A stretch of 64,000 bases of DNA, from the NCBI GenBank assembly GCA_900104855.1, contig FNSS01000001.1:4092001-4156000 (forward strand), read 5' to 3'. A program made the translations under genes and the position numbers. Positions 1-64,000 of this stretch are shown piece by piece (the stretch's first letter is position 1; every line of letters begins with the position of its first letter). The stretch comes from Rhizobiales bacterium GAS188 (GTDB taxonomy: Bacteria > Pseudomonadota > Alphaproteobacteria > Rhizobiales > Beijerinckiaceae). The notes under the pieces are model-generated. The model searched no databases. It was not told the DNA's origin and saw only the letters and a program-made list of their open reading frames with translations.

Positions 1-321
1 GAGCCTCGTGGATTTGGGGGCGGCGGCGAGCAGCGCCGGGGTTAGATCCGTGCCGTGGGGGTTGTCCGGGAAGGGCGCGCCGTAGAGCAGCTTCGAGGCG
101 ATGTCGAGGCCGACACCGTCATTGAGCACCAGGAAATCGTCGAGCAGCCGCGTGCCTTCGGACGTGCCTGTGAGCACGGTCAGGAGATTGGCATTGGCGA
201 AGGCGACGCGCGTCGGCCGCCGCGCCGCGAGCTCGCCGAGCAGGAAGGCGATCGCCGCGCCGCTTGTACAGATCGCGACCTTGGCGCCCAATATGTCGCG
301 CGTCGGGAAGAAACTGGCCAT
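1..321 (-). CDS. WecG/TagA/CpsF-family glycosyltransferase, 3' part cut by window edge
   Basis: Partial gene running off the left edge; 107 codons are visible from the N-terminus. The translation has the hallmark of this family: a segment VLNDGVGLDIASKLLYG followed by a GTD motif at about residues 68-98, preceded by a FANANLL strand. Family members transfer a sugar (for example N-acetylmannosamine) to a lipid-linked acceptor in the cytoplasm for surface polysaccharide synthesis. The ATG at 319-321 has no clear ribosome binding site; an in-frame GTG at 361-363 is an alternative start. The family identity is fairly sure; the substrate is unknown. Confidence 0.7.
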   Translation of the reverse strand, partial: MASFFPTRDILGAKVAICTSGAAIAFLLGELAARRPTRVAFANANLLTVLTGTSEGTRLLDDFLVLNDGVGLDIASKLLYGAPFPDNPHGTDLTPALLAAAPKSTRL

Positions 322-402
322 GGAATCGGGCTCGGCGGGATTGAGTCGCGGCCAATCTGGCACAGCTTCCCTAACGCCGTCCTGCGGGCCGATGCGCGGG
401 CT

Positions 403-572
403 GGGACCGCGGGCGTCCCGCCCGCCCTTACGAATGGCGGGGCCTCCACGCCGGGAAGAAGGGCGACCACCCGGGACCGCGGGCGTCCCGCCAGGCGTCC
501 CGCCCGCCCTTACGAATGGCGAGGCCTCCACGCCGGGAAGAAGAGCGACCGAGACGGTCGCGGTCCCAGGGC
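403..572. repeat. Dispersed GGGACCGC repeat, locus 1 (two tandem copies)
   Basis: Two copies in tandem. The first (403-472) lacks its end; the second (473-572) is complete and carries a small internal duplication of GGCGTCCCGCCC. The element begins GGGACCGCGGGCGTCCCGCCC and ends GAGACGGTCGCGGTCCCAGGGC, so its ends are inverted (GGGACCGC/GCGGTCCC). Similar copies occur near 10.4, 25.0, 26.5 and 32.0 kb, always between genes. Confidence 0.85.
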
Positions 573-577
573 CCCCC

Positions 578-1615
578 TCACCGGCCGGCGATCAGCGCCC
601 CCTGGCGTTCTCCAGCAGCGCCGTCGTGGCTGAGCTCGCTCTTGAGCCCGGCCAGGATCTCATAGGAGCGCAGCCGCGCCGCGTGGTCATAGATCGCGGA
701 GGCGACCATCAGTTCATCGGCCTGCGTGTCCTTGAGTAGCCTTTCGAGGCCGTGGCGGACCGTTTCGGGCGAGCCGACCACCGAGCAGCTGAGCATCCGC
801 GAGGCCTGCATCTTCTCGACGGGCGACCAATAGGTCTCGATATCGTCGATCGGCGGCTGCAGCCGGCCCCGCGTGCCGCGGAAGATGTTGGTGAAGCTCT
901 GCTGGGCCGAGGTGAACAGCCGGCGCGCCTCGACATCCGTGTCGGCCGCGATCACGTTGACGCCGATCATCGCATACGGTTTGGCGAGCTGCTCCGAAGG
1001 CTCGAATCTCGCCCGGTAGACTTCCAGCGCCTCCACCAGCGCATCGGGCGCGAAATGCGACGCGAAGGCGTAGGGAAGGCCGAGCATGGCGGCGAGCTGC
1101 GCCCCGAACAGGCTCGAGCCGAGGATCCAGAGCGGCACCTTCAGCCCGGTGCCGGGCACGGCCTGCACCACCTGGCCGGGCTGCAGGGGGCCGAGCAGCG
1201 CCTGCAACTCGAGCACGTCCTGAGGAAACCGGTCGGCAGTATCGGGATCGCGCCGCAGGGCCCGCAAGGTGCGCTGATCGGTGCCGGGCGCCCGGCCGAG
1301 GCCCAGATCGATGCGGCCGGGATAGAGCGATTCCAGCGTCCCGAACTGCTCGGCGATCACGATCGGCGCGTGATTGGGCAGCATGATGCCGCCGGCGCCG
1401 ACGCGGATGGTTTTCGTGCCGCCCGCCACATAGCCGATCACCACCGAGGTCGCGGCACTGGCGATGCCGACCATGTTGTGATGCTCGGCCAGCCAATAGC
1501 GCCGATAACCCCATTTTTCGGCATGCTGGGCGAGGTCGAGCGTGCGGCGCAGCGCATCGCCCGGCGTGTGGTCGGCCGGAACCGGGGCGAGGTCGAGAAC
1601 GGAGAATTCGGGCAC
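578..1615 (-). CDS. LLM-class flavin-dependent oxidoreductase (luciferase-like, YhbW type)
   Basis: A 345-residue single-domain TIM-barrel monooxygenase. The N-terminal LDLAPVP segment, the WLAEHHNM motif around residue 40, the [10 protein letters not shown] segment and the [11 protein letters not shown] motif match the luciferase-like group that includes E. coli YhbW. Such proteins use reduced FMN; the substrate cannot be read from sequence. The open frame extends far upstream, but family homology begins at the GTG at 1613-1615, which is preceded by GGGAAAGA. It stands alone, with a dispersed repeat downstream and a palindromic repeat upstream. Confidence 0.85.
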
Positions 1616-1756
1616 GGATCGTCTTTCCCAATGGGCCAAAATCGAAAGCGCTGCGTCTGTTCGCGGGAAGCGCCGGCAGGTGGACCGCCCCGCAAGAGAT
1701 CGGCATTCGAGGGCCGCCGCGCAAGGCTCGACGGCGCAACCCTCCCCGGCGCGCTT

Positions 1757-1896
1757 CCTTCTCCCGCTCTTTCGCGGGAGAAGGTGCCCGAACGTAGTGA
1801 GGGCGGATGAGGGACGCCGGTGAAGCGCTCGACCGCCCCTCATCCGCCTCGGCTTCGCCTCGGCACCTTCTCCCACCTCAAGTGGCGGGAGAAGGT
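1757..1896. repeat. Composite palindromic repeat (CCTTCTCCCGC family), copy 1
   Basis: It fills the middle of the 339-base gap 1616-1954. It contains two small hairpins (CTTCTCCCGC...GCGGGAGAAGG) enclosing a larger stem GGCGGATGAGGG/CCCCTCATCCGCC. The same element occurs inverted at 35098-35235. The rest of the gap holds nothing recognisable apart from the upstream region of the oligopeptidase gene. Confidence 0.85.
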
Positions 1897-1954
1897 AAGC
1901 ACACGAGCGGTGCCTGCTATAAGGCCTCCCGAACAGAACCAAGAGTGACCCGAT

Positions 1955-4000
1955 ATGCCGCAAGAAAATCCGCTGCTCGCCACTTGGTCGACGCCGTTCG
2001 GCGCGCCGCCTTTCGCCGCCATCCTGCCTGAGCATTTCCGCCCGGCCTTCGATGCGAGCCTTGCGGCCCATGAAGACGAGGTGAAGCGGATCGCCGAGAG
2101 CCGTGATCCGCCGAGCTTTGCCAACACCATCGATGCGCTGGAGCTGAGCGGCAGGACGCTGCGCCAGGTGTCCTCGGTGTTCTTCAACCTCGCCGGCGCC
2201 GACACCAATGACGCGCTCGAGGCCATCCAGCGCGAGGTGGCGCCGCTGCTCGCCCGCCACCGCAATCGCATCTACCTCGATGATCAGCTCTTCCGGCGCG
2301 TCGAGACGTTGTGGGGCCGGCGCGATGCGCTCGGCCTCACGGACGAGCAGGCGCGGGTGCTCGAGCGCTACCGCACCGCCTTCCTGCGCGCCGGCGCCGG
2401 CAAGCCCGACGAGGTCAAGGCGCGCCTCTCGGCGATCGCCGAACGCCTGGCGAGCCTCGGCACGCGTTTCGGCCAGAACGTGCTCGCCGATGAGCGTGCC
2501 TGGACGCTGCCGCTCGAAAGCGAAGAGGACCTTGCCGGCCTGCCCGGTTTCCTGCGCGACGCAGCCGCCCGCACCGCGGCGGATCGTGGCCTGAAGGCCG
2601 GCCACGCGGTGACCTTGTCGCGTTCCCTCATCGAACCGTTCCTGCAATTCTCGACGCGCCGCGATCTGCGCGAGAAGGCCTTCAAGGCCTGGATCGCGCG
2701 CGGCGAAGCGGGTGAGACCGATAACCGCGCCATCATCACCGAGACCATGGCGCTACGTGCCGAGAGCGCGGCGCTCCTCGGCTATGAGAGCTTCGCGCAT
2801 TACCGCCTCGCCGATTCGATGGCGAAGACGCCGCATGCGGCGATCGATCTCCTCACCTCCGTCTGGGAGCCGGCCCGCGCCCAGGCCCTGCGCGAGCGCG
2901 AGGCGCTGCAGGGGATGATCGGCGCCGAGGGCGGCAATTTCGAGATCGAAGCCTGGGATTGGCGCTTCTATTCGGAAAAGCGGTGCAAGGCCGAGTTCGA
3001 TCTCGATGAGAGCGAGCTCAAGCCTTATCTGCAGCTCGACCGCATGATCGCTGCCGCCTTCGACACGGCGCAACGCCTGTTCGGCCTGCGCTTCACGGAG
3101 CGCCAGGACGTCGCGACCTATCATCAAGATGTGCGCGTCTTCGAGGTCACCGACGCGGCGGGCCGGCATGTCGGCCTGTTCCTCGGGGATTATTTCGCCC
3201 GCGCCTCGAAACGCAGCGGCGCCTGGATGAGCGCCTATCGCAACCAGGAGAAGCTCGGCGGCGAGACGCGGCCGATCATCGTCAACGTCATGAATTTCCA
3301 GAAGGCGGATGGCGGCAAGCCGGCGCTCCTCTCCTTCGACGATGCCCGCACGCTGTTCCACGAATTCGGCCATGGGCTGCACGGCCTGCTCTCCGACGTC
3401 ACCTATCCGCTGATCTCCGGGACCAATGTGGTGCGCGATTTCGTCGAGTTTCCTTCGCAGCTCTACGAGCACTGGCTCGAGCGTCCCGAGGTGCTGCAGC
3501 GCTTCGCCACTCATTATCAGAGCGGCGAGCCGATGCCGGAGGCCTTGTTGCGCCGGCTGCTCGCGAGCCGCAATTTCAACCAGGGCTTCGCCACCGTGGA
3601 ATTCGTCTCCTCGGCGCTGGTCGATATCCGCATGCATCTCGACGGCCAGCCGGGCGCGCTCGATCCGGACCTGTTCGAGAAGACACTGCTTGCCGAGATC
3701 GGCATGCCGGGCGCCATGGTGATGCGCCATCGCCCGCCGCATTTCCAGCACGTGTTCTCGGGCGACGGCTATTCCTCGGCCTATTACAGCTATCTCTGGT
3801 CGGAAGTGCTCGATGCCGACGGCTTCGACGCTTTCGAGGAGGCCCATGACGTCTTCGATCCGGCGGTCGCGGCGAGGCTGCGCGATTTCGTTTACGCGGC
3901 CGGCAACCGACGCGATCCGGGCGATGCCTATCGGGCTTTCCGCGGTCGCGACCCCGACCCCAAGGCTCTGCTCAGGAAGCGCGGTTTTGCGGAGGCGTGA
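1955..4000 (+). CDS. dcp: M3-family zinc oligopeptidase / peptidyl-dipeptidase Dcp
   Basis: A 681-residue cytoplasmic metallopeptidase of normal family length. The zinc site HEFGH is at residues 469-473 and the third ligand Glu498 lies in FVEFPSQ, the spacing expected for clan MA(E) family M3. The N-terminal ENPLL...PFGAPPF segment resembles Dcp/PrlC proteins of alphaproteobacteria, which cleave short peptides left by ATP-dependent proteases. No signal peptide is visible, and the gene is monocistronic between two repeat elements. Dcp is preferred over oligopeptidase A by overall resemblance only; M3 membership itself is secure. Confidence 0.85.
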
Positions 4001-4015
4001 CCGGCGCAGGAGCGT

Positions 4016-4103
4016 CATGGCCGGGCTTGTCCCGGTCATCCATGCCTTCCTCAACCAGAAGCAAGATAAGACGTGGATGACCGGGCCAAGCCCGGTCATG
4101 ACG
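4016..4103. repeat. Intergenic long inverted repeat (CCGGGCTTG family)
   Basis: GGCCGGGCTTGTCCCGGTCATCCA is mirrored by TGGATGACCGGGCCAAGCCCGGTC after a spacer of about 30 bases. It sits between the convergent oligopeptidase and deacylase genes, where its transcript could fold into a hairpin and help end transcription. Only one copy was seen in this window. Confidence 0.75.
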
Positions 4104-4106
4104 TGT

Positions 4107-5036
4107 CTAAGCGTTGGTGATCGGCGTGCCGATCCCCAATAGAGCCTCGCCCTTGTTCACCGCGAGGCTGCTCAACTGGTAGAGCAGGAAGCCATCCTCC
4201 CTGGAACGGACCGTCTCGAGGACGGCGCCGAAGACATCCCGGATCTCGCCGAGCGCGTCGTCTTTGCCGACAGGCTGCGCGAGCTTGCGCTTCGGATACC
4301 ACAAGCCGTCCACACCCGCGGTCGCCACCCACATGGTGACGATCTGCGGCCGCGGCGCCGGCGCGACCGGGCCGGCGATCATGCCGAGATGCCGCAGGAC
4401 ACGCTCGATGCCGGCCGTCATCTCGGCGACGCTCTCATCGTCCCAGAGGCCGTTGCCGCTGACTTCGGCGATGATGCTCGGCACGCCGAGGCGGCCTGCC
4501 GTGTTGATCGTGTAACCTTCGCCCCCCGCCGCGACCGCAACCGGCAGGCCGAAGGCGACCGCCAGCGCTTTCGAGGCCTCGCTGCCATTGGGGAACAGCG
4601 AGAAGGGCAGGAGAGATTCGCTCAGATCGCCGCCATGCAGATCGAGATAGGCGTCGGCTTGCGGATAGACGCTCGAGACGAGCCAATGCGCCAGGCGCTC
4701 GCTCAGGCTGCCATCCGGCCTGCCGGGGAACATGCGGTTCAGGTTCTTTCCGTCCTGCGGCATCACATAGATGCTGCGCTTGCGAAAAGCCGACATGTTG
4801 AGGACCGGCAGGACGAGAATGCTCCCGGCCAATCCTTCCGGGGAGCGCTTCATGAGTCTCAGCGCCGCTTCGATCGAGCAATATTCCGAGCCGTGCACGC
4901 CCGCGGTGACCAGAAGGCGAGGCCCCGGTTTCTCGCCTTCGATCAGCCCGAAGGGGATCTCGATCCCGTCGATCGGCTTCACGGTGCCGTGCTCGCTGCG
5001 CTTATGCCCGGTTTTCAGGGGTGGAAGAACGTTCAT
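4107..5036 (-). CDS. Succinylglutamate desuccinylase/aspartoacylase-family deacylase
   Basis: A 309-residue zinc hydrolase of the M14-like AstE/AspA family. TAGVHGSE (about residues 45-52) supplies the first His and the Glu ligands, NLNRMFPG is the substrate-binding Asn-Arg segment, and DLHGG supplies the third zinc ligand. A C-terminal beta domain follows. Members remove acyl groups from N-acyl amino acids or cleave related amides. The ATG at 5034-5036 has GGAAGGGA upstream; a TTG at 5097-5099 is less likely. It is the last gene of the TetR/MFS/amidohydrolase operon, so it probably works on the same imported N-acylated compound or its product. Confidence 0.8.
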   Translation of the reverse strand: MNVLPPLKTGHKRSEHGTVKPIDGIEIPFGLIEGEKPGPRLLVTAGVHGSEYCSIEAALRLMKRSPEGLAGSILVLPVLNMSAFRKRSIYVMPQDGKNLNRMFPGRPDGSLSERLAHWLVSSVYPQADAYLDLHGGDLSESLLPFSLFPNGSEASKALAVAFGLPVAVAAGGEGYTINTAGRLGVPSIIAEVSGNGLWDDESVAEMTAGIERVLRHLGMIAGPVAPAPRPQIVTMWVATAGVDGLWYPKRKLAQPVGKDDALGEIRDVFGAVLETVRSREDGFLLYQLSSLAVNKGEALLGIGTPITNA

Positions 5037-5091
5037 CGCAGTCCCTTCCGTTTCCAATGAGCCTAAGAAAAGTGGCTCGAGCAGCAGAGGC

Positions 5092-6135
5092 TCAATCAAC
5101 CTGGCCCTCGAAGGCGCGCAGGAAGCTGCTCAGATAACCCCCGAGCGACGGGCTGAGATAACCGCCTTCCTGCACCAGGAGCGTCGGATATTTCAGTGCC
5201 GCGAGCTTGCGCCCGGCTTCGGCGAATCCCTTCTCGGTGATCTTGAAGGTGGCGATGGGATCGTGCTCGGCGGCGTCGAAGCCGAGCGAGATGACGAGGG
5301 CGCCTGGAGCGAAATCGCGGATGCGCGCGATGGCCGCGTCGATGGCCTCGATCCAGACCGGGTCGGGCGTGGCCCAGGGCAGCGGCTGGTTGAAATTGAG
5401 GCCCTTGCCGGCGCCTTCGCCGATCTCGTCCGCATGGCCGGCGTAATAGGGCGCGGAGAGGCGCGGATCGACATGGATCGATGCGACGAGCACATCCGGG
5501 CGCTCCCAGAAGATGTGCTGGGTTCCGTTGCAGTGATGTACATCGGTGTCGATGATGGCGACCTTGCCGTAGCGCTTCGTCAACTGCTCCGCCGCGATGG
5601 CGGCATTGTTGAGATAGCACACGCCGGTCATCAGATCGGGATAGGCATGATGCCCCGGCGGCCGGCACATGGCGTAGACAGCATTGGCGTAGGCAGGATT
5701 GCCCGAAGCGGCCAGAAGCTCCGCGCCATGCACCGCGACCTGGGCACTGGCGAACACCGCCTTCCAGGTGCCGTCGGTGATGGGGCAGGAGGTCGAGTTC
5801 GAATACCAGCCGAGCTCGCCGAGCAACTCCGTCGGCTTGCGGTGCATGCGGTGCGTCGGGTGGACATTCGGGATGACGACCGGGCCGTAATCAGGGTTCT
5901 CCATCCAGCGGCCATGCACCGTCTTCAGGAACTCGACATAGCCGCAATCATGGATCTCGGTGATCGCCGCCGCGCGGTTCAAGGGCGCCTCGACGATCTC
6001 ATGGCGACCCTGCCGGACGATATCGAGAAAGACCCGGTAGCGCTCGGCGCGATCGGGCTGCTCGATGAATTTTCCGGTACGAAAGACCTGCTCCGGATCA
6101 TGCAGGGCCTGATCCGGATGATGGACGACGAGCAT
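5092..6135 (-). CDS. Histone-deacetylase-family acetylpolyamine amidohydrolase
   Basis: A 347-residue arginase/deacetylase-fold hydrolase. Zinc ligands are Asp198, His200 (DTDVHH) and Asp287 (LGFDAAEHDP). The general-base histidines are His162-His163 in RPPGHHA, and the transition-state tyrosine is Tyr326 in EGGY. This register is three residues off the Mycoplana ramosa acetylpolyamine amidohydrolase numbering, which supports deacetylation of small amines rather than proteins. The glycine usual after the HH pair (HHGNGTQ) is Cys202 here. The gene lies 46 bases after the MFS gene and is followed by the aspartoacylase-like gene, suggesting a catabolic operon for an N-acetylated amine. Confidence 0.85.
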   Translation of the reverse strand: MLVVHHPDQALHDPEQVFRTGKFIEQPDRAERYRVFLDIVRQGRHEIVEAPLNRAAAITEIHDCGYVEFLKTVHGRWMENPDYGPVVIPNVHPTHRMHRKPTELLGELGWYSNSTSCPITDGTWKAVFASAQVAVHGAELLAASGNPAYANAVYAMCRPPGHHAYPDLMTGVCYLNNAAIAAEQLTKRYGKVAIIDTDVHHCNGTQHIFWERPDVLVASIHVDPRLSAPYYAGHADEIGEGAGKGLNFNQPLPWATPDPVWIEAIDAAIARIRDFAPGALVISLGFDAAEHDPIATFKITEKGFAEAGRKLAALKYPTLLVQEGGYLSPSLGGYLSSFLRAFEGQVD

Positions 6136-6181
6136 CGGGCGGTTTCTCTCGATCTTGCGGTTTCAAAATAAGCTCGGGCCG

Positions 6182-7501
6182 TCAGTCGAGCGACCGGCCG
6201 CGCGTTTCGGGGGTGAGGAAAATATGGGTCGCCAAGGTGATGGCGCAGACCAGCATCACATAGAGCGAGATATAGAGCGGTCCGCCGATCTCCTGCAGCC
6301 AGGTCGCGACCATGGGGGCGGTTCCGCCGAAGATCGCGGCACAGACCGCGTAAGGAATGCCGATGCCCGAGGTCCGCACCCGCGTCGGAAACAATTCCGC
6401 GAAGACCGTGCCGAGCACCGAATTGTTGAGCGAGACGAAGAGGGCGCCGACGATCGCCACGAAGGCGAAGGTCGCAAAGCTCAACGATGGTGTCGCGAGC
6501 AGCGACAGCAGCGGATAGGTGAACAGCAGGAAGCACACCGCCGCGCCGATGAGGAAGGGCTTGCGGCCGATCCGGTCCGAGATCGCGGCAAAGAGCGGCA
6601 CGCCGATGCAATAGGCGATGCTCGCCAGGATGCTGCCGACAAAACCGGATGTCCGGTCGAGACCGCCGACCAGATTGGCGTAGGTCGGCAGGAAGATCAT
6701 CCAGAGGTAATATTGCAGGCCGTTCATCTGCACGACGAAGACGATGAAGACTTCTTTCGGGAATTCCGCGATGGAGGCGAGGATGGAGGCGGCGCTGACT
6801 TGCTGCTTCACCCGGATCTTCTCGAAGGATGGCGTTTCCGCGAGGCCCGAGCGCAGATAGAGCCCGAAGAGCGACATCACGGCACCGAGCGCGAAGGGCA
6901 GGCGCCAGCCCCAGGAGGCGAGGTCCTCGGGCGTGAGGTATTTGGTCGTGAGACTCGATACCGCGGTTGCGACGAGCACCGCGATGCCGATCGAGAATTG
7001 CTGGGGCGAGGCCGCGAAGGCGCGGTTGCGGCTGCCGGCATGCTCGTTGAGGAAGGTGATGGCGATCTGGTATTCGCCGCCGGCCGAAAACCCCTGCAGC
7101 AGGCGCGCCGCCACGATGAGCAGCGGGGCGGCGACACCGATCTGGGCGTAGGTCGGGCAGAGCGCGATGGCGAGGCTGCCGATGCCGGCCATGATGATCG
7201 TGGCCGCCAGCATGTTCCGGCGGCCATATTTGTCGGCGAGCGGCGAGAGCACGAAGGCGCCGATCGGCCGCCCGATAAAGCCGATGGCGAAGGCCGAGAA
7301 GCTGGCGATCAGCGAAGCGGTCGGGCTTGCGGCCGGGAACATCTGGCTGGCGAAGATGCCGGCGAGAAAACCATAGATCGCCCAATCATACCATTCGACA
7401 AAATGGCCGACGGCGCCGCCGAGAAGGGTGCGGCCGCGCCCCGGTGCCGACACGACAGCTGAAGCTGCGGCTGCCGTGCTCAAAGCCATGCGTTCGCTCA
7501 T
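6182..7501 (-). CDS. MFS transporter, metabolite:H+ symporter (ProP/KgtP-like)
   Basis: A 439-residue inner-membrane protein with 12 predicted helices. Family marks are VEWYDWAIYGFLA in helix 1, LADKYGRRN in the loop between helices 2 and 3, LLQGFSAGGEY in helix 4, and a second half beginning with SDRIGRKPF. This is the pattern of the MHS group that imports organic acids, betaines and similar solutes with protons. The ATG at 7499-7501 has the strong site GGGGAGAAGAG upstream; the open frame upstream is not homologous. It lies 32 bases after the TetR gene with no room for a separate promoter, so co-transcription is likely. Confidence 0.85.
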   Translation of the reverse strand: MSERMALSTAAAASAVVSAPGRGRTLLGGAVGHFVEWYDWAIYGFLAGIFASQMFPAASPTASLIASFSAFAIGFIGRPIGAFVLSPLADKYGRRNMLAATIIMAGIGSLAIALCPTYAQIGVAAPLLIVAARLLQGFSAGGEYQIAITFLNEHAGSRNRAFAASPQQFSIGIAVLVATAVSSLTTKYLTPEDLASWGWRLPFALGAVMSLFGLYLRSGLAETPSFEKIRVKQQVSAASILASIAEFPKEVFIVFVVQMNGLQYYLWMIFLPTYANLVGGLDRTSGFVGSILASIAYCIGVPLFAAISDRIGRKPFLIGAAVCFLLFTYPLLSLLATPSLSFATFAFVAIVGALFVSLNNSVLGTVFAELFPTRVRTSGIGIPYAVCAAIFGGTAPMVATWLQEIGGPLYISLYVMLVCAITLATHIFLTPETRGRSLD

Positions 7502-7533
7502 GATCTCTTCTCCCCTTTGCCCCGTTGTTTCTG

Positions 7534-8163
7534 TCAACGCGTTTCGGTCTCGGCGGTGAGGCCGGCGAGCCTTTGGCTCATCATCTCGGCCAGCAATGTG
7601 AGGTTCTGCTCGAAATAGGCCGGGTCCTTGTCCAGGAACCGCTCGAGGCTGAGGCCGCGTATGGCGATGAGCATGAATTCGAACAGGGCGATCGTGGCGG
7701 GTCTCGCCGTTTCGGACAGGATTTGGCGCTCCACCCAAGGATGCAGCACGCTCTGCATGGTCTCGCCGCGATGGGCCACCACTTTGCGGTGCAGGGCCGG
7801 GTCGGCGCGCGTGCCGATGATGATCTCCCAGACCGCCCAATATTCCGGGTCGCCATAGGCTTCCCAGAGATGATCGACGAGGCTCGTCACGTCGATAGCG
7901 CCCTCGGGCGTGACATGGTGCTGCTGGTCGAGCCGCAGAAGCACGCGCTCGGATGCCTGGTCGAGCACGGCCATCATCAATTCATCCTTGGTGGCGAAGT
8001 GATGATGCAGCGCGCCCGTGGTCACGCCCGCGCGCTTGGCGATCATCGCGGTCGTCGTTCCCGAAAGGCCGGCTGTCTGCAGGAGCTCGGTCGTGGCGCG
8101 GATCAGGAGCGCGCGCGTCTCCGTGCTGCGATCCACCTGCTTGCGCCTGCCGCCTCGATACAT
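7534..8163 (-). CDS. TetR/AcrR-family transcriptional regulator
   Basis: A 209-residue regulator. The DNA-binding domain covers about residues 12-60 (TRALLIRATTELLQTAG...TTGALHHHFATKDEL), with the typical ALHHHF recognition helix and the LYYHF-like end. The C-terminal ligand domain is variable and does not tell the inducer. It is the first gene of a minus-strand operon with the MFS importer, amidohydrolase and deacylase. A 22-base palindrome 20 bases upstream of the start is a likely operator, implying autoregulation and control of the whole operon by the imported compound. Confidence 0.85.
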   Translation of the reverse strand: MYRGGRRKQVDRSTETRALLIRATTELLQTAGLSGTTTAMIAKRAGVTTGALHHHFATKDELMMAVLDQASERVLLRLDQQHHVTPEGAIDVTSLVDHLWEAYGDPEYWAVWEIIIGTRADPALHRKVVAHRGETMQSVLHPWVERQILSETARPATIALFEFMLIAIRGLSLERFLDKDPAYFEQNLTLLAEMMSQRLAGLTAETETR

Positions 8164-8182
8164 GCCCCGCCGGTCCCAATTA

Positions 8183-8204
8183 ACATACCTATCGATTGGT
8201 ATGT
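8183..8204. promoter_or_regulatory. Palindromic operator of the TetR operon
   Basis: ACATACC, an 8-base spacer TATCGATT, then GGTATGT: perfect 7-base inverted arms centred 30 bases upstream of the TetR start. TetR-family operators commonly have this form and position. Assignment to this TetR protein is inferred from adjacency. Confidence 0.7.
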
Positions 8205-8229
8205 AAGTTTGATGAGGCTGTCAAATTTT

Positions 8230-8359
8230 GACCCCCACCTCACCTCCCCCTGCAGGGGGAGGAAAACTGAGAGGCTTTCGCGATTCTATAGGAAGGGGCG
8301 TGCGGTTATCGTCATGCGGCCATCCTCCCCCAAGAAGGGGGAGGAATGAGGTGGGGGTC
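8230..8359. repeat. Intergenic inverted repeat with GACCCCCACCTCA ends
   Basis: GACCCCCACCTCA at 8230-8242 is matched by TGAGGTGGGGGTC at 8347-8359. Inner arms CCTCCCCC/GGGGGAGG strengthen the hairpin. It occupies most of the 255 bases between the TetR gene and the DUF2270 gene. No second copy was seen. Confidence 0.75.
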
Positions 8360-8418
8360 CAGCGCGTGCAGCCGTGAACGTGGAATTGGGCAAGGGTTTT
8401 GCCAGCGAGAGGCATCCC

Positions 8419-9147
8419 TCACACATGCACGTCGCCATAGGCGAGCTCGCCCTCCTCCTTGTAGTGGCGGAAGGCGATATAGGTCACCCAGCCATAGAAG
8501 ATGGCGACGGCCGGAACCACGAGCCAGCCGGGCAGCGGGCCGATCGCGGCATTGTCGAACCAAGCGGGCAGCGAAAAGCCGAGCTCGTCCTGGCCGGCCC
8601 CCGGCTGCAGCTTGGCCGAAGTGATCTTCAACAGCCAGGCCAGCAACAGGATCAGGAAGAGCCAGCAATAATTGCGCCGCAGGCGCCGCGACATGGCCTG
8701 GCTCAGGCTGATGCCGAAGCGAGGCCGCCGCAGATCCTCCCCCAAGGCTTGTGTCCAGCCCTTCTCGGGCTCGATTTCAGGCGACAGGACTTGCGCAAAA
8801 TAATTGCGTTCGAGCCGGCGGACGCGGTTGCGATAGACGTCGAAGAAGCGATAGCGACGCGATTCGATCACCAGCAGGAGCAGCACGAGGACCATGGCAA
8901 AGATCACGACGCCATGATGTGCGCTCGGCGTCGAGAGCGACACCGACAGCATGGCGCCGGCGACCGTGATCGCCCAGTTGGTGGTGTGATCGATGCGGTC
9001 TCGCCAGCCGGCCATGCGGGCGATCTCGGCGCGATGATAATGCGCCAGCAGCGTGATGAATTCGGACGGCGTGCTTGGAAAGACCGGTGCCGCAAGCTCC
9101 GGACGTGGCTGCGACTGCGCGCGCGGCTCGTTCTTCGTTTCCATCAT
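8419..9147 (-). CDS. DUF2270 family membrane protein
   Basis: A 242-residue protein with about four hydrophobic helices: residues 55-75 and 78-97 as a hairpin, about 160-175, and about 205-225. The segments HYHRAEIARMAGWRDRIDHTTNWA and FFDVYRNRVRRLERNYFA match the DUF2270 family, whose function is unknown. An SD of GGGAGGAAAC sits directly before the ATG at 9145-9147. It is probably a single-gene unit divergent from the MetX-like hydrolase gene. Confidence 0.75.
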   Translation of the reverse strand: MMETKNEPRAQSQPRPELAAPVFPSTPSEFITLLAHYHRAEIARMAGWRDRIDHTTNWAITVAGAMLSVSLSTPSAHHGVVIFAMVLVLLLLVIESRRYRFFDVYRNRVRRLERNYFAQVLSPEIEPEKGWTQALGEDLRRPRFGISLSQAMSRRLRRNYCWLFLILLLAWLLKITSAKLQPGAGQDELGFSLPAWFDNAAIGPLPGWLVVPAVAIFYGWVTYIAFRHYKEEGELAYGDVHV

Positions 9148-9351
9148 GTTTCCTCCCGCCGAAGGAGCGGTCGGCCAGCCTCATATCGTTCGACTGCCTC
9201 TGTCGGCGTCACGGGGCGTTCGATACTCTAGCCGATGCCTGACTGAAGGCGTAGCGCCCGTCCCGTACACACATAAGTGATGGCTTCGCCTGCACGAACA
9301 AGGTTACGAGGCTGCGCCGCCGCAACTAGGCAATCCGCGAGGACCGAAGAG

Positions 9352-10365
9352 ATGAGCTGGAAGCAGGAAACGGGCGAATTCAGGCTTGGCGAATTCACGG
9401 TCGCGAAAGGCGGCGCGATCGACGACGCGAAGCTCGTCTGGCAGAGCCACGGCACGCTGAATGCCGCGCGCGACAACCTCATCCTCTATCCCAGCAGCTA
9501 CAGCGCCCAGCATCAGGACATGTCCTGGCTGATCGGCCCTGACGGCATCCTCGACCCGACAAGCTGGTTCATCGTCAGCGCGAACATGTTCTCGAACGGG
9601 CTCTCCTCGAGTGCCGCCGACACGCCGAATTATCCGCCGCTGGTCACGGTCGCCGACAATGTCGTGGCGCAGCATCGGCTGGTGACGGAGCATTTCGGCG
9701 TCGAGCGGCTTGCCGCCGTCTACGGCTTCTCGATGGGTGCCATGCAGGCCTACCATTGGGCGGCGTTGTTCCCCGCAATGGTCGCGCGCGCCATCGTCGT
9801 CTGCGGCAGCGCCCGGACGGCGCCGCACAACAAGGTCTTCCTGTCCGGGCTGTTGCGCACCCTCGAGGCCGCGCCCGAGCATCAGGGCGGGGGGCGCTTT
9901 GCGAGCGAACCGAGGCTCGCCGTGAAGGCCTTCGGCCATATCTATGCCGGCTGGGGCCTGAGCCAGGATTTCTACCGCGCCGATCTGCACCGCACGGCCT
10001 TGGGAGCTCCAGACCTCGAAACCTTCATCAAGACCGATTGGGCCGATCGCTTCGCTCAGCGCCGCGCCGCCAATCTCTATGCGCAGGCGCTCGCCTGGTA
10101 TCACGGCGACATCAGCGACAACGCGCTCTACGCGGGCGATCTGCCCCGCGCGCTCGGCGCCATCAGGGCGAAAGTCCTGCTTATGCCCAGCGAGACGGAT
10201 CTCTATTTCCGGGTGGCCGACAATGAAGCCGAGCTGAAGCATCTGAAGACTGGGGCTCTGAAGGTGATCCCGAGCGTCTGGGGCCACCGCGCCGGCAATC
10301 CCAGCACCAATGCGGCGGATGCCGCGTTCCTCAAAGGTGCCGTGCGCGACTGGCTGGCGAAGTAG
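9352..10365 (+). CDS. Alpha/beta hydrolase, MetX (homoserine O-acyltransferase)-like
   Basis: A 337-residue alpha/beta-hydrolase. The nucleophile Ser127 is in GFSMGAMQ; an acidic residue in MPSETDLYF and a late His in VWGHRAGNP complete the triad pattern. The layout (LVWQSHGTLN, SANMFSNG) follows the MetX group, but it lacks the surroundings of the true metX found at 45.1 kb, so it is probably a paralogue acting as acyltransferase or esterase on another substrate. The ATG at 9352 with GAGGACCGAAGAG upstream is chosen over the upstream in-frame start at 9277, whose extra 25 residues have no homology. Confidence 0.75.
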   Translation: MSWKQETGEFRLGEFTVAKGGAIDDAKLVWQSHGTLNAARDNLILYPSSYSAQHQDMSWLIGPDGILDPTSWFIVSANMFSNGLSSSAADTPNYPPLVTVADNVVAQHRLVTEHFGVERLAAVYGFSMGAMQAYHWAALFPAMVARAIVVCGSARTAPHNKVFLSGLLRTLEAAPEHQGGGRFASEPRLAVKAFGHIYAGWGLSQDFYRADLHRTALGAPDLETFIKTDWADRFAQRRAANLYAQALAWYHGDISDNALYAGDLPRALGAIRAKVLLMPSETDLYFRVADNEAELKHLKTGALKVIPSVWGHRAGNPSTNAADAAFLKGAVRDWLAK

Positions 10366-10378
10366 GGGCGACCGCCCT

Positions 10379-10465
10379 GGGACCGCGGGCGTCTCGCTCG
10401 CCCTGCGAACGTCGAGGGCTGCACGCCGGGAAAAGGAGCGACCGAGACGGTCGCGATCCCAGGGC
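10379..10465. repeat. Dispersed GGGACCGC repeat, locus 2
   Basis: A complete copy, starting GGGACCGCGGGCGTCTCGC and ending GAGACGGTCGCGATCCCAGGGC, between the convergent MetX-like and dehydrogenase genes. Its ends are inverted with one change (GGGACCGC/GCGATCCC). Confidence 0.85.
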
Positions 10466-10484
10466 ATCCGCCCCTGTCGTCGTC

Positions 10485-11462
10485 CTAAACCGAGCTTGGC
10501 CTGACGACGTTGACGCAGGCCTCTCCGCGCGCGCGGCGCATGACATTATCGGCGATCGTCCTCTGGCGGCGACGGATCGTGCCATGCGTCCAGCCGGACA
10601 TATGGGGCGTCATGATCAGGTTCCGCAATTCGTGAAACGGCAGCGCCGACGGGAGAATCTCTGCCTGCTCCAGCCCCGGATAACGGTACCAGGTGTCGAT
10701 GATGGCACCGGCGATGCGTTCGTTGCGCAGGGCGTCGTATAGAGCTTTTTCGTCGATCGTCGGCCCGCGACCGACATTGAGAATAACGGCACTTTGCCGC
10801 ATCGAAGCGAATGCCTCCGCTCCGACGATGCCCTGCGTCTCGGGCGTCAAGGGAACGGAGACGACAATGAAGTCCGCCGTCCCCCAGAACTCGGTCAGAT
10901 CGTCGAGCGTGAAAGAGCGATCGACCAACTGGGAGGTGATCGGGCTGCGGTTGGCGACATGGACATTCATCTCGAATGCCTTGGCACGGGCAGCGATCGC
11001 CTTGCCGATATGCCCGAACCCGAGGAGTCCGATCGTCTTTCCGGCAATCTCCTCATGGGCCCGCTCGGGCGCCCCCGCCCAATAGGCCCAATCGCGGTTG
11101 CGCAAGCGGCGGTCGGCATCGATCAGCGGGACATGGCGGCTAAGAAGCGCCGCCATGACATATTCGGCGATCGCCTGCTCGTGTCCGAAGCAGTTGCAGA
11201 CGACGGCGGACGGCGGAAGGGCGGCGAAGTCCACGGCGTCGTAGCCGGCTCCCGGAACATGAAACAGTCGCAGGCGCTCCGGATGGGGCAGGCTTGCGTC
11301 GTATTTCGTCCCGACGACGACATTCGCCGCCGCATAGGTCTTCCGGTCGGCGGCGCTCGCCAGAACGTCGGAGAGGACGATCACATCCGCCGGAAGATCG
11401 AGGAGATCCGAAAAGCCGCCGCTGAACGAGGCCGCATTCTCTCCGTGGAAGACGATGACCAT
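10485..11462 (-). CDS. D-isomer-specific 2-hydroxyacid dehydrogenase
   Basis: A 325-residue NAD(P)-dependent dehydrogenase. The Rossmann motif GLLGFGHIGK is near residues 144-153, the catalytic Arg is in LNVGRG, and the catalytic His is in MTPHMSGW. The usual acidic residue region reads GAIIDTWYRYP rather than ALDVFEEEP, so this is a divergent subgroup. It lies downstream of the GntR gene on the same strand, separated by 73 bases of tandem repeats, and probably takes part in the sugar-acid pathway encoded across the divergent promoter, for example by reducing a 2-keto acid. The substrate is not determinable. Confidence 0.8.
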   Translation of the reverse strand: MVIVFHGENAASFSGGFSDLLDLPADVIVLSDVLASAADRKTYAAANVVVGTKYDASLPHPERLRLFHVPGAGYDAVDFAALPPSAVVCNCFGHEQAIAEYVMAALLSRHVPLIDADRRLRNRDWAYWAGAPERAHEEIAGKTIGLLGFGHIGKAIAARAKAFEMNVHVANRSPITSQLVDRSFTLDDLTEFWGTADFIVVSVPLTPETQGIVGAEAFASMRQSAVILNVGRGPTIDEKALYDALRNERIAGAIIDTWYRYPGLEQAEILPSALPFHELRNLIMTPHMSGWTHGTIRRRQRTIADNVMRRARGEACVNVVRPSSV

Positions 11463-11478
11463 CGGATATCCTCAGGCT

Positions 11479-11546
11479 GCGGAATCATGGGTTGGGCGGA
11501 ATCGCGGGTTAGGCGGAATCACGGGTTAGGCGGAATCACGGGTTAG
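11479..11546. repeat. Four tandem copies of a 17-base unit overlapping the GntR gene end
   Basis: The unit is GCGGAATCACGGGTTAG. Copies start at 11479, 11496, 11513 and 11530; the last two are identical and the first two carry one to three changes. The copy at 11530-11546 contains the stop codon and last codons (Val-Pro-Asn-Pro) of the GntR gene. The others fill the spacer before the dehydrogenase gene. Confidence 0.9.
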
Positions 11547-12327
11547 GAACGAGCAGCTCGAGGCTGCAATCGAGAAGGGCAGGATCGATCTCGCGCTCCA
11601 TCACGTCGAACATGGTGTCGACGAAATCCATGAGGGCGTCCGACGCGGCCATCGCCCGGTCGATATGGCGATTGGCGACCGCATTGAGCACTGCGAGATG
11701 GCAGTCGATGGTCATGTGCAGGCTGGCGCCGCTCTTCACCTGGCTGTGGTGAATCCAGCCGATCCGACGGAAGATCGTATGCAGGGGCCGCATCGTGTGC
11801 TCGAGGAAGGGTTCGCCGGCGGCGGCCAGAATGTATCTGTCGAGGCGCCGGTCGAACACGTTGAATTCGCCGACTGTCATGCTCGCCCGCTGCTCGCGGA
11901 GCAGACGTTCGAGGTGCAGGAACTGATTGCGGTGGGACGGACCTGACCGCTCGGCAGCCAGGCGGACGACAAATCGCTCGATGTCTCGCCTCAGGCGCAG
12001 CAGCACACGCTCCCTTGCGAGATCGATCGGCGCGATCTGAATGCCGTGCCGCGGACGCACGATCACCAGCGTGTCGGCCGCCAGGCGGCTGACCGCCTGA
12101 TGCACCGGCGTGCGGCTGAAGCCGGTGATCTCCTGCAGGTCCTGGATTGCCAGCAGGCGGCCAGGCTTCAATTCGCAATTGATGATCAGCTCCTCGAGGC
12201 GCTCATAGGCGAGCTCGAAGAGGTTCATGCTGTTGCGACGCGGAGATTTGCTGCTTGCTAGAGACTTGCCACCCGAGGCGTCGCCGACCTTGACGAGTTT
12301 CGGGCGTGTTTGCCCACGCGCGGCCAT
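11536..12327 (-). CDS. GntR-family transcriptional regulator (FCD/FadR subfamily)
   Basis: A 263-residue regulator with an N-terminal winged HTH (about residues 38-100: YERLEELIINCELKPG...FSRTPVHQAVSRL) and an all-helical FCD ligand domain after about residue 105. The His/Asp metal-site residues include those in SGASLHMTIDCHLAVLNA. It begins with an extra, basic N-terminal tail of about 33 residues. AAGGAGG lies just before the ATG at 12325-12327. It is divergent from the enolase-idnO-idnD operon, with a TTGT(N8)ACAA palindrome between them. FCD regulators usually repress sugar-acid genes and release DNA on binding the substrate. Confidence 0.9.
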   Translation of the reverse strand: MAARGQTRPKLVKVGDASGGKSLASSKSPRRNSMNLFELAYERLEELIINCELKPGRLLAIQDLQEITGFSRTPVHQAVSRLAADTLVIVRPRHGIQIAPIDLARERVLLRLRRDIERFVVRLAAERSGPSHRNQFLHLERLLREQRASMTVGEFNVFDRRLDRYILAAAGEPFLEHTMRPLHTIFRRIGWIHHSQVKSGASLHMTIDCHLAVLNAVANRHIDRAMAASDALMDFVDTMFDVMEREIDPALLDCSLELLVPNP

Positions 12328-12388
12328 GCGCTCCTCCTTGAGCTTTTTGCCTAAGCTCTGCGTCCAGTCTGGAATCTTCTAAAACATG

Positions 12389-12404
12389 TTGTGATATTTT
12401 ACAA
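12389..12404. promoter_or_regulatory. Probable GntR operator, enzyme operon
   Basis: TTGTGATATTTTACAA is an inverted repeat of the TTGT(N8)ACAA type bound by FCD-class GntR proteins. It lies 62 bases from the GntR start and 130 bases from the enolase-superfamily start, so it can serve both divergent promoters. The same 16 bases with one mismatch recur at 22930-22945 before the ABC transporter operon. Confidence 0.75.
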
Positions 12405-12533
12405 CTGGGATTATGGTCCCGAAGAAGTGAGAGATCGATGCGGCGGAACTGCGCGCCCGAGCAACCCGTGGCCCATGCCGCCGATGCCCCGATCGAACGC
12501 CGAGGCGAGCCCTCTTCAGCGAGAGACGAAAAG

Positions 12534-13733
12534 ATGAAGATTACATCCATCGAAACTCTGAGAACCGAGGAGTTCGCCAACGTCCTCTGGGTCCGCGTGC
12601 ATACCGATAGCGGGCTGATCGGCCTCGGCGAAACCTTTTACGGCGCAGGAGCGGTCGAGGCGCATATCCACGAGACGCTCGCGGGGCGCCTTCTCGGCCG
12701 CAACCCGTTGCATATCGAGGCCATCCACCGCGACATGGTCAATCTGCCGATGGCGCAATCCTCGACGGGCGCCGAGTACCGCGCAGCTTCGGCGGTCGAC
12801 ATCGCCCTGTGGGACATTTTCGGAAAGGTCTGCAACCAGCCGGTGCACCAGATGCTCGGGGGGCTCTGCCGGGACCGATTGCGCATCTACAACACCTGCG
12901 CGGGCTATCGCTATGTCCGTTCCACCGACATCAAGCCCGTCTCCAACTGGAATGTCGGCGAGGCCGCCGGTCCGTTCGAGGACCTGGACGGCTTCATGAA
13001 CCGTGCGGATGCGGTTGCGGAAAGCCTGCTCGAGAGCGGGATCACCGCGATGAAGATCTGGCCGTTCGATCCCGCCGCCATGCAGAACCAGGGCCTCTTC
13101 ATCTCGGCCGAGCAGATGAGAAACGCCATTCAGCCCTTCGAAAAGATCCGCAAGGCCGTCGGCGACAAGATGGAGATCATGGTGGAGTTCCACTCGCTGT
13201 GGAACCTCCCGACGGCCAAGAAGATCGCCAAGGCGCTCGAGCCCTATGCGCCGACCTGGTTCGAAGATCCGATCCGCATGAACTCGCCTCAGGCGCTCGC
13301 CGAATATGCGCGTTCGACCGATGTCTGGGTCTGCGCCAGCGAGACGCTCGGTTCGCGCTACCCCTACAAGGAGATGCTGGAGCGCGATGCGATGCACGTG
13401 GTCATGGTCGATCTGTGCTGGACGGGCGGGTTGACCGAGGGCCGCAAGATCGCGGCCCTGGCCGAAACCTGGCATCGCCCCTTCGCGCCGCATGATTGCA
13501 TCGGCCCGGTCGGATTCGCCGCGGCGGTGCACGCCTCCTTCAGCCAGCCCAACACGCTGATCCAGGAATCGGTGCGCGCCTTCTACACGGGTTGGTACAA
13601 GGAGCTGGTCACCGTGGTCCCGAGGATCAGTGACGGATACGTCTATCCGATGGAAGGCCCGGGCCTTGGGGTCGAGCTCCTGCCCGCGGTCTTCGACCGA
13701 TCCGATCTCAGCGTTCGCCGCTCGGCGGCTTGA
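12534..13733 (+). CDS. Enolase-superfamily enzyme (mandelate racemase/muconate lactonizing type), probable sugar-acid dehydratase
   Basis: A 399-residue enzyme with an N-terminal capping domain (about 1-125) and a beta/alpha barrel. Candidate catalytic residues are Lys174 (TAMKIWP), metal ligands Glu218 (MVEFHS), Glu244 (WFEDPI) and Glu270 (CASE), and the general acid/base His320 (APHDCIGP). The EFH motif at the first metal ligand resembles acid-sugar dehydratases. It is the first gene of an operon with idnO and idnD, which suggests dehydration of gluconate or a related acid. ATG 12534 (after GAGAGACGAAAAG) is preferred over the 32-codon longer frame from 12438. Confidence 0.8.
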   Translation: MKITSIETLRTEEFANVLWVRVHTDSGLIGLGETFYGAGAVEAHIHETLAGRLLGRNPLHIEAIHRDMVNLPMAQSSTGAEYRAASAVDIALWDIFGKVCNQPVHQMLGGLCRDRLRIYNTCAGYRYVRSTDIKPVSNWNVGEAAGPFEDLDGFMNRADAVAESLLESGITAMKIWPFDPAAMQNQGLFISAEQMRNAIQPFEKIRKAVGDKMEIMVEFHSLWNLPTAKKIAKALEPYAPTWFEDPIRMNSPQALAEYARSTDVWVCASETLGSRYPYKEMLERDAMHVVMVDLCWTGGLTEGRKIAALAETWHRPFAPHDCIGPVGFAAAVHASFSQPNTLIQESVRAFYTGWYKELVTVVPRISDGYVYPMEGPGLGVELLPAVFDRSDLSVRRSAA

Positions 13734-13743
13734 GGCATCCGCA

Positions 13744-14511
13744 ATGTCAGTCGATCTGTTCCGGCTCGAGGGGCGTACCGCCCTGATCACCGGCTCGTCG
13801 CGTGGCCTCGGCCGGGCCATGGCGGAAGGGCTCGCGGCGGCCGGCGCCGCGATCGTGCTCAACGGCACGAACGAAGCGCGATTATCCGCGGCAGCCGCAG
13901 AGATGCGCCGCGCCGGGCATTCGGTTCACGAGGCAAGCTTCGATGTCACGGACGAGGCGGCGATCCTTGCCGCGTTCGAGCGGTTCGATGCGGGCGGCCT
14001 CGAGATCGACATTCTCATCAACAATGCCGGCATCCAGTTGCGAAAGCCGATGGTCGAGCTGACGACCGCGGAGTGGCGAACCGTCATCGAAGCCAACCTC
14101 ACCAGCGCCTTCGTCATCGGTCGCGAGGCCGCGAAGCGCATGATCGCGCGTGGCCGCGGCAAGATCATCAATATCGGCTCGCTGACGAGCGAGCTCGCCC
14201 GCGCGACCGTCGCGCCCTACACTGTGGCCAAGGGCGGCATCAAGATGCTGACGCGGGCCATGGCGGCCGAATGGGCCGCTGACGGGATCCAGGCGAACGC
14301 CATCGGGCCGGGCTACATGCTCACCGACATGAACCAGGCACTCGTCGAGAACCCGACCTTCGATGCCTGGGTCAAGAGCCGGACGCCGGCGAAGCGCTGG
14401 GGTCGGCCCGAGGAACTGATCGGCACGGCCGTGTTCCTGGCCTCCTCCGCCTCGGACTATGTCAACGGCCAGATCATCTATGTCGATGGCGGCATGTTGG
14501 CCGTGCTCTGA
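13744..14511 (+). CDS. idnO: Gluconate 5-dehydrogenase-like short-chain dehydrogenase (IdnO type)
   Basis: A 255-residue classical SDR. It has TGSSRGLG for cofactor binding, NNAG, and the catalytic Ser146, Tyr159 and Lys163. The stretch SLTSELARATVAPYTVAKGG and the C-terminal FLASSASDYVNGQIIYVDGG track E. coli IdnO closely. IdnO reduces 5-keto-D-gluconate to D-gluconate with NADPH in L-idonate catabolism. The gene starts 10 bases after the enolase-type gene and is followed by idnD, so two successive steps of the pathway are encoded together. Substrate specificity is inferred. Confidence 0.8.
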   Translation: MSVDLFRLEGRTALITGSSRGLGRAMAEGLAAAGAAIVLNGTNEARLSAAAAEMRRAGHSVHEASFDVTDEAAILAAFERFDAGGLEIDILINNAGIQLRKPMVELTTAEWRTVIEANLTSAFVIGREAAKRMIARGRGKIINIGSLTSELARATVAPYTVAKGGIKMLTRAMAAEWAADGIQANAIGPGYMLTDMNQALVENPTFDAWVKSRTPAKRWGRPEELIGTAVFLASSASDYVNGQIIYVDGGMLAVL

Positions 14512-14569
14512 GCCGATACGCCTCGACCGGCACGCAAAGACTTCAATTCGGGCGAGCGAGGAAACAATC

Positions 14570-15601
14570 ATGCGCGGCGTCATCATTCATGCTCCAAAGG
14601 ACCTTCGCGTCGAGGAGATCGCGGCCGGGTCGCTTGGGCCCAGCGACGTTCGGGTCCGCATCGAAGCCGGCGGCATCTGCGGCTCCGATCTGCACTATTA
14701 CCACCATGGCGGCTTCGGGACCGTCCGGATAAGGGAGCCGATGGCGCTCGGTCATGAGATTGCCGGCACGATCGATGAGGTCGGCGGCGAGGTTTCGCGG
14801 CTCTCGCCCGGGATGCGGATCGCGGTCAATCCGAGCCGGCCCTGCGATGAATGCCGCTATTGCCGCATGGGACTGCGCAATCAGTGCCTCGACATGCGCT
14901 TCATGGGCAGCGCCATGCGGTTTCCCCATGTCCAGGGGGGATTTCGCGAGAGTGTCATCGTGGATGAAAGCCAGGTCATCCCGATCAGCCCGACCATGAC
15001 GATGGCGGAGGCCGCAATGGCCGAGCCGCTGGCGGTCTGCCTGCATGCGGCTCGCCAGGCCGGCTCGCTCGTTGGAGCGCGCGTGCTCGTGACCGGCTGC
15101 GGTCCGATCGGGTCTCTCGCAGTGCTGGCGGCGCGCTATAGCGGGGCAACGGAGATCGTTGCGACCGACATTGCGGCCTATCCATTGTCGATCGCCAAGC
15201 GACTGGGTGCGTCGCGCACCATCAACATTGCCGAGGAGCCGCAGGCGCTTACCCCCTACGCACAGCACAAGGGATCGTTCGACGTGCTGTTCGAGGCTTC
15301 GGGCAACCAGGCCGCGCTTCGTGGCGCGCTCGATGTCGTCCGTGCGGGCGGGATCATCGTCCAGCTCGGGCTCGGCGGCGAGATGACATTGCCGATCAAC
15401 GTCATCGTGACAAAGGAGATCCAGCTGCGGGGCAGCTTTCGCTTCGACGAGGAGTTCCGCCTCGCCGTCGATCTCATGGGACAGGGCCTGGTCGACGTGA
15501 AGCCTCTGCTCAGCGAGACGCTCCCGTTCGAGCGCGCCGTGGATGCCTTCGAGCTGGCCTCCGATCGTTCGCGCGCCATGAAGGTCCAGCTCGCCTTCTA
15601 A
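14570..15601 (+). CDS. idnD: L-idonate 5-dehydrogenase-like zinc alcohol dehydrogenase
   Basis: 343 residues, the same length as E. coli IdnD. Catalytic zinc ligands are Cys37 (GGICGSD) and His62-Glu63 (LGHE); structural zinc cysteines are 92, 95, 98 and 106. The block NPSRPCDECRYC and the segment FMGSAMRFPHVQGGF are specific marks of the IdnD group. The Rossmann motif is GCGPIG near residue 178. It would oxidise L-idonate to 5-keto-D-gluconate for IdnO. SD GAGCGAGG lies before ATG 14570. This is the last gene of the operon; a gene on the opposite strand follows directly. Confidence 0.82.
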   Translation: MRGVIIHAPKDLRVEEIAAGSLGPSDVRVRIEAGGICGSDLHYYHHGGFGTVRIREPMALGHEIAGTIDEVGGEVSRLSPGMRIAVNPSRPCDECRYCRMGLRNQCLDMRFMGSAMRFPHVQGGFRESVIVDESQVIPISPTMTMAEAAMAEPLAVCLHAARQAGSLVGARVLVTGCGPIGSLAVLAARYSGATEIVATDIAAYPLSIAKRLGASRTINIAEEPQALTPYAQHKGSFDVLFEASGNQAALRGALDVVRAGGIIVQLGLGGEMTLPINVIVTKEIQLRGSFRFDEEFRLAVDLMGQGLVDVKPLLSETLPFERAVDAFELASDRSRAMKVQLAF

Positions 15602-15628
15602 CCGATCAGCGGACGTTGCGCGGGGGCG

Positions 15629-16303
15629 TCAGCACGGTTCGGTGTCCTCGAGTTGCGAGAACCGCACCTGCAGGATCTCCCTCATCGTCACCCTGCCATT
15701 GCCGTCTTTTTCGACGAGGACGAGTTGCTGCGCATCGGGCAGGCCGGCAGGAACCACCATTTTTCCACCAGCTTTCAACTGGTGGATCAGCGGCGCGGGA
15801 ATGAGGTCCGGAGCCGCTGTCGCGATCACCTTGTCGAACGGGGCGTGCTCGGACCAGCCATGATAGCCATTGGCAATCTTGAGCTCGATGTTGGTGCAGC
15901 CCTGCCGATGGAGCCGTTGCTTCGCCTGTCGTCCGAGCTCTTCGATGATTTCGATGCTGTACACCTTCCGAGCCAGCTGCGCGAGGATTGCGGCCTGATA
16001 GCCGAGACCGGTGCCGATCTCGAGGACAGCGTCATCGGCGCTGATATCAAGTAAATCCGTCATCAACGCGACAATAAATGGCTGCGAAATCGTTTTGTCG
16101 AAGCCGATCGGAAGTGGAATGTTGGCGTAGGCGTATAGCCGGAATTCGATTGGCACAAACTCATGTCGCGGAATCTTGCCCATAGCCGTCATCACTCGTT
16201 CGGCAAAGGCCGTCTTGCCGATCAAGTGACTCACGTGAACTGTCTCGGCGGAAATTTCCGCGAGCATATGTTGACGCAGGACCTCGAAATCTTCCGCACT
16301 CAT
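15629..16303 (-). CDS. pcm: Protein-L-isoaspartate O-methyltransferase
   Basis: A 224-residue methyltransferase that repairs isomerised aspartyl residues with S-adenosylmethionine. Motif I VLEIGTGLGYQAA, the preceding PLPIGFDKTISQPFIVALM segment (in place of the usual PLPIGHGQTISQP) and VIATAAPD are all recognisable. Start ATG 16301-16303 gives homology from the first helix; the frame continues upstream without likeness. The SD is weak. The gene lies between the idn enzymes and the importer of the same putative pathway, to which it has no evident link, and a tRNA-end-like scar lies 88 bases upstream. Confidence 0.85.
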   Translation of the reverse strand: MSAEDFEVLRQHMLAEISAETVHVSHLIGKTAFAERVMTAMGKIPRHEFVPIEFRLYAYANIPLPIGFDKTISQPFIVALMTDLLDISADDAVLEIGTGLGYQAAILAQLARKVYSIEIIEELGRQAKQRLHRQGCTNIELKIANGYHGWSEHAPFDKVIATAAPDLIPAPLIHQLKAGGKMVVPAGLPDAQQLVLVEKDGNGRVTMREILQVRFSQLEDTEPC

Positions 16304-16390
16304 TGTGCCATCCCCATGGTCACGACAGGGATACGTAGGGGCACCATACAACGTTGACCGGGTTGTCGGAAGGCAAGAGGATTGCATGGT

Positions 16391-16418
16391 GCAGGTTCGA
16401 AGCCCGCCATTCTGACCA
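16391..16418 (+). other. tRNA 3'-end-like remnant in a 370-base gap
   Basis: GCAGG-TTCGAAG-CCCGC resembles a tRNA T-arm (one A/C mismatch), followed by seven bases, A and an encoded CCA. No 5' acceptor or D arm is present, so it is at most a fragment such as integrative elements leave. The rest of the gap 16304-16673 shows no convincing gene or hairpin. Confidence 0.3.
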
Positions 16419-16673
16419 TCGGCAACATATGTGCACCTGGGGCAGTTCCGGGAAGAGCCCTTTGGCTTATCGACGGCGCACCATGCGAGAGCGTTCGCCG
16501 GGCAAGCCTGACGCGTCGCCGCCTGTCGCCCGCGCCCGATCGGAGCTTTGCGCGGGCCCTGCCGATCACCTGAGAAGATTTCTGACCCCGCACCGATGAT
16601 TTCCGCCCAGCTGCGCTGTCTTGATCAATGGGCGCGCCTGGATGGTCCAGCGGCCCGGACAGCGAGGTGATCC

Positions 16674-17420
16674 GTGGGATCGTTGCAAGGTCAGAATGTC
16701 GTCGTCGTCGGAGGTAGCCGGGGTGTCGGCCGCTCAATCGTAGAAGTCGCCCTGAGCGAGGGGGCGACAGTTCTCGCCGTCGCCCGCGGAGCAGCAGCCC
16801 TGACACAGCTCTCCAATGAGACGCCCGGCGTGAAAACCCTTGCGATCGACGCGACGATCGACTCCGCGCCCGATGCGGTTTTCGACGCCCTGAAGCCCGA
16901 CGTCCTGGTGATCTGCGCAGGCGCCCTTGCCCCCTCCGCGCCCGTACATGAACAGAGCTGGGAGGTCTTCTCCGCAAACTGGGAAATGGACGTCAAGGCG
17001 TCGTTCCTGTTTTGCAAGGCCGCCCTCCGAGGTCCGCTCAAGCCGGGGACCCGGGTTGTTCTGATCTCCAGTGGCGCAGCCTTGAGCGGGGGGCCACCGT
17101 TCTCCGGCGGCTATGCCGGCGCAAAACGCATGCAGATGTTCCTGGCCGGTCATAGCCAGAAGGAATCGGATCGGCTCGGCCTGGACCTGCGCTTCATGGC
17201 GCTTGCGCCCACTCGCATCATGCCAGGGACCGGCGTGGGTGAGGCCGGCATCGACGGCTATGCCACCTATTCGGGCATCCAGCCCGCAGACTTCCTCGCG
17301 GGCATGACCGATATGCAAACGCCGGCCGATGTGGGACGGGCGGTGGTTGCACTCGCCACCGGCCAATTGCAAGGTAGTTCCTTCGTTGTGAGCGGGAGCG
17401 GACTTGCGCCGGCGGCCTGA
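16674..17420 (+). CDS. Short-chain dehydrogenase/reductase
   Basis: A 248-residue SDR. Cofactor-binding VVGGSRGVGRS is at about residues 11-21, NAG is replaced by CAGA (ICAGALAPS), and catalytic Ser (ISSG) and YAGAK are present. The annotated start is GTG; no strong SD. It precedes the sigma factor gene by 42 bases on the same strand, so the two are probably one unit. The substrate is unknown. The replaced NNAG motif places it outside the classical reductases. Confidence 0.75.
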   Translation: MGSLQGQNVVVVGGSRGVGRSIVEVALSEGATVLAVARGAAALTQLSNETPGVKTLAIDATIDSAPDAVFDALKPDVLVICAGALAPSAPVHEQSWEVFSANWEMDVKASFLFCKAALRGPLKPGTRVVLISSGAALSGGPPFSGGYAGAKRMQMFLAGHSQKESDRLGLDLRFMALAPTRIMPGTGVGEAGIDGYATYSGIQPADFLAGMTDMQTPADVGRAVVALATGQLQGSSFVVSGSGLAPAA

Positions 17421-17462
17421 GGCGCGCGGAATGCAAGCCGAATTCAGCACGGCGGGCTCCGT

Positions 17463-18488
17463 ATGACAAACGCTCCTGGCCCTCTTGAGCGATTGGGCCA
17501 GCCGATCCTCGATCGGCTGGCCTTCGAGCGTTTCACGGCGACCCACCGCCGGGAGCTCAAGCTCCACTGTTACCGAATGATGGGCTCGCTGCACGAGGCG
17601 GACGACCTCGTCCAGGACACCCTTCTCCGGGCCTGGCGCGGGAGGTCGGAATTCGACGGACGAGGCTCGGTTCGCAGTTGGCTCTACACGATCGCCACCA
17701 ACAGCTGCCTCAACGCCCTCAGGGCCAGGTCGAGGGCGCATCGCATTTTCCAGCAGCCCGGACGGCGGCCCTCCCATGGGCCGGCCACGGGCGGGCCCGC
17801 AGCCGAGGTCCCCTGGCTGGAGCCTTACCCGGACGCGGAGCTTCCAGGCCTCGTCGACGGCGAGCCTGGTCCGGAAGCGCGGTATGCGACCCGCGAAGCC
17901 GTGCAACTCGCCTTCGTCGCTGCCATCCAGGTTCTGCCGCCCAAGCAGCGGGCCGCGCTGCTGCTTTCCGACGTCCTGGGGTGGTCGGCTGTCGAGACGG
18001 CGCGATTGCTGGGCGGGTCGACCGCTTCGATCAACAGCGCATTGCAGCGGGCCCGCGCAACCCTCGCGGCGCGATATCCTCAGGGACGTCCCATGCGTCG
18101 ATCGCAGCCCAACCCCGAAGAGGGCCTGCTGCTCGAACGTTACATGCAGGCCTGGCAGGCCGCCAATCTCGACGGCCTCATCGAACTCCTGCGGGAGGAC
18201 GCCACCTATCGCATGCCGCCATGGCGGGAATGGTATCAGGGACGCGGGGCGATCCGGGGTTTCTTCGAGAGCATCTGGGCCAATTTTGCGGGCTTCCGCA
18301 CGGTGGCCATCGGGGCCAACGCCCAGCCCGCGGTCGGGCTCTACTCGCGCACCCATCAGGACCCTGCCTGGCGAGCCCATTCCCTACATGTTATCGAGCC
18401 TGCTGACGGCGGAATCGCCTCTCTGACGGTCTATGTGGGGCCGCTCGGCCCCAAATTGTTTCCGGCCTTCGGCCTGCCGCCAGCCTAG
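17463..18488 (+). CDS. ECF-type RNA polymerase sigma factor with C-terminal SnoaL-like domain
   Basis: 341 residues. Region 2 is at about residues 28-95 (HRRELKLHCYRMMGSLHEADDLVQDTLLRAW), region 4 at about 145-200 (LPPKQRAALLLSDVLGWSAVETARLLGGSTASINSAL). An NTF2/SnoaL-like domain of about 120 residues follows (LLERYMQAWQAANLDGLIELL...YRMPPWREWYQG). This architecture belongs to ECF groups that need no anti-sigma gene; the C-terminal domain is thought to regulate the factor. The linker motif WLEPYPD is also typical. It is probably co-transcribed with the upstream SDR. Confidence 0.85.
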   Translation: MTNAPGPLERLGQPILDRLAFERFTATHRRELKLHCYRMMGSLHEADDLVQDTLLRAWRGRSEFDGRGSVRSWLYTIATNSCLNALRARSRAHRIFQQPGRRPSHGPATGGPAAEVPWLEPYPDAELPGLVDGEPGPEARYATREAVQLAFVAAIQVLPPKQRAALLLSDVLGWSAVETARLLGGSTASINSALQRARATLAARYPQGRPMRRSQPNPEEGLLLERYMQAWQAANLDGLIELLREDATYRMPPWREWYQGRGAIRGFFESIWANFAGFRTVAIGANAQPAVGLYSRTHQDPAWRAHSLHVIEPADGGIASLTVYVGPLGPKLFPAFGLPPA

Positions 18489-18537
18489 TCTAGGGCTTTT
18501 CGGATAAACTCTCTCCCGCCTTGATCCAGAGACTCGG

Positions 18538-19704
18538 TCAGGCGGCGAGGCGCTCACCCGTCTGCGCGGAGAAGAACACCGTGTCCGACAAGGTCAGCCC
18601 GATGGCGACCGGCTCCGCCACCTTGAGCTCGCTGTAGCCGGGCGCGGTCGCCATGACGCCGCTTTGCTCCTGCTCCTCTTCCTCATGCGCCGTTGCCGCA
18701 TGCTTCAGCTTCACGGAAACGAGGGATTCAGCGCCGATATGCTCGACCATCGCGACCTCGCCGGCGATTGTGCCGGGGGTGCCGGCCGCAACGATCGCCA
18801 GAGCTTCGGGGCGGAGCCCGACAAGAACCTCCTTCTGGCCCCGCAACGCGGCGGTCGAGATGTGCGCCGGCATGGCAAAACCGGCCTCTCCGATGCGAAG
18901 CTGACCGGCCTCGAGCCGAGCCCTGATCAGGTTCATCGGCGGTGTCCCGATGAATCTCGCCACATAGGTGTTCGCCGGGTTGGTGTAGATGTCGCGCGGC
19001 CTGCCGAACTGCTGCACGACGCCACTGCGCATGAGCGCGATCATGGTGCCCATGGTCATGGCCTCGACCTGGTCATGCGTCACATAGACGAAGGTGCCGC
19101 CCACCTCCCGGTGAAGTTTTGTGATTTCGGCCCGCATCGATGTCCTGAGCTTGGCGTCGAGATTCGAGAGCGGCTCGTCCATCAGGAACACCTCGGGATG
19201 TCGCACCATGGCCCGCCCCAGCGCCACACGCTGGCGCTGGCCGCCCGAAAGGGTGCGGGGATAACGGTCGAGCATCTCGGTCAGAGCCAGGATTTTCGCG
19301 GTGCGCTCGACGACGCCCGCCACCTCCGGCGATCTCTCGATCCGGCGCTTGGCGAGACCACCGATGAGCGGCAGATGGAACCACCAGTGGAACTGCCGCA
19401 TGATCAGGGGAAAGGTGATGTTCCGCCTCACCGTCATATGCGGATAGAGGGCGTAGGACTGGAACACGAAAGCCATGTCGCGCGCACTGGGCGGCAGGTG
19501 CTCGACCCGCCGCCCGTCGAGATGGATCTCCCCCTGCGAAACGCTCTCGAGCCCCGCCAGCATCCGCAGCAGCGTGGACTTGCCGCAGCCCGAAGGGCCG
19601 AGCAGCACGAGGAACTCGCCGTCCGGCACATCGAGGTTGATGTCGCTGACCGCGGGCTTGCCTCCCCAGCTCTTGGTGACGTTTTTGAGAGTGATGGATG
19701 CCAT
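18538..19704 (-). CDS. Carbohydrate ABC transporter ATPase (MalK/UgpC type)
   Basis: 388 residues. Walker A is GPSGCGKST (about 36-44), the signature is LSGGQRQ, Walker B is VFLMDEPLSNLD, and the switch His is in THDQ. A C-terminal TOBE domain (about 285-388) marks the carbohydrate CUT1 class. There is an extra stretch (FHWWFHLPLIGG) of about 20 residues between Walker A and the signature. It is the last gene of a four-gene importer operon with a solute-binding protein and two permeases, presumably taking up the sugar acid or a parent sugar used by the idn enzymes. Confidence 0.9.
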   Translation of the reverse strand: MASITLKNVTKSWGGKPAVSDINLDVPDGEFLVLLGPSGCGKSTLLRMLAGLESVSQGEIHLDGRRVEHLPPSARDMAFVFQSYALYPHMTVRRNITFPLIMRQFHWWFHLPLIGGLAKRRIERSPEVAGVVERTAKILALTEMLDRYPRTLSGGQRQRVALGRAMVRHPEVFLMDEPLSNLDAKLRTSMRAEITKLHREVGGTFVYVTHDQVEAMTMGTMIALMRSGVVQQFGRPRDIYTNPANTYVARFIGTPPMNLIRARLEAGQLRIGEAGFAMPAHISTAALRGQKEVLVGLRPEALAIVAAGTPGTIAGEVAMVEHIGAESLVSVKLKHAATAHEEEEQEQSGVMATAPGYSELKVAEPVAIGLTLSDTVFFSAQTGERLAA

Positions 19705-19736
19705 GGGATACTCTCGGTTGCTTCAGCCCGATTCCG

Positions 19737-20567
19737 TCAGCCCTTGACGCTGCCGGCCGTCAACCCGGCGACGACGTAGCGCTGGACGAAGAGGTAGAAA
19801 ATGACGGCCGGCAGCGTGTAGATGATGCCGACCGCCATCACCGAATGCACCGGCGTGCTCAGCTCGCCGACGAAGCCCGCAAGGCCGACAGAGGCCGTGC
19901 GGAGCTCCTGGCTGCTGACCAGCGTTTGGGCGAAGACATATTCGTTCCAGCCGTGGAAGAAGGCGATGACGCCTGCCGCCGCAAGCGTCGGCGCGATCAG
20001 CGGGATCACCACTGCGAGCACGATGTCGATCTGCGAGCAGCCGTCGATGCGGGCCGCCTCCTCGACGTCGATCGGCACCCCATCGATCGCGCCCTTCAGG
20101 ATCCAGGTGATCACCGGGACCGTGAAGGCGGTGTTGGCAAGGATCAAGCCCATCAAAGTGTTGAGAAGCGATAGCTGTCCGAATATCGCATAGAGCGGCA
20201 CGACGAGCATGGCCTCGGGCAGCATCTGCGTCGCGAACAGGCCAAATCCCAACAGGCCCTTGCCCCTGAAACGGAAGCGCGACAGCGCATAGGCCGGCAG
20301 GGTCCCGAGCGCGATGCTGAGGACCATGGTGCCGGTCGCCACGATTGCGCTGTTCGCGAGCCAGGTCGCAACCGGAATATTCAGGAATGCTTGCCGATAG
20401 GTGGCGAGCTCCGCGAGATTGGGCAGCATGTGCGGCACCGCGGCGAAGAGATCCGCGGAGGCGGTGAGCGAGGTCACCAGCATCCAATAGAGCGGGAAGG
20501 CGGCCGCCACGAGGAGCGCCAGGACCGCGAGCATGCGAAGGCCGTGCTGCCAGGCTCCGGCGCGCAT
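19737..20567 (-). CDS. Carbohydrate ABC transporter permease (MalG type)
   Basis: 276 residues with six predicted helices. The cytoplasmic EAA loop reads EEAARIDGCSQIDIVLAVVIPL, where the ATPase docks. Its ATG (20565-20567) overlaps the stop of the upstream permease gene by one base (TGATG), so the two are translationally coupled. A longer open frame upstream is a shadow of that gene. CUT1-type transporters pair MalF- and MalG-like subunits one to one. Confidence 0.88.
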   Translation of the reverse strand: MRAGAWQHGLRMLAVLALLVAAAFPLYWMLVTSLTASADLFAAVPHMLPNLAELATYRQAFLNIPVATWLANSAIVATGTMVLSIALGTLPAYALSRFRFRGKGLLGFGLFATQMLPEAMLVVPLYAIFGQLSLLNTLMGLILANTAFTVPVITWILKGAIDGVPIDVEEAARIDGCSQIDIVLAVVIPLIAPTLAAAGVIAFFHGWNEYVFAQTLVSSQELRTASVGLAGFVGELSTPVHSVMAVGIIYTLPAVIFYLFVQRYVVAGLTAGSVKG

Positions 20568-21484
20568 CACCGTTGCCCCCTGGCTTGCTCGGCTCGGGCG
20601 TTGGCCCGGAAGTAGATCAAGGTCACGACGAGGGCGACGGTGAGCCCGATCATCCCGACGGCTGCGGCAAGGCCGAGCTCGCGATAGACGAAGCCCTGGC
20701 GATAGAGCTCGATGACCAGCGTGTTCGTCGCGCCGATCGGGCCGCCCTGTGTCATCAGCCAGATCAGGTCGAAGCGCCGCAGCGACCAGATCGTGATGAA
20801 GAGCGCGAGCAGCGCGACGCTCGGCTGGATGGTGGGCCAGACCACGGCCTTGAACACGCTCAGCCGGTCGGCTCCGTCGATGACCGCCGCCTCGCGCAGT
20901 TCCGCCGACACGCCCTGGAGGGCTGCGAGGAGCACGACGGATGCGAAGGGGAAGATCTGCCAGATGGTGGTGAACAGGACGGCCGGCAGCGCGAGACTTG
21001 GATTGTCGAGCCAATTCTCATTGGCGGAGGCCAATCCGAGAATGCGAAACGCGTGATTGAAGATGCCGTATTGGGCGTTGAACATCCAGGTGAAGATCAG
21101 CGCCACGGCGACCGGCGGAGCCGCCCAGGGTACCGTGACCAGCGCCCGCGCCACGGCTCTCCCGCGGAATGGGCGATCCAGCAGGAGCGCCGCCGCAAGT
21201 CCCAATCCGATCGCCAGGAGCACGCATGCGACCGTGTAGAGCGCCGTGACGAGGATCGTGCCGTGGAATTCGCTGGTTCCGACGAGGTCGTTATAATTGT
21301 CCAGCCCGACATAGACATGGTCGCGTGGTGACAGCAGCGAGGTCGAGGTGAAGCTGAGCATCAGCTCCTGAACGAGCGGATAGCCCTGGAACAGGAGCAG
21401 ATAGACGACGACCGGCGCGACGAAGAGGTAAGGCGTCGAGCGTCTGCCTTCGAGCCGGGCCGCTGGCGGGACGGGCTTCGTCAT
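20567..21484 (-). CDS. Carbohydrate ABC transporter permease (MalF type)
   Basis: 305 residues with six predicted helices. It has an N-terminal PYLFVAPVVVYLLLFQGYPL helix and an EAA loop REAAVIDGADRLSVFKAVVWP near residue 205. It is the partner of the MalG-type subunit encoded immediately downstream. It lies 42 bases after the solute-binding protein gene in the same operon. Confidence 0.88.
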   Translation of the reverse strand: MTKPVPPAARLEGRRSTPYLFVAPVVVYLLLFQGYPLVQELMLSFTSTSLLSPRDHVYVGLDNYNDLVGTSEFHGTILVTALYTVACVLLAIGLGLAAALLLDRPFRGRAVARALVTVPWAAPPVAVALIFTWMFNAQYGIFNHAFRILGLASANENWLDNPSLALPAVLFTTIWQIFPFASVVLLAALQGVSAELREAAVIDGADRLSVFKAVVWPTIQPSVALLALFITIWSLRRFDLIWLMTQGGPIGATNTLVIELYRQGFVYRELGLAAAVGMIGLTVALVVTLIYFRANARAEQARGQR

Positions 21485-21526
21485 GGAAGATGAGCCTTAT
21501 ATTGGCCGACCATGCACAGCTCCGGA

Positions 21527-22774
21527 TTACTTCCGGAGCACCCTCGTCTCAACCATCTTCTGCGCGTCGTCCATCGCCTTCTTGGGATCGGCGCCGCCCT
21601 GCAGCACCTTCAGGACCTGCTCGAGAACGATCTGCTGGATTTCCGGCGTCTTGATTTCGAGGCCCGCCGCAAGCTGAGGGACGCTATTCGGCGTCTGATC
21701 GTCATAGACCTTCAGCCAGGGTTGCTTGGCCAGGATCTCGGGCGACCGCTCGACCACGGTGGCGACATTGCTCGCGCCGAGAAGATCCTGGAGATCCTTT
21801 TGATTCTCGGGCTGCAGCGCCCATTTGACGAAGCTGACCGCTGCATCCTTGTGCTTGGTATTGGCATTGATCGTCAGCGGCGCCAGGATCAGGCCCTGCG
21901 CGCGCGTGGGAAACGGGGAGGGGGCGGCAGCTAAAGGCAGGTCCGGTGTCTGCTGGTAGAAAATGCCCGCAACGCCACCATTATCGACCTCCATCGCCAG
22001 CTTGCTTTCCCAGAACATGCGCCGGTAGGTTGACGCATCGGTGCCCTTGGGGGTCGCGCCGAGATCGTACATCTTCTTGTAGGCAATGACGCCTTCAACC
22101 ACCTTGGGGTCGTTGATGGTCGGTTTGCCGGTGTCGTCGCTCCAGCGGCCGCCGAAGCCGTAGACGAAGTTGCACAGATCCTGCCAGAAGCCCGGGCGCT
22201 CTGCCATCGTGGCCCGATAGGCGAAACCATAGACCCCGTTGCTGGTCGCAGCCTTCGCGAATTGCAGGAATTCGTCGAAGGTGGACGGAGCCTTGCCGTC
22301 CTTGAGGAGCGTCTTGTTGTACAAGAGCACGTAGTTGCTGATTTCGAAGGAAATCCCGTAACGTTTCCCAGCGACCTTCAAATACCGGTCGGGAGCCGTG
22401 AATTTGTAGTCGCTATCCTTGATGACATCATCGAGCGGAAGAATGCGATTGGCCGCGACCGCCGCGTAGAAGTCGATCTGATCGAAGCGGACGAGGTCCG
22501 GCCCGCCGCCGCCGCCCATCTGGGTGAAGACCGTATTCGCCATGGTCGCGAAGGGGAGCGCCACGGGCTGGATCTCGATCTTGTCCTGGCTCTTGTTGAA
22601 TTTCTCCACCCAGGCCTTGAGCCTGTCGCCACGCCCCGCCTCCGAGAAGGTCACGCCCACGAAGGTCAGGACCTCTTTCGACTGGGCGAATGCTGTGCTG
22701 AGCCCACCTCCTGTGATCAGCGTCGACGCGACGACGGCCGAAAATGTCAGCATGCGGCTGAAGCGTTGGCTCAT
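21527..22774 (-). CDS. Extracellular solute-binding protein, family 1 (sugar)
   Basis: 415 residues. A Sec signal peptide covers about residues 1-31, with cleavage after AFA (STAFAQSKE). The mature part has the two-lobed family 1 pattern, including VRFDQIDFYAAVAANRILPLDD and YGISFEISNYVLLYNKTLL, which are typical of CUT1 binding proteins. It is the first gene of the importer operon. A copy of the probable GntR operator lies 156 bases upstream of the start, which ties the importer to the idn enzyme operon. The ligand is not deducible beyond sugar or sugar acid. Confidence 0.88.
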   Translation of the reverse strand: MSQRFSRMLTFSAVVASTLITGGGLSTAFAQSKEVLTFVGVTFSEAGRGDRLKAWVEKFNKSQDKIEIQPVALPFATMANTVFTQMGGGGGPDLVRFDQIDFYAAVAANRILPLDDVIKDSDYKFTAPDRYLKVAGKRYGISFEISNYVLLYNKTLLKDGKAPSTFDEFLQFAKAATSNGVYGFAYRATMAERPGFWQDLCNFVYGFGGRWSDDTGKPTINDPKVVEGVIAYKKMYDLGATPKGTDASTYRRMFWESKLAMEVDNGGVAGIFYQQTPDLPLAAAPSPFPTRAQGLILAPLTINANTKHKDAAVSFVKWALQPENQKDLQDLLGASNVATVVERSPEILAKQPWLKVYDDQTPNSVPQLAAGLEIKTPEIQQIVLEQVLKVLQGGADPKKAMDDAQKMVETRVLRK

Positions 22775-22929
22775 TCCATCCTCCCTGACGGTCTATTCTT
22801 GTCGTTGACTTGGTCGAAAATCGACTTGGCAGAAGGCGGCCCGAACCAGGACGCGCCTGCAGCACGGCTCACCGGCGACCATCTCTCCCGCGAGACAAAC
22901 CGGAACCAGCATCCATTCGTCATAGAATA

Positions 22930-22945
22930 TTGTGATATTTTACAG
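22930..22945. promoter_or_regulatory. Probable GntR operator, ABC importer operon
   Basis: TTGTGATATTTTACAG is identical to the site at 12389-12404 in 15 of 16 positions. It lies upstream of the solute-binding protein gene in a comparatively AT-rich patch. Two such matches in front of functionally related operons are hard to explain by chance. Confidence 0.75.
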
Positions 22946-23197
22946 ATGTCAATCCCATGGTCGGACGGTCCGGGCCGACGGAATCCGAGCTGACAAACAG
23001 GCTGGGCGCAGGGTCGTCATGACCTTCCGGCAGAACTCGCCGATCGCCGTGTTGGGGTCATGAGCGGCGGCGTCGCCGCAGCATGGAAGGGCCACAATTA
23101 TGTCCAAATCGGCGTGCCAGAATTTGGCTCGGGACCTTCGAATTGAATAGCCTTGGCGACGGGGTCGGCTATGACCAGCGAAGGGGACGGAACGACA

Positions 23198-23431
23198 ATG
23201 GCGAAGGACACAGAGTCCTCTGAAGACACTCCCGACGCGCAAGCGGGCGAACTTCAAAAGTTAAGGGAGATCGAGCCGGGCGTGCATCGGCACGCGAAGG
23301 CTGTTGCTCGAGATCGTCAGGCCGGTCCGAAGACGAAGCTATTCGCCAAGAAGACAAAAATTCGCCTTGTTCTGCGCCCCATTTTGCGCAACTCGCCCAC
23401 GGGCAAGAACCCACCCGAACGCACTGATTAG
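23198..23431 (+). CDS. Small hypothetical protein, doubtful
   Basis: A 77-residue open frame, acidic at the N-terminus and basic at the C-terminus, with AAGGGGACGGA before the ATG. No domain is recognised. It is the only candidate in the 712 bases between the solute-binding protein gene and the HTH gene at 23487; apart from the GntR site nothing else is visible there. It could be spurious. Confidence 0.25.
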   Translation: MAKDTESSEDTPDAQAGELQKLREIEPGVHRHAKAVARDRQAGPKTKLFAKKTKIRLVLRPILRNSPTGKNPPERTD

Positions 23432-23486
23432 CCCCTGCTTCGCGACTGCTTCGAAGGTGCAACTTGCCGGTCCGGGAGAGGAGCAA

Positions 23487-23933
23487 TCAATCTCCGAGCT
23501 CCCGCGTGTCGCCGGGCCGTGAGCGCCCGTCCTTCTCGACCCCAAAATCAAGCTCGAACCCCAAGGCGACGAGCAAATCAGAAACCTGATCGATGCCCCG
23601 CCTGCCCTGACCTTTCAGGCTCATCATTCTCTTGATCTTGCGTCGCGTCGTGCCCAAGCGCGACGCCATGAGATCGATAGTCAGTTCGTGCTCTTGGTCG
23701 ATCAGCGCGTCCGCCATGCAGCGCACCACCGCCGCGCGCGTTCTGAGGCGATACGCGGCCAAGGTGTCGGCGTGGATGGGAGCCTCCTCGAACCCGTGCT
23801 TGATGGCGGCGCGATAGGCGTCGAGCGCGAGGAGCGCTTTTTCCATCGCCGCAATCTCGTCGTCCTGCCGGGCCAGCGCGCCTTGGTACACCTCGAGCAG
23901 GACAGCTACCTCCGCTTCCTTGCTCTTCGACAT
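23487..23933 (-). CDS. Small HTH (XRE-like) DNA-binding protein
   Basis: 148 residues. The first half (about 1-80) is helical and charged. The second half contains a helix-turn-helix reading LTIDLMASRLGTTRRKIKRMMSLKG, followed by IDQVSDLLVALGFELDFGVE, the ending seen in XRE-family and antitoxin-like regulators. AGCAGGAA lies before the ATG at 23931-23933; the frame continues upstream without homology. No toxin gene is adjacent. The target is unknown. Confidence 0.65.
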   Translation of the reverse strand: MSKSKEAEVAVLLEVYQGALARQDDEIAAMEKALLALDAYRAAIKHGFEEAPIHADTLAAYRLRTRAAVVRCMADALIDQEHELTIDLMASRLGTTRRKIKRMMSLKGQGRRGIDQVSDLLVALGFELDFGVEKDGRSRPGDTRELGD

Positions 23934-24242
23934 TTCCTGCTCTTCGGATTTTTGCGCAACGAGTGGCAACGAGTGCTTGTCGCTGTTCACGCGAGCCCCA
24001 TGATACTTGCTCGTCCCGGTCGTTTCACGCTGGTCCGACGGATTACCTCGCAATTGATGGGCCTCCCGGGAGTGACACGGTTGCGCCCGGCACCAGGGTG
24101 TCATTCCCGGCCGAGCGGCCATTAGCGGTCAGTTCGCCGGCTACGCGATCTCGTCCTTCGCCCGCTGGCGTGATCGTGAATTGCAGGGCGGCACCTGCCA
24201 ACCTATCGTCGGCAATCGTCATTTCCTCCAAGGGAGACGGAC
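23934..24242. other. Divergent intergenic region without gene
   Basis: 309 bases between the HTH gene and the reductase gene. It must hold both promoters. AAGGGAGACGGAC just before 24243 is the ribosome binding site of the reductase gene. No palindrome, riboswitch or repeat was recognised. Confidence 0.5.
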
Positions 24243-25001
24243 ATGACAGACCCATCCTTGCCGCTCGGCCGTCGCGAATTTCTCGATCTCGCACTGGGAG
24301 GCTTCGCGCTCGGCGTGACTGCGGCATGGCCCTCCGCGGCCTTGGCCCAGACCAGCGGCGACGCGAAGACCAGGATCGCCACGATCGGGGCCGGCCGCGA
24401 AGGCGGTGCGCTCGGCACGCTGTTCGCCAAGCAAGGCCACGCGGTGATGTTCTCGTCGCGCAATCCCGACCAGCTCAAGGACCTGGTTGCGAGTGCCGGC
24501 CCGACCGCGCAGGCGGGCACGGTCGCGGAGGCCGTTGCCTTCGGCGACGCCGTCCTGCTCGTCGTCCCTTATGCCGCGGTCGAACAGATCGGTCGGGATT
24601 TCGGCAAGGCGCTCGCCACGAAACAGCTCGTCCTCGACGTCTCGAACCCGGTCGCGCGCCGTGACGGCGACGACCTTGTGAAATGGGTGGAACAGCAGGG
24701 CGGCGCCGGGCTCGCCACGGCAAAGCTGGTCCCAGGCGTGCATCTGGTGCGCGGCTTCAACGCGATCGGCTCCGGCAACCTGGTGCTAGCCGCGCATCGG
24801 GCCGGGGAACCGCTGGGCGTGCCGATCGCCGGTGACGATCAAAATGCGATCGCGCTGGCGACGAGGCTGATCAAGGAGATCGGCTTCGAGCCGGTGCTGG
24901 TCGGCGGGCTGGCGAAGGGCAAATATCTGGTGCCGGGAACGCCGCTCGCCGGCGAGCATACGCCGGCCGAGATCCGCGAGATCGCCGCGAAGTTGAGCTG
25001 A
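24243..25001 (+). CDS. F420-dependent-type NADP oxidoreductase with Tat-like signal
   Basis: 252 residues. Residues 1-36 carry a twin-arginine-like leader (LGRREFLDLALGG...AALAQ). A Rossmann fold follows with IGAGREGGALG, a variant of GxGxxG, and the arrangement of NADPH:F420 oxidoreductase-type proteins (FSSRNPDQL, DAVLLVVPYAAV, FNAIGSG). Such proteins are normally cytoplasmic, so an exported member is unusual. It is a single gene ahead of the insertion element. The enzymatic role is not established. Confidence 0.7.
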   Translation: MTDPSLPLGRREFLDLALGGFALGVTAAWPSAALAQTSGDAKTRIATIGAGREGGALGTLFAKQGHAVMFSSRNPDQLKDLVASAGPTAQAGTVAEAVAFGDAVLLVVPYAAVEQIGRDFGKALATKQLVLDVSNPVARRDGDDLVKWVEQQGGAGLATAKLVPGVHLVRGFNAIGSGNLVLAAHRAGEPLGVPIAGDDQNAIALATRLIKEIGFEPVLVGGLAKGKYLVPGTPLAGEHTPAEIREIAAKLS

Positions 25002-25026
25002 TCGCCGGCAGGGCGCCGGGGTCGGC

Positions 25027-25089
25027 GCCGGGCAAGGGGCGACCGGGATGGTCGCGATCCCAGCGCGTTGGGACCGCGGGCGTCCCGCC
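25027..25089. repeat. Dispersed GGGACCGC repeat, locus 3 left (tail plus head)
   Basis: The tail of one copy (GCCGGGCAAGGGGCGACC...GTCGCGATCCCAGCGC) ends at 25066. The head of a second (GGGACCGCGGGCGTCCCGCC) starts at 25070 and is interrupted by the insertion element. The continuation of the family appears on the far side of the element from 26486. Confidence 0.8.
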
Positions 25090-25101
25090 CATATGCGCTA
25101 A
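25076..25101. repeat. Left arm of the 26-base inverted repeat at the IS ends
   Basis: These 26 bases are the exact reverse complement of 26474-26499. The inner 12 bases (CATATGCGCTAA) are taken as the terminal inverted repeat of the IS. The outer 14 belong to the surrounding dispersed repeat. Confidence 0.85.
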
Positions 25102-26485
25102 GTTAAGAGCATTCCAAAGTTGTCGGCCTGTTTCTTTCTCTTTCTTGGGGGTTCGTAGAGTGCGTTTGGGAGGCCGTGTCTGCGGATATTGCGAATCTGC
25201 GCGGCGAGGTCACCCAGTAGATGGGCGACGATGACTATGCGGCACAGGACGAGGAGCCGGATTTTGCAAGGGCTTCGATAGGCGGCGGCGGTGGTTTGAG
25301 GGGGGAATGGCGCGCTCGAGGGCGCTTGCGAGGAGATTGGCGAGGAGGGCGGCGGCGAGATTGGCCAGGATCCAGGTTCGCGCGAGCGCAGGATCTTTGG
25401 CGGGGACGGCTCGCATCGCGAAGATGGATTTGAGGGCCTTGAAGGCCAGCTCAATCTGCCATCGCAGCCGGTAGAGAGGGATGAGCCGTTCGATCGGCCA
25501 ATCCTTGGCCGGCAGGTTCGTGGCGAACATGATCAGGCCGGCCATCGCCTTGGTGTCCTCGCGGGGCGTCACCCCGTGCTTGGAGCGCGAGCGTTCGATG
25601 CGGGCGCGCTCGCGGGCGGCGACCGCTTCGCTGGCGCGCACAATGACGATGCGGGTCTTCAGCGGCTCGGGCAAAGGCCGGGGGTTTGCCCGGTCCTTTT
25701 TGGGCTTGGCCTCTTGCAATGTGACTGCGATCTCGACGGCTTCGGCCGCGCCGAGGGCGGTGATGACATCCTGCGCGGTCAGGCGTTCGCCAGTCTTGTC
25801 ATAAATCATCTTCATCGCGCTGATCCCGGCGCGGACGAGGAAAAACGCCATGTTGTCCGCCAGTTCCCGCAAGGCTTTGGTTTTGGCGTAATTGCGGTCG
25901 GCGACAGCAATGGTCCCCGGCTCGATCCGAGCCAGGCTCAGCGTTTCGCCGACCTTCACGTCGGTCAGATTCAGGAGATCAAATCTTCCGGTCCCGGGAT
26001 CGTAGCTGGCGTGCAGCCGATGCTGCCCACCGCGTTTGCCAGGGCCGGCGAACATGCTGCCATCGACAAGACGGATCGGCGGGCCTCGCCAAAGCGCCGA
26101 AGGCTCGGCCCATTCGGTGGACAGGCTCAGAAGCCGACCTACCACCGAAGACAGCAGATCGCCGCAGTCGCGCAGTCGCTGCAGCACGGCCACGTCGCTC
26201 AGCGGGATGCCCAACGCCGAATGGCTCCACGCCGCCGTCGAGCGCAGAGACTGTCCGGTTGCCGCATAGCCAAGCGCTAGGCGAAGCAGTTGCGATCCAT
26301 TGCAGATACGACGACGACGAACCAGCGCGCCAGTCTCGCGCGCCAGCGCGTCCAGCTTACTCGCGCCGCCCAGAAGACCCTCGACCGCGGGCCAGTCACC
26401 TTCAAATGAGAACACCGAATCATCTTGCATCCGCAGCTTGAATCACAAGCCGCCAGCGGTGTGAATCCCAAAGTTAGCGCATATG
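25090..26485 (-). mobile_element. IS4-family insertion sequence
   Basis: About 1396 bases between 12-base perfect ends (CATATGCGCTAA / TTAGCGCATATG). It carries one DDE transposase reading frame on the minus strand, whose stop codon in the shifted frame lies inside the left end, as is common in compact IS elements. It lies in a copy of the GGGACCGC repeat. No target duplication can be told apart because the flanks are themselves palindromic. Confidence 0.8.
25098..26430 (-). pseudogene. IS4-family DDE transposase, frameshifted near the C-terminus
   Basis: The frame from 26430 gives 406 residues with DDE-type elements: IRLVDGSMF (first Asp), IAVADRNYAK (second Asp), and YRLRWQIELAFKALK, the Y(2)R(3)E(6)K signature of IS4 with the catalytic Glu. 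After ALERAIPP the frame drifts into SNHRRR. The next frame continues QTTAAAYRSP... and ends with YEPPRKRKKQ, the expected IS4 C-terminus, at 25098. One extra base in the C6 run at 25300-25305 (minus-strand Cs) would explain it. Either the gene is broken or the run is a programmed slip or a read error. Confidence 0.75.
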
Positions 26486-26499
26486 GGCGGGACGCCCGC
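26474..26499. repeat. Right arm of the 26-base inverted repeat at the IS ends
   Basis: It is the exact reverse complement of 25076-25101. Bases 26474-26485 are the IS terminus; 26486-26499 belong to the dispersed repeat. Confidence 0.85.
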
Positions 26500-26672
26500 T
26501 CTTGCGAGCGGCGAAGCCTCCACGCCGGGGGGAAGGGCGACCGAGACGGTCGCGATCCCAGAGCGGTGGGCCGCGGGCGTCCCGCCCGCACTTGCGAATG
26601 GCGAGGCCGCTACCGCGGCAAGAAGGGCGACCGAGACGCTCGCGTCCCAGGGCGTCTCGCCCGCCCTTACGC
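26500..26672. repeat. Dispersed GGGACCGC repeat, locus 3 right (two or more copies)
   Basis: Continuation of the interrupted copy to about 26564 (ending GACGGTCGCGATCCCAGAGC). Another complete copy runs to about 26653 (ending GTCCCAGGGC), and a partial head follows to 26672. The stretch between the IS and the ilv leader holds only these repeats and the promoter of the ilv operon. Confidence 0.8.
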
Positions 26673-26760
26673 ACGACTATCCCTCATTCGCCTTGGTGTC
26701 CGCCTTGACCTCGCAGGCGGCCTCGGATAGCGTGCCCGCTCTCGCTGGGAGATTTGCGAC

Positions 26761-26796
26761 ATGTTGGCTTCGATTCTCGTAAGGTGGCGCTGGTAA
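26761..26796 (+). CDS. Branched-chain leader peptide of the ilv operon
   Basis: ATG...TAA encodes MLASILVRWRW, with Leu, Ile, Leu and Val codons close together. GGGAG at 26747-26751 is its ribosome binding site, nine bases from the ATG. It is followed within 45 bases by a rho-independent terminator and then ilvI. This is the arrangement of translational attenuation of ilv genes: scarcity of charged Leu/Ile/Val tRNA stalls the ribosome and lets transcription pass. The peptide is too short for routine gene callers. Confidence 0.75.
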   Translation: MLASILVRWRW

Positions 26797-26837
26797 CGGA
26801 CGGTCCTCGAAGACCGGCCCGAGAGCCAGCGCGTGAC

Positions 26838-26860
26838 AGGCCCCCGAGTGGGCCTTTTTT
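26838..26860 (+). terminator. Attenuator terminator of the ilv operon
   Basis: AGGCCC-CCGAGT-GGGCCT followed by a T run. An earlier GGCCC at 26816-26820, next to the small hairpin GGTC...GACC (26802-26815), could pair with the 3' arm GGGCC instead and act as antiterminator. Confidence 0.8.
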
Positions 26861-26917
26861 ATTGCCGAAATTCGGCCGCAAGGGCGGTGATACGAGTCTG
26901 AACGACGGAGAACGACG

Positions 26918-28678
26918 ATGCAGGACGAGATGACGGGCGCCGAGATGGTGGTGCGGGCGCTCAAGGACCAGGGGGTCGAGCATCTCTTCGGTTATCCGGG
27001 CGGAGCGGTGCTGCCAATCTATGACGCGCTGTTCCAGCAGGAGGGGCTGCGCCATATCCTGGTGCGCCATGAGCAGGGCGCGGCGCATGCCGCCGAAGGC
27101 TATGCGCGTTCGACCGGCAAGGTCGGCTGCCTGCTCGTCACCTCGGGCCCCGGCGCCACCAATGCGGTGACCGGCCTCACCGACGCGCTGATGGATTCCA
27201 TCCCGATCGTCTGCATCACCGGCCAGGTGGCGACCCATCTGATCGGCTCGGACGCCTTCCAGGAATGCGACACGGTCGGCATCACCCGCCATTGCACCAA
27301 GCATAATTATCTCGTGAAGAGCGTCGCCGAGCTGCCGCGCATCCTGCACGAGGCCTTCCATGTGGCCCGCACCGGCCGGCCGGGCCCGGTGGTGGTCGAC
27401 ATCCCCAAGGACATCCAGTTCGCCAAGGGCACCTATTGGCGCCCGCGCGACAACCAGCACAAGACCTACCGTCCGCGGATCAAAGGCGATCTCGACAAGA
27501 TCAAGGGGGCGCTGGCGCTGATGGCCGGAGCGAAGAAGCCCATCTTCTATACGGGCGGCGGGGTGATCAATTCGGGCCCGCATGCCTCGACCCTGCTGCG
27601 CGAGCTCGCCCGTCTCACCGGCTTCCCGGTGACCTCGACCTTGATGGGCCTCGGCGCTTATCCAGCCTCCGACAAGCAATGGCTCGGCATGCTCGGCATG
27701 CACGGCGCCTATGAGGCGAACCTCGCCATGCATGATTGCGATGTGATGATCTGCGTCGGAGCGCGCTTCGACGACCGCGTCACCGGACGCCTCGACGCCT
27801 TCTCGCCCAATTCGCGCAAGATCCATATCGACATCGACCCGTCCTCGATCAACAAGAACGTCAAGGTCGAGATCGGCATCCTCGGCGATTGCGCCCATGT
27901 GCTCGAGGATATGGTGCGGCTGTGGCGCGAGACCTCGCCGCGCGTCGACAAGGCGGCGCTCGCCGCTTGGTGGAAGGTGATCGAGGGCTGGCGCGCCAGG
28001 AAGAGTTTCAGCTACAAGCCGTCGACCGAGATCATCAAGCCGCAATTCGCGCTGGAGCGGCTCTACGCCGCCGTGAAGGACCGCGACCACTACATCACCA
28101 CCGAGGTCGGCCAGCACCAGATGTGGGCGGCGCAGTTCTTCCACTTCCAGGAGCCCAATCGCTGGATGACGTCGGGTGGGCTCGGCACCATGGGCTATGG
28201 CCTGCCGGCCGCCATCGGGGTGCAGGTCGCCCACCCGCAATCGCTGGTGATCGACATTGCGGGTGAGGCCTCGATCCTGATGAACATGCAGGAGATGTCG
28301 ACGGCCGTGCAGCACCGCGCCCCGGTGAAGGTCTTCATCCTCAACAACGAATATATGGGCATGGTGCGCCAATGGCAGGAGCTCCTGCATGGCGGGCGCT
28401 ATGCCGAGAGCTACACGGCGGCGCTGCCGGATTTCGTGAAGCTCGCCGAAGCCTATGGGGCGCATGGCATTCGCTGCTCGGATCCGGCGAAGCTCGACGC
28501 CGCCATCGCCGAGATGCTCGATACGCCAAAGCCCGTCATCTTCGACTGCCTGGTGTCGAAGGAGGAGAACTGCTTCCCGATGATCGCCTCGGGCAAGGCG
28601 CATAACGAGATGCTGCTCGGCGACACGGCGCAGGATCTCGGCAGCGTCATCGATGAAAGGGGCAAGGCGTTGGTCTGA
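26918..28678 (+). CDS. ilvI: Acetolactate synthase, catalytic subunit
   Basis: A 586-residue thiamine-diphosphate enzyme catalysing the first common step of Val/Leu/Ile synthesis. It has the usual three domains. The cofactor-activating Glu52 is in HEQGAAHAAEGYAR. The ThDP/Mg motif region reads IAGEASILMNMQEMSTA, the alphaproteobacterial form of GDGS...N. GGRYAESY near the C-terminus is also conserved. It is controlled by the upstream leader peptide and attenuator. The regulatory subunit gene ilvH follows, separated by a racemase gene. Confidence 0.95.
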   Translation: MQDEMTGAEMVVRALKDQGVEHLFGYPGGAVLPIYDALFQQEGLRHILVRHEQGAAHAAEGYARSTGKVGCLLVTSGPGATNAVTGLTDALMDSIPIVCITGQVATHLIGSDAFQECDTVGITRHCTKHNYLVKSVAELPRILHEAFHVARTGRPGPVVVDIPKDIQFAKGTYWRPRDNQHKTYRPRIKGDLDKIKGALALMAGAKKPIFYTGGGVINSGPHASTLLRELARLTGFPVTSTLMGLGAYPASDKQWLGMLGMHGAYEANLAMHDCDVMICVGARFDDRVTGRLDAFSPNSRKIHIDIDPSSINKNVKVEIGILGDCAHVLEDMVRLWRETSPRVDKAALAAWWKVIEGWRARKSFSYKPSTEIIKPQFALERLYAAVKDRDHYITTEVGQHQMWAAQFFHFQEPNRWMTSGGLGTMGYGLPAAIGVQVAHPQSLVIDIAGEASILMNMQEMSTAVQHRAPVKVFILNNEYMGMVRQWQELLHGGRYAESYTAALPDFVKLAEAYGAHGIRCSDPAKLDAAIAEMLDTPKPVIFDCLVSKEENCFPMIASGKAHNEMLLGDTAQDLGSVIDERGKALV

Positions 28679-28704
28679 GCCTGGGCATGGCTGGAGACAC
28701 GGGC

Positions 28705-29412
28705 ATGCGCACCATCGGGCTCATCGGCGGCATGAGCTGGGAATCGACGGCGATCTATTATCGCCTCGTCAACCAGCTGGTGCGGGAGAGGCTTGGCGGC
28801 CTGCATTCCGCCAAGCTCCTGCTGTCCTCCTTCGATTTCGCCGAGATCGAGGCCTTGCAGAACCCAGCGGGCTGGGAGGAGGCCGGCCGTCGGCTGGCCG
28901 AGGCCGGGCGCCGTCTCGAGCAGGCGGGCGCCGATTGCCTGCTGATCTGCGCCAACACCATGCACAAGGTCGCGCCGGCCGTGGCGGATGCGACCAAGGT
29001 TCCGATGATTCACATCGTGGACGCGACCGCAGCGGCGCTTAGGCGGCGAGGCTCGTCGCGGCCGCTGTTGCTCGCCACGCGCTACGTCATGGAGCAGGAG
29101 TTTTACACTGGGCGCCTCGCCAAGCAGGGTATCCAGGCGCTGGTGCCCGAAGCCGAGGACCGTGTGGTGCTGCATGCCATCATTTTCGATGAGCTGGTGC
29201 GCGGCGTGGTCGATCCGAAATCCAAGGCCCGCTGTCTCGACATCATCGCGAGGTCGCGACCCCAGGGCTGCGACGGCGTGATCTTCGGCTGCACGGAGAT
29301 CGGCATGTTGTTGTCACAAGACGATATTGCCGAGCCTGCCATCGACTCGGCGCTGATTCATGCGGAGGCCGCAGTCGATTTCGCCCTCGCGCCCCAATCC
29401 AGGATGAAATGA
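28705..29412 (+). CDS. Aspartate/glutamate racemase family protein
   Basis: A 235-residue cofactor-independent racemase. The two catalytic cysteines are in ICANTMHK (about residue 77) and FGCTEIG (about 190); the N-terminal MRTIGLIGGMSWEST is the usual start of the family. ATG 28705 with GGAG upstream is preferred over ATG 28687. The gene sits between ilvI and ilvH and its end overlaps ilvH by four bases (ATGA), so it is part of the ilv operon. It may make D-aspartate or D-glutamate, or act on another acidic amino acid; the link to branched-chain synthesis is not obvious. Confidence 0.85.
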   Translation: MRTIGLIGGMSWESTAIYYRLVNQLVRERLGGLHSAKLLLSSFDFAEIEALQNPAGWEEAGRRLAEAGRRLEQAGADCLLICANTMHKVAPAVADATKVPMIHIVDATAAALRRRGSSRPLLLATRYVMEQEFYTGRLAKQGIQALVPEAEDRVVLHAIIFDELVRGVVDPKSKARCLDIIARSRPQGCDGVIFGCTEIGMLLSQDDIAEPAIDSALIHAEAAVDFALAPQSRMK

Positions 29413-29963
29413 GCCCTATGGAACCCTCGACCACCTCCCATTACCCGACCGCGCCGAAGCCGGAGCCCACCGCCCGCCATACGCTCGCGGTCACCGTGGA
29501 CAATGAGCCCGGCGTCCTTGCCCGCATCGCCGGCATGTTCTCGGGCCGCGGCTACAACATCGAAAGCCTCACAGTGTCGGAGACGGAGCATGCGGCCCAT
29601 GTCTCACGCATCACCATCGTGACCTCAGGCACCGCCCATGTGATCGAGCAGATCAAGAGCCAGCTCGAGCGGCTGGTGCCGGTGCATGGCGTGCGCGACC
29701 TCACCGTCCAGGGTGAGGCGATCGAGCGCGAGCTCGCCCTCGTCAAGGTGGCGGGCAAAGGCGAGCACCGGGTCGAAGCGTTGCGCCTCGCCTCGGCCTT
29801 CGGGGCCCACACCATCGATGCGACGCTCACCTCCTTCGTGTTCGAGCTGACCGGGGCGACCGATGAGATCGACCGCTTCATCGCCATGATGGCGGTGGTC
29901 GGCCTCGTCGAGGTGTCGCGCACCGGCGTCGCCGCCATGAGCCGAGGTCCGGAGGGGATGTGA
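29409..29963 (+). CDS. ilvH: Acetolactate synthase, small regulatory subunit
   Basis: 184 residues. An N-terminal ACT domain (about 23-95: HTLAVTVDNEPGVLARIAGMFSGRGYNIESLTV) binds valine for feedback inhibition, and a C-terminal ferredoxin-like domain follows (about 100-178). The first 20 residues form a Pro-rich extension. The start overlaps the racemase stop by four bases; a second ATG nine bases downstream is possible. It partners IlvI. Confidence 0.93.
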   Translation: MSPMEPSTTSHYPTAPKPEPTARHTLAVTVDNEPGVLARIAGMFSGRGYNIESLTVSETEHAAHVSRITIVTSGTAHVIEQIKSQLERLVPVHGVRDLTVQGEAIERELALVKVAGKGEHRVEALRLASAFGAHTIDATLTSFVFELTGATDEIDRFIAMMAVVGLVEVSRTGVAAMSRGPEGM

Positions 29964-30595
29964 TGTCCCCAGCCATCCTGTCGGCCGCCGCCATGTTCGG
30001 TTTCGTCACCTCGATCACGCCGGGGCCGAACAACATGATGCTGCTGGCCTCGGGCCTCAATTTCGGGGTGCGCCGCACCATTCCCCACATGCTCGGCATC
30101 TCGATCGGCTATGTGATCTTGATGCTGGCGGTCGGCTTCGGCCTCGGCGAGGCGCTGCGCTCGGTGCCACACGCCTTCCTGGTGCTGAAGCTCGCCGGCG
30201 GCGCCTATATGCTGTGGCTCGCCTGGCAGATCGCCCGCTCGGCGCCGCCGCGCGACGCAGCGGCCGAGGCGGGCGAAGCCGGCGCAGGCGCTGCACGCCG
30301 GCCCATGAGCGCGCTGCAGGCGGCTGCCTTCCAATGGGTGAACCCGAAGGCCTGGGTGATCGTGGTCACCGCGGTCGCGACCTATGTGTCGCCGGACGAG
30401 CTCGCCCGCGATCTCCTGATCGTCACCTTGATCTGCGGCCTCATCAACCTGCCCTCGATCAGCGTCTGGGCGGTGTTCGGCGCGGGCCTGCGCCGTTTCC
30501 TCTCCGATCCGGGCTGGCGGCGCATCTTCAACGTCACCATGGCGGTGCTGCTGGTGTTGTCGCTATGGCCGCTCTTCGCCACGGCGATTTGGTGA
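29963..30595 (+). CDS. LysE/RhtB-family amino-acid exporter
   Basis: A 210-residue inner-membrane protein with about six helices. It has the family mark SITPGPNNMMLLASGLNFG near residue 17 and FQWVNPKAWVI in the second half. Members export amino acids such as Lys, Thr, homoserine or branched-chain acids. ATG 29963 overlaps the ilvH stop (TGATG), with GGAGGGG as its ribosome binding site. Placement in the ilv operon suggests export of a branched-chain amino acid or intermediate. A cytoplasmic Ala/Glu-rich loop (about residues 94-110) is unusual. Confidence 0.85.
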   Translation: MSPAILSAAAMFGFVTSITPGPNNMMLLASGLNFGVRRTIPHMLGISIGYVILMLAVGFGLGEALRSVPHAFLVLKLAGGAYMLWLAWQIARSAPPRDAAAEAGEAGAGAARRPMSALQAAAFQWVNPKAWVIVVTAVATYVSPDELARDLLIVTLICGLINLPSISVWAVFGAGLRRFLSDPGWRRIFNVTMAVLLVLSLWPLFATAIW

Positions 30596-32019
30596 CCGAC
30601 GATCTCTGCCGCCTTCCGGCGACGCGATTGCGCGAGCTTATGGCGCGGCGCGAGGTCTCGCCGCGCGAGGTGACGCGCGCCGTCATCGATCGTGCCGAAC
30701 GCCTGCAGCCCATCCTCAATTGCTTCATCACCATCTGCGCCGACGAGGCGTTGGCCGAGGCCGAGGCGGCCGAAGCGAGGATTTTGCGCGGCGAGGGCGG
30801 CGGATTGCTGGCCGGTGTGCCCTTCACCGTGAAGGATCTGGTGAACACCGCGGGGGTACGCACCACTTTCGGCTCGCGCCTGCATGCCGGCAATGTGCCG
30901 GATCGTGACGCCGTGGCGGTGGCGAGGTTGCGCCGCGCCGGCGCCATCCTGATCGGCAAGACCACGACGCCGGAATTCGGCGCGAAATCCTTGAGCGACG
31001 CGCCGCTCTTCGGGCGCACCCGCAATGCCTGGAGCGCAGAGCGCACGAGCGGCGGATCGAGCGGCGGGGCGGCGGTCGCGGTCGCTTCCGGCATCGCGCC
31101 GCTCGCGGTCGCGACCGATGGCGGCGGCTCGACGCGCATCCCGGCTGCCTGCAACGGCGTCGTCGGCTTCAAGCAGAGCAATGGAGTCATCCCGCACAGC
31201 CAGGTGCAGGATGCTTTCGGCAATTACACTTATGTGACGCCGATGGCCCGCACCGTCGCCGATACGGCGCTGATGCTGCAGGTGATGGCCGGTAGCGATG
31301 CCAGCGACCCCTGGTCGATCGGCGTGCCGGTGCCTGATTACTTGTCGGCCGCGCAGCCTGAAGGCGATCTCGCCTTGCGGCGCATCCTGTTCTGCGCCGC
31401 TCCGCCGGGGCGGCCCATCTCCCGCGACGTCGCGGCGCGCTTCGCGGAGGCGCTCGGGCGCTTGCGGGCTCTTGGCGCTTCACTCGAGGAAATGGATGGC
31501 TCAGCCTTCGACATCGAGCCGATCTGGCGCGCCATCAACCATACGACCTGGCGGGCCCGTTTCGGGCCGATGGCGGAACGGGCCGCCGACGAGATGAGTC
31601 CCTCATTGCTGCAGCAGCTCGCTTCAGCGTCACAAGTGAGCGGCGTCGACTATCAGGAGGCGATGTTCGGCCGGACTGTCCTGTTCCGGCATGTGCAGGC
31701 GCTGCTGCAGGACCATGATTTCCTGGTCATGCCGACCTTGTCGCGCACCGCCTTGCCGATCGAGCAGGAGCTGTTCGGCAAGATCGACATCGACGGCAAG
31801 GAGTTCGACGATCTGCGCTCCAACTGGTTCCCCTGGACCATGCCCTTCAACATGACGGGCCATCCGGCCGTGAGCCTGCCTTGCGGCTTCGGCGAGGACG
31901 GCCTGCCGATCGGCCTGCAGCTCGTCGGCCGCTTCCGGCAGGAGACTGATCTCTTGCGCGTCGCTGCCCTCTTCGAGACCTCGCAGGACCTCACCGGACG
32001 CTGGCCGGACGTGGCGTAA
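30592..32019 (+). CDS. Amidase signature family hydrolase
   Basis: 475 residues. Catalytic Lys is in FTVKDL (about 79), with the Gly/Ser-rich signature TSGGSSGGAAVAVASG holding the cis-Ser and GGGSTRIPA the nucleophile Ser. The GTG start overlaps the stop of the LysE gene by four bases (GTGA), which makes it the last gene of the ilv operon. Its specificity cannot be read; GatA is unlikely because gatB and gatC are absent. Possible substrates are amino-acid amides or a carbamoylated compound. Confidence 0.85.
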   Translation: MTDDLCRLPATRLRELMARREVSPREVTRAVIDRAERLQPILNCFITICADEALAEAEAAEARILRGEGGGLLAGVPFTVKDLVNTAGVRTTFGSRLHAGNVPDRDAVAVARLRRAGAILIGKTTTPEFGAKSLSDAPLFGRTRNAWSAERTSGGSSGGAAVAVASGIAPLAVATDGGGSTRIPAACNGVVGFKQSNGVIPHSQVQDAFGNYTYVTPMARTVADTALMLQVMAGSDASDPWSIGVPVPDYLSAAQPEGDLALRRILFCAAPPGRPISRDVAARFAEALGRLRALGASLEEMDGSAFDIEPIWRAINHTTWRARFGPMAERAADEMSPSLLQQLASASQVSGVDYQEAMFGRTVLFRHVQALLQDHDFLVMPTLSRTALPIEQELFGKIDIDGKEFDDLRSNWFPWTMPFNMTGHPAVSLPCGFGEDGLPIGLQLVGRFRQETDLLRVAALFETSQDLTGRWPDVA

Positions 32020-32026
32020 GCTCCTT

Positions 32027-32116
32027 GGGACCGCGGGCGTCCCGCCCGCCCTTGAGACGGCGAGGCCGCGCACCGCCGGGAAGGAAGGGCGACCGAGACG
32101 GTCGCGGTCCCAGGGC
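32027..32116. repeat. Dispersed GGGACCGC repeat, locus 4
   Basis: A complete 90-base copy with inverted ends GGGACCGC/GCGGTCCC, just after the ilv operon. The rest of the 340-base gap up to acnA (32117-32359) must hold the acnA promoter; nothing else is visible. Confidence 0.85.
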
Positions 32117-32359
32117 GCGGCCGCCGGCATGCCAGCCATTCGGCGCTGCCTTGGACTGGTTCGCCAACAGCACGTAGCGGCCTCATTGGAAATGTTCTAT
32201 ATGTCCGGCAGGCTGCGCCGCGCGCCGGAGTTCATCTCCTGTCCAGCGCGGGGTCCGGGCGCTCCCGGAGCGGCGCGCGCGTCTTGCGCGAAAGGCCATC
32301 TGCCAGGCGCATTGTGATCGTGCGTTTCGATCATGCGCTACACCCCGAAGGATGCTTCC

Positions 32360-35089
<2,730 letters not shown>

Positions 35090-35097
35090 GCGGTCTT

Positions 35098-35235
35098 CCT
35101 TCTCCCGCTCTTGGGGCGGGAGAAGGTGCCGAGCTCTTGCGAGGTGGATGAGGGGCGGTTGAGCGCTTCACCGGCGTCCCTCATCCGCCCTCACTGCGTT
35201 CGGGCACCTTCTCCCGCGAAAGAGCGGGAGAAGGT
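35098..35235. repeat. Composite palindromic repeat (CCTTCTCCCGC family), copy 2
   Basis: Same element as 1757-1896 but in the opposite orientation, with most of the central stem retained. It lies between the convergent acnA and rsmD genes and can fold into strong hairpins on both strands, so it may act as a two-way terminator. Confidence 0.85.
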
Positions 35236-35245
35236 GAGGCGCTTC

Positions 35246-35800
35246 TCACCCCCCGCGCCCGAAGACGACCAGCGTGTCGCCCTGCTTGCGCCTCTCGATT
35301 TCCGTGACACCAGGCGGGAAGGCGAAATCGGCCGCCGCTGCCTCCTCGACCACGACCACCGCCTCGGGCGCGAGCCAGCCTCCGGCCTGCGCCGAGGCGA
35401 TGGCGCGCGGCGCCAGGTCGCGTCCATAAGGCGGATCGCAAAACACCAGCGAGAAGGGCGCGAGCGGCTTCGCCTCGCCGAGCTTGGTGGCGTCGCGGCG
35501 GAAGATGCGCGCCTCCCCGCCGCATCCCAGGCTCTCGATCGAGCCTCGCATGAGGCCGCGCGCCTCCGCTCCCTGGTCGACGAACAGGCAGAAGCTCGCG
35601 CCGCGCGACAATGCCTCGAAGCCCATCGCGCCGGTGCCGGCGAACAGGTCGAGCACGCGCGCCTCGCCGACCGGATCGCCATAGGCGTGCTCGAGGATGT
35701 TGAAGATCGTCTCGCGCAAACGGTCGGAGGTCGGGCGGATCGCCGGGCCGGAAGGTCCGGCGATAGCGCGGCCGCGGAAGCGGCCGGCGACGATCCTCAT
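35246..35800 (-). CDS. rsmD: 16S rRNA (guanine(966)-N2)-methyltransferase RsmD
   Basis: A 184-residue SAM-dependent methyltransferase. The N-terminal MRIVAGRFRGR and RPTSDRLRETIFNIL, motif I LDLFAGTGAMGFEAL, and the catalytic DPPY (FCDPPYGRD) are all diagnostic. It modifies 16S rRNA during small-subunit assembly. It starts 27 bases after the end of the pseudouridine synthase gene on the same strand, the usual rluB-rsmD arrangement. Confidence 0.93.
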   Translation of the reverse strand: MRIVAGRFRGRAIAGPSGPAIRPTSDRLRETIFNILEHAYGDPVGEARVLDLFAGTGAMGFEALSRGASFCLFVDQGAEARGLMRGSIESLGCGGEARIFRRDATKLGEAKPLAPFSLVFCDPPYGRDLAPRAIASAQAGGWLAPEAVVVVEEAAAADFAFPPGVTEIERRKQGDTLVVFGRGG

Positions 35801-35827
35801 GGCGGCGATCCCGGTGCCTGACCCGCG

Positions 35828-38149
35828 CTAGGCGGGCGGCTTGCGCGGCGGACGCCCGGGCGGCCTGCCGGGACGGCCCTTCGGCGGCCCGCCTCTCGAG
35901 GCTGCGGGGCCTCCCGGACGCGCGCCGAAGCTGCGCGGCTTGAAGCCCCCCGGACGGTCGCCGCGTGGTTTGAAGCCTTCACTGCGCTCGCCACGTGGCT
36001 TGAAACCCTCGCTGCGTGGCTTGAAACCTTCCGGCCGCTCAGAGCGTGGTTTGTAACCCTCCGTGCGCGGCTTGAAGCCTCCCGGACGATCGCTGCGAGG
36101 CTTGAAGCCCTCGCTGCGTTCGCCACGTGGCTTGAAGCCTTCCGTGCGTTCGGTGCGCGGCCTGAAGCCTTCGGTGCGTTCAGTGCGTGGCTTGAAGCCT
36201 TCGGTGCGTTCGGTGCGCGGCTTGAACCCCTCGGTGCGTTCGCCGCGTGGCTTGAAGCCCTCGCTGCGTTCGCCGCGTGGCTTGAACCCTTCGGTGCGTT
36301 CGCCGCGTGGTTTGTAACCTTCCGTGCGTGGCTTGAAGCCTTCGCTACGTGGCTTGAAGCCCCCTGGACGATCGCTGCGCGGCTTGAAGCCTTCCGCCCG
36401 CTCAGGGCGTGGATTGTAACCTTCCGTGCGCGGCTTGAAGCCTTCGCTGCGTGGTTTGAAGCCCTCGGTGCGCTCGCCACGCGGCTTGAAGCCTCCGGGA
36501 CGATCGGTGCGCGGTTTAAACCCCTCCGTGCGTTCACCGCGCGGCTTATAACCTTCGGTGCGCGGCCTGAAGCCTTCGCCACGCGGCTTGTAGCCTTCCG
36601 GGCGCGGCGGCCGGTCGCCGGCCTCGCGCCTTTGCCATGGACGATCGCCCTCGCGTCGCGGTGGTCGATCCGCTCCTTCCCGCCGCGGCGGGCGCTCATC
36701 GCCCGGCCGGCGATCGGGACGCGGGAAGGGGCGTTGGCCGCCGTGCTCCTTCCAGGCCTCGCTGCGCGTCTGGCCCGGGTGTCGGCTGGCGACGGCCTCA
36801 CCGCCGGGCGCTGCCTCGAGGCCTTGCTCCCGGCGTGTCTTGCGGCGCAGCACATCGGTGTCGCGGGGCGGGGAGGGGCGTTCCCCTCGTTTCGCCGCGG
36901 CGCGCGGCGCGGCTGCGGCCGGATCCTGGGCGATGCGCTCGACAAGCACGCTGCGCCCCTTGCGATCGGCGATCCTGCCGCCGCGCAGATGCGTGCGTTC
37001 ATCCGTCCGCGGCGCTTTGCCAGCGCCCGCGATGTCGCGCGAGCGCTTCGCGGCGGCGGGGCCAGGCTTCTTCTGGCCGCGCACTGCCCAGCTCTCCGCA
37101 TCGCGCCAACTATGCCGATGGGCCGCCTTGCGTTGCCCCTGGGCGACGGCTTGAGCCTTGCGCAAGGCGCGCGCCTCGTCGCTGCCGCCGTCCTTCGGCG
37201 CGCGTTCGAAACCGCCAGGCGCCGGTCGCCGGCCACGCTCGCGCGGCTCGAGGCGCGGCTCCTGCACCTCATCGACGAAATCCACATGGGCTTCGCGGGC
37301 GAGCTCGGGGCCGAGCTGGTCCTTGAGGGTGCGGGTGCGGATCTCTTCGACGCCGCCCACCTCGAGCTCGCCGAGCTGGAACGGCCCGAAGGAGATGCGG
37401 ATCAGGCGGTTCACCTGCAGCCCGAAATGCTCAAGGATGCGCTTGACCTCGCGGTTCTTGCCCTCGCGCAGGCCGAGCGTCAGCCACATATTGGCGCCCT
37501 GCTCGCGATCGACATGCGCCTCGACCGGCCCATATTGCATGCCGTCGATCTCGATGCCGTCGCGCAGCCCGTCGAGCTGGTCCTGGGTCACCTCGCCGAA
37601 GGCGCGCACGCGATAGCGGCGCAGCCAGCCGGTCGTCGGATGCGCCAGCACTCTCGCGAGCCCGCCATCATTGGTGAGGAGCAGCAGTCCCTCGGTGTTG
37701 AGGTCGAGCCGGCCGATCGAGACCACGCGCGGCAGCCCGGCCGGCAGTTCGTCGAACACGGTCGGGCGCCCCTCGGGATCCTTCTCGGTCGTCACCAGGC
37801 CGACCGGCTTGTGATAGAGGAAGAGGCGGGTGCGCTCCTTCGCCGGCAGCGGCACGCCGTCGACCGAGATGCGGTCGAAGGGCGTCACCAGGGTGACCGG
37901 CGTGGTCACGGTCTCGCCGTTCAGCGCGATGCGGCCCTCTTCGATCATGCGCTCGACATCGCGTCGCGACGCGATGCCGGCGCGCGACACCACCTTCGAG
38001 ATGCGCTCGCCTTCCGTATCCTCGGCTTTCGCCTCTTCGGCCGCTGGTTCGGCAGCCGAGACATCACGACCGCCGGTCGCCCCCTTGCGCCGCGGCACGC
38101 GTTGCGGACGGCGGCGATCCCCGCCGTTTTCTTGATTGTCGTGAGCCAT
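35828..38149 (-). CDS. rluB: Pseudouridine synthase (RluB/RsuA family) with long basic repeat tail
   Basis: 773 residues, about three times the core family length. After a charged lead (1-46) comes an S4 RNA-binding domain (about 48-95) and the catalytic domain (about 105-260) with Asp149 in GRLDLNTEGLLLLTNDG and GKNREVKRIL. It would isomerise a uridine of 23S rRNA (RluB site by similarity). From about residue 290 the chain is Arg/Lys/Pro/Gly-rich and predicted disordered. Residues 519-739 are 25 copies of G(F/Y)(K/R/N)PR at 7- or 10-residue spacing. Divergent from tadA; rsmD follows. Confidence 0.9.
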   Translation of the reverse strand: MAHDNQENGGDRRRPQRVPRRKGATGGRDVSAAEPAAEEAKAEDTEGERISKVVSRAGIASRRDVERMIEEGRIALNGETVTTPVTLVTPFDRISVDGVPLPAKERTRLFLYHKPVGLVTTEKDPEGRPTVFDELPAGLPRVVSIGRLDLNTEGLLLLTNDGGLARVLAHPTTGWLRRYRVRAFGEVTQDQLDGLRDGIEIDGMQYGPVEAHVDREQGANMWLTLGLREGKNREVKRILEHFGLQVNRLIRISFGPFQLGELEVGGVEEIRTRTLKDQLGPELAREAHVDFVDEVQEPRLEPRERGRRPAPGGFERAPKDGGSDEARALRKAQAVAQGQRKAAHRHSWRDAESWAVRGQKKPGPAAAKRSRDIAGAGKAPRTDERTHLRGGRIADRKGRSVLVERIAQDPAAAAPRAAAKRGERPSPPRDTDVLRRKTRREQGLEAAPGGEAVASRHPGQTRSEAWKEHGGQRPFPRPDRRPGDERPPRREGADRPPRREGDRPWQRREAGDRPPRPEGYKPRGEGFRPRTEGYKPRGERTEGFKPRTDRPGGFKPRGERTEGFKPRSEGFKPRTEGYNPRPERAEGFKPRSDRPGGFKPRSEGFKPRTEGYKPRGERTEGFKPRGERSEGFKPRGERTEGFKPRTERTEGFKPRTERTEGFRPRTERTEGFKPRGERSEGFKPRSDRPGGFKPRTEGYKPRSERPEGFKPRSEGFKPRGERSEGFKPRGDRPGGFKPRSFGARPGGPAASRGGPPKGRPGRPPGRPPRKPPA
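35933..36595 (-). repeat. Coding tandem repeat: 25 G(F/Y)KPR units in rluB
   Basis: The units are 21 or 30 bases long. Each encodes GFKPR (variants GYKPR, GFRPR, GYNPR) followed by a two-residue spacer (SE, TE, GE) or a five-residue spacer (GERTE, TERTE, SDRPG and similar). All changes keep frame, and most spacer changes are single bases, as expected from slippage or unequal exchange under selection for the protein pattern. Confidence 0.95.
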
Positions 38150-38248
38150 CGACAGGGCTTATCAGAGCCGTTCGGCAATACCAAGGCCGGAAGGGCGAGG
38201 TGCTGGCGCGTGACATCGAAGAGGGCAGGGGCCGGTAGGCACCATCCG

Positions 38249-38680
38249 ATGACGATCGCCTTCGAGGAGGCGCGCGCTGCGGCGGAGCGCGGTGAGGTGC
38301 CGGTCGGCGCCGTGGTGGTGCGCGATGGCGAGATCCTCGCCGCGGCCGGCAACCGCACCCTCGAATTACGCGATCCGACGGCTCATGCCGAGATGCTCGC
38401 CATAAGGGCGGCCTGCGGGCTTGCGGCGTCCGAACGCCTGCCCGGCTGCGACATCTATGTCACCTTGGAGCCCTGCCCGATGTGCGCTACCGCGATCTCC
38501 TTCGCGCGCTTGCGGCGCCTGTATTTCGGTGCCGCCGACCCCAAGATGGGCGGGGTGGAGCACGGGCCGCGCATCTTCTCGCAGCCGATCTGCCATCACC
38601 GGCCCGAGATCTATGGCGGCATCCGGGAGGGGGAGATGGCCGAGCTGATCAAGGCCTTCTTCAAGTCGCGGCGCGAGTGA
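38249..38680 (+). CDS. tadA: tRNA-specific adenosine deaminase
   Basis: A 143-residue deaminase that makes inosine at the wobble position of tRNA-Arg(ACG). Zinc and catalytic residues are in AHAEM (His-Ala-Glu) and LEPCPMC; the proton shuttle Glu follows the His. The RGEVPVGAVVV start region is standard. ATG 38249 is chosen by family alignment; a long upstream frame is a shadow of the pseudouridine synthase gene. It is divergent from rluB with a 99-base gap. Confidence 0.93.
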   Translation: MTIAFEEARAAAERGEVPVGAVVVRDGEILAAAGNRTLELRDPTAHAEMLAIRAACGLAASERLPGCDIYVTLEPCPMCATAISFARLRRLYFGAADPKMGGVEHGPRIFSQPICHHRPEIYGGIREGEMAELIKAFFKSRRE

Positions 38681-38733
38681 GGCAAGATGCCTTGTTTACT
38701 TGCGCGTTCGGTGAAGACGGCGGAGCAGCCATA

Positions 38734-39144
38734 ATGGCAGACAATACCCTGGAGGAGTGGGCCAATCTGCGACGCTGGTGGTTTGGCTCGGTCTACGAGA
38801 TTGCGGATATCGGGTTTCAGCGCCGTACCTGGCTGAACCCGCCAACCCCCAGCCCGCATTGGAGCTATGTCGAGTTTTGTGAGTCATATCCGAGCGCCGA
38901 TCAGCTCCAATTCGCACGGACCCGGGGACATCTGAGCACTGAGGAATTTGAGCTGCTGGCGGCTCTTGGAAATGCAATTGCTCGCCATAAGCCGCCGGGG
39001 GGAGATTGGTACGCTCATCTCGCGATATTGGAAGATCCTGCCTGGCATGTGGTTGTCGCAATGGCCGAGCAAATCCGCCGGCAGCTTCTGACGCTGACTG
39101 ATGATCCAATTGAGCGAAGCTATTTGCTGGGTGATGTCGCCTAA
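38734..39144 (+). CDS. Hypothetical protein, 136 residues
   Basis: No family recognised. It is soluble, with a Trp-rich N-terminus (EEWANLRRWWFG), a WSYVEF segment and a helical C-terminal half ending ERSYLLGDVA. Base composition is lower in GC than neighbouring genes, which hints at acquisition. It follows tadA by 53 bases on the same strand and could be co-transcribed. The ATG at 38734 has CGGAGCAGCC upstream. Confidence 0.6.
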   Translation: MADNTLEEWANLRRWWFGSVYEIADIGFQRRTWLNPPTPSPHWSYVEFCESYPSADQLQFARTRGHLSTEEFELLAALGNAIARHKPPGGDWYAHLAILEDPAWHVVVAMAEQIRRQLLTLTDDPIERSYLLGDVA

Positions 39145-39178
39145 TCGCGAATAGTGCCGACGCGCCTCAGAATGACGC

Positions 39179-40048
39179 CTACCCCTTCGCCAACCTCGCC
39201 GCGAGCTTCTCCTTGAACTTGGCCTTGGCGGGAGCGGCAGCGTCCAGGATGCGCTGCGCCTTGAAGAAATCGAGCGCGCCGAAGCCGTCGACATCCGGCC
39301 GCACCAGAAGGTCGGGCGGATGCGTGCGCAGCTTCGCGCTCACGATGGCGCCCTGCATGATCTGGGCGGCGCCGAACAAGGTCGAGAAGGCGCTTGGCTG
39401 ACCATTCTCCTCCACCGAAGGCGCAGCCGTCACATCGACAGCGATCAGGATATCGGCCTTACCTCTCACGAGGTCGCAGGGGAGCGGGTTGACGGCTCCC
39501 CCGTCGATCAGCAGCCGGCCGGCGATCTCGACCGGCTTGATGAGGCCGGGCAGCGCCATCGAGGCGGCGACCGCGCTGACGAGCGCGCCCGACGTGAAGG
39601 CGACCTCGCCGCGCCCGTAATAATCGGTGGCGACGGCCGTGAACGGAATGGCGAGATCCTCGAACGCGTCGGGAACTTCGTCCGGCCAGAAGCGGTCGAG
39701 CAGGCGTTCGCCGTCGATCAGCACCGGATTGCCGCGCGTGAACAGGTCGCCGATGCGCCCGACCCGGGCCTCGATCAGGCTGGCGAAGACGCGGGTGCGG
39801 TTGCGCAGCGCGGAGAGCACATGGGCGCGGATGCGCGCCGCCGGCAGCCCTGCCGCATAGGCCGCGCCGATGATCGCTCCGATCGAGGTGCCGGCGATGG
39901 CGACGGGACGCAGCCCCATCTCGTCGAGCGCCTCCAGCACCGCGATATGGGCGAGGCCGCGCGCCCCGCCGCCGCCCAACGCCAGCGCGATGGAAGGCCG
40001 CTTCGGCGTGGTCGTCCCGGGTGCTGCCTTGGCACGCTTCCGCATCAT
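39179..40048 (-). CDS. Patatin-like phospholipase (RssA type)
   Basis: A 289-residue serine hydrolase with a Ser-Asp dyad. The oxyanion loop is ALGGGGARG (about 23-31), the nucleophile is in GTSIG (about 54-58), and the Asp is in DGGAVNPLP. No signal or membrane segment is visible, so it is probably cytoplasmic. The tandem ATGs at 40046-40048 and 40043-40045 overlap the stop of the upstream hydrolase gene (TGATG), so the two are coupled. Confidence 0.88.
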   Translation of the reverse strand: MMRKRAKAAPGTTTPKRPSIALALGGGGARGLAHIAVLEALDEMGLRPVAIAGTSIGAIIGAAYAAGLPAARIRAHVLSALRNRTRVFASLIEARVGRIGDLFTRGNPVLIDGERLLDRFWPDEVPDAFEDLAIPFTAVATDYYGRGEVAFTSGALVSAVAASMALPGLIKPVEIAGRLLIDGGAVNPLPCDLVRGKADILIAVDVTAAPSVEENGQPSAFSTLFGAAQIMQGAIVSAKLRTHPPDLLVRPDVDGFGALDFFKAQRILDAAAPAKAKFKEKLAARLAKG

Positions 40049-40953
40049 CACCCCGGCGATGCGAGGAAGTGAGCGAGGGCGGCGGCCGTCGCCTCGGGCG
40101 CCTCCTCGGCGAGGAAATGCCCACTCTCGGCGCTGGCGCTGACCGCCTGCGGCGCAAAACTCTCGCGCCAGGCGGCGAGCGCCGCGTCTTCGCCTCCCGT
40201 GAGGTAGAACCGCCCCGTCAGCACCAGCACCGGACAGGCGATCTTGCGGCCCGCCGCGAGATCCGCCTCGTCGGCCTCGACGTCGAGCGTGGCGCCGGCC
40301 CGGTAATCCTCGCAATAGGCGTGGATGCGCGAGGGCTCGTTGCCGCTGGCGTGATAATGGGCGAGCGCTCGCGGATCAAAGGGCGCGAGCGATTTCTCCC
40401 GGTTCCACAGCGACAACAGCCCGTCCACATAGCCTATCGGGTCCTTGGCGATCTCGGTCTCGGGCTCTGGCGCCGGCTTCGCCAGGAACTCCCAATGCCG
40501 CGCGGCCTGGCGGCCGGCCTGGATCTCCAGCCAGACGCGGAAGGTCGGCAGGATGTCGAGGAGGGCGAGACGCTCGATGCGGCCGGGCTCGTCGAGGGCG
40601 AGGCGATAGCCGATGCGCGCGCCGCGATCATGGCCCGCGAAGGCGAAGCGCGCATGGCCGAGCTTGCTCATGGCCTCCACCACATCGGCCGCCATGGCGC
40701 GCTTGGCATAGAGCGCGCCGTCGCGGCTTTCCGGCGCCGAGGACCAGCCATAGCCGCGCATATCCATGCACACCACGCGATGCGTTTTGGCGAGCAGCGG
40801 TGCCACGAGATGCCAGCAGACATGCGTTTGCGGGAAACCATGCAGCAGCACGATGGGCGGGCCATCCCCTGCCGAGCGGGCGAAGATGCGCCCCATGCTC
40901 ACATCGATCCAGTGGCTCTCGAAGCCCGGGAAGAGATCGGCGAGGTCGGCCAT
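40048..40953 (-). CDS. Alpha/beta hydrolase, fluoroacetate/haloacetate dehalogenase-like
   Basis: 301 residues. LLHGFPQTH gives the oxyanion region and Phe of the family. GHDRGARIGYRLALDEP holds the nucleophile Asp and the two Arg that bind the carboxylate in fluoroacetate dehalogenases. The pair His-Trp in ARHWEFLAKPAPEPE and Tyr in EDYRAGAT match the halide pocket, and SGHFLAEEAPE supplies the catalytic His. All known functional residues appear kept, so defluorination or dechlorination of a haloacid is plausible. Coupled to the patatin gene. Confidence 0.75.
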   Translation of the reverse strand: MADLADLFPGFESHWIDVSMGRIFARSAGDGPPIVLLHGFPQTHVCWHLVAPLLAKTHRVVCMDMRGYGWSSAPESRDGALYAKRAMAADVVEAMSKLGHARFAFAGHDRGARIGYRLALDEPGRIERLALLDILPTFRVWLEIQAGRQAARHWEFLAKPAPEPETEIAKDPIGYVDGLLSLWNREKSLAPFDPRALAHYHASGNEPSRIHAYCEDYRAGATLDVEADEADLAAGRKIACPVLVLTGRFYLTGGEDAALAAWRESFAPQAVSASAESGHFLAEEAPEATAAALAHFLASPG

Positions 40954-41037
40954 GCTGCAATGCCTCTCAGGCGAACGATCCGTCGTGGCGGCGGCGCCTT
41001 GCTATATCGGCCACCGCTCGCCGCGTCATCTGCAGGT

Positions 41038-41982
41038 TTATCTGGCGGGACTTACAGTCGCTGCGAGTGGCGCCGGCGGTGCGCGCTCGGAGAGCCAGAT
41101 GCCGCCGAGCACCAGCACAAAGGCGACCGCGTGATAGGGGTGGAAATGCTCGCCGAGGATCGCCACCGCGAGCAGCGCGCCGAACACCGGCACCAGATTG
41201 TAGAAGATGCCGGTCCGGCTCGGCCCCATGAGCTCGATGCCGCGGATGAAGAAGATCTGCCCGAGCAGCGACGGCCCGATGGCGATGAAGCTGAGCACCA
41301 GCAAGCCCTTCAGGGTCGGTAGATAAGTCTGGCCCAGCGCCATCTCGACCGCGAGGAACGGGATCGAGGTGATGAAGGCCGAGGCCGCGAGCGCCGCGAA
41401 GATGACGATCGCCGAGGCCTTGGGACGATCGCGCAGCGCGATCGTGTATCCGGCGAAGATGACGGTGCCGATCAGCAGCAGCAGGTCGCCGCGATTGAAG
41501 GTCAAGGTGAGGAGCGTCGCGAGCTCGCCATGGCAGGCGATGATGGCGACGCCGCCGAAGGTCACCAGGATCCCGAGCGTCTGCAGCAGCGAGACCGGCG
41601 CCTTGAAGACCAGCGCCATGCCGACCAGCACCAGGGCCGGGAAGGTGCCTTGCAGCACCGCCATGTTCACGGCGGTGGTGTACTGGGCCGCCACGTAGAA
41701 GAGCGAGTTGAAGAGCGTGAAGCCGGTGGCGCCGAGGATGGCGAGCTTGCGCCAATGGGGCGCGATGAGCGGCCATTCGCTCGCGAGCCGTCCGCGGATC
41801 GTCAGGCTGAAGATGGCGCAGACGATGAACCAGCGCAGGCAGGTGATGGCCATCGGCGAGATCTGGCCGACGGCCAGGCGGCCCGCCACCACATTGCCGC
41901 CCCACATCAAGGTCGAGAGGCCGATCAGGAGATAGGGCTGATTGTTGAAGCGCGTCATCGCGCGGGAGAAGCCGTTGGCCAT
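41038..41982 (-). CDS. EamA/DMT-family transporter
   Basis: A 314-residue inner-membrane protein with ten predicted helices in two EamA repeats (LSTLMWGGNVVAGRLAVG in the first, GTVIFAGYTIALRDRP in the second, GRTGIFYNLVPVFGALLAV late). Family members export metabolites; the substrate is unknown. ATG 41980-41982 has a weak ribosome site; ATG 41956-41958 is an alternative. It stands alone downstream of the toxin-antitoxin pair on the opposite strand. Confidence 0.85.
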   Translation of the reverse strand: MANGFSRAMTRFNNQPYLLIGLSTLMWGGNVVAGRLAVGQISPMAITCLRWFIVCAIFSLTIRGRLASEWPLIAPHWRKLAILGATGFTLFNSLFYVAAQYTTAVNMAVLQGTFPALVLVGMALVFKAPVSLLQTLGILVTFGGVAIIACHGELATLLTLTFNRGDLLLLIGTVIFAGYTIALRDRPKASAIVIFAALAASAFITSIPFLAVEMALGQTYLPTLKGLLVLSFIAIGPSLLGQIFFIRGIELMGPSRTGIFYNLVPVFGALLAVAILGEHFHPYHAVAFVLVLGGIWLSERAPPAPLAATVSPAR

Positions 41983-42238
41983 TTGCGCAACGGGTTGATC
42001 ATGCGCGGAGGCACGCTTCAAGGGCGCTGGAGCAGGCCAGCCATGTCGGTTCGCCTCGTGAGCACTGCCTCGTATGCGCCGAAGACATAGATCGCCTGAA
42101 ATGAGGCGCTCAGCAGCCGGAGATCTCACGCCCGCTTTACAACTGAATTCCGCAACGAATAGGCGATTGATTGTCTGTCTCTTTGGCAACCGAAAGAGTC
42201 ACTTTGGTTCTGTGAAAAGCCCGCCCCATTATGGTATT

Positions 42239-42508
42239 ATGGCATTCATGACGATCACGCTGACACCCGAACAAAAAAGATGGCTCGACGCGCAAGTTGC
42301 ACGCGGCGAGTTCACCTCGATTGAGGACGCTGTACAGAAACTCGTCGGCGAGCGCATCGCCGAACGTCTGCTCGAGGAGGGTGACGACCTGGCGTGGGCC
42401 AAGCGCTACGTCGATGAAGCGCTTGCCGCTGTCGACCGTGGGGATGTCATCACGCTTGAGGAGCATAAGGCCCGGAACGCCGCCCGCCTTGCCGCCATGA
42501 CGCGCTGA
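42239..42508 (+). CDS. ParD-like antitoxin (CopG/RHH)
   Basis: 89 residues. An N-terminal ribbon-helix-helix (MTITLTPEQKRWLDAQVARGEFTSIEDAV) should bind the operon promoter. The C-terminal part, rich in Ala, Asp and Arg, should neutralise the toxin encoded next. ATG 42239 and ATG 42248 are both possible and neither has a clear ribosome site. The stop overlaps the toxin start by one base (TGATG). Confidence 0.82.
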   Translation: MAFMTITLTPEQKRWLDAQVARGEFTSIEDAVQKLVGERIAERLLEEGDDLAWAKRYVDEALAAVDRGDVITLEEHKARNAARLAAMTR

Positions 42509-42819
42509 TGGTGCAAGTTACGGTTGCTGCCACGGCCGATGCTGACACCGCCTCTATTCTCTCAGACCTTGAGACCAAGGCCGGTAAGGCCACTGCCGCC
42601 CGGTATAACTCTCTCTTTGAGAGCGTCTATGACAGGCTGGCCGACTATCCCGACAGTGGCCCATTGCGCCAGGCACTCGGGCCGAACATCCGTATCGGCA
42701 TCGTGCCGCCCTACATTATCATCTACCGCCATGTGGCGGCCGACGACACCGTGACCATCCTCCGCATTGTCCACGGCCGCCGCGAGATCGCGAGCAGGCT
42801 GCTCGGTGACAGGTCATGA
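42508..42819 (+). CDS. ParE/RelE-family toxin
   Basis: A 103-residue protein of the ParE fold: an N-terminal strand and helical hairpin (ARYNSLFESVYDRLADYPDSG), then strands IRIGIVPPYIIIYRHV and VTILRIVHGRREI. The late YRH and HGRR motifs fit the ParE side of the family (gyrase inhibition) better than RelE mRNA interferases, but this is not certain. Translation is coupled to the antitoxin. Confidence 0.82.
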   Translation: MVQVTVAATADADTASILSDLETKAGKATAARYNSLFESVYDRLADYPDSGPLRQALGPNIRIGIVPPYIIIYRHVAADDTVTILRIVHGRREIASRLLGDRS

Positions 42820-42971
42820 TCCGCGGCCGCCCAATTCTCCGCTCAAACGCGATAGCCTGACGGCGTCCGACGTGCTTTGTTCAGCGCGCTATGGCGTCGC
42901 GCCATACGCGACCGACCGAGCGCCCCTGATCGCCAGCAGGATTGCACATCCGCGATATCCCGAATTGGCCT

Positions 42972-43820
42972 TCAAAACCCAGCGCGTAGAATCTCGGCGG
43001 CGAGCGTCCGGCCCGGCTCTCGGGTGACGCCCGGCCCCGCCAGTGCGAACTCGACTTCCGGCAGCTCGGGCAGATGGCGGGTTGCCGGCAATTCGCGCAA
43101 GCCCGGCTGCACCAGGCTCCTGGGCTGCACCATGACGCCGAGCCCGGCCCGCGCCGCCGCCAGGAGGCCGCTGAGGCTGGCGCAGCTGCAGGCGATCCGC
43201 CAGGGGCGGCCGGCCGCGGTCAGGCTGTCGATGGCGATCGAGCGCGTCAGGCTCGGCTGCGGAAAGACGACGAGCGGCACCGGCTGGTCGCGATAATCGA
43301 TCGTCGCATCGCTGCCGAGCCAGACGAGCTGGTCGCGGCGCACGAAGACGCCGCGCTCCTCGCCGGGCATCCTCTTGATCAGGACGAGATCGAAGCCGCC
43401 TTGTTCCAGCTCGTCATTCAGCAATTTGCTGAACGAGACGGTGAGCTCGAGCTCGACCGATGGGTGCTTGCGGATGAAGTCGCGCAGGATGTCCGAGAGG
43501 CGGCCCTGCACGAAATCCTCCGAGGCGCCGAAGCGCAGCTTGCCGCGCACCTCCGTGCCTTCGAGATAGCGTCGCACCTGGTCATGGGCGTCGAGGATGT
43601 TCCGCGACAACAGGAGAAACGCCTCGCCATCGGCGGTCAGCGCCACCTTATGCGTGTCGCGCGCGAGCACCCGGCGCCCGACCAGATCCTCGAGCTTGCG
43701 GATCTGCTGGCTGACCGTGGACTGGCTCAAGCCGAGCTGGGTCGCAGCCTTGGTGAAGCTGCGACTGCGTGCCACTTCCGCGAAGGTGCGCAACAGCAAC
43801 GGGTCGATCGTGTCGGTCAT
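42972..43820 (-). CDS. LysR-family transcriptional regulator
   Basis: 282 residues. The winged HTH is at about residues 5-64 (LLLRTFAEVARSRSFTKAATQLGLSQSTVSQQIRKLED), and the periplasmic-binding-like effector domain starts at about 90. It is divergent from the SBF-type transporter gene with 95 bases between starts, so it most likely controls that gene. Start ATG 43818-43820 is chosen because the HTH begins seven residues in; the frame extends six residues further. Confidence 0.88.
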   Translation of the reverse strand: MTDTIDPLLLRTFAEVARSRSFTKAATQLGLSQSTVSQQIRKLEDLVGRRVLARDTHKVALTADGEAFLLLSRNILDAHDQVRRYLEGTEVRGKLRFGASEDFVQGRLSDILRDFIRKHPSVELELTVSFSKLLNDELEQGGFDLVLIKRMPGEERGVFVRRDQLVWLGSDATIDYRDQPVPLVVFPQPSLTRSIAIDSLTAAGRPWRIACSCASLSGLLAAARAGLGVMVQPRSLVQPGLRELPATRHLPELPEVEFALAGPGVTREPGRTLAAEILRAGF

Positions 43821-43915
43821 TCGAAAGATCAATAACACATATCGCTGAATTCACCATACCCGATATCCCGGCGAGCTGGCATAGGGAATGCACATATAGG
43901 CCGCAGGTCGCTCCC

Positions 43916-44959
43916 ATGTTCTCTCGTTTCCGCCCGGACAATTTCATCATCGCGCTGGTCGCGACCGTCGTCGTCGCCACGCTCGCTCCCGCGCAAGGGT
44001 GGTTCGCCGAGATCTGCCGCCTCGCCACGACCTTGGCGATCGGGCTGCTGTTCTTCCTGCACGGGGCCCGCATCTCGCGGCGCATGGCCTTGGAGGGGCT
44101 CGGCCATTGGCGGCTGCATGCGGTCGTCTTCGCCTCGACCTTCATCCTGTTCCCGCTGCTTGGCCTCGCGGCCCATCTGCTCGTGCCCTCGCTGCTGACG
44201 CCGGCGCTTTATGCGGGCGTGCTGTTCCTGTGCCTCCTGCCTTCCACCGTGCAATCCTCGATCGCCTTCACCTCGATCGCGGGCGGCAATGTGCCGGCCG
44301 CCATCTGCTCGGCCTCGGCCTCGAACATCATCGGCATGTTCCTGACGCCGGCTCTCGTCGCCCTGTTCTTCTCGGCCAACGGCAATGGCTTCTCGATGCG
44401 TGCGCTCGAAGGCATCCTCGCCCAGCTGCTCCTGCCCTTCATCCTGGGGCAGCTGCTGCAGCCCTGGCTCGGCGCCTGGCTCGGCCGGCATCGCAACCTC
44501 ACCGGCCTCGTCGATCGCGGCTCGGTGCTGATGGTGGTCTATCTCGCCTTCGGGGAGGCGGTCATCGGCGGGCTGTGGCACACGCTCTCGCCCGCCTCGC
44601 TGCTGCTGCTGGCAGGCGTCGATATCGTCCTCCTCGCCGCCGTCCTGTGCATCACCACCTATGCGAGCCGGTATCTCGGCTTCTCGCGCCGGGACGAGAT
44701 CACCATCGTCTTCTGCGGCTCGAAGAAGAGCCTCGCTTCCGGCGTGCCGATGGCCAACGTCATCTTCGCCGGCCAGGATGTCGGCAGCATCGTGTTGCCC
44801 CTGATGCTGTTCCACCAGATCCAGCTGATGGCCTGCGCCGCCCTAGCGCGGCGCTATGCGCAGCGGGCTCCGCACCAGACGCAACCGCCCACGCCCGGCA
44901 ATATCGCGCAGCGCTTGGAGACCAAGGCCGCACCCCGGCGCGAGGCAGTGCATCACTGA
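43916..44959 (+). CDS. Bile acid:Na+ symporter (SBF-like) family transporter
   Basis: A 347-residue inner-membrane protein with about nine or ten helices. [44 protein letters not shown] (the crossover region) and [15 protein letters not shown] are strongly conserved in the PF13593/YfeH-like group. The substrate is unknown, probably an organic anion. Divergent partner of the LysR gene. Confidence 0.87.
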
Positions 44960-45129
44960 CGGCGCGCCTTTCCCGGCCCATCTATCCTCCGCGGCCGCGA
45001 GCCTCTTCGGCGCACACCCATTTACACAGGGCCTCGTTCGGAATATCGAACAAGTCGTCCTGCGCCAGGTTCTCCTACGAAGCGTCGGACTGCGCCCGCC
45101 CTGTGGTCCGAGGAGGAGCCGCTTCGTTC

Positions 45130-46314
45130 ATGGCTACGCGAACGGTCATGCGTCCGCTGCGTCTCAGCGAGGTCGACCATCCGTCGAGTCTCGTAGCGCA
45201 CTTCGCCGTGGACGATCCGCTGCCGCTCGATTGCGGCGTCGATCTCGCGCCGTTCCAGATCGCCTACCAGACCTATGGCGAGCTCAATGTGCGCAAGAGC
45301 AATGCGGTGCTGGTCTGCCATGCCCTGACCGGGGATCAGCATGTGGCGAGCCGCCATCCGGTCACCGGGGCCGAAGGCTGGTGGAAGACGATGATCGGTC
45401 CCGGCCGGCCGATCGACACCGACCGCTTCTTCGTCATCTGCGCCAATGTGCTCGGCGCCTGCATGGGCACGACGGGGCCGGCCTCGACCAACCCCGCCAC
45501 CGGCAAGCCCTGGGGCCTCGATTTCCCCATGGTCACCATCCGTGACATGGTGCGCGCCCAGGCGAAGCTCATCGACAGCCTCGGCATCGACAGCCTGTTC
45601 TGCGTGCTCGGCGGCTCGATGGGCGGCATGCAGGTGCTGCAATGGGCGGCGAGCTATCCGGAGCGCGTCTTCTCCGCCTTGCCGATCGCCACCGCCGCCA
45701 AGCATTCGGCTCAGAACATCGCCTTCCACGAGGTCGGCCGGCAAGCCGTGATGGCCGATCCCGATTGGCGCGGCGGGCGCTATATCGAGGCCGGGACGCG
45801 CCCGGGCAAGGGGCTCGGCGTCGCCCGCATGGCGGCCCATATCACTTATCTGTCCGAGCAGGCGCTGCACCGCAAATTCGGCCGCAACCTGCAGAATCGC
45901 GAAGCCCCGACCTTCTCCTTCGACGCCGATTTCCAGGTCGAGAGCTATCTGCGCCATCAGGGCATGAGCTTCGTCGAGCGCTTCGACGCCAATTCCTATC
46001 TCTACGTCACGCGCGCCATGGATTATTTCGATCTCGCGGCGGATTACGGAGGGGTGCTGGCGCGCGCCTTCCAGGATTCGAAGACCCGCTTCTGCGTGGT
46101 GTCCTTCACCTCGGACTGGCTGTTCCCGACCTCGGATTCACGCGCCACCGTGCATGCGCTCAACGCCACGGGCGGTTCGGTCTCCTTCGTCGAGATCGCC
46201 ACCGACAGGGGTCATGACGCCTTCCTGCTCGACGTGCCCGAGCTGTTCGCCACGACGGGCGGCTTCATCGATGCGGCGGCGCGGGCCCGCGGCTTGACGG
46301 AGCTCAAGCGCTGA
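45130..46314 (+). CDS. metX: Homoserine O-acetyltransferase
   Basis: A 394-residue alpha/beta-hydrolase-fold acyltransferase activating homoserine for methionine synthesis. The nucleophile Ser163 is in GGSMGGMQ; the acid is in [10 protein letters not shown] and His in [19 protein letters not shown] and [12 protein letters not shown] are diagnostic. ATG 45130 has GAGGAGGAGC upstream. metW follows after two bases, the classic proteobacterial pair. No SAM riboswitch was recognised upstream. Confidence 0.93.
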
Positions 46315-46316
46315 AC

Positions 46317-46949
46317 ATGGCCGTGCTTGCCCATAACGAAGCCGCAGCGATGCGGGTCGACCTGCTGACGGTCGCCGACATGGTCGAGCCCGGCTCGCGC
46401 GTGCTCGATGTCGGTTGCGGCGACGGCGCCTTGCTGAAGCTCTTGTCGGAACGGCGCAAAGTCGACGGGCGCGGCATCGAGTTGTCGCAGGCCGGCGTCA
46501 ATGAATGCGTCGCCAAGGGGCTGTCCGTCATCCAGGGCGATGCCGACACCGATCTCGTCGCCTATCCGGACGATGTCTTCGATTATGTGATCTTGTCGCA
46601 GACCCTGCAGGCGACCTTCGCGCCGCGCACCGTGCTCGAGCACATGCTGCGCATCGGGCGGCGCGCCATCGTCTCCTTCCCGAATTTCGGCCATTGGCGC
46701 ATCCGCGCCTATCTCGCCTTTCGCGGCCGCATGCCGGTCACGGAGAACTTGGCGAGCGCCTGGTACGACACGCCCAATATCCATTTCTGCACGATCCGCG
46801 ACTTCGTCGGCCTCGTCGAGGTCATCAATGCCCGCATGGAGAAGGCGGTGGCGCTCGACCAGGCAGGACGGCCGGTGCGCGTCCACGCGCCCTGGTGGTT
46901 CTGGAACATCTTCGGCCAGCAGGCCGTGTTCCTGCTGCGGCGCAAATGA
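46317..46949 (+). CDS. metW: Methionine biosynthesis protein MetW
   Basis: A 210-residue methyltransferase-like protein (LDVGCGDGALL for SAM binding, GIELSQAGV, SFPNFGHWRIR, GRMPVTENLASAWYDTPNIHFCTIRDF). MetW works with MetX in homoserine acetylation in several proteobacteria. The start is two bases after metX, so one operon. Confidence 0.93.
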   Translation: MAVLAHNEAAAMRVDLLTVADMVEPGSRVLDVGCGDGALLKLLSERRKVDGRGIELSQAGVNECVAKGLSVIQGDADTDLVAYPDDVFDYVILSQTLQATFAPRTVLEHMLRIGRRAIVSFPNFGHWRIRAYLAFRGRMPVTENLASAWYDTPNIHFCTIRDFVGLVEVINARMEKAVALDQAGRPVRVHAPWWFWNIFGQQAVFLLRRK

Positions 46950-46967
46950 GCGGCTGAAACCGCGGCG

Positions 46968-47852
46968 TCAAAGCCGCAGCTGCGACAGGCGTTCCGCCAG
47001 CACATCGATGACGGCGCGCACCCGGCGCGGCATGGCGAGGCTCGCGGGCCAGACGATGGCAAGCGGGATGGGCTCGGGCTCATATCCGGCGAGGACCAGC
47101 TCGATGCGTCCCTCGTCCAGCAGCCGGCGCACCTGCCATAAGGGCGCAAGGACGATCCCGAAACCCTGGGCCGCCGCCATGTTGCGGGCGCTGGCGCTGT
47201 CCGAGCGGAAGCGTCCGCGCACCTCGAGGCGCAAGCCGTCGCGCCCAAAGCTCCAGCTCTCGGGGCCCGAGCCGGCGCGCAGGATGCATTCATGCCGTTC
47301 GAGGTCGCGCGGCTCCAGCGGCCGTCCCCTGGCGGACAGATAGGCCGGCGCTCCGAAGAAAGCCCAGCGCAACCCGCCGAGACGGCGGGCCCGCAGATCC
47401 GAATCCGGCAAGACGCCGATGCGCACCGCGAGATCGAGGCCTTCGCTGAGAAGATCGACATGCTGGTCGGCGAGCTTGAGCTCGATCTCGACCTCGCGAT
47501 TGCGTTCGAGAAAGGTCGTGAGCGCCGGCACCACATATTCCTGGCCGAACAGGCTCGATGCTCCGATCCGCACCTTGCCGGCGAGCCGTCGATCGCTCGC
47601 CAGAAGCTCGTCGCGCGCGAGCTCGATATCGGCGAGCGCCGGGCGCAGGCGCGCGGCGTATGCGAGGCCCGCCGGCGTCGGCCGCGAGCGCCGCGTGGTG
47701 CGCGTGATCAGCTCCACCTGTAATTCGCCCTCGAGCCCGGCGAGCGAACGGCTGACCGATTGCAGGGAGCGCGACAATCGGCGCGCCGCCGCAGTCAGGC
47801 TGCCTTCGTTGACGACCGCCACGAAGGCCGAATAATCATCCAGCGAGGCCAT
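46968..47852 (-). CDS. LysR-family transcriptional regulator
   Basis: 294 residues. The HTH is at about 1-60 (SLDDYSAFVAVVNEGSLTAAARRLSRSLQSVSRSLAGLEGEL) and the effector domain from about 88 (GKVRIGASSLFGQEYVVPAL). It is divergent from the GlcG-like gene with 130 bases between, which is its likely target. It is convergent with metW, with 18 bases between the two ends. Confidence 0.88.
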   Translation of the reverse strand: MASLDDYSAFVAVVNEGSLTAAARRLSRSLQSVSRSLAGLEGELQVELITRTTRRSRPTPAGLAYAARLRPALADIELARDELLASDRRLAGKVRIGASSLFGQEYVVPALTTFLERNREVEIELKLADQHVDLLSEGLDLAVRIGVLPDSDLRARRLGGLRWAFFGAPAYLSARGRPLEPRDLERHECILRAGSGPESWSFGRDGLRLEVRGRFRSDSASARNMAAAQGFGIVLAPLWQVRRLLDEGRIELVLAGYEPEPIPLAIVWPASLAMPRRVRAVIDVLAERLSQLRL

Positions 47853-47982
47853 GAGCGAATTCTCTCGAGTTGCGAGAGAGTGTCTTACACCGCCGCCCTA
47901 TTATAGCGCCATGCGGAATAGACGATATCCCGCTCGAAGGCCGGTTCCGGCGATAGGCCGACCGATTTCGAGGAGATGAACG

Positions 47983-48432
47983 ATGACGATCCCGACGAAC
48001 GCCCTGACGCCGCTTTACGGCGAGCCGATCTCGCTTGCCGACGCCATGACCGTCGGCGCGGCCGCGCAGGCGAAGGCCGAGCGCGAGGGCTGGCCGATGG
48101 TGATCGCCATCGTCGACAGCGGCGGCCATCTGGTGCTGCTGCACCGGCTCGACCAAGCCCAGCATGGCAGCGTCGCGGTCGCCGAGCAGAAGGCGCGCAC
48201 CGCCGTCGATTTCCGCCGGCCGACAGGGGCGTTCGAAAGCGCCCTGGCACAAGGTGGCCTCCATCTCCGCTTGCTCGGCATGAGCAATCTGACGCCGCTC
48301 GAGGGGGGCCTGCCGATCCTGCGCGACGGCAAGGTGATCGGGGCGATCGGCGTCTCGGGCATGCAATCGACGCAGGATGCCGAGTTAGCTCAAGCCGGCC
48401 TCGAGGCCTTGTCGCCAGCGGCGGAGAGCTGA
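47983..48432 (+). CDS. GlcG/HbpS-family protein
   Basis: 149 residues of the heme-binding/GlcG fold: ISLADAMTVGAAAQAKAEREGWPMVIAIVDSGGHLVLLHRLD at the start, EGGLPILRDGKVIGAIGVSGM near the end. Family members bind small ligands such as heme or cobalamin precursors; many have no known role. GAGGAGATGAACG precedes the ATG. No signal peptide is visible. Probably controlled by the divergent LysR gene. Confidence 0.85.
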   Translation: MTIPTNALTPLYGEPISLADAMTVGAAAQAKAEREGWPMVIAIVDSGGHLVLLHRLDQAQHGSVAVAEQKARTAVDFRRPTGAFESALAQGGLHLRLLGMSNLTPLEGGLPILRDGKVIGAIGVSGMQSTQDAELAQAGLEALSPAAES

Positions 48433-48443
48433 TCTCGCGCCCG

Positions 48444-49295
48444 TCAGGGGGCGGTGGCGCCGACGAGCCAGACCGCCGCCCCCATGCGCACGCCGTCCGG
48501 GCCGTCGAAAGGGGCCAGCGCTTCGCGGAGAGCGGAAGCGACGACCTCGCGCTTCTCGGGTGGGGATTCGCGCAAGGCGGCCGCCACCATGCCCATATTC
48601 AGCGTCGTGTCGACCGTCAGATCGAGGCTGCCGCCGCCCACTATCGCGTCTTTCGGCTCGATCGTGATGTCGGTAAAGCCCGCCTTTTGCAGGATGGCGT
48701 GCACGCGCTCGCGATCCGCGAAGGCGAATTCGCCGGGCGCGCCGGGTTCGGAGGCAGGTGGGCAGGGGATGTGCTGGAAGGCGGCCGCCATGGACACGGC
48801 CACCCATTCGTTGTCGCGAGGCTGGCGCCAGGTGACGAAGGCGAGGCGTCCGCCCTGGCGCAGCGCCGAGCGCAGATTGGCGAAAGCCGCCACCGGATCG
48901 GCGAAGAACATCACGCCGAAGCGCGAGAAGACGAGATCGAAGGCGCCGCGACCGAAATCCTGACGCTGCGCGTCGCCTTCCGCGAAGCTGGCATTGGCGA
49001 CGCCGTCGGCCCGCGCCCGCTGGCGGGCGAGCTCCAGCATGGGGCGCGAAATGTCGACGCCAAGGACGCGGCCCTCAGCGCCGGTGCGCTCGGCGAGCTC
49101 GAGGCTCGTCTGCCCGGTGCCGCAGCCGATATCGAGGATATGCCAGCCTTTCCGGATCGCGGCGAACTGCATCGCCATTTGGCCGAGCGGCGCCAATTGC
49201 CGGTCGAGGCGCGTCTGCAGCCTGACCCAGGTTTCGCCTGCCGGCCCGTTCCAATGCTCGATCTGGGCCGCATTGGCTTCATTTGCCGATGCCAT
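48444..49295 (-). CDS. Class I SAM-dependent methyltransferase
   Basis: A 283-residue methyltransferase. Motif I is LDIGCGTGQTSLELAERTG (about 54-72), followed by GVDIS, EGDAQ and FDLVFSRFGVMFF. The layout resembles UbiE/Coq5-like enzymes, but the target is not identifiable. It is a single gene facing the GlcG-like gene tail to tail. Confidence 0.85.
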   Translation of the reverse strand: MASANEANAAQIEHWNGPAGETWVRLQTRLDRQLAPLGQMAMQFAAIRKGWHILDIGCGTGQTSLELAERTGAEGRVLGVDISRPMLELARQRARADGVANASFAEGDAQRQDFGRGAFDLVFSRFGVMFFADPVAAFANLRSALRQGGRLAFVTWRQPRDNEWVAVSMAAAFQHIPCPPASEPGAPGEFAFADRERVHAILQKAGFTDITIEPKDAIVGGGSLDLTVDTTLNMGMVAAALRESPPEKREVVASALREALAPFDGPDGVRMGAAVWLVGATAP

Positions 49296-49374
49296 GATGA
49301 AAGCTCCTTGCCGAATAGCTCTCTTGACCGACGATGCCTCGCCGGGGAGACCACGTTCTTCTTAAAAACGATTC

Positions 49375-50415
49375 TTAGCCCTGATCGCCCAGGGGATGCA
49401 GGTCGCGCACCATGGCGGCTGTGCGCTCATCCAGCAAATGCGTGTAGATCTGTGTCGTCCCGATGTCGGAATGGCCGAGCAGCTCCTGCACCACGCGCAG
49501 ATCGGCGCCGTTCTGCAGGAGATGGCTGGCAAAGGCATGGCGCAGCACATGCGGGCTGACGCGTCGCCAATCGATGCCGGCCGCCGCGGCCAGTACCTTC
49601 AATTCGCGTGCGAAGACCTGGCGCGGCAGATGCCCGCTCTCGCTATCGGCGGGGAAGAGATAGCGCGAGGGTTTGGCTGCGCGCGACGAAGGCTTCGGCG
49701 GCTTCGGCGCCTTGGCGGCTTGAGGTTTGACCGCCGGGTTGCCGCCTTTCGTCCAGCTCTCAGCCTTTGCGCCATCGACCTTGGCGTCCGCGGCCTGCAC
49801 ACCCTGAGCCAAGGCGAGATAGGCGGTCATCGCCGTCTTGGCGGCGCCGTTGAGCGGCACCAGCCTCTCCTTGCCGCCCTTGCCGCGCACGATCAGCGCC
49901 TCTTTGGCGGATGCGGCCGAGCGCGGCAGCGCCACGAGCTCGGAGACGCGCAGCCCCGTCGCGTAGAGGAGCTCGAGCAGGCAGGCGAGCCGCGCGGCCC
50001 GCAAGCGTTCCCCGCGCGGGCGCGCTTCGTCCTCGATGCCTTCGGCTGCCACCGCCAAGAGGCGATCGACCTCCGCGACTGAGAGGATTTTCGGCAGCGA
50101 ACGCCCCCGTTTCGGCCCGCTGATCATCGCCGATGGGTCGTCGCTGCGATGCGCGTCGGTCATCAGGAAACCGTGGAACTGGCGGATCGCCGAGAGGCGC
50201 CGCGCGGCCGACGAGGCCTTGAAGCCGCGCTGCGACAGCCCGGCCAGGAAGGCCCGGATATCGGCGCTCGTGGAGGTGAGCTCGTCGCTGCCGCGCTGGG
50301 TGAGAAAGTCCCGATAATCCTCGAGATCGCGCTCATAGGCGATCAGCGAGTTCTTCGCGGTCCCGCGTTCGGCCGCCAGCATGTCCAGAAAGGCCGCGAC
50401 CGATGTGGCGCTCAC
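49375..50415 (-). CDS. xerD: Site-specific tyrosine recombinase XerD
   Basis: 346 residues. Catalytic residues Arg156 (TGLRVSEL), Lys182 (GKGGKERLV), His289 and Arg292 (SPHVLRHAF), His315 (LGHSDIGTTQ) and Tyr324 (IYTH) are all present. It resolves chromosome dimers at dif with XerC. Between Lys182 and His289 there is an insert of about 48 residues (204-251), rich in Lys, Ala and Pro. The GTG start overlaps the stop of a small membrane protein gene. The position opposite aroK-aroB is usual in Rhizobiales. Confidence 0.9.
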   Translation of the reverse strand: MSATSVAAFLDMLAAERGTAKNSLIAYERDLEDYRDFLTQRGSDELTSTSADIRAFLAGLSQRGFKASSAARRLSAIRQFHGFLMTDAHRSDDPSAMISGPKRGRSLPKILSVAEVDRLLAVAAEGIEDEARPRGERLRAARLACLLELLYATGLRVSELVALPRSAASAKEALIVRGKGGKERLVPLNGAAKTAMTAYLALAQGVQAADAKVDGAKAESWTKGGNPAVKPQAAKAPKPPKPSSRAAKPSRYLFPADSESGHLPRQVFARELKVLAAAAGIDWRRVSPHVLRHAFASHLLQNGADLRVVQELLGHSDIGTTQIYTHLLDERTAAMVRDLHPLGDQG

Positions 50416-50555
50416 GGCTTCGGCTTCGGCAACGGCACGTTGACGGTGATCATGCGGTTCTCCGGCACCACCAGGCTGACGAGCGCGATCATGCTGCCGA
50501 AGACCAGGCCGATGAAGATGGCCACCACGGCAAGGAGTCTGAAAAGTGTAGGCAT
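50412..50555 (-). CDS. Small single-helix membrane protein upstream of xerD
   Basis: 47 residues: a short basic lead, one hydrophobic helix (FRLLAVVAIFIGLVFGSMIA) continuing into LVSLVVPENR, then a Pro/Lys tail NVPLPKPKP. CAGGTGAG lies before the ATG at 50553-50555. Its stop overlaps the xerD GTG by three bases, so it is co-translated with xerD. Similar small proteins accompany xerD in related bacteria; function unknown. Confidence 0.7.
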   Translation of the reverse strand: MPTLFRLLAVVAIFIGLVFGSMIALVSLVVPENRMITVNVPLPKPKP

Positions 50556-50893
50556 CTCACCTGAACCGCACCATGCTTGAGCCTTCGCGGCATGGATCCA
50601 TCTCGAATCAACAGGCCTTTAGCCAGACCGTGAATTTATGGCCATCGCAAGGGATTCCGAAGGCGCATTGCGGTATTTGAGCACGCCGACAATGAATTTT
50701 CCGACAAAGGCCGCGGTTTCGGCGTCGGATGCCGACTCTCCGTACAGCCAGCTCTCCGTGCAGCCAGCTCTCTTGGGCCGAGGCAGCCGATCATGATAAA
50801 CCGGACGAGACAATGACAGCTCTAAGGTCTGGAATCATGGAGGGGTGTTACGCGGATCGCTAAGCGTCTATCCCTCCAGGGAGGTGTGCGCCC
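50556..50893. other. Divergent gap with a short tandem repeat
   Basis: 338 bases between the xerD operon and the monooxygenase gene. It contains two tandem 16-base copies of CTCTCCGT(A/G)CAGCCAG at about 50738-50769. The short open frame on the minus strand here is not convincing. Confidence 0.5.
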
Positions 50894-51244
50894 ATGATTA
50901 CCGCAATCGTTCAATTTCGCCTGCCGTCGAGCATCGACCTTGAGGCCTGCGCCGAGCATTTCCGCAAGATCGCGCCGGGCTTTCGGATGGTGCCGGGGCT
51001 CATCCGCAAGCAGTTCATTTATGCCGAGGACGGCTGGGCCGGCGGCGTCTATCTGTGGAAGACGCGCGCCGACGCCGAGGCGTTCTATTCGGGGCCGTGG
51101 CTCGCCGGCATCCGCGAGCGCTACGGCATGGACCCGCAGATCAGATATTTCCACACCGCTTGCGTGACCGACAATTCGGCCGAGGCGGTGCTGCTCCCCG
51201 ACGGGCAGGGTTCGGCCGTTCGGAGCGCCGCGGGGGCCGTCTGA
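50894..51244 (+). CDS. YdhR-like putative monooxygenase (ABM dimeric fold)
   Basis: 116 residues of the small dimeric ferredoxin-like fold: MITAIVQFRLP, then GLIRKQFIYAEDGWAGGVYLWKTRADAEAFYSG, as in YdhR-type proteins. Their substrate is not known. GGGAGGTG precedes the ATG. The C-terminal 20 residues are low-complexity. Monocistronic. Confidence 0.75.
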   Translation: MITAIVQFRLPSSIDLEACAEHFRKIAPGFRMVPGLIRKQFIYAEDGWAGGVYLWKTRADAEAFYSGPWLAGIRERYGMDPQIRYFHTACVTDNSAEAVLLPDGQGSAVRSAAGAV

Positions 51245-51342
51245 GCCTGTGACAGGGCGCCGGAGCTTTGTTAGGATATAGGTTCGGACCCCTGACCGCC
51301 TGCCCGTAGCATCGCGCCACAGCGGGTCAGGAGACCGACATT

Positions 51343-51984
51343 GTGACGACCGATAGCGATATTCATGACGAGCCCCGGCGCGCCCCGCCAGGCCCCGATG
51401 CGGAGGGGCCCAGCTCCGGCGCGGCGATCGGGGCGGCGCTGGGGCGGCGCGTCATCGCGCTCGTGGGCATGATGGGGTCGGGCAAGACTTCGATCGGCAA
51501 GCGCCTGGCCACGCGGCTCGCTCTGCCCTTCGTCGATTCCGACGGCGAGATCGAGACCGCGGCCGGCATGTCGATCACCGAGATCTTCGACCGGCATGGC
51601 GAACCCTATTTCCGCGACGGCGAGCGCCGGGTGATCGCCCGCCTCCTCGGCGAAGGCCCCTGCGTGCTGGCGACCGGGGGCGGTGCCTTCATGGATGCGC
51701 GCACGCGCGAGGCCATCGCGCAGGCCGGCATCTCCGTCTGGCTCAGGGCCGACCACGCCACCCTGATGCAGCGCATCGCGCGACGCAGCAACCGGCCGCT
51801 GATGCGCACCGCCGACCCCGCGGCCCAGATCGAGCGTCTGCTGGAGCTGCGCGAGCCTATCTATGCGCGCGCCGATCTCGCCGTGGATTCGAACGACCGC
51901 CCCCATGATGAGGTCGTCTCGGCCCTCATCACCTCCTTGCACGCGCATCTGCGTGCGAGCCTCTCGTCGCAGGCAGCCTCGTGA
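51343..51984 (+). CDS. aroK: Shikimate kinase
   Basis: 213 residues, with an N-terminal extension of about 35 residues before the core. The P-loop is GMMGSGKTS (about 42-50). Shikimate-binding Asp is in VDSDGEIE, the Arg in FRDGERRV, and GGGAF follows. It phosphorylates shikimate in aromatic amino acid synthesis. The GTG start has AGGAG upstream. The stop overlaps aroB by four bases (GTGA). Confidence 0.93.
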   Translation: MTTDSDIHDEPRRAPPGPDAEGPSSGAAIGAALGRRVIALVGMMGSGKTSIGKRLATRLALPFVDSDGEIETAAGMSITEIFDRHGEPYFRDGERRVIARLLGEGPCVLATGGGAFMDARTREAIAQAGISVWLRADHATLMQRIARRSNRPLMRTADPAAQIERLLELREPIYARADLAVDSNDRPHDEVVSALITSLHAHLRASLSSQAAS

Positions 51985-53147
51985 ACGATCAACCCGAGAT
52001 GCAGGAACGAGCCGGCCATAAGGCGGCGGCTCAGGCGCTCGACGTCCGTGTCGAGCTCGGCCAGCGCAGCTACGACATCCTCATCGGCACGGGCCTGATC
52101 GAGGAGGCGGGTCCGCTGATCGCGCGTGCCATCCGGCCCAAGGCCGCCGCGATCATCGCCGATGCCAACACGGCGGCGATCTATGCCAGCCGCCTGGAGG
52201 CCAGCCTCTCCGCGGCCGGCATCAGGGCAAACCTCATCAGCATCCCGCCCGGCGAGCGCTCGAAATCCTATCGGCTGTTCGAGGAGGTGTGCGAGCAGAT
52301 CATTGCCGCGAAGATCGGCCGCGACGATGTCGTGGTGGCGCTCGGCGGCGGCGTCGTCGGCGACCTCGCGGGCTTTGCGGCCGCGAGCGTGCGACGTGGC
52401 GTCGCCCTGGTGCAGGTGCCGACGAGCCTGCTCGCCCAGGTCGATTCCTCGGTCGGCGGCAAGACCGGCATCAACTCCGCCGTCGGCAAGAATTTGATCG
52501 GGGCCTTCCACCAGCCGGCGCTGGTGCTCGCCGATACGCGCGTTCTCGACACGCTGCCGCCGCGCGAATTCCGGGCAGGCTATGCGGAAGTCGTCAAATA
52601 CGGGCTGATCGACCGCCCGCAATTCTTCGAATGGCTCGAGGCGAAGCGGGTCGAGATCTTCGCCGGCGGGCCGGCGCGGGCCGAGGCCATCGCCGAATGC
52701 TGCCGTGCCAAGGCTGAGATCGTGGCGCGCGACGAAACCGAGACGGGCGACCGGGCGCTCCTCAATCTCGGCCATACATTCGGCCATGCGATCGAGGCGG
52801 TCACCGGTTATGACGGCGCCCGCCTCGTGCATGGCGAGGGCGTGGCCATCGGCTGCGCCATGGCGTTTCGCTTCTCGGCGGCGCTCGGGCTCGCCGACCC
52901 CGCGGAGGCGCTTCGTGTCGAGGCGCATCTGGCGCAGGCCGGGCTGCCCTCGCGCCTTGCCCATGTGCCGGGCGGCGTCGGCTCGCGCGAGGCCTTGCTC
53001 GAAGCCATGGCCCAGGACAAGAAGGTCAAGGACGGTGCTCTCACCTTCATCCTCGCTCGCGGCATCGGCCGCAGCTTCATCGAGCGCGGCGTCGATCAGG
53101 CGCGGCTCAAGGAATTCCTCGCCGCGGAGCTGCGCCACAATGGATGA
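51981..53147 (+). CDS. aroB: 3-dehydroquinate synthase
   Basis: A 388-residue NAD- and metal-dependent enzyme. GGGVVGDLAGFAAAS binds NAD; Glu in GYAEVVKYG and His in LNLGHTFGHAIE and HGEGVAIG are the metal ligands and catalytic residues. It converts DAHP to 3-dehydroquinate. The GTG start overlaps aroK, the standard aroKB operon. Confidence 0.95.
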   Translation: MNDQPEMQERAGHKAAAQALDVRVELGQRSYDILIGTGLIEEAGPLIARAIRPKAAAIIADANTAAIYASRLEASLSAAGIRANLISIPPGERSKSYRLFEEVCEQIIAAKIGRDDVVVALGGGVVGDLAGFAAASVRRGVALVQVPTSLLAQVDSSVGGKTGINSAVGKNLIGAFHQPALVLADTRVLDTLPPREFRAGYAEVVKYGLIDRPQFFEWLEAKRVEIFAGGPARAEAIAECCRAKAEIVARDETETGDRALLNLGHTFGHAIEAVTGYDGARLVHGEGVAIGCAMAFRFSAALGLADPAEALRVEAHLAQAGLPSRLAHVPGGVGSREALLEAMAQDKKVKDGALTFILARGIGRSFIERGVDQARLKEFLAAELRHNG

Positions 53148-53156
53148 GGTGGCGCG

Positions 53157-54521
53157 ATGCTGACCGACAGCGTCTTGGACCTCTGGGCGATCGTTGTCGT
53201 CGCCCTCTCGCTGCTGTTGTCGGCCTTCTTCGCGGCTGGCGAGACGGCGCTGACCGCGACCTCGCGCGCCCGCATGGCGGCGCTCGAGCGGCAGGGCAAT
53301 GTGGCGGCACGGCGCGTCAATGTGCTGCTCGCCTCGCGCGAACGCCTGATCGGCGCCATGCTGATCGGCAATAACGTCGTCAATATCGGGGCCTCGGCGC
53401 TCACCACCACGATCTTCGTCAGCCTGTTCGGCGATGCCGGCGTGATCTACGCCACGGGCGTGATGTCGGTGCTGGTCGTCGTCTTCGCGGAGGTGCTGCC
53501 GAAGACCATCGCCGTCACCAAGCCGGATCGCACGGCGCTGATGCTGGCGCGCCCCGTTTCCATCTCGGTTGCCCTGCTCGGCCCGATCCTGACCGCGATC
53601 GAGGCTTTCATCCGCGCCTTCCTGCGCATCTTCGGCGTCCGCATCGGGGAAAACCAGCCGATCCTCTCGGCGACCGAGGAATTGCGCGGCACGGTCGACC
53701 TGCTCGAGGAGGAAGGCTCGGTGGTCAAGGACGAGGCCGACATGTTCGGCGGGCTTCTCGACCTGTCGGAGCTCGAGGTCTCCGACGTCATGGTCCACCG
53801 CACCAACATGCACACCATCAACGGCGATCTGCCGCCGGCCGAGATCCTGCATGAGGTCCTGACCTCGGCCAATACGCGCCTGCCCATCTGGCGCGACAGC
53901 CCGGAGAACATCGTCGGCATCGTGCATGCCAAGGACGTGCTGCGGGCGCTCGCCGCGGCCAATGGCGATGCGACCAAGCTCAATTTCGACGAGATCGCGG
54001 TCGATCCCTGGTTCGTGCCCGCGACGACCAGCCTTGCCGATCAGCTCAAGGCCTTCCGCAGCCGCAAGGCGCATGTGGCGCTCGTCGTCGACGAATATGG
54101 GGAGGTGATGGGCCTCGTCACCCTCGAGGATATCCTCGAGGAGATCGTCGGCGATATCGCGGACGAGCACGACGTGCAGGTGCAGGGCCTGCGCACGCAG
54201 CCGAACGGCTCGATCATCGTCGACGGCTCGGCCCCGATCCGCGACGTGAACCGCGCCATGGATTGGCGGCTGCCTGACGAGGACGCGACCACGCTCGCGG
54301 GCCTCGTCATCCACGAAGCCCAGACGATCCCGGAGGCCGGCCAGGCCTTCACCTTCCACGGCTATCGTTTCGAGGTGATCCGCAAGAGCCGCAACCGCAT
54401 CACCCAGCTCAGGGTGACACCGCTCGCCAATCCGCAAGGCAAGTCCAATTCGCAAAACAAGTCCAATTCGCAAAACAAGGCCTTGCCGCAAGACAAGCCC
54501 TGGCCGCAAGACAAGTCCTAG
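53157..54521 (+). CDS. HlyC/CorC-family CNNM-type membrane protein
   Basis: 454 residues. The N-terminal CNNM domain (about 1-180) has three or four helices and FAEVLPKTIAV. A CBS pair follows (about 205-335: VMVHRTNMHTI, LVVDEYGEVMGLVTLEDILEEIVGDI), then a CorC-HlyC C-terminal domain (about 350-423). Such proteins are linked to Mg/Co transport or membrane integrity. It starts nine bases after aroB, as in many Rhizobiales. The last 31 residues are a repeat tail, cut short by a TAG inside the sixth unit. Confidence 0.9.
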   Translation: MLTDSVLDLWAIVVVALSLLLSAFFAAGETALTATSRARMAALERQGNVAARRVNVLLASRERLIGAMLIGNNVVNIGASALTTTIFVSLFGDAGVIYATGVMSVLVVVFAEVLPKTIAVTKPDRTALMLARPVSISVALLGPILTAIEAFIRAFLRIFGVRIGENQPILSATEELRGTVDLLEEEGSVVKDEADMFGGLLDLSELEVSDVMVHRTNMHTINGDLPPAEILHEVLTSANTRLPIWRDSPENIVGIVHAKDVLRALAAANGDATKLNFDEIAVDPWFVPATTSLADQLKAFRSRKAHVALVVDEYGEVMGLVTLEDILEEIVGDIADEHDVQVQGLRTQPNGSIIVDGSAPIRDVNRAMDWRLPDEDATTLAGLVIHEAQTIPEAGQAFTFHGYRFEVIRKSRNRITQLRVTPLANPQGKSNSQNKSNSQNKALPQDKPWPQDKS

Positions 54522-54539
54522 CCCCAAGACAAATCCTGA
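54426..54539 (+). repeat. 18-base tandem repeats at the CorC C-terminus
   Basis: Six 18-base units (at 54426, 54444, 54462, 54480, 54498 and 54516) encode six-residue repeats such as SNSQNK and ALPQDK. The sixth begins TCC TAG, where the fifth has CCC TGG. Translation stops there, although the frame would run on to a TGA at 54537-54539. Confidence 0.9.
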
Positions 54540-54562
54540 GCTCGCGCCGGAAGGAAGAGGCC

Positions 54563-55534
54563 ATGAGCGTATCGAGACCCTCGCCGGCGGGGTCGATCGC
54601 GTCCGGCGCTGCCGCCTTGCCGCGCGCCGCGGCATCGTTGTCCTTTCGCGGCCTCGTCTTCGGGCTCCTCAGCGCCGTGATCTGGGGGATCCAGCCGATC
54701 GTCTCCAAATTGTCGATCGCGGAAAGTCTGACGGCTGCCGATGTGACGGTGCTGCGCTTCCTGGCCTCGGGGCTGGTGCTCTTGCCGGTCGCCATGCGGG
54801 CCGGCCGCTTTCCGGTCGGGCCGCTCGGCTGGGGCCGCGCCTGTGCGCTCAGCGCGCTCGCGGGCGCGCCCTTCAGCCTGGCGATCGTGGGCGGCGTCGC
54901 CTTCGCGCCGCCCTTGCACAGCGCCGTGGTTTCGCCAGGCCTGATCCCGGTCGTGGCGATGGCGCTCGCGGTCTTCGTCCAGCATGAGGCGCCGAGGCGT
55001 GCCGAGCTCGCCTCGGTCGGGCTCGTGCTGATCGGCCTGGCCCTGTTCTCCTTCGAGGCGCTGTCGGGCGCGCCGACCCGCGAGGGCGCCTGGTTCGGCG
55101 ATCTCCTGTTCGTCGCCTCCGCCGTCATGTGGGCGAGCTTCGGTTTCCTGGCCAAACGCTGGCACGCCAATTCCTTCGCGGCGACCGCCGCGATCGCCAT
55201 CCTGTCGCTGATCAGCGTCCCGCTCTGGGCCGTCTTCCTGCCGCTCAACCTGTGGCAGGCGGCACCCTCGGCGATCCTGCTGCAGGCGGGGTTCCAAGGC
55301 CTGCTGGTCGGCGTGGTGGCGCTCTATCTCTACACGCGCACGGTGGCCCTGCTCGGCTCGGTGCAGGCGGCGCTGTTCGTGCCGCTCGTGCCGATCGTCA
55401 CGGCGCTCGCCGATCTCCTCTATCTCGGCGAATTGCCTTCGATCGCGGAGGCGCTCGGCATGGTGGTGGTGGTCGCCGGGATGATGCTCTGCGTGCTCGC
55501 GCCGCGCCTGTCGGGCGCCGTCGCTTCAGCTTGA
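54563..55534 (+). CDS. EamA/DMT-family transporter
   Basis: 323 residues with ten predicted helices after a 25-residue lead. First repeat FGLLSAVIWGIQPIVSKLSI, second DLLFVASAVMWASFGFLAKRW, and SVQAALFVPLVPIVTALADLLYLGE near the end are typical. Substrate unknown. It follows the corC gene by 41 bases on the same strand. Confidence 0.85.
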   Translation: MSVSRPSPAGSIASGAAALPRAAASLSFRGLVFGLLSAVIWGIQPIVSKLSIAESLTAADVTVLRFLASGLVLLPVAMRAGRFPVGPLGWGRACALSALAGAPFSLAIVGGVAFAPPLHSAVVSPGLIPVVAMALAVFVQHEAPRRAELASVGLVLIGLALFSFEALSGAPTREGAWFGDLLFVASAVMWASFGFLAKRWHANSFAATAAIAILSLISVPLWAVFLPLNLWQAAPSAILLQAGFQGLLVGVVALYLYTRTVALLGSVQAALFVPLVPIVTALADLLYLGELPSIAEALGMVVVVAGMMLCVLAPRLSGAVASA

Positions 55535-55639
55535 GCCGGCACGCGCTGGCCAAGATGTTCGGCCCCCTGCCGCCGCGCGGTCGCCTGAAGATCGCGAGAG
55601 ATCCTTATGCTGTCGTCGGAGCTCGGATGGAGGACAGGA

Positions 55640-56026
55640 ATGAAGCGGGCAATGACAACGCCTGAGTTCTCGCACTATCCGAATGATTGGCACTTGTCGC
55701 CGATCCTCGATACCGGCGACTTCGTCTTCCTTTCGGGGATCACAGGCACGCATCCGGATCTTTCGGTCGCCGCCGATCCGGAAGCTCAGTTTCGCGACAC
55801 CTTCGGATTCCTGCGGGCCAATCTGGAAGTCGCGGGACTCACCTTCGATCATATCGTCGAGATGACCACATACCATGTCGGGCTTCGGGAGCACCTGGAT
55901 GCCTTCATCAAGGTCAAGGATGAGTTCATATCGGAGCCATATCCGGCATGGACGGCGATCGGCGTCACGGAGCTGATCACCGAAGCTACGCTCGTCGAAA
56001 TCCGAGTGATCGCGAAACGCATGTGA
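55640..56026 (+). CDS. RidA/YjgF-family protein
   Basis: A 128-residue Rid-family protein (FVFLSGITGTHPD, TFGFLRANLEVAGLTFDHIVEMTTYHVG, YPAWTAIGVTEL, VEIRVIAKRM). RidA hydrolyses reactive enamines/imines from PLP enzymes. The Arg expected near the end of the standard RidA (ARV.V) is replaced by a Glu-Ile-Arg pattern, so it may be another Rid subgroup. The ATG at 55640 has GGAGGACAGG upstream. Confidence 0.8.
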   Translation: MKRAMTTPEFSHYPNDWHLSPILDTGDFVFLSGITGTHPDLSVAADPEAQFRDTFGFLRANLEVAGLTFDHIVEMTTYHVGLREHLDAFIKVKDEFISEPYPAWTAIGVTELITEATLVEIRVIAKRM

Positions 56027-56097
56027 ACGCCTGGGCCGCGGCGCTCATGCGCTTCCCGGCTCCCGCTTGCGAGATCTTTGCCGAATTGGGGGGCATC

Positions 56098-56142
56098 CCG
56101 TGCGCTGCAGCACGCAGTGTTGCTGTGCAGGCACGGAATCCA
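56098..56142. repeat. Short palindromic repeat (CCCGTGCGC family), copy 1
   Basis: CCCGTGCGCTGCAGCACGCAGTG... ending GGCACGGAATCCA. It is closely similar to 57171-57218, and its ends are partly inverted. It lies between the Rid and nicotinamidase genes. Confidence 0.7.
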
Positions 56143-56216
56143 CTTTTGGCGATCCTTGCCATGCGGGGCGCGACGTGCTGGCCTAGGGGCCTGTCGCCAG
56201 CATGGAGGGACTTGTC

Positions 56217-56270
56217 ATGTCGAAGGAACTTGTCATGCCGAAAGAACTTGCCATGTCTAAGGAGTTGACT
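56217..56270 (+). repeat. Three 18-base units, each with SD-like site and ATG
   Basis: ATGTCGAAGGAACTTGTC, ATGCCGAAAGAACTTGCC and ATGTCTAAGGAGTTGACT. Each unit supplies AAGGA (or AAAGA) about eight bases before the next ATG. A shorter related unit lies upstream at 56202-56216. Confidence 0.9.
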
Positions 56271-56996
56271 GAATTGTCGCGCCGGGACGCCGTCATGCTT
56301 GCGGGAGCGGCCGCGCTGGCCGCGGTGAGCGCCGGAACCAGCGAGGCGAGGGCCGAGACCATGTCCATCAAGCCGGCCGCCGACGACGTGTTCATCGTCG
56401 TCGATGTGCAAAACGACTTCCTGCCGGGCGGTGCGCTCGCGGTGAAGAATGGCGATCAGGTGATCGCGCCGATCAATGTGCTCGCCCGGAAATTCGTCAA
56501 TGTGGTGCAGACGCAGGACTGGCACACCAAGGGCCATATCTCCTTCGCCTCCGCCCATTCCGGCACCAAGGCCTTCGAGACGACGCAACTCCCTTATGGC
56601 ACCCAGGTGCTATGGCCCGACCATTGCGTGCAAGGCTCAGCCGGCGCCGCCTTCTCCGACAAGCTCGACCTGCCGATGGTGCAGCTCGTCATCCGCAAAG
56701 GCTATCACCCGAATGTCGACAGCTACTCGGCATTCCTGGAGGCGGACAAGACGACCAAAACCGGCCTCGCCGGCTATCTCGGCGAGCGCGGCATCAAGCG
56801 TTGCTTCGTGGCGGGCCTCGCCACCGATTTCTGCGTCGGCTGGACCGCCATGGATGCGGTGAAGGCCGGCTTCGAGACCTTCGTCATCGAGGACGCCAGC
56901 CGCGGCATCGACACGATGGGCTCGCTCGCCGCCGCCATCCGCGGCATGGATGCGGCGGGCGTGAAGCGCATCCAGGCTGCGGCGATTCTGGCGTGA
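56217..56996 (+). CDS. pncA: Nicotinamidase/isochorismatase-family hydrolase with Tat-like signal
   Basis: 259 residues. After three MxKEL repeats comes a twin-arginine-like leader (LSRRDAVMLAGAAALAAVSAG...EARA). The hydrolase domain has the catalytic Asp in VVDVQNDFLPGG, metal ligands in QDWHTKGHISF, Lys in VIRKGYHP and nucleophile Cys in GLATDFCVGWTA, all as in nicotinamidase. It would convert nicotinamide to nicotinate, here outside the cytoplasm. ATG 56217 with GGAGGGA upstream is chosen among four possible in-frame starts. Confidence 0.82.
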   Translation: MSKELVMPKELAMSKELTELSRRDAVMLAGAAALAAVSAGTSEARAETMSIKPAADDVFIVVDVQNDFLPGGALAVKNGDQVIAPINVLARKFVNVVQTQDWHTKGHISFASAHSGTKAFETTQLPYGTQVLWPDHCVQGSAGAAFSDKLDLPMVQLVIRKGYHPNVDSYSAFLEADKTTKTGLAGYLGERGIKRCFVAGLATDFCVGWTAMDAVKAGFETFVIEDASRGIDTMGSLAAAIRGMDAAGVKRIQAAAILA

Positions 56997-57170
56997 TCGG
57001 CAAGAACCGGCCTACCCGCGATCGGCGCTGCCATCGGCGCTGATCGCTGGTCCGTCTCTCTCCTATTGGCAATCGCCTCCAGCTGGGTCCCGGATCAGCG
57101 ACGCAACATTATCGTGCTGCATCGCGTCCTGGACGACCCCGATCCTGTTGCGTTTCTCCAGCTCGGTCGT

Positions 57171-57218
57171 CCCGTGCGCAGCGCAGCACGCAGTGTTGCG
57201 GTGCAGACACGGGACCCA
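57171..57218. repeat. Short palindromic repeat (CCCGTGCGC family), copy 2
   Basis: CCCGTGCGCAGCGCAGCACG... ending CAGACACGGGACCCA, related to 56098-56142. It lies in the 241-base convergent gap between the nicotinamidase and LprI-like genes, where nothing else is seen. Confidence 0.7.
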
Positions 57219-57237
57219 CGAGGCGCGCGTCAACGCC

Positions 57238-57711
57238 TCACTTCGGCGTCGCCATGCCGGCGAGCTCAGCTGGCCTCGGCGTGTTCAAGTCGATGATGCA
57301 GGCGAGATTTTCCTCGTAGATCTTGGCCTTCGGCCCGGCCAGGATCGGCACCACGTTCTGGCAGTAATGGTTGCGGTAGCGTACCCACAGATCGTTGCTG
57401 TCGCCGACCATGCGCTTCAGCAGCGTCCGCTGCTGGCCCGAGAGGTCCTTGCGTGCGTCGATCGCCGCCTTGAGCTTGGCGAGCGCGTCGTCCATCGCCT
57501 TTTCGGTGTCGGCCTGGCCCTTGCGCAGGCAATCGTCCCAGGCCGTCACTGCGAGCTTGGCAGGGTCGCACAACGCGGTCGAGGCGCGCACCGACTGGGC
57601 GCGAGCCTCACCTGCTGCCCCGAGGGCCCAGCTGGCGGCCAAGACAATGGCAACGGGGAACACAATGGCGAGACGACGGGTCTGCGACATCTTGCGGGGC
57701 TCTCGGCTCAT
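57238..57711 (-). CDS. LprI-like (DUF1311) exported protein
   Basis: 157 residues. A Sec signal peptide of about 39 residues ends at ARA (GEARAQS). The mature part has four cysteines (LCDPAK, DDCLRK, HYCQN, LACIID) and the pattern seen in lysozyme-inhibitor LprI/DUF1311 proteins. It would be periplasmic. The ATG at 57709-57711 overlaps the stop of the aminotransferase gene (TGATG); ATG 57688-57690 is an alternative. Confidence 0.75.
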   Translation of the reverse strand: MSREPRKMSQTRRLAIVFPVAIVLAASWALGAAGEARAQSVRASTALCDPAKLAVTAWDDCLRKGQADTEKAMDDALAKLKAAIDARKDLSGQQRTLLKRMVGDSNDLWVRYRNHYCQNVVPILAGPKAKIYEENLACIIDLNTPRPAELAGMATPK

Positions 57712-58892
57712 CAGGCGGCTTTGCGACGAGCGAGGAATTCGCCCATGCGTTCAATCGCACGCAAGATGTTTTCTGTCGAGTTGGCATAGGACAGGCGCAG
57801 ATAGCCTTCGCCATGCACGCCGAAATCGGGCCCGCCGATCACCGCGACCCCTGCCTCCTCGAGCAGCGCCGAGGCGAGCGCCTTGGCCTTCCAGCCGGTG
57901 CGCGAGATGTTGGGGAAGGCATAGAAGGCGCCCTTGGGCTTGATGCAGGAGATGCCGGGCAGCTTGTTCAGCCCCTCGACCACGACATGCCGCCGCTTGT
58001 CGAACTCGGCCACCATCGCGGTGACGCAATCTTGTGGCCCATCGAGGGCGGCGATGCCGGCCCATTGGGTGGCGGCGTTGACGCAGGAATGGGCATTGAC
58101 GGCGAGCTTGCGGGCAAACTCGTAGAGCTTTGGCGGCCACACCGACCAGCCGAGCCGCCAGCCCGTCATGGCATAGCTCTTCGAGGCACCGTCGAGAAGG
58201 ATGAGACGCTCGCGGATCGATGGGTAGGACAGAAGCGAGACATGCATCTCCCCGTCATAGGTCATGGAGGCATAGATCTCGTCCGACATGACGGCGACGT
58301 CGGGGTGCCGCTCGAGGCCCGCGACCAGCGCGTCGATCTCGGCCTTGGGCGTCACGCCGCCGGTCGGGTTGGCGGGCGAGTTGAGGATCAGGAGCCGCGT
58401 CCGAGACGTGATGAGCGCTAGCGTCTCCTCAGCCGAGAAGGCGAAGCCGTTCTCCTCGCGGATGGGCACCGGGATGGGTGTCGCGCCGGTGAACTCGATC
58501 ATCGAGCGGTAGATCGGAAAGCCGGGATCCGGATAGAGGATTTCGGCCCCCGGCTCCCCGAACATCAAGATCGCCATGAACATGGTGACCTTGCCGCCCG
58601 GAACGATCATCACCCGCTCAGGCGACACCTCGACCGAGAAGCGCCGCTTCAGGTCGCGCGCCACCGCCTCGCGCAGCGGCTGGATGCCGGTCGCAGGCGT
58701 ATAGCCGTGATGGCCGTCGCGTAGCGCCTTGATGGCCGCTTCGACGATATGGGGAGGCGTCGGGAAATCCGGCTGGCCGATGCCGAGATTGACGATATCG
58801 CGTCCCTGGCCGGCAAGCGCCGTGGCGCGGGCGAGGACCGCGAAGGCGTTCTCCTCTCCGAGGCGATCGAAGGCGGCGATGGTGTTGAGCAT
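57711..58892 (-). CDS. Class I/II pyridoxal-phosphate aminotransferase
   Basis: A 393-residue aminotransferase of fold type I. NSPANPTGG, SDEIYASMTYDG and the PLP lysine in GASKSYAMTGWRLGW are present, with a late Arg in LRLSYANS. Alphaproteobacterial relatives are annotated as aspartate or broad-specificity aminotransferases; the substrate is not fixed by sequence. ATG 58890-58892 with GAGGAAC upstream is chosen; the frame upstream is not homologous. Divergent from the dehydratase gene. Confidence 0.88.
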   Translation of the reverse strand: MLNTIAAFDRLGEENAFAVLARATALAGQGRDIVNLGIGQPDFPTPPHIVEAAIKALRDGHHGYTPATGIQPLREAVARDLKRRFSVEVSPERVMIVPGGKVTMFMAILMFGEPGAEILYPDPGFPIYRSMIEFTGATPIPVPIREENGFAFSAEETLALITSRTRLLILNSPANPTGGVTPKAEIDALVAGLERHPDVAVMSDEIYASMTYDGEMHVSLLSYPSIRERLILLDGASKSYAMTGWRLGWSVWPPKLYEFARKLAVNAHSCVNAATQWAGIAALDGPQDCVTAMVAEFDKRRHVVVEGLNKLPGISCIKPKGAFYAFPNISRTGWKAKALASALLEEAGVAVIGGPDFGVHGEGYLRLSYANSTENILRAIERMGEFLARRKAA

Positions 58893-59118
58893 GGCGTTCC
58901 TCGTCGATGGCGCACCTCTCAGGGAGAGGCGGGCCCTTTTTGGTTTCAGGCGCGGCCAGCTTCTCCTAAACCAAAGGCCGTCGATTTTGAACAGCCGGGC
59001 GTGCGGCGGCCTCAATCGCATGTCTGCCGTGCATTGATTTTGCGGATCAAATCGCGCGATATGCAAAGGGCGCTGTATCGAAGCGAACGCAGCGTGAGCG
59101 CAAGGCGAGGGAACGAAT

Positions 59119-60996
59119 ATGACCGGACGCAACATGGCCAATGGACGTGGGCGCGTCACCACGCGACGCGCGGTGCGGGCCCGCCCTGCAGGGGCCACCA
59201 AGGCGGTAGCTCCGGCGCGGCGCTTGCGCTCGCAGGAATGGTTCGACAATTCCGCCCATCCCGACATGACGGCGATCTATCTCGAGCGCTACCTCAATTA
59301 CGGGCTGACGCTCGAGGAGCTGCAATCCGGCAGGCCGATCATCGGCATCGCCCAGACGGGCTCGGACCTGTCGCCCTGCAATCGTCACCATCTCGAGCTC
59401 GCCAAGCGGGTGCGCGAAGGCATCCGGGAGGCGGGCGGCGTCGCCATCGAGTTTCCGGTGCATCCCATCCAGGAAACCGGCAAGCGCCCGACCGCGGCGC
59501 TCGACCGCAACCTCGCCTATCTCGGCCTCGTGGAGGTGCTCTACGGCTATCCGCTCGACGGGGTGGTGCTGACCACCGGCTGCGACAAGACGACCCCGGC
59601 CTGCATCATGGCGGCCGCGACCGTGAACATCCCGGCGATCGTCCTCTCCGGCGGGCCGATGCTGAATGGCTGGCATAATGGGCAGCGGGCGGGATCCGGC
59701 ACGATCCTCTGGCAGGCGCGCCAGGATTATGCGGCCGGCAAGATCGACTACCAGGAGATGCTGGAGGCGGTCGCCGATTCGGCACCCTCGGCCGGCCATT
59801 GCAACACCATGGGCACGGCCTCGACCATGAACTCGCTCGCCGAGGCGCTCGGCATGTCGCTGCCCGGCTGCGCCGCCATCCCGGCGCCCTATCGCGAGCG
59901 CGGCCAGATCGCCTATCGCACCGGCAAGCGCATCGTCGACATGGTGCGCGAGGATCTCCGGCCGTCGGACATCCTGACGCGCGAAGCCTTCGAGAACACC
60001 ATCGTGGTCAATTCGGCGATCGGCGGCTCGACCAACGCACCAATCCACATCAACGCCATCGCCCGCCATATCGGCGTGAAGCTCGAGGTCGAGGATTGGG
60101 AGAAGATCGGCCACAAGGTGCCGCTCCTCGTCAATATGCAGCCGGCCGGCTTCTATCTCGGCGAGGAATATCATCGGGCCGGCGGCGTGCCGGCCGTGGT
60201 CGCCGAGCTGATGCGTCATGGGCTGATCCACGAAAAGGCCCTGACGGTGAATGCCAAGAGCATCGGCGATAATTGCCGCGGGCGCGTCTCGGCCGATGAG
60301 GACGTCATCCGGCCCTTCGCCAAGGCGCTCGTCACCGATGCGGGCTTCATCGTCCTCAAGGGCAATCTCTTCGATTCGGCCATCATGAAGACGAGCGTGA
60401 TCTCGAAGGAGTTCCGTGACCGCTATCTGTCGAACCCCAAGGATCCCGAGGCGTTCGAGGGACGCGCCGTCGTCTTCGACGGTCCCGAGGAATACCATGC
60501 CCGCATCGACGATCCGAAGCTCAAGATCGACGCGCATTGCGTCCTCTTCATCCGCGGCGTCGGGCCGATCGGCTATCCGGGCGCGGCCGAGGTGGTGAAC
60601 ATGCGTCCGCCCGCCTATCTCATCAAGGCGGGGGTCAATTCGCTGCCCTGCATCGGCGACGGCAGGCAGTCGGGAACCTCGGGCTCGCCTTCGATCCTCA
60701 ACGCCTCCCCCGAGGCTGCCGCGAATGGGGGCCTGGCGATCCTGCGCACCGGCGACAAGGTGCGCATCGATCTGAGGAAAGGCACCGCCAATATCCTGAT
60801 CTCGAAGGCCGAGCTCGACAAGCGCCGGGCGGCGCTGCAGGGCCAGGGCGGCTACAAATACCCGGCCCATCAGACGCCCTGGCAGGAGATCCAGCGCGGC
60901 ATGGTCGACCAGATGGCGCAAGGCATGGTGCTCAAGCCCGCCGTCAAATATCAGCGCATCGCGGAAACGAAGGGTCTGCCGCGCGATAATCATTGA
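59119..60996 (+). CDS. IlvD/Edd-family dehydratase, pentonate (xylonate/arabinonate) type
   Basis: 625 residues including a basic N-terminal lead of about 35. Fe-S cysteines are in [18 protein letters not shown] and [38 protein letters not shown] and the C-terminal [18 protein letters not shown] match pentonate dehydratases (XylD/AraC-like) rather than IlvD. It would form 2-keto-3-deoxy-pentonate. No other pentose gene is adjacent, so its pathway partners lie elsewhere. Confidence 0.85.
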
Positions 60997-60998
60997 AC

Positions 60999-61198
60999 GT
61001 GAGCGAGTAGCGAATGGCGAGTGGCGAATAGTGAAAAGTGAAGAGTGAAGAGTGAAGAGTGAATAGAGAGAAATAAGAGTTCGGCTTCAGCTACATCCTC
61101 CACTATTTTCCACTCACTCACTACTCACTACTCACTACTCACTGCTCACTCTTCACTCTTCACCACTCGCTACTCGCTATTCGCTATTCGCTACTCAC
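60999..61198. repeat. Large inverted array of 7-base units
   Basis: The left arm (60999-61070) is about ten units of GA(A/G)(T/G)AG(C/T). The right arm (61101-61198) is about fourteen units of the complement (ACTCTTC, ACTACTC, GCTATTC). The arms can pair into a long imperfect hairpin with a loop of about 30 bases. It fills the gap after the dehydratase gene. Confidence 0.9.
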
Positions 61199-61215
61199 CA
61201 CCGCAGGGGACACAC

Positions 61216-62070
61216 ATGTCGCTTCAAGACAAGATCGCGGCCTTTCGCCGTTTGCATGAGGGCGGGTGTTTCGTCATCCCGAACCCTTGGGATTTCGGCT
61301 CGGCGCGCTGGTTGCGCGGCCTCGGCTTCAAGGCGCTGGCGACGACGAGCTCGGGCGCGGCCTGGAGCCTCGGCTCGCCCGATAACGGGCTCAGCGTCGA
61401 TCAGGTGCTCGCCCATGTCCGCTCGATCGTGGAGGCGACGGAGCTGCCGGTGAATGCCGATTTCGAGGCCGGCTACGCGGCCGACGCCCAGGGCGTCGCC
61501 CGCAATGTGACGCGCTGCCTCGAGACCGGGGTCGCGGCGTTGTCGATCGAGGATTCGACCGGCGACAAGGCAAAGCCGCTCTACGAGCTCGCCGAGGCGG
61601 TGGAGCGCATGCGGGCGGCGCGAAGCGCCATCGACGCCAAGCAGAGCGGGGCGCTTCTGGTCGGCCGCGCCGAATGCTTCCTCACCGGCCATGTGGACCC
61701 GCTGAACGAAGCGATCCGCCGCCTGCAGGCTTATGCGCAGGCCGGCGCCGACGTCCTCTACGCGCCGGGCGTGCGCACGCGCGAGCAGATCGCGGCGGTG
61801 GTGCAGGCCGTCGCGCCGAAGCCCGTGAACGTGCTGATCGGCTGGCCGAGCGATTTGACCGTCGCCGACATCGCGGCGCTCGGGGTGCGGCGCATCAGCG
61901 TCGGCGGGGCGCTGGCGCGGGCCGCCTGGGCGGGATTTGCTCATGCGGCCGAGACAATCGCCAAGGAGGGCTCCTTCGCGGGCTTCGCGACCAGCGGCAA
62001 GCCGGTCGATCTCAACGGTTTCTTCCGCCAAGACTCGACCCACCGAGATGCACAGGAGCGCGCCTCGTGA
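61216..62070 (+). CDS. Isocitrate lyase/PEP mutase family protein
   Basis: A 284-residue beta/alpha-barrel protein. PNPWDFGSARWL, NADFEAGYA (Mg-binding Asp and Glu), IEDSTGD and GRAECFLTG are family marks. The KKCGH-type catalytic loop of true isocitrate lyases is missing, so a carboxy-phosphonate or oxaloacetate-type activity is more likely. It heads a three-gene unit whose members overlap by GTGA junctions. Confidence 0.83.
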   Translation: MSLQDKIAAFRRLHEGGCFVIPNPWDFGSARWLRGLGFKALATTSSGAAWSLGSPDNGLSVDQVLAHVRSIVEATELPVNADFEAGYAADAQGVARNVTRCLETGVAALSIEDSTGDKAKPLYELAEAVERMRAARSAIDAKQSGALLVGRAECFLTGHVDPLNEAIRRLQAYAQAGADVLYAPGVRTREQIAAVVQAVAPKPVNVLIGWPSDLTVADIAALGVRRISVGGALARAAWAGFAHAAETIAKEGSFAGFATSGKPVDLNGFFRQDSTHRDAQERAS

Positions 62071-62738
62071 CGCAACAGCCCAAGGGCGCGAGCGGCCCGC
62101 CCCAGCGCCGTCTGCTGCAAGGCAGCTACGGGCGCCTCGAGCCGCTCGACGAGGCGCGGCATGGCGAGAGCCTGTGGCAGGCCGTCAAGGGCGCCGACGC
62201 CATGTGGACCTATATGGCCTACGGGCCCTGGCACGATGAAACCTCCTTCCGCGCCTGGCTGAAGGAGCGCCAGGCGCTGACGGATCCGCTCTATTATGCG
62301 GTGGTCGACGGCAAGACCAATCGCGCGCTCGGCTGCGTGACCTTGATGCGCATCGATCAGACGAATGGCTGCATCGAGACCGGCCATATCTTCTTCTCGC
62401 CGGCGCTGCAGAAGACGCCGCTCGCGACCGAGGCGGTATTCCTGCAGGCAAAGCACGTCTTCGACGATCTCGGCTATCGCCGCTTCGAATGGAAATGCGA
62501 CAACGCCAACGAGCCTTCGCGCCGTGCCGCGCGCCGCTTCGGCTTCGTGTTCGAAGGCATCTTCCGCCAGCACGCGATCAATAAGGGGCGCAACCGCGAC
62601 ACGGCCTGGTTCTCGATCATCGACGGCGAATGGCCGGCCCGCAAGGCGGCCTTCGAGCGCTTCCTGGCGCTTGAGAATTTCGACGCCGACGGCCAGCAGA
62701 AAGTGGGCTTGTCCGCCTTGAACGGCGCGACGGGGTGA
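62067..62738 (+). CDS. GNAT acetyltransferase (RimJ/RimL type)
   Basis: A 223-residue N-acetyltransferase. GYRRFEWKCDNANEPSRRAARRFGF is the acetyl-CoA-binding region of the RimL-like group; LALEN closes the fold. The GTG start overlaps the previous stop by four bases (GTGA). The target amine is unknown. Confidence 0.85.
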   Translation: MTQQPKGASGPPQRRLLQGSYGRLEPLDEARHGESLWQAVKGADAMWTYMAYGPWHDETSFRAWLKERQALTDPLYYAVVDGKTNRALGCVTLMRIDQTNGCIETGHIFFSPALQKTPLATEAVFLQAKHVFDDLGYRRFEWKCDNANEPSRRAARRFGFVFEGIFRQHAINKGRNRDTAWFSIIDGEWPARKAAFERFLALENFDADGQQKVGLSALNGATG

Positions 62739-63193
62739 CGGGGCTCGCTTCCTTGCGTCGCGCTGCTCTTGAGGACCTCACGGCGCTGATCTCGCTGCAG
62801 CGCGCCGCCTATGCGCGCAACCGCGAGATCCTCGGCTGCGAACCCTTGCCGCTCATGGTCGATTATGCGGAAATCCTGAAGAGCCACGAGGTCTGGCTCG
62901 CCGGCGGCGAGGCAGCGCCCGACGGAGCGCTGATCCTCGAGGCGCGCAAGGACGATCTGTTGATCTGGAGCGTCGCCGTCGCGCCTGCGGCGCAAGGGCG
63001 TCGTCTCGGCAACGATCTCCTGGCCGCGGCCGAAACCCGGGCCCGCGAGCTCGGGCACCGCTTGCTGCGTCTCTATACGGGCGAGAAGCTCGAGGCGAAT
63101 ATCGCCTGGTATCGCCGTCACGGCTACGCGGTCGAGCGCGTCGAGGCGCTGTCCGACCGCAACATCGTGCATATGGTCAAGGCGATCGCCTGA
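62735..63193 (+). CDS. GNAT acetyltransferase
   Basis: A 152-residue protein with the GNAT core: SVAVAPAAQGRRLGNDLLAAAETRARELGHR (acetyl-CoA loop) and NIAWYRRHGYAVERVE. The GTG start overlaps the preceding gene (GTGA), so it is the third gene of the unit. Substrate unknown. Confidence 0.82.
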   Translation: MTGLASLRRAALEDLTALISLQRAAYARNREILGCEPLPLMVDYAEILKSHEVWLAGGEAAPDGALILEARKDDLLIWSVAVAPAAQGRRLGNDLLAAAETRARELGHRLLRLYTGEKLEANIAWYRRHGYAVERVEALSDRNIVHMVKAIA

Positions 63194-63261
63194 CGGCCCG
63201 GCCGAGCGGAAGCTTCGGCGAGCCAGGACGCCTGACGGACGCCCGGGAATGTGTGAGGAAG

Positions 63262-63864
63262 ATGAGCGACCACCGTCAGCATGCGCCTGCAACCTTGCGC
63301 AATCGCGATTCCATTCTCGATGTCCTTCGTGGTGTCCTGCCGATGACGGGCCTCGTCCTCGAAATCGCCAGCGGTTCGGGCGAGCACGTCGTTCATTTTG
63401 CGAAAAATCTCGCCGGTCTCATTTTCCAGCCTTCCGATCCGGATCCGGACGCCTTGCTGAGCGTATCGGCATGGGTGAAAGCGACACGCGTCACGAATGT
63501 GCGTCCGCCGATCATCCTGGATGCTTCCCGACCACCTTGGCCGATCGTTTCGGCTGACGGAATCATCTGCATCAACATGGTCCACATTTCCCCTTGGGAC
63601 ACGACGGTCGGATTGATGAAGGGTGCCGGCGCAATCCTGCCTCCGGCGTCACCGCTCTACCTCTACGGCCCATACAAACGCGAAGAGGTCCCAACGGCCC
63701 CCAGCAACCAGGCGTTCGATCGGAGCCTTCGCGATCATAACCCGAGCTGGGGCCTGCGAGACCTGGAAGCGGTCGCAGGGACGGCGCAATCCGCTGGGTT
63801 CTCAGAGCCGGTGATCACCGAGATGCCAGCAAACAATCTGAGCGTAGTGTTCCGCCGGAAGTGA
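63262..63864 (+). CDS. DUF938 family methyltransferase-like protein
   Basis: 200 residues. APATLRNRDSILDVL, LEIASGSGEHVVHFA (SAM-binding), WPIVSADGIICINMVHISPW and YGPYKR match DUF938 proteins, predicted SAM-dependent methyltransferases of unknown target. ATG 63262 with GAGGAAG is preferred to GTG 63253. It lies 68 bases after the acetyltransferase. Confidence 0.8.
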   Translation: MSDHRQHAPATLRNRDSILDVLRGVLPMTGLVLEIASGSGEHVVHFAKNLAGLIFQPSDPDPDALLSVSAWVKATRVTNVRPPIILDASRPPWPIVSADGIICINMVHISPWDTTVGLMKGAGAILPPASPLYLYGPYKREEVPTAPSNQAFDRSLRDHNPSWGLRDLEAVAGTAQSAGFSEPVITEMPANNLSVVFRRK

Positions 63865-64000
63865 TGGTGACGTGCCGTTGATGACGCGCTTGCTGACGGC
63901 GGCTTTGGGTCAAAAAAAGCGGCGTTTTCGGCATGTGGTGATCGACGTTTGCCGTTTCGCCCGCGATAGAGTATCGCTTGGCTTCTGATTATGTCGCTCC
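63865..64000. other. Right end of window, no gene recognised
   Basis: 136 bases without a supported gene. There is a poly-A stretch at about 63912-63918 and no clear terminator hairpin. Confidence 0.5.

Follow-up and report, generated by a model that had tools for sequence, protein, structure and literature searches.

The gene at 11536-12327 of the 64-kb window (the whole stretch of 64,000 nucleotides analysed here) probably encodes, at a rough probability of 0.8, a substrate-responsive, autoregulated GntR-type repressor of the FCD class that acts on three promoters and controls import and breakdown of its substrate jointly. We base this reading on two predicted operator sites, their rarity and conservation, the co-occurrence of the site with the regulator gene, and the promoter-like boxes at which the two sites lie.

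According to this proposal, the palindrome GTRAWATWTYAC, with TT and AA at its ends, would be bound by a GntR dimer. Its copy at 12389-12404 would overlap -35-like elements in a divergent promoter pair, one promoter serving gntR and the 2-hydroxyacid dehydrogenase gene, the other the dehydratase-SDR-MDR operon; the copy at 22930-22945 would take up the space between the -35 and -10 boxes that serve the importer operon. With the substrate absent, RNA polymerase would be blocked at all three promoters, while binding of a sugar acid or pathway intermediate to the FCD domain would release the repressor and thus switch on import and breakdown together. Binding, repression as the sign of control, inducer and substrate are what we infer.

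Predicted operators and gene layout

10485-11462, minus strand: 2-hydroxyacid dehydrogenase, located behind gntR and read in the same direction
11536-12327, minus strand: GntR regulator of the FCD type; modelled effector domain VanR-like, with six helices; helix-turn-helix and metal site atypical
12389-12404, no strand assigned: predicted operator 1, TTGTGATATTTTACAA, separating gntR from the enzyme operon
12534-13733, plus strand: enolase-superfamily (MR/MLE) dehydratase, probably for a sugar acid
13744-14511, plus strand: SDR, gluconate 5-dehydrogenase (IdnO)-like
14570-15601, plus strand: zinc-dependent MDR, L-idonate 5-dehydrogenase (IdnD)-like
18538-19704, minus strand: ABC importer ATPase (UgpC/MalK-like)
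19737-20567, minus strand: second ABC importer permease (BPD_transp_1)
20567-21484, minus strand: ABC importer permease (UgpA-like)
21527-22774, minus strand: ABC importer family-1 substrate-binding protein (SBP_bac_1)
22930-22945, no strand assigned: predicted operator 2, TTGTGATATTTTACAG, ahead of the importer operon

A pattern scan of the window bore out the preliminary description, finding the 16-mer at 12389-12404 (exact match, plus strand) and a one-mismatch copy at 22930-22945 (plus strand), both in AT-richer patches (GC 0.41 and 0.33, respectively, versus 0.66 window-wide); the 64 kb held no further match with up to three mismatches. At this tolerance 0.03 matches are expected per window and two matches occurred in 0 of 100 shuffles, and, together with genome-wide rarity, this led us to reject chance as the source of the site pair. 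The genome-wide scan that had been suggested at the same time gave no many-copy pattern: in 9,090,457 bases, up to two mismatches retrieved three places, namely the two window sites and C1:2405899 (TGGTGATATTTTGCAA, two mismatches). The core TGTRAWATWTYAC likewise occurs at three places in the 9.09-Mb genome, both window sites and C1:2243513, the latter within the coding sequence of an HlyIII-family gene (codon 254; product of 293 aa). The C1:2405899 match falls in a long ORF; it was rejected as a coding hit and is kept as a candidate site because an MFS transporter gene probably starts 145 bp downstream of it (L093:4061, preceded by the ribosome-binding-site-like AAGGGAAGGA). The conserved AC of the core is broken here, and the match may be due to chance; the MFS gene is a candidate third regulon member. 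Separately, TTGTGAAATCCCACAA at C1:290078 is intergenic by ORF calls and adjoins a PucR-type regulator gene.

The left half of operator 1 doubles as a -35-like TTGTGA, 17 nt before TATGGT, and a TANNNT lies 17 nt past TTGTRA, on the side facing away from gntR, at 16 of 31 loci. A promoter scan of 12250-12560 gave none above its threshold, the -35 and -10 boxes there being our own reading and, for the divergent promoters at operator 1, imperfect. Operator 2 plus one base fills the 17-nt spacer of TTGACA/TATTCT on the minus strand (10 of 12 matches), ahead of the importer operon, which runs on that strand from 22774 down to 18538. For the enolase-family gene, the most likely start is 12534 (MKITSIETL), not 12438, as orthologues align there from residue 1. 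The order gntR, then 2-hydroxyacid dehydrogenase, recurs in 18 of 25 gntR regions (L055-L079).

Conservation of the site and competing explanations

The core GTRANATNTYAC was present at 39 of 43 gntR loci, our own counted: all 39 with at least 47% identity carry it, and the four lacking it share 35-37% identity. It was found at none of 60 other FCD-GntR loci, which are the best-scoring 30 of 36 in the own genome and 30 of 147 in two relatives and not a random draw. A zero-mismatch site adjoins gntR in all 22 genomes with an orthologue of at least 57% identity (own included) and occurs in none of 24 other genomes, three of which have gntR homologues of 47-53% and four of 35-37%; one-mismatch sites turned up somewhere in 7 of these 24. 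Eight new gntR loci from a phylum sample all had the core, six of them the full motif. When 23 loci were aligned on the 16-mer, its information amounted to 1.85 bits per position versus 0.55 and 0.42 in the 40-base flanks.

The importer is remote from gntR yet site-bearing in the window and in G162, G265 and G270; in three other genomes, importer and gntR lie on separate contigs, the upstream importer site being kept with zero or one mismatch. In G147, G019, G109 and Polaromonas jejuensis, gntR has the orthologous importer as its neighbour; the site or its core lies between the two or upstream. Overall, 7 of the 11 genomes with the importer have the core near it; the importer orthologues of three g16 genomes (G015, G087, G112) and the 47% one of G059 are without a site. 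All seven enolase-gene orthologues examined in gntR-less genomes were without the site, which speaks for its link to the regulator. G295, which counts against joint control, has its enolase gene apart from gntR and without a site. Taken together, these comparisons support the view that the palindrome belongs with the FCD-GntR gene beside it and that importer and enzymes form one regulon. The earlier proposal of such a regulon thus gains comparative backing from the gntR loci and the remote site-bearing importers, and is weakened by the site-free importers in four genomes.

The latter, along with the one mismatch in operator 2, would fit separate controls, with operator 1 belonging to GntR, the importer-side site a chance or decayed look-alike and the importer under another regulator. 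We regard this as unlikely in view of the match expectation given above, the three genomic occurrences of the core, one of them inside a gene, and the sites kept upstream of remote importers elsewhere. The attribution to this GntR protein is also challenged by the 36 FCD regulators of the own genome, any other of which could bind the sites too, and by a different GntR-HTH protein that has TTGTGA-N4-TCACAA sites of its own.

The identity of the binding protein and the sign of control invite two further alternatives. TGTGA is the half-site of CRP, and a CRP/FNR-type activator would be one candidate to recognise the palindrome. A Rex-type redox repressor (TTGTGAA-W4-TTCACAA) is the other, the half-site TTGTGA being common to the Rex box as given in PMC2883068. 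Both are highly improbable and were rejected: here TTGTRA and TYACAA are four bases apart, making a site of 16 instead of 18 bp; the Rex N-terminal domain PF06971 exceeded its cut-off in none of five genomes (one match in the own genome fell below, 24 versus 27 bits); and the site tracks gntR, not metabolic genes. GntR might instead activate from the -35 region, recruiting polymerase when substrate-bound as the FCD activator CitO (described in PMC4746285) would suggest, and the imperfect boxes of the divergent promoters would suit this. Such a role appears doubtful, since operator 2 sits between -35 and -10, a repressor position, and the VanR-group proteins AlkR and Atu1419 are described as repressors (PMC12042122, PMC7797058). 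We retain joint repression by GntR as the preferred reading.

An apparent FCD subgroup with a wide-spaced predicted operator

The window GntR scored 48.8 bits with PF00392 (cut-off 27) and 62.6 bits with PF07729 (cut-off 24.3). Its AlphaFold2 model (mean pLDDT 85.1) has six long helices, the first at 103-127 and the last at 222-246, and two short C-terminal ones, the effector domain being six-helix without the extra FadR helix. Top fold matches include the VanR members AlkR (9ISW), Atu1419 (6ZA3), McbR (4P9F) and TM0439 (3FMS), which share with it the winged helix-turn-helix and the six-helix FCD domain. According to the operator descriptions in PMC12042122 and PMC7797058, AlkR and Atu1419 also bind palindromes at promoters, like the sites predicted here.

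The spacing is a different matter. The operator sections of PMC4494728 give the FadR-subfamily consensus as TKGT-N2-3-ACMA, with 2-3 nt between GT and AC and a half-site spacing that varies only weakly across the subfamily; AlkR has 3 nt (PMC12042122) and Atu1419 2 nt (PMC7797058), and the CsiR literature consulted yielded no comparable operator sequence. The gntR-group palindrome, GT-N8-AC, falls outside this class, and none of 41 places had an exact TKGT-N2-3-ACMA site at a distance of up to 150 bp. The assumption that TTGT(N8)ACAA suits FCD-type GntR proteins was therefore not upheld, given these published spacings and the lack of such a site at the 60 control loci. TKGT-Nx-ACMA shows a weak excess at FCD genes at many spacings, so its general enrichment says little.

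The DNA-contact residues differ as well (E. coli FadR numbering, Table 1 of PMC4494728; the 31 loci are those left of 32 rows after removal of L081, a different GntR protein). Arg45 is kept at 31/31 loci, whereas Arg49 is replaced by His and Glu50 by Gln, His or Asn at 31/31 each (His and Gln in the window GntR); Glu34 is replaced at all 31 and Arg35 is missing. The control loci have Glu34 in 42, Arg35 in 15, Arg45 in 44, Arg49 in 58 and Glu50 in 49 of 60 cases, so that only Arg49 and Glu50, and Glu34 less so, set the group apart. His for Arg49 recurred in all eight later orthologues, while in the five closest sequences of solved structure, from four proteins, position 49 is always Arg and position 50 Glu or Asp. 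At the metal-site positions, the group has Asp159, Asp163, His210 and Leu232 at every one of the 31 loci, compared with Asp/Asn159 (52/60), His163 (58/60), His210 (58/60) and His232 (52/60) in the controls; two of the four ligands of the Asp/Asn-His-His-His site, a property of the metal-binding subset, are thus replaced.

The group appears to be a so far undescribed subgroup of FCD regulators whose predicted operator is widely spaced. We give about even odds to the notion that, with Arg49 and Glu50 changed to His and Gln/His, it reads DNA differently, the half-site guanines being 11 bp apart instead of 5-6 bp, and that the effector pocket (Asp-Asp-His-Leu) has been remodelled to take a polyhydroxy acid, metal binding being perhaps altered or absent. 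As 11 bp is about one helical turn, two DNA-binding domains would sit in successive major grooves. A subgroup altered at once in the spacing of its predicted operator, in the recognition helix and at the metal site would offer a natural test of GntR spacing determinants, in a class that is numerous in the genomes compared (36 FCD regulators in our own, 75 and 72 in two relatives).

Substrate and related pathways

The substrate is probably a sugar acid, as judged from the enzyme families and from a relative (G113) whose run of genes continues with a PfkB kinase and an aldolase of the KDPG type; neither kind of gene turned up in the window's operon. Searches of NCBIfam, Pfam and the PDB did not assign a function that would define the substrate. 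Dehydratase, SDR and MDR each scored under the curated cut-off of every NCBIfam model shown, and the solved structures closest to the dehydratase, 2POD and 4DX3, carry only the label mandelate racemase/muconate lactonizing enzyme; a literature search on 4DX3 as an enolase-superfamily member found no paper. Tying the importer and this dehydratase to one pathway would narrow the function search for both.

In E. coli, IdnT and IdnR are the components of the L-idonate (idn) system whose places the importer and the FCD regulator would take. The window shares with that system an IdnD-like MDR (375 bits; equivalog cut-off 469) and an IdnO-like SDR (297 bits; cut-off 408), both below equivalog level, and adds a dehydratase. 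The L-gluconate (lgn) pathway of Paracoccus 43P (LgnH, LgnI, LgnE, LgnF and LgnG), as outlined in PMC12632266, also combines two C5 oxidoreductases with a dehydratase, a likeness by description. The kinase and aldolase genes of G113 extend this likeness; the lgn regulator, LgnR, is given in PMC12632266 as IclR-type, in contrast to the FCD GntR of the window.

The palindrome and its gene context

Features in the window, in order of position:
10485-11462, minus strand: 2-hydroxyacid dehydrogenase gene, downstream of gntR on the same strand
11536-12327, minus strand: gntR, encoding a GntR winged helix-turn-helix (HTH) plus FCD domain protein
12389-12404: site 1, between gntR (start 12327) and the enzyme operon
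From 12534, plus strand: enzyme operon, divergent from gntR (enolase-superfamily dehydratase, SDR, Zn-MDR)
Between the enzyme and importer operons: a PCMT gene, another SDR gene and a SigJ-like sigma factor gene (17463-18488; sigma-70 family with SnoaL-like domain)
From 22774, minus strand: ABC importer operon (family-1 substrate-binding protein, two permeases, UgpC/MalK-like ATPase)
22930-22945: site 2, 155 bp upstream of the binding-protein gene's start
25210-26430: DDE transposase gene, about 2.3 kb past site 2

The 16-base palindrome that the preliminary description had placed at site 1 is exact and rare, and its one-mismatch copy at site 2 is likewise present and rare. The whole-genome scan proposed there returned, at up to two mismatches, both window sites and one site before an MFS gene; the core TGTRAWATWTYAC has three occurrences, one at each window site and one within a gene of the HlyIII family. 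The two-mismatch copy (TGGTGATATTTTGCAA; C1:2405899-2405914 of this genome, L093:3900) was rejected as a coding site, since it falls 145 bp upstream of the probable MFS transporter gene start; it is possibly a third regulon member, or chance. Elsewhere in the genome, an intergenic one-mismatch copy of the degenerate motif adjoins a PucR-type regulator gene (C1:290078-290093, L092:4079).

Conservation of the site with the regulator

A gntR homologue was found in 29 of 298 family genomes, the own genome included. TTGTNANNNNTNACAA adjoins gntR without mismatch at all 23 loci of at least 57% identity (22 genomes), three loci of 47–53% identity keep the core with altered ends, and no site was seen at four loci of 35–37% identity. 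Scanning whole genomes for TTGTRANATNTYACAA gave a perfect match adjoining gntR in 22 of 22 genomes with orthologues of at least 57%, and no perfect match (a one-mismatch match in seven) in 24 other genomes, which include the three with 47–53% and the four with 35–37% homologues. Among relatives, Azospirillum, three Polaromonas and one MAG carry the site with 1, 1, 1, 1 and 2 mismatches, respectively. Sampling 398 genomes across the phylum added eight out-of-sample loci, of which six carry the perfect motif and the remaining two the core. In total, the core GTRANATNTYAC was found at 39 of 43 gntR loci versus 0 of 60 other FCD loci, the latter being the best-scoring of three genomes rather than a random draw, and the compared genomes being related, such that the counts do not represent independent events. 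Aligned on the motif itself, the 23 loci yielded 1.85 bits per position for the 16-mer versus 0.55 and 0.42 in the 40-base flanks. About eight bases on its gntR side are likewise well conserved, which is what a promoter element would show. Two genomes of family f2 carry a degenerate second operator with three mismatches, spaced 21 bp from the main operator at gntR (L209:2298-2334, L210:1368-1404), which may reflect cooperative binding.

Judged from these computed regulon results, the site goes with the regulator rather than with the enzymes. It was present at 19 of the 30 dehydratase loci examined (34 found); of the 11 site-less loci, three have gntR elsewhere in the cluster (G019, G109, G115), one has it on another contig (G295), and seven belong to genomes without gntR at E 1e-30. 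In G131 (L202) and G239 (L203), dehydratase, SDR and dehydrogenase lie together but neither gntR nor the operator is present, and another regulator would be expected in its place.

The importer and the proposed mechanism

The preliminary description had linked importer and enzymes through the shared palindrome, and comparison across genomes would indeed place the importer in the regulon. A binding-protein orthologue occurs in 11 of the 298 genomes, in seven of them with the core near the importer. Importer and gntR reside on different contigs in G162, G265 and G270, where the importer site has 0–1 mismatches; G147 carries a second gntR copy and site directly before the importer; a single cluster in G019 and G109 holds gntR, importer, dehydratase, SDR and dehydrogenase; and in Polaromonas jejuensis the site lies between gntR and an importer-dehydrogenase operon facing it. 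No core was found near the importer in three genomes of group g16 (G015, G087, G112) and in G059, so that some lineages have either lost membership or never acquired it.

Read on the strand of the importer, the palindrome and one further base together occupy the whole 17-nt spacer that separates TTGACA from TATTCT. At 16 of 31 loci, the palindrome half TTGTRA is followed 17 nt on by TANNNT on the side away from gntR; a consensus promoter scan around site 1 (12250-12560) gave nothing above threshold. The placements at both promoters are repressor positions. The regulator is likely to be an autoregulated repressor that would be released by a sugar acid, with binding, sign and inducer all inferred.

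This regulator shares its half-site with a second GntR-HTH group, which has sites of its own. TTGTGA-N4-TCACAA (TTGTGANNNNTCACAA-type) sites precede another GntR-HTH gene in G147 (L081), G188 (L086; one mismatch) and the g16 genomes G055, G087 and G112 (L087, L089, L090; mismatches in G112), in several genomes as two copies 21 bp apart. The G147 protein shares 29% identity over 134 aa of the HTH region with the window regulator and has no Pfam FCD match. In G015 (L088), the sites are present before an ORF without Pfam match. Peptide-type transporter genes lie near the sites in L081 and L088.

Operator spacing, regulator residues and candidate substrate

TTGT(N8)ACAA had been regarded as typical of FCD proteins, which published sites contradict: the VanR-group regulators AlkR (ATTGTCAGACAAT; PMC12042122) and Atu1419 (ATGTATACAT; PMC7797058) have short-spaced operators. 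At none of 41 places is there an exact TKGT-N2-3-ACMA, the published FadR-subfamily form (PMC4494728), less than 150 bp away from the palindrome. All 31 proteins of the gntR group keep Arg45 (E. coli FadR numbering), have His for Arg49 and Gln, His or Asn for Glu50, and lack Glu34 and Arg35. Among the 60 other FCD proteins, Arg49 is present in 58, Glu50 in 49, Arg45 in 44, Glu34 in 42 and Arg35 in only 15, making Arg49 and Glu50 the telling losses. His also replaces Arg49 in 8 of 8 later orthologues. Arg49 is retained, with Glu or Asp at 50, in the five nearest sequences of solved structure, which represent four proteins. The metal site given for Atu1419 (Asn137, His141, His192, His214; PMC7797058) corresponds to Asp159, Asp163, His210 and Leu232 in 31 of 31 group members. 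The regulator is modelled with a VanR-type fold. The NCBIfam models matching it fall far under their cut-offs, and the 19 group members scanned match the same few models; no described regulator of such kind was recognised in the open-access literature searched.

The MDR is IdnD-like and the SDR IdnO-like, both under NCBIfam equivalog cut-offs, and the dehydratase is under that for galactonate dehydratase. A route from L-idonate via D-gluconate to KDG would fit, as would one from L-gluconate via D-idonate to KDGal, the route of Paracoccus 43P (PMC12632266). In G113, a PfkB kinase and a KDPG-type aldolase continue the same gene run, and TRAP genes adjoin the cluster in some relatives (L077, L095). 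In L065 (2938-5914), the gntR-dehydrogenase pair is followed by an ABC transporter of the polar-amino-acid type, its SBP_bac_3 and permease having been tested in this region only. Similar ATPase matches occur in the 18 regions, of 25 (L055-L079), that have the dehydrogenase adjoining gntR; such a transporter would be odd for a sugar acid and is possibly a clue to the substrate.
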